Positions 1 to 45,312 of a DNA stretch of 45,312 nt are shown piece after piece. Numbering within the stretch: the stretch's first letter is position 1; every line of letters begins with the position of its first letter. This DNA is from Microcaldota archaeon (GTDB lineage Archaea; Micrarchaeota; Micrarchaeia; Micrarchaeales; CABMGC01). The position numbers and the translations under genes were made by a program. Where the stretch lies: the NCBI GenBank assembly GCA_021812185.1, contig JAKAON010000003.1:1-45312 (forward strand), read 5' to 3'. The notes beneath the pieces are model-generated. The model worked only from the letters and a program-made list of their open reading frames with translations, was not told the DNA's origin and made no database searches.

Positions 1-57
1 GTGGTATGTGCTGCCTGCATATGCCAGAAGTGTATCTGAAGTGCTATGCGCGCGGAC

Positions 58-801
58 TTAGCTCTCCATGTATGGCGCGAGATAATACGTTATCTCTGCA
101 TCGTGGATTTTGTAGCTGAGTTTTAGTGGGTCATCGCTCTTTAATGAGAGGTCTATCTCGCTCCCCACAGGGCATCCCTTCACTATGTTTTCCAGATATT
201 CCAAATTGAACACGGCCTGGGCGTTCTTTGCGGCGTCTATCTTCTTTATGACTTTGCCATCTTCCTCGTAAGACCCTTCCAGTTCTCCGGAGTCGCCATA
301 TGCGCTTGCTATGAATTGGTTCTTTGCTGCCTTGAATGAAATGTATGAGGACATCTGGGCAGCGTCCTTTATTATGTTCTTCATAGGCTCTGACATAACT
401 TCTGCATGAACGTCGAATGAGATTGTAGGTTCCTTGTCAGCATTCTTCCTTATGTCTATCAAAGGTATCTTGTACTTCCTCTTTCCGCTGTCGCTTGAGA
501 ATTCCAGGCTTAGCTTGTTGTCCGAATCTTTCATGACAAGCGCTTCGTTAGGCCTTGTCCTTTGCATTATCTTGCTAAGATTTGATAGATTGAGGCCTAT
601 TGAAACAGGATCTGAAACGGTGAATTTGGAGAATGCTTTGCTCGGTATATTGAATGATACCATGCTTATTCCTGAAGGGTCCATCGCCCTTAAGCTTATG
701 CCCTCCTTTGAAATGTTAAATGATCCTTCCTCTACGAGACTTACTATGGCTTCTAAGCAGTCTCTCCAATACTCTGCGCTGTCTAGTTTTATTTCGAACA
801 T
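58..801 (-). CDS. pcn: DNA polymerase sliding clamp PCNA
   Basis: 247 aa; N-terminus MFEIKLDSAEYWRDCLEAIVSLVEEGSFNISKEGISLRAMDPSGISMVSFNIP and C-terminal YYLAPYMES are typical of archaeal PCNA. Confidence 0.97.
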   Translation of the reverse strand: MFEIKLDSAEYWRDCLEAIVSLVEEGSFNISKEGISLRAMDPSGISMVSFNIPSKAFSKFTVSDPVSIGLNLSNLSKIMQRTRPNEALVMKDSDNKLSLEFSSDSGKRKYKIPLIDIRKNADKEPTISFDVHAEVMSEPMKNIIKDAAQMSSYISFKAAKNQFIASAYGDSGELEGSYEEDGKVIKKIDAAKNAQAVFNLEYLENIVKGCPVGSEIDLSLKSDDPLKLSYKIHDAEITYYLAPYMES

Positions 802-890
802 ATTAACACCTGAAAGATAGTAAGTATTGGTTGGTAATATTATTATAAATATCTCTAGTGAGGAAGCTAGATACCCGCTCTTGTGATTGA

Positions 891-1700
891 TTGATAGGGC
901 TCATTTACTCGGAAAATGACACAGTTTCAAAAGCCGCTGGAGAGCATATATTGCAGGAGCATGAAAGTGAGATCGATGAATGGAAGGGATTTGAGAGGAT
1001 AGGGGAGATGGTGCTGTGCAAGTCGAAAACGGATCTCCTGCATTGCGAGTACCTTGATGGATTTGGATTTGATTCATTACTGATTGTGAGCAGGCACAAG
1101 AGCGAGAAAGGGGTTGTCTCATTCACTGCGCATTCAACGGGAAATTGGACCAATAGGGCTGACTTTGGCGGCATGCCCATGAAGCTGTCGATTGCCGAGC
1201 CGCTTGGGATGAGGGAATTCTTGCTTGGCATGACAAGAGAGCGCAATGAAGGGATTGATGTCATTTACGAGGCTACGCACCATGGGCCGCTTCTGAAAAC
1301 GCCATCATGCTTTCTTGAATTTGGAGGTCCAACATCAGTTATGGGAAATTCGCAAAGATCCGCGCTTCTTGGCAGGATCGCATTTGATTGCGCAATGAAA
1401 TTAGCAGAAAAACATGCGGAGATAGGGAAAGTTGCGATAGGCATAGGTGGCACGCACTATGCAAATAAGTTCACTAGGCTAGCTGTTGAGAAGGAGTACG
1501 CGTTCTCGCACATAATGCCAAAGCATGCAATAATAAATAAAGGACCATTTGAGAATATTAGCATGATAGAGGCTGCGGTAGATTGCTCTGGGATACCTCC
1601 AGAATGCGCAGTGATAGACTGGAAGAGCATGAACTCGGAATTGAGGGGAGATATTATAAAGAAACTTGACGATATTGGTTTGGATTATGAGAGAATTTAA
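891..1700 (+). CDS. dtdA: D-aminoacyl-tRNA deacylase (DtdA/GEK1 family)
   Basis: 269 aa, TTG start; motifs YEATHHGPLL, FLEFGGPTS and IGIGGTHYANKFT are characteristic of archaeal DtdA. Confidence 0.9.
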   Translation: MIGLIYSENDTVSKAAGEHILQEHESEIDEWKGFERIGEMVLCKSKTDLLHCEYLDGFGFDSLLIVSRHKSEKGVVSFTAHSTGNWTNRADFGGMPMKLSIAEPLGMREFLLGMTRERNEGIDVIYEATHHGPLLKTPSCFLEFGGPTSVMGNSQRSALLGRIAFDCAMKLAEKHAEIGKVAIGIGGTHYANKFTRLAVEKEYAFSHIMPKHAIINKGPFENISMIEAAVDCSGIPPECAVIDWKSMNSELRGDIIKKLDDIGLDYERI

Positions 1701-3675
1701 GCCTGTTTTATACTTAGCTTTGATCATTCTGATTGGTTTGACCAGCATATCGAATGCGCAGTACTGGTTCCAATTCGGAGTAAGGGCAGGACAGAGCGCT
1801 TCAGACAACAACGGGGCAAGCGTGTGGATACAGACAATTACTCCGCAAAACAATATCACTATCGGATCGCTTGGTTTTTGGACTGGAGAGACGCTTGCCG
1901 ATGGATCTTTTGTGCAGATAGGATACGTTATGGAGAACCAGACAGGCAATTATCCAACATACTGCAATGCAACTGGATGCAGCCAAAACAATCTCTTTAA
2001 CAGGGGCGATGCAGAGTGGTTCTATGAATATTTCACAACTTCAGGGCCGTGCGAGAACCAGTTCTGCGGTGCCATAGGAAGTCCTGGATCCGTTGGGAGG
2101 AGCGGGACATACAACAACTACTCCTTTTTCTCAGTGGGAAATAATTGGTATTTCAAGGTAAACGACAAAATAGTTGGGGAGGTAGGGCTTAATACTGGAA
2201 GGTCGGGGGCAAATCTCCCGGTCGCATTTGGAGAGGTTGCGAATGCGAGCACTAACACCCAGAACGTAAGCGATGTCGGATTTTACAATTTCACTTTCTA
2301 CAAATCAAACCAATGGATGCAAGTAGATAAGGGCTTTTCTTACATAGGATATGGAGTTGGGAGCCAGAGCGCTCTCCCAAACAGATACGGAGTAGCCGAA
2401 GTAGGCAATTTGACAAATTACTTCAAGGTAGGATCTGGGATAAATCAGTTGATCAATAACACCGAGTTGTGGAACGTAGGGTATTCCCTTACTATAAACT
2501 CGCCATACGGCAAGCTCAATAATACCCAGATGTACAATGCGTATTCCAGCGTTTTTATAGACAGCCCTAGCACGATTTTGCTTTCAAGCACCTCGCGTGC
2601 TATATTTTACAAGTGGATAGGGACAGGAGGGAGCGGGGCGTATAGCGGGTATTCCAATTATTCCACAGTGCTGATGAACGGCAACATAAAAGAGACTGTT
2701 CAATGGACCACTCAGTACCAACTCAATATATCCGGTAACTACTCTTCTGATGTCAAGGGGCAGGGGTGGTATGATTCGGGAAGCAATGCAACATATTCTG
2801 TCATTGCTCCAGTAATTAATTTGACAAATGGGCAGAGGGAAATTTTCACAGGATGGAGCAACGGGAATATGAACCTGAGCGGCAATGTTGTCGTAGAAGG
2901 TCCGATAGATATACATCCGATATGGAAGACAGAATATTACGTCAATGCGACATCGAGTTTCAGCAAGATATTAGGAAGCGGATGGTATCCGAAAGGCTCG
3001 TATGCGCAGTTGAGTGTGCAAAACACCACAGTGTATTCGGGTATAGGGGAGAGGCATGTTTTCAGCAATTGGAGCAGCGGAGTCGACCTGAGCACGCAGC
3101 AAGTGCAGGTGAATGGCCCGATTTATGAAACTGCGAACTTTATGCAGCAGTACCTGGTTAACCTCCAAGCCCAAAATGCATATGGTAAGAACATAGATAT
3201 CAATAAGTTCGTGATAGGGAACAAAACGACAAATGGAACAGTATTCCTTGATTCTGGAAGGAAGTACATCCTGAATTCTGCATATTACAAAGGCGTGGAG
3301 ATGATTACAAATATACCTATATTTGCAAATTCCACTGCCATAATTAATGTGAAGATGCCTGTTTATAACGAGACCATAAGAACAAAGGACATGCTATTCC
3401 AGTTTCCCGTAAATGCCCTTGTTAGCGTGACATTTGCAAACACCACAGAAGGCAGATTTTACAGCGGACCAAATGGCACGCTCACGCTATACAACATTCC
3501 TTATGGATACTTGAACGGCACAGTGGAATTGTTTGCAAGCCAGAGGATTTATGCGCAATCTGGGTCGAATATTAGCGTATCAGTGTTATCAGTTGCGGAT
3601 TTTGTTGTTATTTTAATTGTATTCATGGCAATATTAGCATATGCAGCAAGAAGATTGCTGCGTGGTAAAAAATAG
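1687..3675 (+). CDS. Secreted/cell-surface protein with repeated beta-rich domains and a C-terminal TM anchor
   Basis: Likely start at Met 1687 gives a signal-peptide-like N-terminus (MREFKPVLYLALIILIGLTSISNA); tandem units with GWY..GS....FTGW/FSNWS; many N-x-S/T sequons; C-terminal hydrophobic helix then RRLLRGKK. Overlaps the dtdA end by 14 nt. Confidence 0.75.
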   Translation: MREFKPVLYLALIILIGLTSISNAQYWFQFGVRAGQSASDNNGASVWIQTITPQNNITIGSLGFWTGETLADGSFVQIGYVMENQTGNYPTYCNATGCSQNNLFNRGDAEWFYEYFTTSGPCENQFCGAIGSPGSVGRSGTYNNYSFFSVGNNWYFKVNDKIVGEVGLNTGRSGANLPVAFGEVANASTNTQNVSDVGFYNFTFYKSNQWMQVDKGFSYIGYGVGSQSALPNRYGVAEVGNLTNYFKVGSGINQLINNTELWNVGYSLTINSPYGKLNNTQMYNAYSSVFIDSPSTILLSSTSRAIFYKWIGTGGSGAYSGYSNYSTVLMNGNIKETVQWTTQYQLNISGNYSSDVKGQGWYDSGSNATYSVIAPVINLTNGQREIFTGWSNGNMNLSGNVVVEGPIDIHPIWKTEYYVNATSSFSKILGSGWYPKGSYAQLSVQNTTVYSGIGERHVFSNWSSGVDLSTQQVQVNGPIYETANFMQQYLVNLQAQNAYGKNIDINKFVIGNKTTNGTVFLDSGRKYILNSAYYKGVEMITNIPIFANSTAIINVKMPVYNETIRTKDMLFQFPVNALVSVTFANTTEGRFYSGPNGTLTLYNIPYGYLNGTVELFASQRIYAQSGSNISVSVLSVADFVVILIVFMAILAYAARRLLRGKK

Positions 3676-3683
3676 GTGTATTG

Positions 3684-4205
3684 ATGAAAGTTGCGATAAT
3701 AGTGCCTCCGAAGAACTTTTCAGATGAGACATTGTCCAAGTTGTTGCTTGTCCTGCACAAATGGAACATAGATGTAACATTATCTAGCTACACGACATCG
3801 CAGTGCATAGGATTGCACGGGGCGATATACACTCCGGACGTGAACACGGCAAAGCTCAACCCTTTAGATTATAGTGCGCTGCTGCTGGTGGATGGACCTG
3901 GAGTAGATTCGTATAGATTGCAGGATTTTAAACCTTTGATCGACCTGACAAAACTATTCATAAAGGAAAACAAGATAATTGGGGCTTTTGGAAATTCTGT
4001 CAAGATATTTATACGCGCAAACGGTTTCACTCCTGGTAAGATATCTGCGCAGGAAAGCGCAGAGGTGCGGTCTTTTGCAGCTACTTCCAGATATGTAGTT
4101 ACAGATAAGGGCGTTGAAGTTTACAAAAACCTAATAACAGCGACGAATAGCGGGAATGCTATAGAGTTGGCTAATGAGTTGCTCGTGAAACTTGGAGTGA
4201 AGTAG
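3684..4205 (+). CDS. DJ-1/PfpI-like class I glutamine amidotransferase-fold protein
   Basis: MKVAIIVPPKNFSDETLSKLLLVL... ALLLVDGPGVDSY ... KIIGAFGNSVKIF; fold-level similarity, but the expected catalytic Cys appears absent (GAFGNS). Confidence 0.6.
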   Translation: MKVAIIVPPKNFSDETLSKLLLVLHKWNIDVTLSSYTTSQCIGLHGAIYTPDVNTAKLNPLDYSALLLVDGPGVDSYRLQDFKPLIDLTKLFIKENKIIGAFGNSVKIFIRANGFTPGKISAQESAEVRSFAATSRYVVTDKGVEVYKNLITATNSGNAIELANELLVKLGVK

Positions 4206-4512
4206 TTTTTTTGTAGAAAATCTTGTTTTGCGATCCGCACTTCTTGCACGTGTATATTACGCAGCTCTTGGAGCTTGCAACAGTTACATTCGAATTTACT
4301 CCAGGTATCTGAAATTCCCCGCACTTCTTGCACACCCTTATTTTGAGTTTCTTTGGAATGCTGACTTTGTAGTGTCTGCTTAGCTCTTTTGCTATTTTTA
4401 TGTACTTGTTGCTTAATTTGGTTTCATTTTTTTTGGACGATTCTTCGGCAAGGCTGAAGAGCTTGGCTATGCGTTCGGATGCAATGCCTAGGATGAACTT
4501 GCTTTTGGCCAT
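4171..4512 (-). CDS. rnp4: Ribonuclease P protein component 4 (Rpp21/Rpr2 family)
   Basis: 113 aa; N-terminal helices (RIAKLFSLAEE...LSNKYIKIAKELSRHYKVSIPKKLK) and zinc ribbon CKKCGEFQIPGVNS...YTCKKCG. Confidence 0.85.
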   Translation of the reverse strand: MAKSKFILGIASERIAKLFSLAEESSKKNETKLSNKYIKIAKELSRHYKVSIPKKLKIRVCKKCGEFQIPGVNSNVTVASSKSCVIYTCKKCGSQNKIFYKKTTSLQVSRATH

Positions 4513-4517
4513 TTATT

Positions 4518-5009
4518 TCATTCTTTTATGATTATTTTGTTGTCCAGTACTTGCGTATTTGACTTGTCGAGGTAAAATTCAGCATCGAATATTTGTCCGG
4601 AAAGCATGATATTTATCCAGTATTTGTCATCAGGAAACATTTTTTCGTATGGGAGTTTGGATATGTCGAACCATTTTACTTCGCCTTCTTCGCTCGACCT
4701 TGGATTGCCATCGAAGTCCCTTGTTGAAAAAAGGTAGTTTAGTATTGTAAGGTCCTTTGTACCGTTCATGTAAAACTTTAGTGTTCCGTGATATGTCATG
4801 CTATTTACTCTAAGTCCGGTCTCTTCGTATACTTCCCTTATGGCATTTTGCTCCGGAGTCTCATCCCCCTCTATCTTGCCCCCTGGGCCGTTCCACTTGC
4901 CCTTGCTTATGCTGCGGGATCCGAATTTCAGGAGGATTTGGTTTCCCTTTAGGATATGACATATTGTAGTTCGTATAGTCATTGTACTCCTTGATGTTTT
5001 ATACGGCAT
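4518..5009 (-). CDS. NUDIX hydrolase (MutT-like)
   Basis: Complete Nudix box GGKIEGDETPEQNAIREVYEETGL; start could be Met at 4982. Confidence 0.9.
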   Translation of the reverse strand: MPYKTSRSTMTIRTTICHILKGNQILLKFGSRSISKGKWNGPGGKIEGDETPEQNAIREVYEETGLRVNSMTYHGTLKFYMNGTKDLTILNYLFSTRDFDGNPRSSEEGEVKWFDISKLPYEKMFPDDKYWINIMLSGQIFDAEFYLDKSNTQVLDNKIIIKE

Positions 5010-5055
5010 ACTTTGGTTGTTGATTTGTGCAATAAACCCTGATTTTTAATTACAA

Positions 5056-5160
5056 TGGGCCCGGTGAGATTTGAACTCACGACATCTGGCTGTCCTATCT
5101 GGAGATTCTTGAAAACCAGATTATAAGACCAGCGCTCTGACCAGGCTGAGCTACGAGCCC
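5056..5160 (-). tRNA. tRNA-Ile (anticodon UAU) with a 30-nt intron at 37/38 (intron 5092-5121)
   Basis: Reverse complement folds as GGGCTCG-TA-GCTC..GAGC-G-CTGGT-CTTATA[intron ATCTGGTTTTCAAGAATCTCCAGATAGGAC]A-GCCAG-ATGTC-GTGAG-TTCAAAT-CTCAC-CGGGCCC-A. Intron junctions form a canonical BHB: central helix CTTA/TAGG, 3-nt bulges TAA and ACA, intron helix TCTGG/CCAGA. Confidence 0.93.
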
Positions 5161-5236
5161 CTGTTATTATTGCATGCCTTTAAGCTTTTATAGATAATGA
5201 GGCTTAAATTATTATCTATTTGTCAAAAGGATTTGC

Positions 5237-6544
5237 ATGGACTTAGGAGAGGGTTTAAGGAAGGCAATCGCCAAGCTTAGGGGAGCAACGATTATAGACA
5301 CCAAGACGATAAAAGAATTCAACAAGGAGCTCCAGAAGGTGCTCATAAGCTCCGATGTCGAAGTTAGCCTTGTACTTGCCTTGACTAAAAAGATAGAGGA
5401 TAGCGTATTGCATAAGGACCTGCCGCACGGGATCAGCCCGAGAGATTATGTTATAGACTTGTTATACGAGCAATTGGTCGGGTTGATGGGAGGCAGCTAC
5501 TCTCCTAGCATGCAGCCGAAAAGAATACTGCTCCTTGGGATATATGGATCTGGAAAGACCACAACCGCAGCAAAGATAGCCAAATATTATCAGGATAGGG
5601 GACTTAGCAGCGCACTTATATGCTGCGATACTGCAAGGCCCGCAGCCTATGAGCAACTTGAGACTTTGGCAAAACAGGCAAATGTGACGTTCTTCGGGAT
5701 AAAGGGAGAGAAGGACGTGGGGAGGATATTGCGCGAAGCCGACGTTGCACTCAAAGGAAAAAAAGTTGTCATATGCGATTCTAGCGGCAGAAGCGGGCTT
5801 GATGAAGAGCTGATCAGCGAACTTAAGATAATATCTAAGAGCTTCAAGCCTGATGAGAAGATGCTTGTGATAAACGCGGATATAGGTCAGGTAGCTGCAA
5901 AGCAAGCGCGTGAATTTGACAATGCTATAAAGATAAATGGAGTTATCGTAACAAAACTTGACGGTTCAGGCAGGGGAGGAGGGGCATTAAGTGCGGTAAA
6001 TGCGGCTAACGTAAACATAACATTCATAGGTAATGGGGAAAGGCTCAATGCAATAGAACTTTACGACTCGAAAAAATTTGTTGGTAGATTATTGGGAATG
6101 CCAGACCTAGAGAGCCTGATAGAGAGAGTAAACCAGGCAGTGAGCGAGTCCGGAGTGAGCAAGGAGGATATTTCTGCAATGAACGAGCTCACATTTGAGA
6201 CTTTCTACGCCCAGCTCAAGACGATGTCGAACATGGGCCCGATGAAGAATATGTTGGGCATGCTAGGAGTCTCTGATGCACCTAAGGACATCGTAGAAAA
6301 GAGCGAAGAAAAAATGAAAAAGTATAAGGTAATAATAGGGTCTATGACCAAGCAGGAGAGAAAAGACGGAAGTTTGCTTAAAGAGAGTGGTAGGGTGAAC
6401 AGGATAGCTAAGGGTAGCGGAACAAGTGAAAAAGACGTGAGAGAACTGCTTGCCGACTTTAATAAGATGAAAAAGATGATGGACAAGTTCCAAAATGACA
6501 GGGATTTCAAGAGGAGGTTGTCAAAATTTATGCCAGGAGCTTAA
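5237..6544 (+). CDS. srp54: Signal recognition particle 54 kDa protein (SRP54/Ffh GTPase)
   Basis: 435 aa; NG domain (GIYGSGKTTTAAKIAKYY, DTARPAAYEQL, TKLDGSGRGGGALSA) and M domain (GPMKNMLGML...ESGRVNRIAKGSGTSEKDVRELL). Confidence 0.97.
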   Translation: MDLGEGLRKAIAKLRGATIIDTKTIKEFNKELQKVLISSDVEVSLVLALTKKIEDSVLHKDLPHGISPRDYVIDLLYEQLVGLMGGSYSPSMQPKRILLLGIYGSGKTTTAAKIAKYYQDRGLSSALICCDTARPAAYEQLETLAKQANVTFFGIKGEKDVGRILREADVALKGKKVVICDSSGRSGLDEELISELKIISKSFKPDEKMLVINADIGQVAAKQAREFDNAIKINGVIVTKLDGSGRGGGALSAVNAANVNITFIGNGERLNAIELYDSKKFVGRLLGMPDLESLIERVNQAVSESGVSKEDISAMNELTFETFYAQLKTMSNMGPMKNMLGMLGVSDAPKDIVEKSEEKMKKYKVIIGSMTKQERKDGSLLKESGRVNRIAKGSGTSEKDVRELLADFNKMKKMMDKFQNDRDFKRRLSKFMPGA

Positions 6545-6627
6545 AATAATGAGAGAGATAGATTACAATCAAGGTTATTAAATTAAAAAAACAAAATACA
6601 TACATTCTCTACTTTCGGAAATAAACT

Positions 6628-6675
6628 TTATCTCTTCTTTGCCTTCTTTCCCTTTGCTTTCTTTGCTTTTGCCAT
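6628..6675 (-). CDS. Possible 15-aa Lys/Ala-rich micropeptide MAKAKKAKGKKAKKR
   Basis: ATG GCA AAA GCA AAG AAA GCA AAG GGA AAG AAG GCA AAG AAG AGA TAA on the minus strand, in an otherwise AT-rich intergenic region, with TATA-like CGTATTTAAATATG about 45-50 nt upstream; no homology evidence. Confidence 0.3.
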   Translation of the reverse strand: MAKAKKAKGKKAKKR

Positions 6676-6789
6676 TTTATTCACTTTAGCAATATTTAAA
6701 AAGTTAATGAATTAACATATTTAAATACGTTATTCAATGGGTTGTATAACAATAAAAAAGTTATACTTAGATAAAAATTGGGATTTTAG

Positions 6790-7884
6790 ATGGAAGATGC
6801 ACTTAATAGCAAGTTGGAGGATCTGAAGAAACAATATTCCAAAACGAAGTATAACAAAGCCACAAACAAGTATCTTGGTTTGTTGAGAGCAAAAATGGCT
6901 ACGATAAGGAAGCAGATAAGCAGCAAGAAAAGAAAGAAGGGACTTGGATTTGCGGTTAAGAAGACAGGAGATGCAACAATAGCGCTTGTCGGATTCCCTA
7001 ATGCAGGAAAATCATCGACGCTTAATTTGCTTACAGGAGTAGAATCCAAGGTTGCAGATTATGCATTTACTACTCTGGAAGTGATACCAGGCATGCTGAA
7101 CTTGAAAGGGGCAAAGATACAGGTCCTCGACACCCCTGGGCTTATAGAAGGTGCGCATATAGGGAAGGGAGAAGGCAATAAGATTGCTAGCGCGATACGA
7201 GTTGTTGACCTTATACTGTTCATCGTTGACATAACTGATTATGAAAAGCTTTTTTATTTGATCGACGAACTTTCGGCTCTCGGTATAGATTTTAACGATA
7301 AACCCGCGAAAGTTAAAGTGGACGAGACAGAGAGGGGAGGAGTAAGGATAATTAGAAATGGCAAAGTGGCTCCGCCAGATGGCAGCATAATCGAAGTTAT
7401 GAAAGGCGTTGGATTAGTTAATGCCAACGTATTTATATTCGGAAACTGCACGCTCGATGATATACTTGATGCCATTTCCGAAGATAAAATCAGGATACCA
7501 AGCATTGTTGCACTTAATAAAATAGATTTGAATGCGAATTTCAAAAAAGTTAAAGAGTCTTTGGAAGTGCGGACTAAAATGAAAGTCATACCGATAAGCG
7601 TCAAGACAAGTTACGGAATTGAATCTTTGAAAGACACCATGTTTAGCAGTTTAGGCCTTGTCAGGGTATTTCTTAAGGAAAAGGGGCAGAGGGCTGACTT
7701 TGAGAAACCGTTAGTTGTGAAAAATGGGAGCACCGTACTAGATGTTGCTAAAAGAGTGCATGCAGATTTGGCAAAGGAGGTTAGATTTGCATATGTCACA
7801 GGATCGAGCGTACGTTTCTTAAACCAAAGAGTAGGTTTAGACCACGTGGTCCAAGACGAGGATGTTGTCACATTTGTATCTTAA
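6790..7884 (+). CDS. DRG/Obg-family GTPase with C-terminal TGS domain
   Basis: 364 aa; ATIALVGFPNAGKSSTLNLLTG, DTPGLIEGA, ALNKIDL, C-terminal TGS VLDVAKRVHADLAKEVRFAYV...RVGLDHVVQDEDVVTFV. Confidence 0.95.
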   Translation: MEDALNSKLEDLKKQYSKTKYNKATNKYLGLLRAKMATIRKQISSKKRKKGLGFAVKKTGDATIALVGFPNAGKSSTLNLLTGVESKVADYAFTTLEVIPGMLNLKGAKIQVLDTPGLIEGAHIGKGEGNKIASAIRVVDLILFIVDITDYEKLFYLIDELSALGIDFNDKPAKVKVDETERGGVRIIRNGKVAPPDGSIIEVMKGVGLVNANVFIFGNCTLDDILDAISEDKIRIPSIVALNKIDLNANFKKVKESLEVRTKMKVIPISVKTSYGIESLKDTMFSSLGLVRVFLKEKGQRADFEKPLVVKNGSTVLDVAKRVHADLAKEVRFAYVTGSSVRFLNQRVGLDHVVQDEDVVTFVS

Positions 7885-8028
7885 TGTTTTGATGGATTTT
7901 CCTTTGTGGCTGCGTAGAGATGTAATATTGCAACCTATATAAAATTTAAAGATTGAAAGATATTATAGTATTACAAACCGCTAATTAAGGATAAATAACT
8001 TAATTTGCAATAATATCTGTAATAATCA

Positions 8029-8541
8029 ATGATGTTCATGGCGATAAAGTACTGGGAATTTGAAGATGCCCCTATGAAAGAGAAGCTTAAGAGCCCGAAC
8101 GTTAGGGAGTTGGCAAAGATATATTTTGAGAATGAAACAAAGGCATACAGGTTCTCTAGAGCGCTAATTGAAGTAAAAAATATGGGAAACCTTCGTCTGA
8201 GGGATTGCAGCAAAGACCTTCCAATAGCCACATGGAAGAGGTATCTGGATTTCGGAGTGAGCGTAGGGATACTAAAACATGAAAATAATGAATATTCATT
8301 CACAGACAGGTATTCAAAGCCTTTGAAGAATATGTCAGTTTATATAAAAACATGGATCGAAGTCAAGGGCAAGGATGACGTTGATGTGCTTTTTGCCACG
8401 GCTAGGACCAAGAAACAGCAGAAGAGAGGGGGTAAAAAAGGATCTGCGCTTCAAACAGATATCGAATATAAGATAGTGCCTTCAAAGGACGAAAGTACAG
8501 ATGCGAATGGAACAGATACGGACAACGTACTTGCTTCTTAG
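8029..8541 (+). CDS. Uncharacterised protein, probably winged-helix-like
   Basis: 170 aa single ORF (start 8029 or 8038); WKRYLDFGVSVGILKHENNEYSFTDRYSKPL resembles a wHTH recognition helix plus wing; basic/polar tail. Confidence 0.6.
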   Translation: MMFMAIKYWEFEDAPMKEKLKSPNVRELAKIYFENETKAYRFSRALIEVKNMGNLRLRDCSKDLPIATWKRYLDFGVSVGILKHENNEYSFTDRYSKPLKNMSVYIKTWIEVKGKDDVDVLFATARTKKQQKRGGKKGSALQTDIEYKIVPSKDESTDANGTDTDNVLAS

Positions 8542-9896
8542 CTTTCTGATTTGCGCACGCGCGGGCCTTGTGGGGAATCTTCCACTGTAAATCCTAATGA
8601 TTTTATCTTGGCTCTTAATTTATCTGCGCCTTCCCAATCATTTGTGCGCCTTGCTCCTTCTCTTTTATCAACTAGTTGTTTTATTTCAACTGGGATATCT
8701 GAAGCTTCATGCTCCAAAACATCGAATATGGAATTGAACTCGAGAAGGAAATTTCTTGAATGCATACCTGGACCCCCATTTGCATTTTGTTCCCTTATGT
8801 GATCGAAGAGTGCGGCAAGGGCATTTGGCGTATTGAAATCGTCATCTATAGATAAGAAAAACTGTTTGCGTAATTTTTCAACTGCGATCTTTTCATTTGG
8901 ATCGTCGCGGGTTTTGCTTGAATTATAAAAGAATTCATTTATACGTTTTAGGGAGTTGGAAGCCTGTTCCAGCGAGTTATCTGAATAGTCGATAGATGAA
9001 CGGTAGTGGGAGCTGAGGAAGAAGTACCTCAAAACTTTGTAATCATAAACAGCAAGCGCTTCCTGTATTGTCTTGAAGTTGCCTTTACTCTTCGACATTT
9101 TCTCAGAGTTTATATTGAGAAAGCCGGAGTGCATCCAATATTTGACAAAAGGTGTTTTGCCGGAAGCCGCTTCCATTTGGGCTATTTCGGCTTCGTGGTG
9201 TGGAAAGATGAGGTCAAATCCACCAGCGTGTATATCATATTGCTGACCGAACTCAGACTCTGTTATTGCAGTATCTTCTATGTGCCATCCAGGCCTGCCA
9301 GGGCCTAATTCAGTATCCCAAAATGGCTCTTTGTCTTTCTTGAATTTCCAAAGGCAGAAATCATTCCAGCCCTTCTTTTCTGATGATTCGTCTATTCGGG
9401 ATATTGCATCCTCCTTCTTGATTTCCACCCTTCCGGAGAGCTTGCCATAATCCTTGAATTTTGATACTTCGAAGTATATTCCATCGCTTATCTTGTATGC
9501 GAATCCCTTTTCTATAAGCGTTTTTATCTGTTTCACTATTTGGGGTATGTAGTCGGTTGCCCTTGCATATTTAGTTACGGAGTTGATATGGAGGGATGCC
9601 ATGCTTTCTAAGTATACCTTCTCGAATTTCTGTGAAAGCTCGCGCCATTCTACATTGCCCTGCTCTGCGCGCCTGATTATTTTGTCGTCTATGTCTGTAA
9701 TATTCTGCAGGTAGTATACTTCGTAACCTAGATGGCGCAAATAGCGTACGATAAGATCAAATTGAGTATATGTTTTTGCGTGCCCAAGATGGGGCGAATC
9801 GTATACAGTTATGCCGCATGCAAAGAAGTTTACTTTATTTCCAGATATTGGTCTAAACTCTTCCTTTTTCCTTGATATTGTATTGTATATTTGCAC
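8538..9896 (-). CDS. cysS: Cysteinyl-tRNA synthetase
   Basis: 452 aa; HIGH-type motif SPHLGHAKTYTQFD, GRPGWHIEDTA, IHAGGFDLIFPHHEAEIAQ, KMSKSKGNF. Confidence 0.98.
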   Translation of the reverse strand: MQIYNTISRKKEEFRPISGNKVNFFACGITVYDSPHLGHAKTYTQFDLIVRYLRHLGYEVYYLQNITDIDDKIIRRAEQGNVEWRELSQKFEKVYLESMASLHINSVTKYARATDYIPQIVKQIKTLIEKGFAYKISDGIYFEVSKFKDYGKLSGRVEIKKEDAISRIDESSEKKGWNDFCLWKFKKDKEPFWDTELGPGRPGWHIEDTAITESEFGQQYDIHAGGFDLIFPHHEAEIAQMEAASGKTPFVKYWMHSGFLNINSEKMSKSKGNFKTIQEALAVYDYKVLRYFFLSSHYRSSIDYSDNSLEQASNSLKRINEFFYNSSKTRDDPNEKIAVEKLRKQFFLSIDDDFNTPNALAALFDHIREQNANGGPGMHSRNFLLEFNSIFDVLEHEASDIPVEIKQLVDKREGARRTNDWEGADKLRAKIKSLGFTVEDSPQGPRVRKSES

Positions 9897-9911
9897 GCGA
9901 CCACGTTTGCG

Positions 9912-10685
9912 CTACTGATTGAGGGTAGCATTTACCACTACCCCTTGAGTCGTAGAAGGTGTGCTGCCTTGGTAAAAGTTGCTCACTGCTATATACTGCA
10001 GTCTGTTCTGCAGCGACCCTAGTACACCTGAAACGACTCTAACACTTATGTTTTGGCAAAGGTAAGATGCTATAGGGATGCTTACATTTTCGAAAATACT
10101 GGATTGGTTTTGATTTGAGTTAATATACGTATTGAATTGGTAAGAGGCGTATACGGTGTTTTTGTGAATTATTTCTACATACAATTGCTGGTTTTGTGGA
10201 GATATTATTTTGAAGTTTAGGTATGGTTCCACAGCTTGGAAGGAATCGGATGTTAGATTTCCAGGATACTTTGAGAAACCTGGTTCGTACGTGGTTGCAA
10301 AGTAACCTCCTTGCGCTCCAGTCCATGGGGATCCGTAATAGGAATTGTTTTGGTTGAGCTGAGATACATTAGCAGGCACCGAGCCGAACCCGAGGCCGGT
10401 CACATTCCACCCAAAATAGGTGCCTGTGCCAAAATTCCCATTGGTTATAGCAGCATAAGGTTGCCCAGAAAGGCAGCTTGTTGTTAATATGGATGTTGTG
10501 GAGCTCTTTGAAGTCACAGATGACGTTGCATTCGAACTTGCAGAATTTGATGGTATGGTGGTTGCTTTGGACGTCGTGGTTAGTGAGAATATAGGAGTTG
10601 GCGATTGTATTAGGTATATTAGCAGTACAACTGCGATTATAGCCATCGCAAACATCAGGATTAGTTTTATTTGATTTCCGGCCAT
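9912..10685 (-). CDS. Membrane-anchored extracellular protein with Ser/Thr-rich linker
   Basis: 257 aa; N-terminal TM helix (LILMFAMAIIAVVLLIYLI), S/T-rich stretch, then a beta-rich domain (NGNFGTGTYFGWNVTG..., carbohydrate-binding-like appearance), two-Cys pattern. Confidence 0.7.
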   Translation of the reverse strand: MAGNQIKLILMFAMAIIAVVLLIYLIQSPTPIFSLTTTSKATTIPSNSASSNATSSVTSKSSTTSILTTSCLSGQPYAAITNGNFGTGTYFGWNVTGLGFGSVPANVSQLNQNNSYYGSPWTGAQGGYFATTYEPGFSKYPGNLTSDSFQAVEPYLNFKIISPQNQQLYVEIIHKNTVYASYQFNTYINSNQNQSSIFENVSIPIASYLCQNISVRVVSGVLGSLQNRLQYIAVSNFYQGSTPSTTQGVVVNATLNQ

Positions 10686-10808
10686 GCAAAACTCTCTTTA
10701 TTTCATACGCTTTTAAAATACGCTAGATAATTAAATGAGCCATCATGAATATAAATATTTAGATTTATATCAGTCTAGTCAATAAGTATTTGTCAATTTG
10801 GTGTTTCA

Positions 10809-10922
10809 TTGGGAAGCATACCTAGAAAATGGAAGAAAAAAGGCCGCATGCGCTGGAAATGGGTAAAGAAGAAAAGGAAGAGGATAAAGAGAGCCCAGAA
10901 GAGAAGAGTAGGAGAGCTCTAA
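10809..10922 (+). CDS. rpl41e: Ribosomal protein eL41 (37 aa, not in the supplied ORF track)
   Basis: TTG GGA AGC ATA CCT AGA AAA TGG ... CTC TAA encodes [37 protein letters not shown]; the core [19 protein letters not shown] matches archaeal L41e as I remember it. Confidence 0.88.
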
Positions 10923-11521
10923 CTAGTTGTTAGAGTCCTTATTTTGTATCTTCCTCTCTTTTCTATTTCTTTTAGTTTCAAGAGAGTTAGCCTAGCTTTT
11001 GCCTCTGATGCATAGCCTGAGAGGAATTTGCTAAATTGGGCACTTGATATAGCTCGCTTCATGAGCAATAGGTCCATAGCCTTCTCTTCCAAGCTTATAG
11101 TTACCTCTGAAAGGCCAAAGTCTATAGCAAAGACGTCATTCCCGCACAGCATTATGTTGGCAGGAGTAAAATCGCCATGTACGATGTTGATATTGTGCAA
11201 TTTTGCTAACAACGAACCGGATTTTGATAGAGTGCGCGCTGTTATTTTGGCGTCTTTCATCAATTTGCCGTTTATCATTTCCATGCATATTGTGAACTTG
11301 CTTACTGCAACCAGTTTCGGGACCATTATTCCCGCAGCAGTTGCCTTGACCATTATTTTGGCCTCTCTTTTTGTTCTAGATTTCCTTATTTTCTGGTCCA
11401 GATTCTGTATTCTATAACTTTTAGGCTCTCTTACCTTGAATAGAAGCTTTTTACCTAGAATTTGGTGTGAATATATTTTTGCTTCTGCTCCTTCGCTAAA
11501 TAGTTGCATTTTATCACTCAA
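10919..11521 (-). CDS. bud32: KEOPS complex kinase Bud32
   Basis: 200 aa; [13 protein letters not shown]-type [46 protein letters not shown]-terminal basic tail RGRYKIR. Confidence 0.95.
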
Positions 11522-12492
11522 TATACTACAGCCAAATCTGTCCTAAACTTCTGATCGATTGTGCATTTTGATAATTTCGTGTCGTGACCTTTAGAAAGCT
11601 CTCGTTCACCGACAAATGCGATCATTGCGCCGTTGTCGGCATTGTACTGATCAGGCGCGTATCCGAATTTTGCCTTATGCTCTTTTGCTACGCTTCCAAG
11701 CATATCTTTCAGCATGGAACTCTGTGCTACCCCGCCGCATACGCACAGTTCGCTGCTGTTTGTCATAAGCAACGCCCGTTCAGTAGCTTCGCATATCATG
11801 GAAAAGGCATTCTCTTGTATGGAAAAGCATAAGTCTTGTATTTTTTCTTTTCCTATGAGCGAAGTAGCCTTAGTAAGGAGGCCTGTGAATGCAAAATCCA
11901 TGCCTTTGACAGTGTATGGAAGCTCTATGTACTTCCCTTCATTTGCGATTTTCGCTACTGTAGACCCCCATGCGGGATTGAGCTTTGCCGATCTTGCAAA
12001 GTTATCGAGCATGTTTCCCACTCCTATGTCAAACGTTTCGCCTAAAACGTAATATTTATTGGTTTTATTTTTTCTCATCTTTAATATCTGTGAATTTCCC
12101 CCGCTTACATACAGTACCAACGGATCTTTTTGTTTTGCAAAATGCTTTGCTATCTCTATATGGGCTATTGAATGGTTTACTGTAGTTATCTTAAGACCTA
12201 ATTCTTTTGCAATTGTCTTTGCCGCAAGTTGTCCAACCTGGAGGCATGGGCCTATCCCAGGACCTTTTGTATAGCATACACCTTCCAATTCGTCAATAGA
12301 GATATTTGCAGATAAAAGAGCTTTGGAGATAACTTCATTTACGTGATCCATATGATAATTTGCAACATCCCCTGGTATCATCCCTTTCGTGGTTATGTTG
12401 TACATTGATTTTTCGTTTGCAAGTATAACTCCGTTGTCCACTATACCTACACCGAACGTGTGCGCACTGCTCTCTATCCCGATTACTATCAT
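11518..12492 (-). CDS. kae1: tRNA N6-adenosine threonylcarbamoyltransferase Kae1
   Basis: MIVIGIESSAHTFGVGIVDN, NHSIAHIEIAKH, VSGGNSQIL, CVCGGVAQSSML; internal Met at 12492 is the natural start. Overlaps bud32 by 4 nt. Confidence 0.96.
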   Translation of the reverse strand: MIVIGIESSAHTFGVGIVDNGVILANEKSMYNITTKGMIPGDVANYHMDHVNEVISKALLSANISIDELEGVCYTKGPGIGPCLQVGQLAAKTIAKELGLKITTVNHSIAHIEIAKHFAKQKDPLVLYVSGGNSQILKMRKNKTNKYYVLGETFDIGVGNMLDNFARSAKLNPAWGSTVAKIANEGKYIELPYTVKGMDFAFTGLLTKATSLIGKEKIQDLCFSIQENAFSMICEATERALLMTNSSELCVCGGVAQSSMLKDMLGSVAKEHKAKFGYAPDQYNADNGAMIAFVGERELSKGHDTKLSKCTIDQKFRTDLAVVY

Positions 12493-12595
12493 GCTTGATG
12501 CCTTTAATAGATAACAGATTGTGATTTCACATATAAAAATAGTTCTGAATAACACCAACAAAATGTCTATTAATTTGCAGGTATATTTTTATGTG

Positions 12596-13060
12596 ATGGA
12601 GCTAAACGAATCTTCACTTATAGAAAGGGAGATAACAATACGTAATCTGAGGCTTACTAAGGAGGTATTAGAAACAAAAAGATCCATTGTTAGATGGCTT
12701 GCACTGTCCCTTGGAATAATAAATCCCGGGGAATCGAGGCTTAGTGCCGTTGCCATATTAGATGCGCTTATATATTTCCAATTCATAAAAAAATCAGATC
12801 CAAACATTGATGAACTAACTCAATATATAAACAAGAATTGGGAGGAAATAAACGAGAAGACGCTTAGATATCATTTGTTGCGAATGAAAAAGATGGGATA
12901 TGTTGAGAATAGCAAGGGTGTTTTTTCCTTAAAACCTCCGTCTATTGGAGATAAATATGATTATGAAGCTTGGTCAAAGGCTTTATTTGAAGAGGATTAT
13001 AAACAAGTATCCCGAAAGGTTGGCGAGGCTTTAAAGGAATTGAAGAATAGAACACAGTGA
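12596..13060 (+). CDS. Winged-helix domain protein (putative transcriptional regulator)
   Basis: Start at ATG 12596; LRYHLLRMKKMGYVENSKGVFSLKP is wHTH-like; followed 4 nt later by the next gene. Confidence 0.6.
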   Translation: MELNESSLIEREITIRNLRLTKEVLETKRSIVRWLALSLGIINPGESRLSAVAILDALIYFQFIKKSDPNIDELTQYINKNWEEINEKTLRYHLLRMKKMGYVENSKGVFSLKPPSIGDKYDYEAWSKALFEEDYKQVSRKVGEALKELKNRTQ

Positions 13061-13064
13061 TCGA

Positions 13065-14708
13065 ATGGAAAAAGTTGATTATCTAATAGGTTTAATTGCA
13101 ATAATAGTCATAGCTGCAGGAATATATTTCGGAGTGTTTTATTCATCCCCGATGAGCGTGCAGGTTCGATTCCTCAATGGCACAAACATCAGTCGCAGCG
13201 TATATCCTTACCAAAATGTTGCTTTGCCTATAGCAATTACCAATACGGGAAGCGGGAGCATAACCAGCATGAATGTTGAGATAGATGTAAACGGACAGTT
13301 ATCTAGCTATTATAAAGTTACATTGCCCCAATCCAAAGAAGCTGTTTTGAACTACAACTTTACACCGACATACCCAGGGTATTATAATATCACTGCCACT
13401 GTGGATCCAGGACATCTTTACAATATAGTCAATAGGCAGAATGCACAAAAGACGTTTGATGTTTATGTTGCAGTTCCGGGAAAGGACCAACCTTACACCA
13501 TTTTGCCTAAAGGCAACTATACTGCAAGAGGAGCAATATATGCAACTGCGATAGGTATGGATTTTGCTGGATATTTGATGAACAATTATAGCATAAGCTT
13601 GGATAAATCAAACCAGTTTACTGGTTTTGATAAAATATTCATACCACTTTTCAACGTAGCTAATAATTACATAAAATCCGTCTCGGTAGAATACGCAAAC
13701 TATTCAAACGGATCTTATGCATATTCTGTGTGGTTCAACAGCTACTTGTCAGATAACATAATAAATACCGCATTACAAGGATACCAGGCAGGCCATAAGA
13801 ACTCAGTTAAGATTAGTTATGAAATGATGGATGGATCCAATGTAACAGTGGCCGATTTTGGCAACGAATCCACATTGTGCAGTTGGTATGCGGATGGGTG
13901 GATGAAGAACCTGATGTACCACGGAAAATTGGGATGCTATGGAGTGCTTCTTAATGAGACACCTAACGGAACATCAGCGATAAACCAGTACCATCTAAGC
14001 AATAAAGTGCTGGAGAAGGCTAACCTTACGGAAATTGCTAACTTCACTTACCAAAGCGGAAATGAATTCAGCTATGGCCAGATTTTATACGATGGGAGGG
14101 AAGTGGTGCTGCCCATCCTGTCAAACAAACCAGGAAGCGAAGTTTGCTACGGACTTATAAATTACATAAATAATACAGATTACTGCAGTTATTACGTGCC
14201 TGGAAAACAGTCGATATACAGTAATACTTCAATAATTAACACTTATCTCAACACTAAGCAGTATAACATAAGCCTCTTTGCTGTTGTGAATAGTTCGCAG
14301 GTCCTTAGCTCTCTTCCGACAAGCTTTGGAATCTTGGACGGATATAATATGTCGAATAAATCAGTAAATTTTGTTTCTGGACTTACAAACACGTGCAAAT
14401 TAGGGAATGGTATTTCATGTGATAATGTAACATTTGCAAATAGTGTCATAGGTTTTGACTTGCTTTCAAACAAAACAATGAATTTGAACGGCATATCATG
14501 CTTCCAAAATCCTCCGGGAAAGATTACGCCTTTGAACCTTACAGTGTACAAGAACACATCTGTTCACGTAAATGCGGAATGCTACAATGGTATTTCGCCG
14601 ATTGGGGGAGTTCCCCTTAATCTTGGGTTGGGATTGAATTTGAATTATACGGTAGCAAACCAAATAAGTTCGATAAAAGGCACAGCATACATAGTTGGCC
14701 TAAGTTAG
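13065..14708 (+). CDS. Membrane-anchored extracellular protein with a CARDB/Ig-like N-terminal domain
   Basis: 547 aa; N-terminal TM (LIGLIAIIVIAAGIYFGVFY), SVYPYQNVALPIAITNTGSGSITSMNVEIDVNG, many N-x-S/T sequons, scattered Cys. Confidence 0.7.
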   Translation: MEKVDYLIGLIAIIVIAAGIYFGVFYSSPMSVQVRFLNGTNISRSVYPYQNVALPIAITNTGSGSITSMNVEIDVNGQLSSYYKVTLPQSKEAVLNYNFTPTYPGYYNITATVDPGHLYNIVNRQNAQKTFDVYVAVPGKDQPYTILPKGNYTARGAIYATAIGMDFAGYLMNNYSISLDKSNQFTGFDKIFIPLFNVANNYIKSVSVEYANYSNGSYAYSVWFNSYLSDNIINTALQGYQAGHKNSVKISYEMMDGSNVTVADFGNESTLCSWYADGWMKNLMYHGKLGCYGVLLNETPNGTSAINQYHLSNKVLEKANLTEIANFTYQSGNEFSYGQILYDGREVVLPILSNKPGSEVCYGLINYINNTDYCSYYVPGKQSIYSNTSIINTYLNTKQYNISLFAVVNSSQVLSSLPTSFGILDGYNMSNKSVNFVSGLTNTCKLGNGISCDNVTFANSVIGFDLLSNKTMNLNGISCFQNPPGKITPLNLTVYKNTSVHVNAECYNGISPIGGVPLNLGLGLNLNYTVANQISSIKGTAYIVGLS

Positions 14709-14712
14709 CCAA

Positions 14713-17493
14713 GTGGTTTGGTTGGATAAGACATACCGTCTATTTTTAGAGATGTACACTGAGTTTACATCAATACAAAAAGTGGCAATACCGATAATCG
14801 AAAGCGGAGAGAACTGCCTGATAATAGCACCGACAGGAGGAGGTAAGACGGAAGCGGCGCTTCTTCCCATACTAAACAAATTATCAAAAGGGCAGAAGAA
14901 TGGCATACGCGCGATATATATCACCCCTTTAAGGGCCTTGAATAGAGACCTGATAAAAAGGCTTGAGAGGATATGCGGAGATATAGACGTTAGCATATCA
15001 GTGAGGCATGGCGATACTAAACAAACTGAAAGGAGAAAGCAGGCTATCAATCCACCGCAAGTATTGATAACTACTCCAGAGAGCATGCAAAGCATCTTGA
15101 TAAATAAGAGCCTTAGAGCTTCATTGAAAAATATACAGGCAGTGATAGTAGATGAACTTCATGAGCTTTACCATAATAAGAGAGGTGCGCAGCTCGCCGT
15201 TGCTTTGGAAAGGCTTGTAGAGCATGCTGGAGAATTTCAGAGGATAGGCATAAGTGCTACTGTTAGCAACCCAGAAGCTACTGCAGGGTTTTTGTTTTCG
15301 GAAAGAAAAAGAAAGATAGCAGACGTTTCTGAGCTTAAAAAGTTGGATATACATATAATATCTCCGAAGAACCCTAAGAGAGAGCATATTGAATTACAGA
15401 ATGCTTTTGACTTGAATAAAAAATCGATAGCAAGAATAGAATCCATAGCAGATATTGTAAGACATGGTCATTCGACATTGATATTCGCAAATACGCGCCA
15501 GATAGTAGAATCGCTTGGTAACAAGCTGATATATTTCGACAACTATGAGCATTTTGGACCCATAGCAGTACATCATGGGTCATTGAATCAAGAGGAAAGA
15601 GTTTCTGTAGAGAATAAATTCAAGGAAGGCGAGATAAAAAGCATAATAGCTACGAGCTCTCTAGAGCTCGGAATAGATATAGGGAGTATAGACCAGGTTA
15701 TACAATATAATTCCCCTAGGCAGGCAACAAGGCTTGTGCAGCGAATAGGAAGGTCCGGGCATAAAGAGGGAAGGGCAGCAAGTGGAACAATAATTGTAGG
15801 CAGTGCACTTGATGCGCTGGAAGCCATTGCCATATCGGAATCTGCGGCTAAAGGATTATACGAACCTCAAGAAATAGAAGAAAAGCCCTACGATGTAATG
15901 ATAAATCAAATATGCAGCATGATAATAGAATACGGGACATTGAGCATAGATACTGTTTTTAGGGTTTTGAAAAGGTCTTACACATACAGAAATATGTCTA
16001 TGGAAGAGTTAGAAAGAATAGTGCTCTTTGGCAAGGACCAGCACATATTGAATGAAAAAGACAGGTCGCTAAAAATCGGATCACGCACTTTGAAGTATTA
16101 TTATAATAATATAAGTCTGATAGCAGATAAAAATTACTTTAAAGTGAAGAATACAGTTACTAATAGGGTAATATCCAATCTCGACGAGAATTTTGTTTCT
16201 AATTATATTGATATAGGTACGGTGTTTATAACAAAAGGCCTGCAATGGCGTGCTATAAGCATAGAAGAAGACGTGATATATGTAGAGCCTAGTTTAGAAC
16301 TTGAAGCAGCCATACCAGATTGGGAAGGGGAGGATATACCTGTTTCTTTCGACATAGCCCAAGCGGCTTTTGATATATTCAGCAGCGGCAAGTATAGCAA
16401 TTCCACAGGTTATGCAGACATGGATACGATAGACTCCCTAAACGAGATGATGGCGAGCCAAAGTAAGTTTAGAATGCCCCAAAGAGATATTCTTCTGATC
16501 GAGGAGCAGGATAATTATATAGTGATATTTGCGCCTTTCGGTAAAAAAGCAAATGAAGCACTTAGTAAAATTATATTATCAGTAGTGATATCTTCTACAA
16601 ATCAAGAATATCTTTTAAGAGCCACGCCTTATGCAATAATAATAGAATTGGGATATACCAATAAGAGATTGGATATACTTTCGATCATCAAGAGTTTGGA
16701 AAAAGTAGATGTGGCTAATTTCGTTAGTAACAGCGTATCATTGCGAAATTCGGAAGTTTTTAGATATAGGTTCTTGCAAATATCGAAAGCTTTCGGCGTG
16801 CTTGAAAAGAAGGCAGTAACTACTAAAAGCGTCTCGACAAGACTTGTTGATTTTTACAAAGATTCTCCGATATTTGATGAGACAGTCAGGGACCTTTTGA
16901 AGAATTATCTTGATTTTAATAAAGCTGCGGAAATTATAGGCAAGATTAAGAAAAATACTTTGAAAATTGGTGTTGTTTACTCTGATTGTTCGCCGTTTGC
17001 AGATGAATTGCTAAGATCGGCGTATAAATATAGGGAGCTGTTTGCGCCGATAGGCGAGAATAGCGAGGAGGTAGATCAGTTTCTGGACGGGATAATGAAG
17101 AAAAATGTTGACATTTATTGCACTTTTTGCAGTTACAGGAAAAGATACCGCCTTTCTGATTTTGAACCTAATGCACCCATAAAGTGCGAAAATTGCAAAA
17201 GCAGGATGGTTACCATTTTGAAGGATAAATACGAAGATGTCTTAAGGAAAAACAGCGAGGGCAAGAGATTAACTAAAGTTGAAGTAAATACATACAGGGA
17301 GATATTGAAAATAGTTGGATTGATAGAGGCATATGGACCTAGGGCCATCATAGCATTATCCTCATACGGAGTAGGTCCAGAAACGGCATCCAGGTTGCTT
17401 AGGATGCTAAGAACTGATGAAAGGGCGTTCGTTGTTGATATCATAAATGCGCAGAAAAATTTCGTGAAATACAAAAGATTCTGGAAAAGTTGA
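14713..17493 (+). CDS. lhr: Lhr-family superfamily 2 DEAD/DEAH-type helicase
   Basis: 926 aa; APTGGGKTEAALLPIL, TPLRALNRDL, VDELHEL, GISATVSNPEA, IATSSLELGIDIGSID, QRIGRSGH; Cys cluster YCTFCSYRKR...KCENCKSRM near the C-terminus. Confidence 0.93.
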   Translation: MVWLDKTYRLFLEMYTEFTSIQKVAIPIIESGENCLIIAPTGGGKTEAALLPILNKLSKGQKNGIRAIYITPLRALNRDLIKRLERICGDIDVSISVRHGDTKQTERRKQAINPPQVLITTPESMQSILINKSLRASLKNIQAVIVDELHELYHNKRGAQLAVALERLVEHAGEFQRIGISATVSNPEATAGFLFSERKRKIADVSELKKLDIHIISPKNPKREHIELQNAFDLNKKSIARIESIADIVRHGHSTLIFANTRQIVESLGNKLIYFDNYEHFGPIAVHHGSLNQEERVSVENKFKEGEIKSIIATSSLELGIDIGSIDQVIQYNSPRQATRLVQRIGRSGHKEGRAASGTIIVGSALDALEAIAISESAAKGLYEPQEIEEKPYDVMINQICSMIIEYGTLSIDTVFRVLKRSYTYRNMSMEELERIVLFGKDQHILNEKDRSLKIGSRTLKYYYNNISLIADKNYFKVKNTVTNRVISNLDENFVSNYIDIGTVFITKGLQWRAISIEEDVIYVEPSLELEAAIPDWEGEDIPVSFDIAQAAFDIFSSGKYSNSTGYADMDTIDSLNEMMASQSKFRMPQRDILLIEEQDNYIVIFAPFGKKANEALSKIILSVVISSTNQEYLLRATPYAIIIELGYTNKRLDILSIIKSLEKVDVANFVSNSVSLRNSEVFRYRFLQISKAFGVLEKKAVTTKSVSTRLVDFYKDSPIFDETVRDLLKNYLDFNKAAEIIGKIKKNTLKIGVVYSDCSPFADELLRSAYKYRELFAPIGENSEEVDQFLDGIMKKNVDIYCTFCSYRKRYRLSDFEPNAPIKCENCKSRMVTILKDKYEDVLRKNSEGKRLTKVEVNTYREILKIVGLIEAYGPRAIIALSSYGVGPETASRLLRMLRTDERAFVVDIINAQKNFVKYKRFWKS

Positions 17494-17573
17494 ATTACTT
17501 TTCGTATGATTGTTTTTACAGCTTGTAGAATAGATTTAAAAAATAGTAGAGTTTCATTAGTTATGGGGGTTAA

Positions 17574-18845
17574 TTGACAGAACGAGTCCAGGGGATCAAT
17601 ACACGCGTAGAAATACTTGAGAATGGGTTAACTGTAGCTTTAATACACGACCCGTTATCGAAAGTTGTTGCGACTTGCATAGGGATCAAGTACGGTTCGG
17701 TATACGAACCGTCTGATAAAAATGGGATTGCACATAGGCTCGAGCATTTGCTTTTTAAAGGAACTCCGGAGAGGACTGATTTTGAGATATGGAAAACGCT
17801 TAGGAAGTATGGAATAAATGATGATGCAGAGACAGGCATGGAGGACACCAGATATTACTTTGATACGGAAAGAATGTATTTCTCTAAAACATTTTCGGTA
17901 CTTTCAGACATGATAAGGAATGCGTCCATTCCAGAAGATGCGGTAGCAGCTGAGGAAAGAGTGGTAGATATAGAGAAGTTAACCTGGGAACAGAGGATTG
18001 GAGACACTGCCAGTGAACAACTATTGGATATCATGTTTGAAGGAACGCCGATAAAAACAGTTATAGGTACTGAGGAAAGCTTAGGCAGCATCACCAGGAA
18101 TGATCTTGTAGAGGCTTATAAAAATTATTACACTCCAGATAATTCCATAGTTATAGTATGCGGACCTCTGAGGCAAAGTGACGCACTTAGAGTTGTGAAG
18201 AATAATTTAGGTGATTGGACAGGAACCGCAAACACTGCTAATGTTACTCCAATATTTAACATACAACGAGAGAATAGGGAGTTTGTTGTAAATAGCGCTG
18301 ATGCGAAGATGCCTATGTTTAGAATAGGGTTTGAAACATTACCAGTATCGCTTTCTAAGAGTAAAAAAGAACATATGGCCTTGGAGATACTCAAAAATGA
18401 GATTATGTTCAGAATCCAGGATAACCTAAGGCTTGGAGATAATAATGGAATGGTTTATCACCCAGTTGTAGAGAATATGTATGGAAAATACTTTGGCTTG
18501 TTTTCAATAGCTTTAGATACGCATCCAAAAGCAGAGTTGGAAAAAGTTAGGGAACTCCTATTCAAGGAAATACGAAGGACATTTGAAGGAAAGATAAAGA
18601 AGAGTGAGTTAGTAGAGGCTAGGGACTGGCTTACTGTTAGAAAATATCTCAGGCAAGAAAATGATCACCCTATAGATATCGTTTACAATAGCTGCAATCA
18701 TTATATCGCAACAGGATCTCCAAGGTACACCGAGGAATTCGTAAAAGGAGTTAAAAATATTTCTCCAGAGTATATGATGGATGTGGCTTATAGATTCCTT
18801 AATCCAGATAAGGCAGTTACATTGACCATATTACCGGTAAAGTAG
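17574..18845 (+). CDS. M16-family zinc peptidase (pitrilysin/MPP-like)
   Basis: 423 aa; HxxEH motif IAHRLEHLLFKGT, downstream EERVVDIE, NYYTPDNSIVIVCG; TTG start with upstream GGGGG. Confidence 0.9.
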   Translation: MTERVQGINTRVEILENGLTVALIHDPLSKVVATCIGIKYGSVYEPSDKNGIAHRLEHLLFKGTPERTDFEIWKTLRKYGINDDAETGMEDTRYYFDTERMYFSKTFSVLSDMIRNASIPEDAVAAEERVVDIEKLTWEQRIGDTASEQLLDIMFEGTPIKTVIGTEESLGSITRNDLVEAYKNYYTPDNSIVIVCGPLRQSDALRVVKNNLGDWTGTANTANVTPIFNIQRENREFVVNSADAKMPMFRIGFETLPVSLSKSKKEHMALEILKNEIMFRIQDNLRLGDNNGMVYHPVVENMYGKYFGLFSIALDTHPKAELEKVRELLFKEIRRTFEGKIKKSELVEARDWLTVRKYLRQENDHPIDIVYNSCNHYIATGSPRYTEEFVKGVKNISPEYMMDVAYRFLNPDKAVTLTILPVK

Positions 18846-18892
18846 CGTTTAGTTATATTTTGATATTTCTGATTTTACTGTTTTGTTTTGAG

Positions 18893-18967
18893 CGGGCCCG
18901 GTGGGATTTGAACCCACGACCTACTGGTTAAGAGCCAGTCACTCTGACCAAACTGAGTTACGAGCCC
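18893..18967 (-). tRNA. tRNA-Lys (anticodon CUU)
   Basis: GGGCTCG-TA-ACTC..GAGT-G-ACTGG-CTCTTAA-CCAGT-AGGTC-GTGGG-TTCAAAT-CCCAC-CGGGCCC-G; full cloverleaf, no intron. Confidence 0.97.
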
Positions 18968-19141
18968 AAAAGTACATTAAATATTAGTCCTAAAATCTAA
19001 AAAACAGCGCTACACGTGCCCTTTTTGACATTTTTGTTTTACGTCTATAAATTAATAAGTTTATGTTTTTGACAAGCTTTTCAAAAAGGTTTATAGTTAT
19101 TAAATACACAGTAATTTTGACTAATTATTTCACTGATATTT

Positions 19142-21058
19142 ATGGATGGTTTAAAAGATGCGGAAGAGTACAACGCATCGAAAATCATAGTGCTTGAAGG
19201 CCCCCAGGGGATAAGGAAGAGGCCTGCAATGTATATAGGTTCGACAGGATCCTATGGGGTGCTCCATTTACTCTACGAGGCTTTTGACAATGCGGTTGAT
19301 GAAGGCATTGCAGGCTACTGTAAAAATATAACAGTACACCTGACAAGCACAGATACCGGAGATGTTGCGGAAGTAACAGACGATGGAAGAGGGATACCAG
19401 TAGACATAATGCCAAAGCAAAACAAGCCGGCTTTAGAAGTAATAATGACTTCTTTGCATTCTGGAGGAAAATTCAACAACGACGCTTACAAGACATCTGG
19501 AGGGCTTCACGGGGTTGGTTTGACAGTAATAAATGCGCTTTCAGAGAATACAGAGGTAACGGTAAAAAAGAACGGATTTTTGTACAAACAAACCTTCAGC
19601 AAAGGCGCAGTTACATCGGAACTTGAAAGGATAGGTGAAACTACAGAGCACGGAACAACAATAAAATTCAAGCCGGATCCTGAAATATTCAACGTCTGCT
19701 CTTTCGAATCATCATCGATAAAAGACAGGATGAAATACACTAGTTTTTTGAACAAGGGACTGCGGCTTAAATTCATAGATGATAGATTTGGGACTCATGA
19801 AGAAGTCGATTATTATTCAGACAAGGGAATTATAGATTATCTAGAATACCTGAACCTAGAAAAAACCACCATAACTGAAAAAATGTATATGAAAAAGGAA
19901 GTTGAAGGGACAATTGTTGAAATAGCGCTGCAATACAATGCCACTTACGATGAGCGCCTCTCGTCTTTTGTAAATAATATACAGACAATGGAAGGAGGAG
20001 CGCACGTAATAGGTTTCCATTCTGCACTTACACGCGCAATACTTAATTACACTGGAAAGGGGAGGAATGATAAAAAAGATATTAAACCGACTGGGGAGGA
20101 TGTTAGAGAGGGACTTACAGTAATTATAAATATACTTATGCAAAATCCAGAGTTTGAAGGGCAAACCAAGGAAAAACTAGGAAGCACTAAAATAAAGAGC
20201 ATTGTTGAGACGGCAGCATACGCCTGGCTATCTAGATATCTTGAAGAACATCCTTCAGATGCGCGTGCGATATGGGACAAAGTAACCAATGCAGCTATGG
20301 CGAGAGAGAGTGCACGTAAGGCAAAGGAACTTGTGAGGAGAAAAAACGCTTTTGAAACTACAATATTGCCAGGAAAACTTTCTGATTGCACTGAAGAGGA
20401 TCCGGAAAGAGCGGAGATGTTTCTTGTTGAAGGACAGAGCGCAGGTGGATCAAGTAAGCAAGCAAGGGATAAAAAATATCAAGCCATACTACCGTTAAGA
20501 GGAAAAATATTGAATGTCGAAAAAGCCAATGATGACAAAATATTCCAAAATGAGGAAATAAGGAACATGATAACTGCGATAGGCGCAGGGGTAAGGGAGA
20601 GTTTTGATCCTGATAAGGTCAGATACAAAAAAATTATAATAATGAGCGATGCTGACGTTGACGGAAGCCATATTGCAACATTGATACTCACTTTCTTTTA
20701 CAGATTCATGAAGAAGGCTATAGAAAGAGGCTACATATATGTCGCACTCCCGCCACTTTACAAGGTCACTAAAGGTAAAGAGATAAGATATGCATATAAC
20801 GACGCTGAATTGGAAAATTTGATAAAGGAATTAGGCAACAAAGTCGGAATCCAAAGATACAAGGGTCTTGGAGAGATGAATCCCGAACAACTTTGGGAAA
20901 CTACAATGGACCCTGCAAGGAGGGTGCTCAAGAGAGTAAACATAAAGGATGCTGAAAGGGTCGAAAAACTCTTTGTTGTACTTATGGGGGTGAATGTTGC
21001 AGATAGAAAGAGGTTCTTGGAAGAGCATTCACATGAAGTGAAGTTCCTAGATATATAG
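19142..21058 (+). CDS. gyrB: DNA gyrase subunit B
   Basis: 638 aa; IRKRPAMYIGSTG, HEVVDNAVDE-type YEAFDNAVDEG, TDDGRGIPVDI, SGGLHGVG, LVEGQSAGGSSKQARDKKYQAILPLRGKILNVEKA, MSDADVDGSHI, QRYKGLGEMNPEQLWETTMDP. Confidence 0.98.
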   Translation: MDGLKDAEEYNASKIIVLEGPQGIRKRPAMYIGSTGSYGVLHLLYEAFDNAVDEGIAGYCKNITVHLTSTDTGDVAEVTDDGRGIPVDIMPKQNKPALEVIMTSLHSGGKFNNDAYKTSGGLHGVGLTVINALSENTEVTVKKNGFLYKQTFSKGAVTSELERIGETTEHGTTIKFKPDPEIFNVCSFESSSIKDRMKYTSFLNKGLRLKFIDDRFGTHEEVDYYSDKGIIDYLEYLNLEKTTITEKMYMKKEVEGTIVEIALQYNATYDERLSSFVNNIQTMEGGAHVIGFHSALTRAILNYTGKGRNDKKDIKPTGEDVREGLTVIINILMQNPEFEGQTKEKLGSTKIKSIVETAAYAWLSRYLEEHPSDARAIWDKVTNAAMARESARKAKELVRRKNAFETTILPGKLSDCTEEDPERAEMFLVEGQSAGGSSKQARDKKYQAILPLRGKILNVEKANDDKIFQNEEIRNMITAIGAGVRESFDPDKVRYKKIIIMSDADVDGSHIATLILTFFYRFMKKAIERGYIYVALPPLYKVTKGKEIRYAYNDAELENLIKELGNKVGIQRYKGLGEMNPEQLWETTMDPARRVLKRVNIKDAERVEKLFVVLMGVNVADRKRFLEEHSHEVKFLDI

Positions 21059-21066
21059 TTGGTTTG

Positions 21067-23502
21067 ATGGACAAGATATTCGAGACACCATTGGAAGAAG
21101 AACTTCAGACCAGTTATGTTGATTATGCAATGAGTGTCATTATTGGAAGGGCTATCCCAGATGCGAGGGACGGACTTAAACCCGTCCAAAGAAGGATATT
21201 ATACGGGATGTATAATCTTAGCAATACGCACGACCAGCCTACGAAAAAGAGTGCAAGGATAGTTGGAGAAGTTATGGGTAAATTGCACCCTCACGGAGAT
21301 ATGGCGATATATGATGCACTTGTGAGGATGGCACAGCCTTTCTCCCTCAACCACACTTTTGTAGAAGGACAGGGAAATTTCGGTTCTGTAGATGGAGATC
21401 CACCTGCACATATGAGATACACTGAAGTGCGCCTTACCAAGATAGCCGAAAACATGTTGGATGACCTTGAAAAAGACACTGTAAATTTCCTGCCTAATTT
21501 TGACAATACAGAAAAGGAACCAGCTATACTTCCGGCAATGATACCTAATTTATTAGTGAATGGGGCTTCGGGGATAGCAGTCGGTGTAGCAACCAGCATG
21601 CCACCGCATAATTTAGGGGAAGTGTGTGACGGGATAATAAAGATGTTAGAAAATGGAGACGTCACATCTGATGAAATGACAAACATCATCAAAGGGCCAG
21701 ATTTCCCGACAGGAGGCACTGTGATGATGTCCACCAACGCATATAATGGATATAAATATGGCAGGGGACAGGTCACGATAAAAGCTACAATAGAAGTAGA
21801 TGCTAAAAAGAATAGATTGACAATTACAGAGATACCTTACAACTCCAACAAATCCTCAATAATTGAAAATATAGCGCAATTAGTCAGGGATAAAAAATTA
21901 GTTGGGATATCTGATTTGCGTGATGAGAGCGACAAAGAAGGCATATCGATAGTTGTAGATCTTAAGAAGGACGTAAATCCAGACAGTGTTATAAATGGAC
22001 TTTATAAGCACACTCAGCTTGAAGTTACGTTCCCAATAATAAATCTTGCAGTGGTCGGAAATAATCTAAGGACTTTCAACGTCCTTCAATTACTTAAGAC
22101 ATTTCTTGATCATAGGAGAGACGTTATAAGGAAAAGGAGCACGTTCGAACTTAATGTTGCGAAAGATAGGCTTCATATCGTAGAAGGATTGCGTATAACG
22201 ATAGATAAAATAGAGGAAGTAGTAAAGCTCATTAGGAATAGCGATGAGGCAAAGGGCGCAAGAGAGGCGTTGATGAGAACATATACGCTTAGTGAAAAGC
22301 AAGCGAATGCAATACTGGACATGAAGCTTTCCAAACTCACCCATCTTGAGGCAGAAACGCTTGATAAAGAAGGTTTGGAACTTAAAACCAAGATAATACA
22401 CTTTACAGGGATATTACAAGACCCGAAGAAAGTAGATGATATAATAAAAGTAGAAACACTTGCGATAAAGAAAGCGTACGCAAGGGATAGAGTAACAAAA
22501 ATCATTAAAGGCGAGGACAGCGAAGATATTCTGGAAGAAGATATGATAAGCAATGAAATGGAGACCATAATACTTACGAGTTTAGGATACGTAAAAAGAC
22601 TTGATCCAAGCAATTATAAGGAACAGGGCAGGGGCGGAAGGGGAGTTATAGTAATCAATCTTAAAGAGAAGGATTTTGTAAAACAGATACTTACTGGATT
22701 CACCAAAGATTATTTGATATGTATATCTGACAAGGGGCAGGCATACTGGCTGAAAATATACAAGATACCTGAAGGGAGCAGATACGCAGAAGGGAAGGCG
22801 ATAGTTAACCTACTCGACATAAAAGATGAAAAAATAATAACGCTTTTTGGAATAAAAGATTTCCAGCACTCGCAGCTATTATTCATGACTAAGAAAGGGC
22901 TTATAAAGAAAGTGCACGCGAGCTTGTTTTCCAAGCCGAGATCAAATGGTATACGTGCAATAACCATAAACAAAGACGACGAGGTAGTGAATGCCACCAC
23001 TTACACTAACGACAAATATGTGCTGATATTTACCAAGAAAGGCAAGGCGATAAAATTCGAGGAATCTGACCTTAGATTCATAGGTAGGACGGCAATGGGA
23101 GTACGCGGAATAAGGTTGAAAAACGGAGATGTCGCAGAAGGAATAATAGCGGGAGATAATGCAGGGTATGTGCTCACGGTTACTGAAAGAGGATTTGGAA
23201 AGCTTACAGATATAGGCAAATATAGGTTGCAAAGGAGAGGAGGCGGAGGTATAATAAACGTAAAAATAAGCGATAAAACAGGGGATGTTGCAAAAGTTTT
23301 GTTCATACCTGGAGGGAGTTTGGAGAATAAGAACGCTGTTCTTGTAAATTCGCAAGGTGTTGCTATAACCATACCCCTTAACTCAGTTAGGATAACAGGA
23401 AGGGCTGCAAAAGGAGTACATCTTATGAAGCTTGAATCAGGGGCCAGAATAGTTGATGTGAGGATTATAGACAAATTAGATGCAGCAGAACATGTTTTGT
23501 AG
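21067..23502 (+). CDS. gyrA: DNA gyrase subunit A
   Basis: SYVDYAMSVIIGRAIPDARDGLKPVQRRILYGM, MAQPFSLNHTFVEGQGNFGSVDGDPPAHMRYTE, GyrA-box-like QGRGGRG and beta-pinwheel-type CTD repeats. Confidence 0.97.
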   Translation: MDKIFETPLEEELQTSYVDYAMSVIIGRAIPDARDGLKPVQRRILYGMYNLSNTHDQPTKKSARIVGEVMGKLHPHGDMAIYDALVRMAQPFSLNHTFVEGQGNFGSVDGDPPAHMRYTEVRLTKIAENMLDDLEKDTVNFLPNFDNTEKEPAILPAMIPNLLVNGASGIAVGVATSMPPHNLGEVCDGIIKMLENGDVTSDEMTNIIKGPDFPTGGTVMMSTNAYNGYKYGRGQVTIKATIEVDAKKNRLTITEIPYNSNKSSIIENIAQLVRDKKLVGISDLRDESDKEGISIVVDLKKDVNPDSVINGLYKHTQLEVTFPIINLAVVGNNLRTFNVLQLLKTFLDHRRDVIRKRSTFELNVAKDRLHIVEGLRITIDKIEEVVKLIRNSDEAKGAREALMRTYTLSEKQANAILDMKLSKLTHLEAETLDKEGLELKTKIIHFTGILQDPKKVDDIIKVETLAIKKAYARDRVTKIIKGEDSEDILEEDMISNEMETIILTSLGYVKRLDPSNYKEQGRGGRGVIVINLKEKDFVKQILTGFTKDYLICISDKGQAYWLKIYKIPEGSRYAEGKAIVNLLDIKDEKIITLFGIKDFQHSQLLFMTKKGLIKKVHASLFSKPRSNGIRAITINKDDEVVNATTYTNDKYVLIFTKKGKAIKFEESDLRFIGRTAMGVRGIRLKNGDVAEGIIAGDNAGYVLTVTERGFGKLTDIGKYRLQRRGGGGIINVKISDKTGDVAKVLFIPGGSLENKNAVLVNSQGVAITIPLNSVRITGRAAKGVHLMKLESGARIVDVRIIDKLDAAEHVL

Positions 23503-23577
23503 ATGTGACGGATATTTGTGTTATTTAATAGATGAATTGGCAGATAGGTATATATTCAATGGAAGTGTAATTTGACT

Positions 23578-24345
23578 ATGGGTAAGGCGGTAAATATGGC
23601 ATCAAAAAAACATACTAATAAATCACCACAGAAGATGAAATTAAAGAGTGGATCGAAGAGCGCAAAGCCAAAAAGAGCATTCAAGCCAAACCTTAAAGTA
23701 AGCAAACAAGTTAAAAAAACACACGCACCGAAGGCCAGCACATCAACTAAGATTGCTGCAATGACACATAAAAAAATAAAAAATATCCAGGTAAAAACAT
23801 CTGTGAAAAAGGCAGATAAGCCAAGAAAGTCAAAAAAGAACGATGTTTCTCTAAAAATATTGACCCCAGAGATGGTAGAATCTCTTAAGAAAGATGTGGT
23901 TTTTACAGAATATGTGAATGGTAAGATAGGAAAAAGGGCAAACGAGATAATACTTTCCCTTGCATCGCCAATGACAGATGAAGCACTTGCAGAAAAATTA
24001 GAAATGAAAATAAATGATACCCGAAGAGTATTGAATATGTTAAATACGGACGGTGTGGCGAGATACATAGTCAATAAGAACAATAAAGGGTGGCTGACTT
24101 TCAAATGGTATATAGACGAAGAGAACCTAAAGAAAATGAGGGGGGAGATCGTCATAAAAGCCGTAACGAACAACACCATACTTCCAGATAATTGCAATGA
24201 TTTTTATATCTGCACAAAATGCTATGACAAGGCAAAATTAGTGTATCCGTTCGAAGTAGGATATGAGATGAACTTTAAGTGTGGAGAATGTGGTTCTTTC
24301 TTTGCAAGAAAAAGTAAAGAAGATATAGAAAGTATGTTGTTTTGA
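23578..24345 (+). CDS. tfe: Transcription factor E (TFE, TFIIE-alpha homolog) with a long Lys-rich N-terminal extension
   Basis: wHTH TDEALAEKLEMKINDTRRVLNMLNTDGVARYIV..KGWLTFKWYID and zinc ribbon FYICTKCYDKAKLVYPFEVGYEMNFKCGECGSFF; first ~90 aa are K/S/T/P/A-rich. Confidence 0.85.
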   Translation: MGKAVNMASKKHTNKSPQKMKLKSGSKSAKPKRAFKPNLKVSKQVKKTHAPKASTSTKIAAMTHKKIKNIQVKTSVKKADKPRKSKKNDVSLKILTPEMVESLKKDVVFTEYVNGKIGKRANEIILSLASPMTDEALAEKLEMKINDTRRVLNMLNTDGVARYIVNKNNKGWLTFKWYIDEENLKKMRGEIVIKAVTNNTILPDNCNDFYICTKCYDKAKLVYPFEVGYEMNFKCGECGSFFARKSKEDIESMLF

Positions 24346-24409
24346 TGATTTGAATATTGTTTTTTATTCAATAACCATTTTATTTGTTCTTATTCTAATA
24401 CACAAATAC

Positions 24410-24484
24410 AGCGAGGTAGGGTAGCCTGGAGTGCCCGCCGGGCTCATAACCCGGAGATCGGAGGTCCAAATCCTCCTCTCGCTA
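24410..24484 (+). tRNA. Initiator tRNA-Met (anticodon CAU)
   Basis: AGCGAGG-TA-GGGT..GCCC-G-CCGGG-CTCATAA-CCCGG-AGATC-GGAGG-TCCAAAT-CCTCC-TCTCGCT-A; A1:U72 and three G:C pairs in the anticodon stem are initiator hallmarks. Confidence 0.95.
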
Positions 24485-24515
24485 TTCTTATTATAAAAAT
24501 TCAAAACAACCTTCC

Positions 24516-24628
24516 ACAGTACATTTCCACTATTATTTTTCAAAATCAGCGTTTTTGATATAACACTGTTATAAAAGTTATATTTTTATATATTATATAT
24601 AAGAGCAAGAATAGTGGAACTGTAGTGT
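24516..24628. repeat. 19-nt imperfect inverted repeat (17/19) flanking a 75-nt, largely AT-rich core
   Basis: Left ACAGTACATTTCCACTATT (24516-24534); right AATAGTGGAACTGTAGTGT (24610-24628); the core contains palindrome ATAACA-C-TGTTAT (24560-24572) and a TATATTTTTATATATTATATAT tract. Confidence 0.75.
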
Positions 24629-24743
24629 CCTTTGTCTTTTTGTCGACTATTTTTTGTTTTTTTAAAAATGTTTTTAAAAGTAAACGTATTTCGAGACAAC
24701 CCTTATTAATCTTGCTTTACAATTATTGTTTAAGGTGTTGTGG

Positions 24744-25235
24744 ATGTCTGATTCTGTGAATTTTGATTTGTTATTCGACGTTTTCCAAGAAGAGAAAAAG
24801 AAAGGAGACATCCAGCCTCTTGCAAAAGACTTTTATATAGACGCGCTAGAATATATTAAGAAGCTAGAACAGGGCGGAAACGGATCTGTAGAGACAATAA
24901 AAAAAATAGAGAATTTCAAAAAGCTTCTCGTAGGTCTCAAGGAAAGGAGAAGGCAAAAGTTGCTTATATATTTGGCATACAACAAATCTCTCCCGGAAAA
25001 GATACCATTCGACGATGAGCAACTCTACATAAAATTGAAAAACACACTAAATGAGCAAAATTCAGGAGAGATAAAACTGTTGAAACTCAAAATAAATTCA
25101 GATATACCTCAAATAATAACGCCAAACGGAAGTAAACTCGGGCCTTTTAACCAGAACCAGATAATAGAAGTAAACAATCATGTTGATCTGGAATTTTTGA
25201 TAAACAATAAAGTTGGAGAAATAATACAAGTGTGA
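24744..25235 (+). CDS. GINS replication complex subunit (Gins51/Sld5-Psf1-like)
   Basis: DFYIDALEYIKKL helical A-domain, LVGLKERRRQKLLIYLAY, C-terminal B-domain LKINSDIPQIITPNGSKLGPFNQNQIIEVNNHVDLEFLINNKVGEII; adjacent to eL42 as in many archaea; ATG 24744 preceded by AAGGTG. Confidence 0.82.
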   Translation: MSDSVNFDLLFDVFQEEKKKGDIQPLAKDFYIDALEYIKKLEQGGNGSVETIKKIENFKKLLVGLKERRRQKLLIYLAYNKSLPEKIPFDDEQLYIKLKNTLNEQNSGEIKLLKLKINSDIPQIITPNGSKLGPFNQNQIIEVNNHVDLEFLINNKVGEIIQV

Positions 25236-25239
25236 TGAA

Positions 25240-25521
25240 ATGAAATTGAAAAAAGAGATAATGACATACTGCAAGACATGCAACAAACATACTAAGCACA
25301 ATGCCAATAACTATTCAAAAAAACCCGAAAGATGGATGAATGTGGGTAAAAGAAGGCACGAGCGCGCAATTAAGGGATACGTAGGAAGCGTAGAACCTAA
25401 AGTCCACCCAAAGAAACTAGGTAAAAAACAAAAAGCAATACTCACGTGCACTGTGTGCAAAAAGTCATCTGAAAGAGTATTTGGGAGGAGAACAAAGAAG
25501 AAAATAGAAATAAAGCGCTGA
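25240..25521 (+). CDS. rpl44e: Ribosomal protein eL42 (L44e)
   Basis: 93 aa; TYCKTCNKHTKH, HPKKLGKKQKAILTCTVCKKS. Confidence 0.96.
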   Translation: MKLKKEIMTYCKTCNKHTKHNANNYSKKPERWMNVGKRRHERAIKGYVGSVEPKVHPKKLGKKQKAILTCTVCKKSSERVFGRRTKKKIEIKR

Positions 25522-25526
25522 TCTTA

Positions 25527-26297
25527 ATGATAATTAAAAAAAATCTCCCTTCTAATGGAGAGCTAGTCTTCATAAAAATAAAAAAAGTCACGCATTTTGG
25601 CGCATATTGCGAACTCCCAGAGTACAATAACATGGATGTATACCTTCCAATAAGGGAGGTAGCTTCAGGCTGGATAAAGAACATACACGAATTCATAAAA
25701 GACGGCCAAAAAGACGTAGCCAAAGTAACATTCGTAGATTCTGTAAAAAACGCCATAGACATATCTCTTAAGAAAGTGCGTGCTAAAGAGAAGAAAGACA
25801 AAATAAATCAATTCAACCTTGAAAATAGGGCCGAAGGCTTCTTTAAGCAGGCAATAACGGCTTCCCATTCAGAAGGCAAGGAAGAGGAGATAAAATCAAT
25901 ACTATCCAAAAAATACACCAATTACTCGGATATAATAGATGACGTTGCAGACAAGAAGGAAACGCTCAAAGACCTTGGGCTTGAAAACGCTTTCTTGGAA
26001 GCGTTTTTGGACATAATAAGCAAAAATGTCAAGCCTAAAGTGTACATGGTGTCATACATCGCGCAGTTCCAGACATACGACACCAAATCAGGCATCCAAA
26101 TCATAAAAAAAGTTTTCGATGAGATCCAGAAGCTCGGTGTAAAAATAACATATCTTGGGGCTCCAAACTACTCGTTAATATCTGAAGATTCAAGCTATCC
26201 TAAGGCGGAAGATAGGATAAAGAAAGCACAGATCATAATGGAGAAATATGTAAAATCCAATACGGGCACTTTCGCTCTTAAAAAAGAAAAGGATTAA
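25527..26297 (+). CDS. Translation initiation factor aIF2 subunit alpha
   Basis: 256 aa; S1-domain GELVFIKIKKVTHFGAYCELPEYNNMDVYLPIREVASGWIKNIHEFIKDGQKDVAKV, then typical alpha domains. Confidence 0.95.
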   Translation: MIIKKNLPSNGELVFIKIKKVTHFGAYCELPEYNNMDVYLPIREVASGWIKNIHEFIKDGQKDVAKVTFVDSVKNAIDISLKKVRAKEKKDKINQFNLENRAEGFFKQAITASHSEGKEEEIKSILSKKYTNYSDIIDDVADKKETLKDLGLENAFLEAFLDIISKNVKPKVYMVSYIAQFQTYDTKSGIQIIKKVFDEIQKLGVKITYLGAPNYSLISEDSSYPKAEDRIKKAQIIMEKYVKSNTGTFALKKEKD

Positions 26298-26299
26298 AG

Positions 26300-27073
26300 A
26301 TGGAAAAATCAGTAATTTATCACAACAAAAAGCTAAAATTCAAGGATCCTATATTGATTGTCGGTCTCCCAGGGATCGGGAATGTAGGAAGCCTTGTAGG
26401 GCAGCATCTCAAATCAGAGTTAAAGGCAAAGAAATTTGCAACACTCTATTCCCCTCATTTTCCACACCAGGTCATAATGCTACCAAGCGGGAAAATACGC
26501 ATTGTGAACAACAGGTTTTACCATGTACCTATGTCAAAAGGCAAGAAACTTAAAAACGACATAATAATACTTGTGGGAGATTTCCAGGCGATGACTTCAG
26601 AGGGCCAATACGAGATCAATGATAAGATCGTGAGGTTCTTCAAGAAGTTGGGAGGTAAGACGATATACACCATAGGTGGGTATAACACATCGAAGAACTA
26701 CATACAAAATCCAAAGGTTTTCGGTGTTGCCACAAACCAGAAAGTAATAAACAAGCTAAAAACCAAAGGGATAATATTCGGGCAGGCAGCAGGGATGATA
26801 TTCGGATCTGCAGGATTGATAGTCGCGTTTGCAAAGAAGCATGGAATGGATGCGGCATGCATTATGGGAGAAACAGGGTTTTTGGACATAGACGCCAATT
26901 CCGCAAAAGCTGTACTTGAAGTACTGACAAAATTACTTGACATAGAAGTAAACCTGGATGACATCGACAACATAAGGAAAGAGACGAACAAGATGCTTAA
27001 AACACTTGAAGAAGCGTCCAAGAACCCGGAAATGGCGGGTGGCGCTAAGGAGAACTTTACATATATACGATAG
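26300..27073 (+). CDS. PAC2-family protein (proteasome assembly chaperone-like)
   Basis: 257 aa; DPILIVGLPGIGNVGSLVGQHL, GDFQAMTSEGQYEINDKIV, MGETGFLDIDANSAKAVLEVL. Confidence 0.92.
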   Translation: MEKSVIYHNKKLKFKDPILIVGLPGIGNVGSLVGQHLKSELKAKKFATLYSPHFPHQVIMLPSGKIRIVNNRFYHVPMSKGKKLKNDIIILVGDFQAMTSEGQYEINDKIVRFFKKLGGKTIYTIGGYNTSKNYIQNPKVFGVATNQKVINKLKTKGIIFGQAAGMIFGSAGLIVAFAKKHGMDAACIMGETGFLDIDANSAKAVLEVLTKLLDIEVNLDDIDNIRKETNKMLKTLEEASKNPEMAGGAKENFTYIR

Positions 27074-27143
27074 TCCAATTTGGCAATACGCCATATCCTG
27101 GCAATGTTTTTAAAATTTAGGCAGTTAGATTATTATCTAAAAT

Positions 27144-27216
27144 GCGCTTGTAGTCTAGCCTGGTAGGACTTTGCCTTCCCAAGGCAAAAGCCCGGGTTCA
27201 AATCCCGGCGGGCGCA
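27144..27216 (+). tRNA. tRNA-Gly (anticodon CCC)
   Basis: GCGCTTG-TA-GTCT..AGGAC-T-TTGCC-TTCCCAA-GGCAA-AAGC-CCGGG-TTCAAAT-CCCGG-CGGGCGC-A; complete cloverleaf. Confidence 0.97.
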
Positions 27217-27228
27217 CATTTTCAAGCA

Positions 27229-27924
27229 TCATATATGGATAAGGACGAGCATACATAGCAGGCACCCTGCCAATCCTCCCATCAAGTTAGATGTGAATTT
27301 ATTGCCTACTCCCTTCTCCTCGAAATATCCAAACACAGAATCAACGAGCGTGCCCACTAGTCCGGATATGATAACTATCGTCATATAAAATGGGTAATTC
27401 CCATAGCCAACTAGCATAAGGCTTATCAAAGCTGCCCCTACCACACCTGCAAGCACGCCCATCAATGTAACTCCCCCAGACACTCCTATTTTAGATGGTT
27501 TTAGCGTGAGGAGCGTAATAGGCCTAGATCTGCCAAGGACACCGAGCTCGCTGCCGAACTTATCCGCAGCTACGGCTGCCACGCTTGCCACATAAGACAC
27601 AACGAGTATGGCAGGAGATATGAAGTGGCTGCCTTGATCAAATGCGTATAAAGCAACAACAACTAGAGGTATTAGCCCGTTAGCCACGACATTGCGCCAT
27701 CCACGCGCCTCCTGGTATAATTTTAGCTTCATTTTCCTTTCCTTGCCTGTTACTGTGACGATGGTTGATATCACAAGGAACCAGATCATCCCGGCAAGGA
27801 AGAATATACCCATGCTCCCTCCCAAATAGAGCAGCAGTGCGCCCAAGCAAACAGCAAATACTATTCCAAGTCTATCTAACGTAAGCAAAGCATCACTTTG
27901 TTCCAATTTTATGAAAACTTCCAC
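27229..27924 (-). CDS. DUF92-family integral membrane protein (phytyl-phosphate-kinase-like family)
   Basis: 231 aa, multiple TM helices; NVVANGLIPLVVVALYA, AAVAADKFGSELGVLGRSRPITLLTLKPSKIGVSGGVTLMG. Confidence 0.88.
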   Translation of the reverse strand: MEVFIKLEQSDALLTLDRLGIVFAVCLGALLLYLGGSMGIFFLAGMIWFLVISTIVTVTGKERKMKLKLYQEARGWRNVVANGLIPLVVVALYAFDQGSHFISPAILVVSYVASVAAVAADKFGSELGVLGRSRPITLLTLKPSKIGVSGGVTLMGVLAGVVGAALISLMLVGYGNYPFYMTIVIISGLVGTLVDSVFGYFEEKGVGNKFTSNLMGGLAGCLLCMLVLIHI

Positions 27925-27982
27925 TAATAACGAGGTTTTTTAAATATGGTCAAATTAAGTATTATTACGAATTCTCTACTGT

Positions 27983-28040
27983 AGGAAGAGTTAAAAAAAC
28001 TGGTCGCCTTGCCAGCACATTCGTGTGCTGGTCTCTTCCT
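27983..28040 (+). ncRNA. Candidate small structured RNA (nested helices, UUCG loop)
   Basis: Outer helix AGGAAGAG (27983-27990) / CTCTTCCT (28033-28040), inner perfect helix CCAGCACA (28012-28019)-TTCG-TGTGCTGG (28024-28031); TATA-like TTTTTAAATAT at 27936-27947. Confidence 0.5.
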
Positions 28041-28062
28041 TATATTATATAATATTACTATT

Positions 28063-28088
28063 AATCCAAAGATTCAATCCAAAGATTC
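28063..28088. repeat. Perfect 13-bp tandem duplication AATCCAAAGATTC x2 upstream of radA
   Basis: AATCCAAAGATTC at 28063-28075 and 28076-28088; each unit carries AATC-caaa-GATT dyad symmetry. Confidence 0.85.
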
Positions 28089-28178
28089 TGTCATATTTTA
28101 CCATTACCTAATCATTTACTTTGTTTGAAAGGGTTTATATTTATTCTATCCCATAATAATACAACGGGGTTTCTATTT

Positions 28179-29132
28179 ATGGCAAAAGAAAAATCAACAG
28201 CCAAGGAGCTAGAGGACTTGCCAGGAATAGGTCCTGCTTCAGCAGAAAAGCTCAAAGCTGCAGGGTATGACACTATAGACAAGATAGCAGCTTCAGCCTA
28301 CAGCGTGTTATCCGAAGTTGCAGGAATAAATGCAGAAGCGGCTAAGAAGGCAATAGAGGCTGCAAGGCAGGCAACAACCATAAGCTTCGAATCCGGGGAA
28401 TCAATACTTGAAAGGAGGAAGTCCATAGGCAAGATAAGCACTGGCTCAAAGGAGCTCAATGCCATGCTCGGGGGAGGGGTGGAGACAAATGGCATACTTG
28501 AGGCATACGGAAAGTTTGCTTCAGGGAAGTCCCAATTAGGATTTCAGCTTTCTGTAAATGCCCATCTTCCTGTAGGCAAGGGCGGGCTTGCCGGGGCGGT
28601 GCTATTCTTAGACACCGAAGGCACATTCAGGCCTGAGAGGATAGAGTCCATAGCAAAGGCATCGGGCCTAGACCCAAAGAAGGTGCTTGAGGAGATGTTC
28701 GTAGTCAGGTGCTCAACAACAGAGCAGCAAATACTAACCATAGAGCGCGCAGACAAGCTGATACGCGAGAACAACATAAAACTCATAGTGATAGATTCCC
28801 TGATATCATTATTCAGGTCTGAGTTCATAGGGAGGGGAGCCCTTGGCGAAAGGCAGCAGAAACTCAATTCACATATCCACAAACTACAGCAACTAGCCGA
28901 TAACTACAATTTGGTCATATACATAACTAACCAGGTCATGGATAACCCGGGAATCCTATTTGGCGATCCAACCACTCCTGTCGGAGGCAACATAATAGCC
29001 CATGCGGCAACAACAAGGCTATACATGAGGAAGAGCAAGGAGGATAAGAGAATAGTGAGGTTGGTAGACTCTCCCGGCCTGCCCGAAGGGGAGTGCGTCA
29101 TAAAAATAACTCCTGACGGGATAAGGGACTAG
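28179..29132 (+). CDS. radA: DNA repair/recombination protein RadA
   Basis: MAKEKSTAKELEDLPGIGPASAEKLKAAGYDTIDKIA (HhH), GGGVETNGILEAYGKFASGKSQLGFQL, LFLDTEGTFRPERI, VIDSLISLFR; Met at 28179 follows TATA-like GGGTTTATATTTATT. Confidence 0.97.
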   Translation: MAKEKSTAKELEDLPGIGPASAEKLKAAGYDTIDKIAASAYSVLSEVAGINAEAAKKAIEAARQATTISFESGESILERRKSIGKISTGSKELNAMLGGGVETNGILEAYGKFASGKSQLGFQLSVNAHLPVGKGGLAGAVLFLDTEGTFRPERIESIAKASGLDPKKVLEEMFVVRCSTTEQQILTIERADKLIRENNIKLIVIDSLISLFRSEFIGRGALGERQQKLNSHIHKLQQLADNYNLVIYITNQVMDNPGILFGDPTTPVGGNIIAHAATTRLYMRKSKEDKRIVRLVDSPGLPEGECVIKITPDGIRD

Positions 29133-29139
29133 TGTTTCG

Positions 29140-29904
29140 ATGCTCCTCTTAATAGGCCTTGGCCTTGATACCAAAGACATATCTGTCAGGGCCCTTGAGG
29201 AAATAGAGACATCTGACGTACTCATGCTAGACCCTTATACGAACATAATATCAGACCAATACATAGAGTACCTGGAAAAAAGTTCAAAAAAGAAGATAAT
29301 AAAGCTAAGCAGGTCTGATCTTGAGGAAAACGTGCCCATGACGATTGGCCAGGCAAAAACGAAGAAGATAGCAATACTTGTCTCTGGGGACCCGATGATC
29401 GCAACAACGCACCAAATAATCATAGACCACGCTGCAAATAACTCTATACCTTATAAGATAATCCACTCATCATCGATATTGACTGCAGCGATAGGCGAAT
29501 CAGGCCTCATACCATACAAATTCGGCCAGACCACCACCATACCTTTTTGGACCGACAAATACAAGCCGATATCATTCCTAGACACCATATATAGGAACAT
29601 CGAATGCAATTACCACACCATAGTCCTGCTAGATTACAATTACCTAAAGAAAGAAGGCCTCAAGCTCGAAGCCGCGCTAAGGCAGCTCATGATTGCCGAA
29701 AGCGAAAGGAAGACTGGATGCATAAGCCAAGAAACCAAGATATTCGTGCTTGGCGACGTAGGCAAGGAAAGCCAAGTCATAAAATATTCAAAGATATCAG
29801 AAATGCCAAAAAACGAGCCGCTGTTCGAAGGCAAGATACTTACATTGATCATACCCGCAAAGCTTGCAGTCTCCGAAGAGGACCATGTATCTATATTTCA
29901 CTAA
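29140..29904 (+). CDS. dphB: Diphthine synthase
   Basis: 254 aa; MLLLIGLGLDTKDISVRALEEIETSDVLMLDPYTN, ILVSGDPMIATTH, SSSILTAAIGESGLIPYKFGQTTTIPF. Confidence 0.95.
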   Translation: MLLLIGLGLDTKDISVRALEEIETSDVLMLDPYTNIISDQYIEYLEKSSKKKIIKLSRSDLEENVPMTIGQAKTKKIAILVSGDPMIATTHQIIIDHAANNSIPYKIIHSSSILTAAIGESGLIPYKFGQTTTIPFWTDKYKPISFLDTIYRNIECNYHTIVLLDYNYLKKEGLKLEAALRQLMIAESERKTGCISQETKIFVLGDVGKESQVIKYSKISEMPKNEPLFEGKILTLIIPAKLAVSEEDHVSIFH

Positions 29905-29967
29905 CCTGCGCTATGATGTCAGGTATAAAAAGAATGCACTGTAATATAGAAATGCTAGACGTGTATT

Positions 29968-30369
29968 TTGATGAACGACGAACATAGTACGAAAATTGAT
30001 GTCGGTGCCGACATAGTTCCAGAAAAATTCAAGGCACTGCAATTCAACGAGGCCGAGCTCCATCTCCATGTAGAAAGCAAGGACAACAATATGCACTGGA
30101 TAGAATGCGCAGTAGAGGTGCAATCTCCAATGTCCCTTGCTCCGGACAAGCGCGTCCCTATAGGAAGGACACTGATAGGCATATTCCGTGACGGTGTAAA
30201 GAGGGAGAAGAGGGTCAAGGTATTCACAGGCAGTGACGCCATGCCAAATACGTACAAGATAAAACTTACCTTCTACATATACGACGAGGACGGAGCAATA
30301 GAAGACAGGCGGGAGATACTAAAAGAAGTAGAATGCAAGAACGTAGATCTAAATGCCAAAGTATTATAA
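29968..30369 (+). CDS. Uncharacterised 133-aa protein
   Basis: Single ORF in a same-strand cluster; predominantly beta-type pattern (LHLHVESKDNNMHWIECAVEVQSP...YKIKLTFYIYDEDGAIEDRREIL); family not recognised. Confidence 0.65.
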   Translation: MMNDEHSTKIDVGADIVPEKFKALQFNEAELHLHVESKDNNMHWIECAVEVQSPMSLAPDKRVPIGRTLIGIFRDGVKREKRVKVFTGSDAMPNTYKIKLTFYIYDEDGAIEDRREILKEVECKNVDLNAKVL

Positions 30370-30577
30370 GATATCAGACTCAAAAGACATATTATACATA
30401 ACTATCGACGACAGCGGTGCTGTAATAATAAAGGACAAGTCGGGCAAGAAAGTCTTCCTTTCAAGATATCAGGCAAAGCTCATGAAGATAGGCATAGAAG
30501 ATCTCGCAAAGGATCTATTCAAAAATGTAAACTCCTCGGATGTCCATGTGGAAGAGCTCCAAAGCATGGAAGATTGA
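30353..30577 (+). CDS. Uncharacterised 74-aa protein
   Basis: Overlaps the preceding ORF by 17 nt in a tightly packed same-strand cluster; MPKYYKISDSKDILYITIDDSGAVIIKDKSGKKVFLSRYQAKLMKIGIEDLAKDLF. Confidence 0.6.
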   Translation: MPKYYKISDSKDILYITIDDSGAVIIKDKSGKKVFLSRYQAKLMKIGIEDLAKDLFKNVNSSDVHVEELQSMED

Positions 30578-30598
30578 AATTATGATTCAGGTGTAACA

Positions 30599-30964
30599 AT
30601 GGAAAACCCAAAGAACCCACAGCAATTAAACGAGAACGAAATAGAGGGCATGATAAAAGACTACCAGACTGTCCAGGCACAGATGCGCAACCTTGCGATG
30701 CAGGTGGACCAGTATCAGGCACAAAGATCCGAAGTCGAAAACGCAAAGATCGAGCTAGACAAGGCCTCAGGAAAGATATACGCTACTGTAGGCGGTATAA
30801 TGGTAGAGACTGACAAGCCTTCGGCTCTCAAGAACGTTCAAGAAAAGATAGAGATACTCGAAATCAGGCTTCAAGCCTCGACAAAGCAATACAACGATCT
30901 CAAGTCAAGGGAGAAGACGTTAAGGGACAAGCTCACCGAACTATCAAAACAGCAACCGAAGTGA
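30599..30964 (+). CDS. pfdB: Prefoldin subunit beta
   Basis: 121 aa; coiled coils around KASGKIYATVGGIMVETDKPSALKNVQEKIEILEIRLQ. Confidence 0.93.
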   Translation: MENPKNPQQLNENEIEGMIKDYQTVQAQMRNLAMQVDQYQAQRSEVENAKIELDKASGKIYATVGGIMVETDKPSALKNVQEKIEILEIRLQASTKQYNDLKSREKTLRDKLTELSKQQPK

Positions 30965-31965
30965 ACCAAGTGCTCAAAAAAATTAGCCTTGCTGGCCTTG
31001 CAAGCTACCTTAGGTCGAATCGCGAAAACACATTCACTATAACTTTCCACTCGATTGGGGATAGGGACGGGGTAAGCTCTGCAATAGCTCTCTCCAAATA
31101 TCTTAAGAATTCAACTGTGACTACCCCAGATTCAATAACGAGACACGCAAAACAGATGCTGAAGGATTCAGGATATTCCAAAGACATCCAGCCAGATTCG
31201 AATTACAACAGCAACGTGCTTGTAATAATGGACACCAATAATTTTGAATCTCTCGGGAGGATGAAAAATGCTGCCATGAGCTTCAAAGGCGACGTACTGT
31301 TCATAGATCATCATTTTCTTCCTGCAAACCAAAACACGAAAGGCACGATATTCAATAATGAAGCGTACAATTCGACAGCAAGCATAATATACGACCTATT
31401 CAAGGAACTTGGCTTCAAGCCAACTGTTCAAATTGCAAGGCTGCTAATAAGCGGGATATCTTCGGATTCGGCAAATTTCCAAAATGTCACTTCGACAACC
31501 TTCAGGCAACTTTCCGAACTTCTCGATATATGCAACGCAAACTACAACGAAGTCGTCTCTTACATACACGACGAAATACCTACAGATAGCAGATACGGGC
31601 TAATAAAAGACATGTTCGCAAGCAATATCGAGATTGTCGGAGATTACATACTGATATACGGGAGGTGCAAAATGCATGCAAGCCTTGTTGCAGACCAAGC
31701 AATAAAAATAGGCGCTGATGCATCGCTATTTTGGAACGTTGAAAAAAGCGAGATATCATCATCTGCGAGGCTGAGGTCGCCACTTGACATAAAACTGAAG
31801 ATTCATTTGGGCAAGATAATGGAAAGCAATGCCAAATACATAGATGGGAACGGAGGGGGTCATCCATGCGCAGCGGGAGCGTACGGCCCTTTAAAGAACA
31901 AGACTGATTATTTTATAGGGATGGTTCTTGAAGAGATAAAGAATAAATTGAAGAACAGAGGTTAA
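30961..31965 (+). CDS. DHH-family phosphoesterase (RecJ/NrnA-like)
   Basis: 334 aa, GTG start; HSIGDRDGVSSAIAL, VLFIDHHFLP, C-terminal DHHA1-like GNGGGHPCAAGAYG. Confidence 0.9.
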   Translation: MNQVLKKISLAGLASYLRSNRENTFTITFHSIGDRDGVSSAIALSKYLKNSTVTTPDSITRHAKQMLKDSGYSKDIQPDSNYNSNVLVIMDTNNFESLGRMKNAAMSFKGDVLFIDHHFLPANQNTKGTIFNNEAYNSTASIIYDLFKELGFKPTVQIARLLISGISSDSANFQNVTSTTFRQLSELLDICNANYNEVVSYIHDEIPTDSRYGLIKDMFASNIEIVGDYILIYGRCKMHASLVADQAIKIGADASLFWNVEKSEISSSARLRSPLDIKLKIHLGKIMESNAKYIDGNGGGHPCAAGAYGPLKNKTDYFIGMVLEEIKNKLKNRG

Positions 31966-31970
31966 ATATC

Positions 31971-33182
31971 ATGAAAGTGGCAATCGTCTCAGACCTGCAC
32001 CTAGGCTACGAGCGTTTTTACGATGATGCATACACCCAGGCATCAGAGGCACTCACAAAAGCATCTGAAATAGCAGATGCGATAATAATACCTGGAGACA
32101 TATTTGATTTCAGGTCCCCAAAACCTGATGTTATTGCCCAAGGCCTAAACATATTCAGGCAACTCAAAGACAAAATGTGGGAAGCGAGGATAACAAAATA
32201 CTCTGGACAGGGAAGGATATTTACTGATATACCTGTGATAGCAATACCTGGGACTCACGAACGCAGAGCGCAGGATAGCGAGAACGCCGTTGAAATAATG
32301 AATCTTGCAGGATTCCTTGCAAACGGGAGCGAAGCCACAATAGAAATATCAAAGGGCGCCGAGAAGATATCTGTCTCTTCTCTTGGCGGTGTTTCCGAAG
32401 AGCGCGTCAAGGATATGCTCAAGGAGTATTCTTTTAGCCCGGTGCCTGGCCAATTCAGCATATTCATGCTTCATCAGTCAATATACGAGCTTCTCCCCTT
32501 CAGCGACGAGTTCATTTGCTATGATGATTTGCCAAAGGGATTTGACCTATACGTAAGCGGTCATATACACAGCAAGGTGATCGCAAAAGTCCACGGGAAA
32601 CCATTCCTAATACCTGGAAGCACTGTGCTAACACAATTAAAGGACGGGGAACAGGAGCCAAAGGGCTTTTTCGTATTCGACACCCAAACTAACGAATATA
32701 AGTTTCATGAAATATCATCAAGAAAATTCATGGTGGAAAGAATAGACATATCTGACAAAGACCCATCACAGATCAAGATGGAAGTTGTCGAAAAATTGGC
32801 AAAGGCCACAAAATCAAAAGTCCAAAACAAGCCAATAATACGCATAGTCCTGGAGGGCAGATCTAATGAAAGCACAAAACAGATATCAATGGAAATTAGC
32901 GAGATAATAAAAAACGAGACAAATGCAGTTGTCGAATTAAGCAAGGGCAACGTCGAAAACTACGAAATGGAATCAAATATAGAATCACTAAGGCAAAAAT
33001 CAATAGAAAATCTCTCAATCAAAGACTACGGCATGGTACTATTCTTGGAAAGGCTAAAGGATAACAATTACAAGCTTGGAGTAAGCGCAAGCGAACTCTT
33101 CGATATGCTAACTGCTGATACAAATAAGGAAAAGGTCATCAAAAAAGCTACGGATATTGTGCTAGAATCAACCCCTCCTTAG
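31971..33182 (+). CDS. mre11: Mre11-like DNA repair exonuclease (metallophosphoesterase)
   Basis: 403 aa; VSDLHLGYERF, IIPGDIFDFRSPKP, IPGTHERR, DLYVSGHIHSKV. Confidence 0.88.
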   Translation: MKVAIVSDLHLGYERFYDDAYTQASEALTKASEIADAIIIPGDIFDFRSPKPDVIAQGLNIFRQLKDKMWEARITKYSGQGRIFTDIPVIAIPGTHERRAQDSENAVEIMNLAGFLANGSEATIEISKGAEKISVSSLGGVSEERVKDMLKEYSFSPVPGQFSIFMLHQSIYELLPFSDEFICYDDLPKGFDLYVSGHIHSKVIAKVHGKPFLIPGSTVLTQLKDGEQEPKGFFVFDTQTNEYKFHEISSRKFMVERIDISDKDPSQIKMEVVEKLAKATKSKVQNKPIIRIVLEGRSNESTKQISMEISEIIKNETNAVVELSKGNVENYEMESNIESLRQKSIENLSIKDYGMVLFLERLKDNNYKLGVSASELFDMLTADTNKEKVIKKATDIVLESTPP

Positions 33183-33577
33183 GATCTCAATAAAGCTGCG
33201 TAAACCAGCGTGTGCCCGCCGAATTTTTCTGGGGTCATAAGCACTTCTGGGACTCCATTTATCTTAATTTTCTCCATAACCTCTCTTATCAATGCACCTG
33301 TTTTTTGGCTACTTGGATCGGCAATGCCTGAATTATCAAACCTTCTAGCGTGCACGTAACACCCCAAAGCATCCCACAAGAACATCTTCTCCTGGTCAAA
33401 GTTACCAATCCTGGCTACTCTCTGCGCGTTCTTTTCGAAAATATCCCCTGCTGCAATAAAATCTTCGTAAGCTTTGTTGTCCCTAAGAGCAATACCGAGC
33501 CCTTCCATCAAAAGCGTACGTATTATCAAGTCGTTTGTGACAGCCACCGGCTGGTTATCCTCAAATATAAATTCCAT
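33179..33577 (-). CDS. Uncharacterised 132-aa protein, paralog A
   Basis: Shares AG[DK]IFE[KE]N..R...I....LWDAL[GA]CY..A and FGGH..V motifs with the neighbouring ORF 33640-34035. Confidence 0.7.
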   Translation of the reverse strand: MEFIFEDNQPVAVTNDLIIRTLLMEGLGIALRDNKAYEDFIAAGDIFEKNAQRVARIGNFDQEKMFLWDALGCYVHARRFDNSGIADPSSQKTGALIREVMEKIKINGVPEVLMTPEKFGGHTLVYAALLRS

Positions 33578-33639
33578 ACATCAATTTTGATTTCCAAGTA
33601 TAATAATATAACTATGAATTCATTTATAAAAAACGACGA

Positions 33640-34035
33640 CTAATCTTTTCTTAAGATCTGCATCACTTCATCATGCCCCCCGAACACCGCAGTAGAAATT
33701 GGCATCATGTCGTCCCCGGAGTATGCTTTCAACTTATTCCACACCCGCTCCATATCCATGGTGGTTTTCAGAATGTTGCCGCGGTCGTTATTCCTATGTG
33801 CTATTATATTCGCCTTTCCATAGCAGGCAAGCGCATCCCACAGCATTAATATCTGTTCGCTCGGATCCCCAGTTATTTTTGTCGCCCTGACTCCATTTTC
33901 TTCAAAAATTTTTCCTGCATCCATGAAGTCTACGCACTCTTTATGTCCGCCAAGCAATTTCCTAGACGCATCAGAGAATAAGGTCTGAAAAATAAATCTT
34001 TTATCTATCTTAAGTTGGTCAGGATTAAATTCCAT
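33640..34035 (-). CDS. Uncharacterised 131-aa protein, paralog B
   Basis: DFMDAGKIFEENGVRATKITGDPSEQILMLWDALACYGKA aligns with paralog A; C-terminal VFGGHDEVMQILR. Confidence 0.7.
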   Translation of the reverse strand: MEFNPDQLKIDKRFIFQTLFSDASRKLLGGHKECVDFMDAGKIFEENGVRATKITGDPSEQILMLWDALACYGKANIIAHRNNDRGNILKTTMDMERVWNKLKAYSGDDMMPISTAVFGGHDEVMQILRKD

Positions 34036-34097
34036 GATATACTTTCGAAACTACGATTTAAGAAGATTTTCTACGAAACAACCATCATCGGTTCCTA

Positions 34098-35492
34098 TCA
34101 TTCTTTGCCATTGTCTTTGAGGTATCGCGAATGCTCTAAAAGTTTCGCGAACGATTTCGCCACAGCAGCAGGGGAATCATAAACAGGTATCCCAGAATTC
34201 TCCATCATCATCTTATGCACAGAAGTGTAATCTGCCCCCGGGCTTAGTGCGGCTATAGGTATATCGGTGATGTTTTTGTAGTGTATCAGCGTAGATACGA
34301 CTTTAGAATCGGCTCCCGGGGTCTGGAAGAGCACTATGGCAATTATCATATCCACATTAGGGTCTTTTGATATAGCCTGCAACGCAGTTTCGTATCTCTT
34401 GTCATCGGCATCTCCTACAAGATCAAGCGGGTTTCTCACAGCTACTATTACGGGTAGGTTCTTTCTAAGATTCTCAAGTGTTGTTTTGTCAAATTCAGCT
34501 AGCGTCAGGTTGTTTAAGAATATTTCATCAGTTTCCAAGACGCCTGCTCCTCCTCCGTTCGTCACTATTGCAACTCTATTGCCCTTGGGCATATGCTCTG
34601 TGGAAAATGCCTTTGCATAGTTCAAAAGGTCGCTTAGGTCGTCTGCTACTATAAATCCGAACTGCCTAAAAACTGCTTGATATGCTGCAAAGCTTCCTGA
34701 TAGCGATGCAGTATGGGAATGCACTGCGCTCGCGCTCTGTTCGGTTACGCCACCTTTTAAAACTATAACTGGCTTCTTCTTTGTTACCTCCTTCCCGATT
34801 TCTATAAATTCCTTACCTCTTTTCACTCCCTCTATGTACATTATGATTACTTTTGTATCTTCGTCATCTCCAAGATACTTAAGAATGTCAACTTCATCAA
34901 CAACAGCGGCATTTCCATACGATATGAATTTCGAAAGCCCAAATCCCTCTTTTGCTATCAAATCAAGCACGGTACTGCCAACTGCACCGCTTTGCGATAC
35001 AAAACTAACACTTCCTATCTTTGGTTTGCTCAGTTTGTATGTAGGTAAAAATAAAGTATCCACTCTAGACCTCGGATCCATTACCCCAAGGCAGTTTGGC
35101 CCAAGCATCGCAATGCCATATTTTGTTGCTATGCTTATTATTTTGTCTTGCAAATCCGCCCTTCCCATCTCTGCAAATCCGCCACTCACAACTATTACGC
35201 TCTTCACATGCGCCTTGCCGCATTCCTCAAGTACTTTCGGCACGATCTCTGCAGGAACTGCTATAACTGCAAGATCTACGCCATCCTTTATGTTAAGTAC
35301 GCTCTTGTACACTTTCAATCCCAGTATTGCATCCTCCTTTGTGTTGACAGGATACAATTTTCCTGGAAAACCGGCATCAATGTAATTTTGCAATATCACA
35401 TGTCCAACTTTGTTTGGCGAAGAAGAGGCTCCTATTATAGCTACGCTCCTAGGGTTTAGCATGTATTTGAGGTCAAATCTTTTTTTGTACAT
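34098..35492 (-). CDS. Acyl-/acetyl-CoA synthetase (ADP-forming) alpha subunit
   Basis: 464 aa; MLNPRSVAIIGASSSPNKVGHVILQN, VVSGGFAEMG, GPNCLGVMDP, SQSGAVGSTVLDL, VHSHTASLSGSFAAYQAVFRQFG (catalytic His region). Confidence 0.92.
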   Translation of the reverse strand: MYKKRFDLKYMLNPRSVAIIGASSSPNKVGHVILQNYIDAGFPGKLYPVNTKEDAILGLKVYKSVLNIKDGVDLAVIAVPAEIVPKVLEECGKAHVKSVIVVSGGFAEMGRADLQDKIISIATKYGIAMLGPNCLGVMDPRSRVDTLFLPTYKLSKPKIGSVSFVSQSGAVGSTVLDLIAKEGFGLSKFISYGNAAVVDEVDILKYLGDDEDTKVIIMYIEGVKRGKEFIEIGKEVTKKKPVIVLKGGVTEQSASAVHSHTASLSGSFAAYQAVFRQFGFIVADDLSDLLNYAKAFSTEHMPKGNRVAIVTNGGGAGVLETDEIFLNNLTLAEFDKTTLENLRKNLPVIVAVRNPLDLVGDADDKRYETALQAISKDPNVDMIIAIVLFQTPGADSKVVSTLIHYKNITDIPIAALSPGADYTSVHKMMMENSGIPVYDSPAAVAKSFAKLLEHSRYLKDNGKE

Positions 35493-35498
35493 ACCTTC

Positions 35499-36122
35499 TC
35501 ACTTTAGGATCCTGATGTCCACCACGTCGTAACCATTCTCCCTTATTATTACTGGGTTTAAATCAAGTTCAGAAATGTCATTTTCTTGAACAAGCTTCGC
35601 AACTTTCAAAATCAATCCAACTATCATATCCCTGCTCTTCCCCCCATGCGTTATTACGTCTCTTGATTTGAGCTGGTCTACCATATCCTGCGCATCTTGC
35701 CTTGTTATTGGGCATATCCTAAGCGACGTGTCCTTAAAAGACTCAACATATATCCCCCCAAGGCCTATAAGCACCATCTTCCCGAACTGCTGGTCTATAT
35801 TGCTCCCGATTATTACCTCTATCCCTCCAAAAGACATTTCCTGTGCAACTATTTTGTACGGTTTAAGCTCCTTGCCCTTATTTACAAGGTCACCAAAGGC
35901 GCTCCTAATGTGCTTCTCATCAAATAAACCAACCTTAACCAAACCCGCTTTTGATTTATGTAGCGCCTTGCTAGACAGCAGCTTTAGGACAATGTTTTTT
36001 TCACCAGCAAATTTGATTGCCTCCTCAGGAGTAGATACGTATGAGCTTCTTATGCTTTTGATCCCATATTTCTCAAGCAACACGCTTGCTTTGATGTAAT
36101 CCAAAAGCTCCATCAACTTCAC
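35499..36122 (-). CDS. Acyl-/acetyl-CoA synthetase (ADP-forming) beta subunit (ATP-grasp)
   Basis: 207 aa; LLEKYGIKSIRSSYVSTPEEAIKFAGE, LKLLSSKALHKSKAGLVKVGL, LIGLGGIYVESFKDTSLRICPI, ELDLNPVII; GTG start overlapping the upstream stop codon. Confidence 0.92.
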   Translation of the reverse strand: MKLMELLDYIKASVLLEKYGIKSIRSSYVSTPEEAIKFAGEKNIVLKLLSSKALHKSKAGLVKVGLFDEKHIRSAFGDLVNKGKELKPYKIVAQEMSFGGIEVIIGSNIDQQFGKMVLIGLGGIYVESFKDTSLRICPITRQDAQDMVDQLKSRDVITHGGKSRDMIVGLILKVAKLVQENDISELDLNPVIIRENGYDVVDIRILK

Positions 36123-36778
36123 TATATTATGTGCTTGAGGTAAAGTCCCACTATTATCAATGCTATTATTAAGACCTCAATTACAATTACGCCTGTCAAC
36201 GGCATTTTGTTCTTCGGTGGGTCTATAGGATCTTGCACTGCAGGTCCACTTTGGCTCTTTGCAGCATCTGCGCTGGCAGGTGCATCTTGCGGTTTTGCAG
36301 CATCTGCGCTTGCCTGCGCTGGTTCTGACTTAACCTTCAAATATCCTGCTTCAGTGAGACTTATCTCTGCAAGGCCGTTCTTCAGTTCGTAGACCAGCAA
36401 TCCAGTCTTATTTAATTTGTATATCCTAAGTGCAAGGTCTTTTGGCCTAAGATTTAGGCTATTGCTCATCTCCTTTGGCTCCCTCTTGCCTCCTGATAAT
36501 TGATTTAGTATGTTGTTGTCTAGCACATCCATAGGTTCCATGGACTTGCTCTCTGCCTCGGCAATGAGTTCTTTCCCCAGGTCTGTTACTGTTATGGTAT
36601 TAGGTCCAGGGTAGCTTGATTTGAATTCTACAAGGCCTTTCTGCTTCATCGTTCCAGCGATATTTGCTGCCTCAAAGAAGCTTGCATTGATCTGCCCTCC
36701 GAATTTATCCAATATAGCCTCTGGAGTTATCTTAATAAGACATGCAAGGTCAACAAAATTCGGTTCTTCATCTACCAT
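36122..36778 (-). CDS. Putative membrane-tethered winged-helix protein
   Basis: 218 aa; two wHTH-like modules (…MKQKGLVEFKSSYPGPNTITVTDLGKEL…; …YKLNKTGLLVYELKNGLAEISLTEAGYLKV), Ala/Pro-rich repeat linker, C-terminal TM GVIVIEVLIIALIIVGLYL. Confidence 0.7.
   Translation of the reverse strand: MVDEEPNFVDLACLIKITPEAILDKFGGQINASFFEAANIAGTMKQKGLVEFKSSYPGPNTITVTDLGKELIAEAESKSMEPMDVLDNNILNQLSGGKREPKEMSNSLNLRPKDLALRIYKLNKTGLLVYELKNGLAEISLTEAGYLKVKSEPAQASADAAKPQDAPASADAAKSQSGPAVQDPIDPPKNKMPLTGVIVIEVLIIALIIVGLYLKHII
36258..36310. repeat. In-frame direct repeat, 36-bp period (12 aa) in the linker of the wHTH-TM protein
   Basis: tttgcagcatctgcgct at 36258-36274 and 36294-36310, encoding duplicated (P/Q)ASADAAK(P/S)Q. 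Confidence 0.85.
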
Positions 36779-36876
36779 AATAATACCTGTAGTTCTAATC
36801 TATTCCTATCTAAATAACTAAAAATATTCTTTTGGGAAAGAATATATACTTGTAACAAACAATAAGTCTGATATTC

Positions 36877-38130
36877 TTGAACATTGAATTTCTTGGAGGC
36901 GCGAGCGAAGTAGGCAGGTCAGCAATATTCCTCAAAGACGAAAAAAATATACTTCTTGATTACGGGCTTAAGATAGACAACAAAAAAGCACAGCATCCAA
37001 TGCCTGCCCATAATGTAGATGCCTACATAATAAGCCATGCGCACCTTGACCACTGCGGATTCTCTCCGGCTCTTTATATGCAGAATTCACCAGTATCGTT
37101 CGGCACCGAGCCTACTATAGAAATAGCAAATATACTGATAGAAGACGCGATGAAGATAGCCAAGGCAGAGCACATGCCTCAAAAATACTTCAAGAGGCAG
37201 GTTTCAGCGTTCCAGAGGAAGTTTGTCGCCCTAAAATATCATGAAACCTCTCATTACGCCGGATACAACCTTACGCTACACGACGCCGGTCACATACCTG
37301 GGGCAGCGATAACGTGCCTAGAAAAATACAACACCGGAAAAAGGGTGGTGTATACTGGAGACTTCAAACTTTCACCACAAACAATGCATAAAGGTGCAGA
37401 AGTGGTAAAAAGCGATATCCTTATAATAGAATCCACATACGCAAACAGGAACCATCCTGATAGGAATTCACTGATAGAAAAATTCGCCCATGAAGTAAAG
37501 GAAGTAGTCGACAATGGTGGCACAGCCCTCATACCTTCTTTCGCTGTTGGAAGGGCCCAAGAGCTTCTAATGATCCTTGAAAAACATGGACTTATGGAAA
37601 ATACCTACCTTGATGGTATGGCAACAAAAGTTACCAAAGTGGTAATGAACAATCTCAAGTACATAAGGAACCAGGACGTAATAGAAAGCGCAATGAAAAA
37701 GGCGCATGTGGTTACTGGGCAAAAAGAAAGGACAAATGCCCTGAGGGGATCAAGCATAGTTGTCACAACGGCGGGCATGGTCGAAGGAGGACCAATAGTG
37801 AACTACATCCCTAGGGCAAACAGGCATTCAAAAATATTCCTAACGGGATACCAGGTAGAAGGGACCAACGGAAGCAAGCTGCTTGCAGGCAAGCCAATAA
37901 CTGTGGACAATAGAAAGATACACATAAACATACCTGTGGCATTCTACGATTTTTCTGCCCACTCAGGCAAAGACGACCTTTACAAGTACGTCAAAGAGAG
38001 CGACCCTGAGACAATAATATGCGTTCACGGCGACAAGGAAAACACAAATTCCTTTGCAAACACCCTAAAAGAGATGGGGTACGATGCCCACTCCCCTAAA
38101 GTCGGAGACAAACTAAAAGTAGACTTCTAA
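36877..38130 (+). CDS. Beta-CASP metallo-beta-lactamase RNase (aCPSF2-like, no KH domains)
   Basis: 417 aa, TTG start; ISHAHLDHCGFSPAL, YTGDFKLSPQTMHKGAE, ESTYANRNHPDR, TTAGMVEGGPIVNYI, DFSAHSGKDDL, VHGDKENT. Confidence 0.94.
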   Translation: MNIEFLGGASEVGRSAIFLKDEKNILLDYGLKIDNKKAQHPMPAHNVDAYIISHAHLDHCGFSPALYMQNSPVSFGTEPTIEIANILIEDAMKIAKAEHMPQKYFKRQVSAFQRKFVALKYHETSHYAGYNLTLHDAGHIPGAAITCLEKYNTGKRVVYTGDFKLSPQTMHKGAEVVKSDILIIESTYANRNHPDRNSLIEKFAHEVKEVVDNGGTALIPSFAVGRAQELLMILEKHGLMENTYLDGMATKVTKVVMNNLKYIRNQDVIESAMKKAHVVTGQKERTNALRGSSIVVTTAGMVEGGPIVNYIPRANRHSKIFLTGYQVEGTNGSKLLAGKPITVDNRKIHINIPVAFYDFSAHSGKDDLYKYVKESDPETIICVHGDKENTNSFANTLKEMGYDAHSPKVGDKLKVDF

Positions 38131-38211
38131 AAATTTTTGTTGCGGCATGCGGCAAACAGGCACAGCTATACCGTGCAACTAATAAATAAAAAGAGATTCA
38201 AAAATAAAAAA

Positions 38212-38565
38212 TCAGGCTTCATCGCTGAAGTTGTCTTCATATTCTGGCTCTGAAGATGCAGAAGATCCAGAACCCTTCTCAACGACTTCCAACTTCCCGA
38301 ATTTTCCTGTAGAAAGCTGAGGCGTGCCTCTGAACTCGCTTACATATCCTCCGGTTATCTTGACTTTGTCCCCGACGTCCACTGTGTCTATATCCTTACC
38401 CCACAAAGACAGAGTTATTCTTCCAGAATCGTCTTTCAACGTGACATTTGCCACGTTGACTCTCTTTCCGAATTTTGTAACTACCTCTCTAGGTTCAGAT
38501 TTCTCCGCAACTACTGCTTCAATATTAACATTCGTCGCTCCCGCTTTCAATTCGTTTATATTCAT
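38212..38565 (-). CDS. OB-fold single-stranded DNA-binding protein (SSB/RPA-like) with acidic tail
   Basis: 117 aa; VNVANVTLKDDSGRITLSLWGKDIDTVDVGDKVKITGGYVSEFRGTPQLSTGKFGKLEVV, tail EPEYEDNFSDEA. Confidence 0.9.
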   Translation of the reverse strand: MNINELKAGATNVNIEAVVAEKSEPREVVTKFGKRVNVANVTLKDDSGRITLSLWGKDIDTVDVGDKVKITGGYVSEFRGTPQLSTGKFGKLEVVEKGSGSSASSEPEYEDNFSDEA

Positions 38566-38658
38566 AAAATCACCAAACGATATACAGAATTAGCTTATAA
38601 TTAATTATATTAACCTTTCCCAATAATAGAAGCTCAAAACAAAACCGCTGTGCGTACC

Positions 38659-39222
38659 ATGATTATTTTAGACGAATTTAAACAGATGCTCAATATAATG
38701 CTAAAACCATCTTCAGCAACATCGTCCAAGACAAACTTCGCAAAATCGTCAATATTCTACTACAAAGCTACTGCAATACCTTTTGTTTTGTTGCTCGCAT
38801 TCACTTTCTTCATACACAACCAGATAACCCAATCCATAGACATGCTATTTGAAATCCTGATATGGCTGATAATCCCCCTGTTTGCCCTTTTCGAAACAGC
38901 TGTGTTTCAGCTTTCTGGTAAAAACTTCTTTTCATCATTCAAACACGGATCTATCAACACTTTTCACAGCGTGCTGCTATCAAATTCCGCAATAATCCTC
39001 GTTTTGTGGATATGCGTACTGTACCCTCCCATCGCACCTATCTTGCTAGGGCTAGCAATTTTGTGGGCATTCATAATTTTGGTAACGTCCCTGTCGGTTA
39101 ATCAAGGAGCTACGAGAACCGAGGCATTCATTGCTGTGGTGGTAGGATATTTACTAATGTACCTTATCATAAATGCAATTGCAATAATATTGGTCGGCCA
39201 AATCCCTCCGCCTGCCGCTTAA
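38659..39222 (+). CDS. Yip1-domain-like multi-pass membrane protein
   Basis: Four to five TM segments, N-terminal amphipathic MIILDEFKQMLNIMLKPSSA. Confidence 0.6.
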   Translation: MIILDEFKQMLNIMLKPSSATSSKTNFAKSSIFYYKATAIPFVLLLAFTFFIHNQITQSIDMLFEILIWLIIPLFALFETAVFQLSGKNFFSSFKHGSINTFHSVLLSNSAIILVLWICVLYPPIAPILLGLAILWAFIILVTSLSVNQGATRTEAFIAVVVGYLLMYLIINAIAIILVGQIPPPAA

Positions 39223-39231
39223 TTTGCAAAA

Positions 39232-40371
39232 TCAGAAACTCTCAAGAAGGTTTATCATCTCCTTTTCCACCTTCCTAAGTTTATTTATCTCAACATACTC
39301 GTTTGCCTGGTGGATGCTAAAGTTCTGCGCCCCATACGCAACTGAAGGTATATTTGCTTGTGAAAAGAAAGTCCCGTCAAATCCCCCAAAACTAACATGT
39401 ATTTTTTTCTCTTTTACCGATTTCCTAATGCGCTTCAATATATCCGAGTCCATGTCTGTTATGTAACTCTCATGCGTCGAATCCATTTTTATCGATGCAT
39501 CTATTTTCTCCTCCTTTTTTAGTTTTTCAAAATAATTAATCAGCATTATCTGGAAATCGCGTACCTTAGTCCCTGGAGGGGATCTTAGGTCGAATTTTAT
39601 CTCCACCTTCCCAGGTATCAAGTTTGGTGCTACCCCTCCATTTATCATTGTAATATTGAACCTGCCCTTCACCTGGCCATCCATCTCTCCAGGGTACTTG
39701 CATTTGTATTTAGAAACGACATCATCAAACTTCTTAAGCTTTAACAAGAATCTAAGTGATTTTTCAACCGCGTTTACTCCAAGGAAAGGCATGCCTGCGT
39801 GGTGTTCAACTCCCTTTATGACTATGGTGCCTCCGCTTACGCCGCTCGATCCGGTCACTATGCAATCCTCTACGTCAAGCACCACTGCATAATCTGCACG
39901 TATCATCTTCCTGTGCTTTTCTAAGACCCAAGCCAATCCGTATTTTGATCCGATCTCTTCGTCGCATGTGAATACAAGTTCTACGTTGGCTGTGGGTTTT
40001 GCGTTTTCAGCAGCAAAAAGAGATACGGCAATGCCTGATTTGTCGTCGCTTGCTCCCCTGCCATACATCCTATTTCCCACTCTTGTTAGCTTGAATGGGT
40101 CTCTTTTCCAATCCGTCCTATCTACTGGTACGACGTCATAGTGGGCATTTAGGGCTATGGTCTTTTCAGCACCAAAATCCAACCTCCCTATGACATTTGG
40201 CCTAGATTTCCCATCCGGTGCCTTTGCATATATTACATCTACTTTGCCTCCGATGTTCTCAATCTTCTCCTTGAGCAGCGATGCCATTTCATCATAATTA
40301 GACGACTTCGAAGCATCAGTGTCTATCCCTACTAGTTCCCCAAGCAATCTAAGGTCCAAATCAACATCCAT
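39232..40371 (-). CDS. M20-family metallopeptidase (ArgE/DapE/ACY1-like)
   Basis: LNAHYDVVPVDRTDWKRDPF, MYGRGASDDKSGIAVSLFA, FTCDEEIGSKYGLAWVL, GGVAPNLIPGKVEIKFDLR; the ORF could begin at 40392. Confidence 0.92.
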   Translation of the reverse strand: MDVDLDLRLLGELVGIDTDASKSSNYDEMASLLKEKIENIGGKVDVIYAKAPDGKSRPNVIGRLDFGAEKTIALNAHYDVVPVDRTDWKRDPFKLTRVGNRMYGRGASDDKSGIAVSLFAAENAKPTANVELVFTCDEEIGSKYGLAWVLEKHRKMIRADYAVVLDVEDCIVTGSSGVSGGTIVIKGVEHHAGMPFLGVNAVEKSLRFLLKLKKFDDVVSKYKCKYPGEMDGQVKGRFNITMINGGVAPNLIPGKVEIKFDLRSPPGTKVRDFQIMLINYFEKLKKEEKIDASIKMDSTHESYITDMDSDILKRIRKSVKEKKIHVSFGGFDGTFFSQANIPSVAYGAQNFSIHQANEYVEINKLRKVEKEMINLLESF

Positions 40372-40471
40372 ATTCGCACTTCGAAGCGACACGCACCATT
40401 GCGCATGTCAACAACATTAAATATTATATCATAAAGAATATATAGCGCGAAGATTTTGAAATTGTGATATA

Positions 40472-41317
40472 ATGGCTTCAGAGATACTCAGGCGTGAACA
40501 AACTGACAAATCAACTACGCAGCCCCAGCTCGAGCAGGGGATGCACCCATCATTTCTGAATGTTTTGATACAGAAAAAATCAATAAAAGAGAAAACAGCC
40601 GGGATTAAGCATCGCATTGGAGTGTACAGCGCAAAAGGAGGGGTGGGAAAGACCACTGTTGCTGTTAACTTGGCATATGCCCTAAGCGAAATGGGTCTCT
40701 CTGTAGGTCTGCTTGACGCAGATATAGACTGCCCAAATGTAACGTTCTTCATGGGAATAAACACGGTAATACCCCAAGATTACCCTCTCAAGCCTGTGGT
40801 TAAAGACGGCATAAAGGTTATGTCAACTGCCTTATTCATCGAAGACAAGGAAAAGCCAATAATGTGGAGAGGCCCGATGAAAGGCAAAATGCTAAGGGAA
40901 TTTTTCGAGAATACCTCCTGGGGAGACCTAGATTATATAATAATTGATCTGCCCCCTGGGACCAGCGATACCCCCCTCTCGCTAATGCAGTTACTGGATC
41001 TTGACGGGATACTTCTCGTGACAACTCCTCAGTCAATAGCCGCAAAGAACGCAATACGATCCGGATACATGGCAAAAAGGATGAACATACATCTCTTCGG
41101 CGTCGTGGAAACAATGTCTGGGAACAGCCCTGCTGGCGCACTTCACGTATCTAAGGTCCTCAATACAGACCTTCTGGGAACCATAAAATATGATGAAAAG
41201 TTCAACGAGTGCAGCGATATCGGCAAAGTGCCCTTCCTAACAGAGAAGCATATCCACGATGCATTCGAAGATATAGCCAAGAAATTGTCATCTTTAGGTA
41301 AAAAAACAAGCTCATAA
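40472..41317 (+). CDS. Mrp/NBP35-type P-loop ATPase (Fe-S carrier family)
   Basis: 281 aa; GVYSAKGGVGKTTVAVNLAYALSEMG, LLDADIDCPNV, MWRGPMKGKML, LPPGTSDTPLSLMQ. Confidence 0.92.
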   Translation: MASEILRREQTDKSTTQPQLEQGMHPSFLNVLIQKKSIKEKTAGIKHRIGVYSAKGGVGKTTVAVNLAYALSEMGLSVGLLDADIDCPNVTFFMGINTVIPQDYPLKPVVKDGIKVMSTALFIEDKEKPIMWRGPMKGKMLREFFENTSWGDLDYIIIDLPPGTSDTPLSLMQLLDLDGILLVTTPQSIAAKNAIRSGYMAKRMNIHLFGVVETMSGNSPAGALHVSKVLNTDLLGTIKYDEKFNECSDIGKVPFLTEKHIHDAFEDIAKKLSSLGKKTSS

Positions 41318-41379
41318 AGTCTCTCGGTAAATCAAAAATTTATATACTTTACTGGATTAACCACTATGCGGGGATTATT

Positions 41380-42597
41380 ATGAAAGAACCATTCTCAGAT
41401 TTGCTCAAGGAATCCTCGATATTCAAGAACAGGGCCGCGCTATCTCCTAATTTTATACCCGAGCATCTTCTATTCAGGGACAAGCAAATAGATTCCATAG
41501 TCAAGGTTCTCACACCATCCCTCAAGGGAGACAAGGGAAGGAACCTATTCATTTACGGAAAGACGGGTACAGGGAAGACATCATGTATGAGATATGTTCT
41601 TGACAAGGTAAAGAACATCTCAACTGTAAGGGCAAAAATATCATACATAAACTGCAGGCTTCATAATTCAAGGTACCGTGTCCTAAATAAAATATTGTCT
41701 GATCATCTTCCTGCTTACGCCAAGCACGGCTACGGCACAGTGGACATATACGGCAAGATAATAAACTGGATAGAAGAGGATACAAAGATACTTGTGGTGG
41801 TTCTTGACGAAATAGATATGGTCACCGACCTCGACGACCTAATATACACGCTCACGCGCGCTAACAACGACATGAAATCCGGAGGCATAGTGATAGCCGG
41901 AATCTGCAACAATATATCATTCAAGGACAAGCTCGATCCAAGAAGCCTATCATCCCTATACGAGGCAGAATTGGTATTCCCTCCGTATAATTCAAACGAA
42001 CTCTCAGAAATACTCAAGCAGCGCGCCGAACTGGGATTCAAGAAGGATGTAATAGAGCCGCAGGCAATAAATCTCGCAGCTGCAATATCTGCAAAAGACA
42101 GCGGAGATGCCAGGCTTGCTCTCAAAATGCTCTCAAATGCCGGAGAACTCGCCGAGGAAAAGGGAGAAAAGAAGATAACTATAGAGGATGTACGCGATGC
42201 TTCTAAAAACGCAGAAGAGGAAATAGCGTACGAGTTGGTAAGTACGTTGCCTGAACATCAGCGCCTCATAGTATATGCAATAGCCATGCTCACAATACAG
42301 GGAAGCAGGTACAAGAAACTTGTACAAGGCGAAGACACATACCTATTCAGCGGCGAGGTATACGACAAATATGTGGCAATAATAAATTCATTGAAAAAGG
42401 ATCCAAAGAGCTCAAGGTGGTATAGAAAGTACATAACTGATTTAGAGATGCAGGGCCTCGTGGCGACGTACGAATCCGGAAAGGGGATACGTGGACATAC
42501 CAAGCTCATAAAACTGCTGTATCCTCCAGCAAAAATAAGGAATACCATAGAAAAAGGGCTGTTCAACGAATCTGAAGCCGAAGTCAAGACAACATGA
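41380..42597 (+). CDS. cdc6: Orc1/Cdc6 replication initiator
   Basis: 405 aa; LFIYGKTGTGKTSCMRYVL, VVLDEIDMVTD, SGDARLALKMLSNAGELAE, C-terminal wHTH. Confidence 0.96.
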   Translation: MKEPFSDLLKESSIFKNRAALSPNFIPEHLLFRDKQIDSIVKVLTPSLKGDKGRNLFIYGKTGTGKTSCMRYVLDKVKNISTVRAKISYINCRLHNSRYRVLNKILSDHLPAYAKHGYGTVDIYGKIINWIEEDTKILVVVLDEIDMVTDLDDLIYTLTRANNDMKSGGIVIAGICNNISFKDKLDPRSLSSLYEAELVFPPYNSNELSEILKQRAELGFKKDVIEPQAINLAAAISAKDSGDARLALKMLSNAGELAEEKGEKKITIEDVRDASKNAEEEIAYELVSTLPEHQRLIVYAIAMLTIQGSRYKKLVQGEDTYLFSGEVYDKYVAIINSLKKDPKSSRWYRKYITDLEMQGLVATYESGKGIRGHTKLIKLLYPPAKIRNTIEKGLFNESEAEVKTT

Positions 42598-42601
42598 TGA
42601 T

Positions 42602-43117
42602 ATGCAGTACTGCGACTACATAAGGGATGTCAATGCCGCTGACTCCAAGCTTGCGAAGTTGCTTGGCTTCCAAAAAATGCTTACTTCTCTAGATGGCATA
42701 TCGATAGTCGCAAGCCCTCAAACAATAGGCACGCACGAAAATAAGGTCATACTTGAAGGCAATTGCGCATACATAATGAAGCATGTAAATGACAGGCGTG
42801 TTGTAGGTATAATTATAGACGACTTCGAGGCAGATAAGAATTTGATAGAGCATGCACGCCACAAGGAGAAGGCACTTATAATAAATGCAGGAAAACTCAC
42901 AAATTCAAGCGACAGTTATAGGGCGAGAAACATAATTCGAGCAAGGGAGCTGGTAAAGAACGCATTGCACTACAAAATAAAAATTTCAATAGCATCGACA
43001 GCAAGGACCGCAAATGAAGTGCTATCCGCTGGGCAGCTGATAGAAGTGGCACAGATGCTCGGCGCAAGCCAAGTGCAGGGAAAGAAAATGCTCACAATAT
43101 TAGGTGATTTGCTATGA
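42602..43117 (+). CDS. rnp3: Ribonuclease P protein component 3 (Rpp30-like, compact)
   Basis: 171 aa; C-terminal RNIIRARELVKNALHYKIKISIASTARTANEVLSAGQLIEVAQMLGASQVQGKKML resembles Rpp30; overlaps rnp2 by 4 nt as in archaeal rnp3-rnp2 pairs. Confidence 0.75.
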   Translation: MQYCDYIRDVNAADSKLAKLLGFQKMLTSLDGISIVASPQTIGTHENKVILEGNCAYIMKHVNDRRVVGIIIDDFEADKNLIEHARHKEKALIINAGKLTNSSDSYRARNIIRARELVKNALHYKIKISIASTARTANEVLSAGQLIEVAQMLGASQVQGKKMLTILGDLL

Positions 43118-43434
43118 TAATGAGGCGCAAGTCTAGATACATATTGGTAAGGTCCACACGCCCTCTAGATATAGAAGTGAGGGATCGGGAATATCAATTC
43201 CTAAAGGAAGTGGAAAGATTCATGGGCATAGGCGCATACTGCGCGTCTCATCCTAAAATAGCAAATAAAGCAGGAAGCAACATGTTCATAGTAAAGGTGA
43301 ACCGCGGAAGCGAGTGCAGCTTTGCACTTGCAACATCTTTCATAAAACGTATCGCAGACATGGATATTGGATTCCAAACAGTAAAAACATCCGGAAGCAT
43401 ATCGCAGTTGAAACGGCTCGCCGCAAAGAGCTAA
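43114..43434 (+). CDS. rnp2: Ribonuclease P protein component 2 (Pop5-like)
   Basis: 106 aa; RRKSRYILVRS start and FALATSFIKRIADMDIGFQTVKTSGSISQLKR. Confidence 0.8.
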   Translation: MIMRRKSRYILVRSTRPLDIEVRDREYQFLKEVERFMGIGAYCASHPKIANKAGSNMFIVKVNRGSECSFALATSFIKRIADMDIGFQTVKTSGSISQLKRLAAKS

Positions 43435-43504
43435 AAGTTACGCATGGGCGTTTTGGGAAATTCCAAAATAGCAAGCATTAATATCAGGCATCCCAAATAA
43501 TATC

Positions 43505-45025
43505 ATGCAAAACGTATCAAAGGAACATACCTATCTAACCAAATCCCGCTACGTAAATGGCCTGAACTGCGCAAAGGAGATATGGCTGATGTTTAATGAC
43601 CCAAAGTCCCTGCCCAAAATAGACCAAGCTACACAAAATAGGTTTGATGAAGGGCACAAAGTAGGGGAACTTGCAAAACTCCTCTTCCCAACTGGAATAG
43701 AAATAACAAAAATATCGCCTAAAGATAATGACAAAATTTCAAGAGAGCTATTAAAAGAAAGAAGGCCTCTGTTCGAAGCCGGATTCATACATAGCGACGG
43801 TAAATGCTATGCCCGCGCAGACATCCTGGTGCCGTCGGGAAAATCAGAATGGGACATAATAGAGGTCAAGAGCGCCGCTTCAGTAAAGGAATACTACCTA
43901 GATGATATATCGTTCCAGAAATACTGCTATGAAGGCGCAGGCCTGAAGATTAGGAAATCTTTCGTTTTCTATGTAAATAAGGAATACGTAAAGGACGGCG
44001 ACATAAATCCGCAGGATTTTTTCATGAGGGGGGAAGTAACCGAAAGCATCGATGCAAAAGTCCCAAAGGTACATGAAAACGTTATAAAATTATTAAAAAT
44101 AACAAAGCTCAAGGAATGCCCTGAATTTACGCGGGGTGAAAACTACCACGACGATCCACACGGCGTCCATGAAAACGACAGGTTCTGGAAAGAGAATCCG
44201 GATTCTGACATTTTAGATATGTATAGGGGAGGAAAGAAGGCCGCAGAACTATTCGATTTTGGAATTATCAAGATAAAAGACATACCTGAAGATTACGAGT
44301 TAAACGAAAAACAGATTATACAAAAGATGGCGCATTCAAGCGCAGGCACTCATACAAATATCAAGGAGTTAAATACTTTCATAAAGCGCATAAACTATCC
44401 GATTTACTTCATGGATTTCGAAAGTTACGCAACCGCTATCCCATTATATGACGGGCTTAGACCATACCAGCAAATACCTTTCCAATTTTCTGTCCATGTG
44501 CTAAAAAATAAAGGCCAAAAACCGACCCATATCTCTTTCCTTGCAAAAGGATCCAAAGACCCAAGAGCAAAGTTCATAGCAGAACTAAAGAAGGCCATCG
44601 GTACAAAAGGCAGTATTTTAGTATATAACCAAAGTTTCGAACAATCCATTTTAGAAAAGCTCGTACAGCACTCTCCGAAGTACAAAAAGTGGGTTGCGTC
44701 AATTATACCCAGACTGGTAGACCTCCTTGTCCCATTTAGGAATTTCCATTATTACCACCCTCATCAGAAAGGCAGCGTTTCACTAAAGCACGTTCTGCCA
44801 GCGCTTACTGGTATGACATACGGAGATCTTCCAATAAACAACGGGTCCCAGGCCTCTTTATCATACTTATTCATAACCCACGGGGCGTATCTAGGTAAGC
44901 ATGCAACTAAAAAAGAGATGAGGGAGATAAGAAACGACCTGGAGAAGTACTGCGGCCAAGACACGGAAGGCATGGTAAGAATATTGGATAAATTAGAGGG
45001 CATATGCCAAGGCAGCCAAGATTAA
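43505..45025 (+). CDS. DUF2779-type protein: PD-(D/E)XK (Cas4/RecB-like) nuclease fused to a DEDD 3'-5' exonuclease-like domain
   Basis: 506 aa; ARADILVPSGKSEWDIIEVKSAASVKEYYLDDISFQKYCYEGAG (D..EVK..QxxxY) and C-terminal YFMDFESYATAIP / LVYNQSFEQSIL / YCGQDTEGMVRIL (ExoI-III-like). Confidence 0.85.
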   Translation: MQNVSKEHTYLTKSRYVNGLNCAKEIWLMFNDPKSLPKIDQATQNRFDEGHKVGELAKLLFPTGIEITKISPKDNDKISRELLKERRPLFEAGFIHSDGKCYARADILVPSGKSEWDIIEVKSAASVKEYYLDDISFQKYCYEGAGLKIRKSFVFYVNKEYVKDGDINPQDFFMRGEVTESIDAKVPKVHENVIKLLKITKLKECPEFTRGENYHDDPHGVHENDRFWKENPDSDILDMYRGGKKAAELFDFGIIKIKDIPEDYELNEKQIIQKMAHSSAGTHTNIKELNTFIKRINYPIYFMDFESYATAIPLYDGLRPYQQIPFQFSVHVLKNKGQKPTHISFLAKGSKDPRAKFIAELKKAIGTKGSILVYNQSFEQSILEKLVQHSPKYKKWVASIIPRLVDLLVPFRNFHYYHPHQKGSVSLKHVLPALTGMTYGDLPINNGSQASLSYLFITHGAYLGKHATKKEMREIRNDLEKYCGQDTEGMVRILDKLEGICQGSQD

Positions 45026-45061
45026 TGGCAATATGTGGCCAAAAGGAAAATCCACCAAAAG

Positions 45062-45134
45062 CTATATAAGTTTACTATAAATATACTATATTGTCTTAAT
45101 TCTCCAATCTAAATTGGGCTAATCATTAAGGTGA
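45062..45134 (+). promoter_or_regulatory. psmA promoter and ribosome-binding site
   Basis: TATA box CTATATAAG (45062-45070), SD-like GGTGA (45130-45134) 4 nt before ATG 45139; palindrome CCAAT-CTAA-ATTGG (45104-45117) in the likely 5' UTR. Confidence 0.65.
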
Positions 45135-45138
45135 AATT

Positions 45139-45312
45139 ATGTATCCAAACGTTCAAGCATACGACAGAGGGGTCATGTTCAATCCTGACGGAAGGCTATT
45201 CCAGGTGGAATACGCAAAGGAAGCAGTGAGGAAGGGCGCAACGTCTCTCGGGATGGTAGTAAAGGACGGGGTAGTATTCGTGGCCCACAAAAATCTCACA
45301 GAGCAGATCGGA
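45139..45312 (+). CDS. psmA: Proteasome subunit alpha (partial, runs off the window)
   Basis: MYPNVQAYDRGVMFNPDGRLFQVEYAKEAVRKGATSLGMVVKDGVVFVAHKNLTEQIG. Confidence 0.97.
   Translation, partial: MYPNVQAYDRGVMFNPDGRLFQVEYAKEAVRKGATSLGMVVKDGVVFVAHKNLTEQIG

What the first reader, a model, noticed from the sequence alone, without database searches (positions are those of the whole stretch)
5056..5160. Intron-containing tRNA-Ile with a UAU anticodon, implying direct decoding of AUA
Seen: the minus strand folds into a complete tRNA only when a 30-nt intron (5092-5121) is removed. The junctions form a textbook hBHBh' motif (CTTA/TAGG central helix, 3-nt bulges TAA and ACA, TCTGG/CCAGA intron helix), giving anticodon UAU and A73. 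Known: most archaea read AUA with a CAU-anticodon tRNA-Ile2 carrying agmatidine made by TiaS; a genomic UAU anticodon has been described in only a few lineages (e.g. Nanoarchaeum, Korarchaeum). Genes in this window use ATA heavily, so this tRNA would be a major decoder. Inference: the genome may lack tiaS and the CAU Ile2 tRNA, and would need an alternative way to avoid AUG misreading.
Basis: partly seen in the sequence, partly recalled or inferred. Interest (0 to 1): 0.66.

Follow-up and report, generated by a model that had tools for sequence, protein, structure and literature searches.

The report
Isoleucine tRNA reading AUA directly
The window holds a real, intron-containing isoleucine tRNA with anticodon UAU in a tiny (Micrarchaeota) archaeon; its whole phylum appears to have dropped the usual archaeal AUA-reading enzyme TiaS and to read AUA, here the commonest isoleucine codon, with this tRNA, by a means of sparing AUG that is not yet known.

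Summary
Confirmed. The minus strand at 5160-5056 is a 75-nt tRNA-Ile(UAU) with a 30-nt intron (5121-5092) at the canonical 37/38 site and a strict bulge-helix-bulge. The organism is a Micrarchaeota archaeon (order of Ca. Micrarchaeum). The complete Micrarchaeum A_DKE genome has Ile(GAU), Ile(UAU), initiator and elongator Met, and no third CAU tRNA was found. AUA makes up 74% of Ile codons in the window. [quoted passage not shown] New here, as far as I could search: (a) the loss is phylum-wide; (b) the window's order also lacks Elp3 (0/10 genomes, against 8/8 in other families), and TruA/Pus1 is absent in all 18 tested; (c) outside this order the intron carries a conserved element that pairs with the D-arm, putting the anticodon in a T-arm-like hairpin ending in ACA, which suggests intron-directed pseudouridine at U34. 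The window's lineage has lost it. How AUG misreading is avoided is inference.

The parts
5056..5160 (-). tRNA-Ile(UAU) gene, intron-containing, 105 nt, no encoded CCA
   Evidence: Rfam RF00005 58 bits; parse and fold
5122..5160 (-). 5' exon, positions 1-37
5123..5125 (-). anticodon U34-A35-U36 (reads AUA)
   Evidence: sequence CTTATA at the exon end, unchanged in all parsed orthologues
5092..5121 (-). 30-nt intron at the canonical 37/38 site, strict BHB: CUUA/UAGG, bulges UAA and ACA, UCUGG/CCAGA
   Evidence: 12 of 100,000 shuffles match both helices
5056..5091 (-). 3' exon, positions 38-73 (A73)
5186..5192 (-). TATAAAA, 26-32 nt upstream of the tRNA 5' end: probable archaeal TATA box
   Evidence: read from sequence printed; position is right for a TATA box, function not tested
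5237..6544 (+). divergent neighbour: SRP54 (signal recognition particle GTPase); the UAU tRNA also lies just upstream of SRP54 in several other genera (e.g. contigs of L069, L070, L074)
   Evidence: contig coordinates compared
24410..24484 (+). initiator tRNA-Met(CAU), the only CAU tRNA found in this genome (A1-U72, three G-C pairs below the anticodon loop)

Best explanation
This is the AUA-decoding tRNA of the cell. It is transcribed from its own TATA box, the intron is cut out at the bulge-helix-bulge by the tRNA splicing endonuclease, the halves are ligated, the tRNA is charged by IleRS (UAU and A73), and U34 pairs directly with the A of AUA. It replaces the usual archaeal system of tRNA-Ile2(CAU) with agmatidine made by TiaS, which the phylum lacks. 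Shown here: gene, intron, anticodon, Ile-like body, loss of TiaS, no third CAU tRNA found in two good relative genomes, AUA as main Ile codon. Inferred: splicing, charging, decoding. AUG avoidance in this order, inferred: no Elp3 for cm5/cnm5U34 and no TruA/Pus1 relative for Psi34, so I think it most likely (about 0.5) that U34 carries no modification of those two kinds, and that discrimination rests on competition by elongator Met tRNA (C34) and/or on the ribosome, as reported for Mycoplasma mobile. A different U34 modification (2-thiolation, or pseudouridine by Cbf5/Pus10) is the main alternative. The confidence given is for the decoding claim, not for the AUG part.
For: Gene and intron. TiaS (PF08489): 0 in own genome, 0/79 in family, 0/301 in phylum over 126 genera with 96 genomes of at least 90% completeness; the four archaeal controls ring in 17 and 26, and one genome of the Diapherotrites-type phylum rings at 5e-32, so the model sees TiaS in such genomes. 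UAU tRNA phylum-wide: exact pattern in 101/301 genomes and a relaxed pattern in 33 of 51 genomes chosen among the rest, at least 134 in all, with no hit to the reversed control pattern. tRNA lists of A_DKE (complete) and G017 (97%): Ile(GAU), Ile(UAU), iMet, intron-bearing eMet, no other CAU (27, 31). Elp3 (TIGR01211) 0/10 in the order against 8/8 outside. TruA (PF01416) 0/18 (47). ATA 74% of Ile codons in the window, 60-86% in SRP54 genes of most relatives checked. ARMAN-2 endonuclease cleaves the orthologous pre-tRNA in vitro (PMC12397907).
Against: No RNA or protein data. The own genome is 88.5% complete and its elongator Met tRNA was not found. Absence of Elp3 and TruA rests on profile searches; other U34 enzymes (thiolases, Cbf5, Pus10, an unknown one) were not tested. 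A haloarchaeal Ile tRNA mutated to UAU bound AUG as well (Mandal 2014, as reviewed in PMC7694415), so unmodified U34 would be risky unless the ribosome or tRNA compensates.
Confidence: 0.9

Rival explanations
1. U34 of this tRNA becomes pseudouridine (the eukaryotic PsiAPsi solution), made by Cbf5 or Pus10 rather than a Pus1 relative. In the other Micrarchaeota families the intron would direct this by folding with the 5' exon into a T-arm-like hairpin; in the window's order the reaction would need no intron, or be lost.
For: Outside the order 43 of 43 loci have an intron and most share an element: 12 pairs with the D-arm and anticodon-stem strand, 87-88% of cells paired against 34-51% when slid; ACA or ATA right after the hairpin in 32 of 39 unique sequences; loop UUAUAY with U33-U34-N-N-A37 matching U54-U55-N-N-A58 of a T-loop. 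Archaeal Cbf5 without a guide modifies T-arm-like stem-loops (PMC6138745). Yeast Pus1 makes Psi34/Psi36 only in intron-bearing pre-tRNA-Ile(UAU) (PMC4090602).
Against: The window's intron and those of its order do not have the element: 49% paired in register against 38-51% slid, no ACA at that place. 18 of 84 loci of the order are intronless. No Psi data in any of these archaea; presence of Cbf5 and Pus10 not checked.
Confidence: 0.25
2. U34 is modified at carbon 5 by Elp3 (cm5U, cnm5U), as in euryarchaea.
For: Elp3 is present in 8 of 8 tested genomes of other Micrarchaeota families, so it is possible there.
Against: 0 of 10 genomes of the window's order have Elp3, the complete A_DKE genome among them. 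cnm5U in a UAU Ile tRNA did not prevent AUG binding (reviewed in PMC7694415).
Confidence: 0.05
3. The standard archaeal system (TiaS plus tRNA-Ile2(CAU)) exists and was missed through incompleteness, divergence or tRNA disruption; the UAU tRNA is an extra.
For: Genome 88.5% complete; several of its tRNAs are broken by introns at odd positions, so a disrupted CAU tRNA could be overlooked.
Against: TiaS 0/301 genomes while the model finds it in controls and in one genome of the Diapherotrites-type phylum. No third CAU tRNA among hits down to E of about 1 in A_DKE or 10 in the own genome.
Confidence: 0.03
4. The tRNA is a pseudogene or serves a virus or mobile element.
For: None found.
Against: Perfect stems, UAU conserved in at least 134 genomes of 301, same place beside SRP54 in several genera, core housekeeping genes around it.
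Confidence: 0.01

Closest known systems
tRNA-Ile(UAU) of Ca. Micrarchaeum acidiphilum ARMAN-2 (PMC12397907 and the older work it cites)
   Same: Same tRNA, anticodon and a BHB intron; cleaved in vitro by the organism's own epsilon-2 endonuclease; same order
   Different: Another species; that paper is about splicing and, in the passages I read, does not discuss AUA decoding or TiaS
tRNA-Ile(UAU) of Nanoarchaeum equitans and Korarchaeum cryptofilum (PMC8450103, PMC6000648)
   Same: Genomic UAU in place of tRNA-Ile2(CAU); the Korarchaeum gene also has an intron
   Different: Those were reported as single-species gains; here it is general in a phylum, and AUA is the main Ile codon
tRNA-Ile2(CAU) with agmatidine made by TiaS (most archaea)
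   Same: Same job: reading AUA as Ile
   Different: No TiaS, no CAU Ile2 tRNA found, direct U-A pairing
Mycoplasma mobile tRNA-Ile(UAU) with unmodified U34 (Taniguchi 2013; content from memory, cited in PMC11938285)
   Same: UAU in place of a modified C34 after loss of the modifying enzyme
   Different: Bacterium, lost TilS not TiaS; there the ribosome was shown to spare AUG, here nothing is measured
Yeast tRNA-Ile(UAU) with intron-dependent Psi34/Psi36 by Pus1 (PMC4090602)
   Same: UAU anticodon and an intron at 37/38
   Different: No Pus1/TruA-type enzyme found here; intron dispensable in this order

Membership tests
Archaeal tRNA-Ile(UAU) ('Ile3') | Complete cloverleaf with UAU at 34-36 | tested here: met
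Archaeal tRNA-Ile(UAU) ('Ile3') | Isoleucine-type body | tested here: met
   A73; 61/75 to own Ile(GAU), 55/75 to elongator Met, 42/75 to initiator Met; by similarity only, and Lys(CUU) scores 57/75, so the margin is modest
Archaeal tRNA-Ile(UAU) ('Ile3') | Takes the place of TiaS plus tRNA-Ile2(CAU) | tested here: met
   own genome alone inconclusive for the tRNA, complete A_DKE clear
Archaeal tRNA-Ile(UAU) ('Ile3') | Charged with Ile and reads AUA | not testable with these tools
   needs RNA or protein work
Archaeal BHB intron | Two 3-nt bulges separated by a 4-bp helix, at 37/38 | tested here: met
Agmatidine (TiaS) system | TiaS gene | tested here: not met
   0/301 genomes of the phylum
Agmatidine (TiaS) system | tRNA-Ile2 with CAU | tested here: not met
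   A_DKE and G017 lists
Intron-dependent PsiAPsi (yeast Pus1 type) | Pus1/TruA-family enzyme | tested here: not met
   PF01416 0/18 genomes, 12 of 14 controls ring
Intron-dependent PsiAPsi (yeast Pus1 type) | Intron always present | tested here: not met
   18 of 84 loci of the order are intronless
Elp3-dependent cm5U/cnm5U34 | Elp3 gene | tested here: not met
   0/10 genomes of the order, 8/8 outside
Box H/ACA guide RNA (for the hairpin in sister families) | Large internal loop that pairs with a target | tested here: not met
   internal loop only 3+1 nt; no Rfam H/ACA match in three loci with an intron outside the order

The most novel reading that the evidence does not exclude
In most Micrarchaeota outside the window's order, the intron of tRNA-Ile(UAU) is a built-in modification signal: it pairs with the D-arm to make a T-arm look-alike with U34 in the place of U55 and ACA in the place of CCA, so that Cbf5 (or Pus10) makes Psi34 before splicing. 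This would be an archaeal, independently evolved counterpart of the eukaryotic intron-dependent Psi34. The window's order has since lost the element and Elp3, leaving a tRNA that reads the commonest Ile codon with a U34 that no enzyme identified here would modify.
Probability: 0.27. Interest if true: 0.85.

Novelty: new member of a known kind. Interest (0 to 1): 0.58.

Why it matters
Archaea are thought to avoid a UAU anticodon because it also binds AUG. A whole phylum that uses it for its commonest Ile codon, and an order within it that also lacks the two best-known U34 solutions, is a natural test of that rule; one member with a complete genome (Micrarchaeum A_DKE) is at hand. The conserved intron element in the sister families would, if functional, be a rare case of a tRNA intron kept because it directs modification of its own anticodon.

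Tried and rejected
ARAGORN alone: misses the gene in default mode and misnames several intron-bearing tRNAs. Intron-dependent Psi34 for the window's own tRNA: rejected as a requirement, because close relatives have the same tRNA without an intron. Classical H/ACA guide reading of the sister-family element: rejected, internal loop too small and no Rfam match. That the element is a general property of introns in these genomes: 14 other intron-bearing tRNAs reach 2-8 of 12 pairs and none has ACA at that place, though only three of these, all tRNA-Cys, come from genomes that carry the element. Mandal 2014, Taniguchi 2013, Suzuki and Numata 2014 and Fujishima 2011 were not in the library, so their content is from reviews held or from memory.

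Full report
Observation. The minus strand at 5160-5056 reads GGGCTCG TA GCTC AGCCTGGTCA GAGC G CTGGT CTTATA|intron|A GCCAG ATGTC GTGAG TTCAAAT CTCAC CGGGCCC A. Rfam's tRNA model matches it end to end with 58 bits. Removing 30 nt (5121-5092) leaves a 75-nt cloverleaf, -28.3 kcal/mol. The splice motif is CUUA/UAGG between two 3-nt bulges, followed by UCUGG/CCAGA; 12 of 100,000 shuffled introns keep both helices. Any cut within the bulges leaves 34-36 as UAU. A TATAAAA lies 26-32 nt upstream (sequence).

Organism. SRP54 relatives place the window in Micrarchaeota, near Ca. Micrarchaeum (A_DKE, complete genome NZ_CP060530.1, locus L094). The genome held is 921 kb, 78 contigs, 88.5% complete.

The usual system is missing. 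The TiaS profile PF08489 finds nothing in this genome, in 79 genomes of the family (27 genera) or in 301 genomes of the phylum (126 genera, 96 genomes at least 90% complete). The four archaeal control genomes ring in both larger searches. In the phylum of a Diapherotrites archaeon it is found in 1 of 87 genomes, at 5e-32, so the profile works on such genomes and the loss may be wider than Micrarchaeota. Among the tRNAs of A_DKE and of G017 (97% complete, three contigs) the CAU tRNAs are an initiator and an intron-bearing elongator Met only; both genomes have Ile(GAU) and Ile(UAU) (five 86-nt hits of G017 and two of A_DKE, taken to be Leu/Ser tRNAs by their length, and one weak G017 hit were not read). 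In the window's own genome only the initiator was found (24410-24484); the elongator Met was not, so its CAU list is incomplete.

The UAU tRNA is general. BLAST with the gene finds orthologues with CUUAUA in 68 of 79 family genomes by my count. An exact 31-nt pattern that includes U34-A35-U36 finds 101 of 301 genomes of the phylum, and a relaxed one 33 of 51 further genomes chosen to cover families without a hit; the reversed pattern finds none. In several genera it sits just upstream of SRP54 as here (contig coordinates). AUA is the main isoleucine codon: 875 of 1187 in 43 window ORFs, 64 per 1000 codons, and 60-86% of Ile codons in the SRP54 genes of most relatives checked.

How AUG is spared. 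Elp3 (TIGR01211) is absent from 10 of 10 tested genomes of the window's order, A_DKE included, and present in 8 of 8 genomes of other families; since the order is one clade this is probably one loss. TruA/Pus1 (PF01416) is absent from all 18. So neither the Elp3 route nor a Pus1 homologue is available in this order. By analogy with Mycoplasma mobile (from memory) I favour a U34 without those modifications, with competition by elongator Met tRNA and perhaps the ribosome doing the discrimination; thiolation and Cbf5/Pus10 were not testable with the searches left. This step is inference at about even odds.

An unexpected element. In the order, introns are short, variable, and missing in 18 of 84 loci (some genomes are represented by two loci). 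Outside the order all 43 loci read have an intron, and it begins with a conserved stretch, roughly YGRCNCGYUCURRY-ACA, straight after CUUAUA. These bases can pair with the 5' exon (about G18 to G26, and 30-32), giving 9+3 base pairs around a loop UUAUAY and ending in ACA or AUA (32 of 39 unique sequences). Paired cells are 88% in register and 34-51% at shifts of 1-3; on 33 aligned sequences 87% against 36-50%, covariation score 0.230 against 0.176 (sd 0.010) in shuffles, 0/500 shuffles as high. With one sequence per family the native pairing beats random re-pairing in all but 0.2% of trials. Changes in the D-loop are matched in the intron (e.g. UUAGAG/CUCUAA, UCAGAG/UUCUGA, GGCAGAG/CUCUGCC, GUAGAG/UUCUAC). 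The structure was read from these same sequences, which flatters it against the shifts; the re-pairing test is less exposed to this. Introns of the window's order show no such signal (49% in register, 38-51% slid), nor do 14 other intron-bearing tRNAs, three of which are from element-bearing genomes. The hairpin resembles a T-arm on its acceptor stem: 12 pairs, U34 as second loop base like U55, A37 like A58, ACA like CCA. Archaeal Cbf5 acts without guide on T-arm-like stem-loops (PMC6138745). Hence the novel case: intron-directed Psi34, lost in the window's order.

Known or new. An archaeal UAU Ile tRNA is known from Nanoarchaeum and Korarchaeum (PMC8450103, PMC6000648; [quoted passage not shown] The window's gene is therefore a new member of a known kind. 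I found no paper stating the phylum-wide loss of TiaS, the loss of Elp3 in this order or the intron element, but the library holds open-licence papers only.

Noticed in passing
L224-L246, L254-L274 (tRNA-Ile(UAU) loci outside the window's order; L247-L253 are in it): Conserved intron element pairing with the D-arm, ending in ACA or AUA 14 nt after A37; many of these tRNAs also have a second intron in the T-loop.
   Followed up: partly
L211 (A_DKE) and L195 (G017), elongator tRNA-Met introns: Both introns contain AUUAUGAGU, complementary to ACUCAUAAU of the spliced anticodon loop, near box-C-like GAUGA/GCGAUGA: a possible intron-encoded C/D guide for the Met anticodon loop.
   Followed up: no
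L031, L033, L034, L035, L037 (own genome): tRNA fragments broken in the T-loop or D-arm (Arg-UCU, Ala-GGC, Ala-UGC, Leu-UAA): introns at odd positions, split genes or stray 3' pieces; A_DKE has a Leu tRNA with a T-loop intron (L204).
   Followed up: no
L284 (G387:C4:4125-4466): The only TiaS match (5e-32) among 87 genomes of a Diapherotrites-type phylum; a gain, a relic or contamination.
   Followed up: no
window 19142-23502: Adjacent gyrB and gyrA genes (DNA gyrase) in an archaeon.
   Followed up: no
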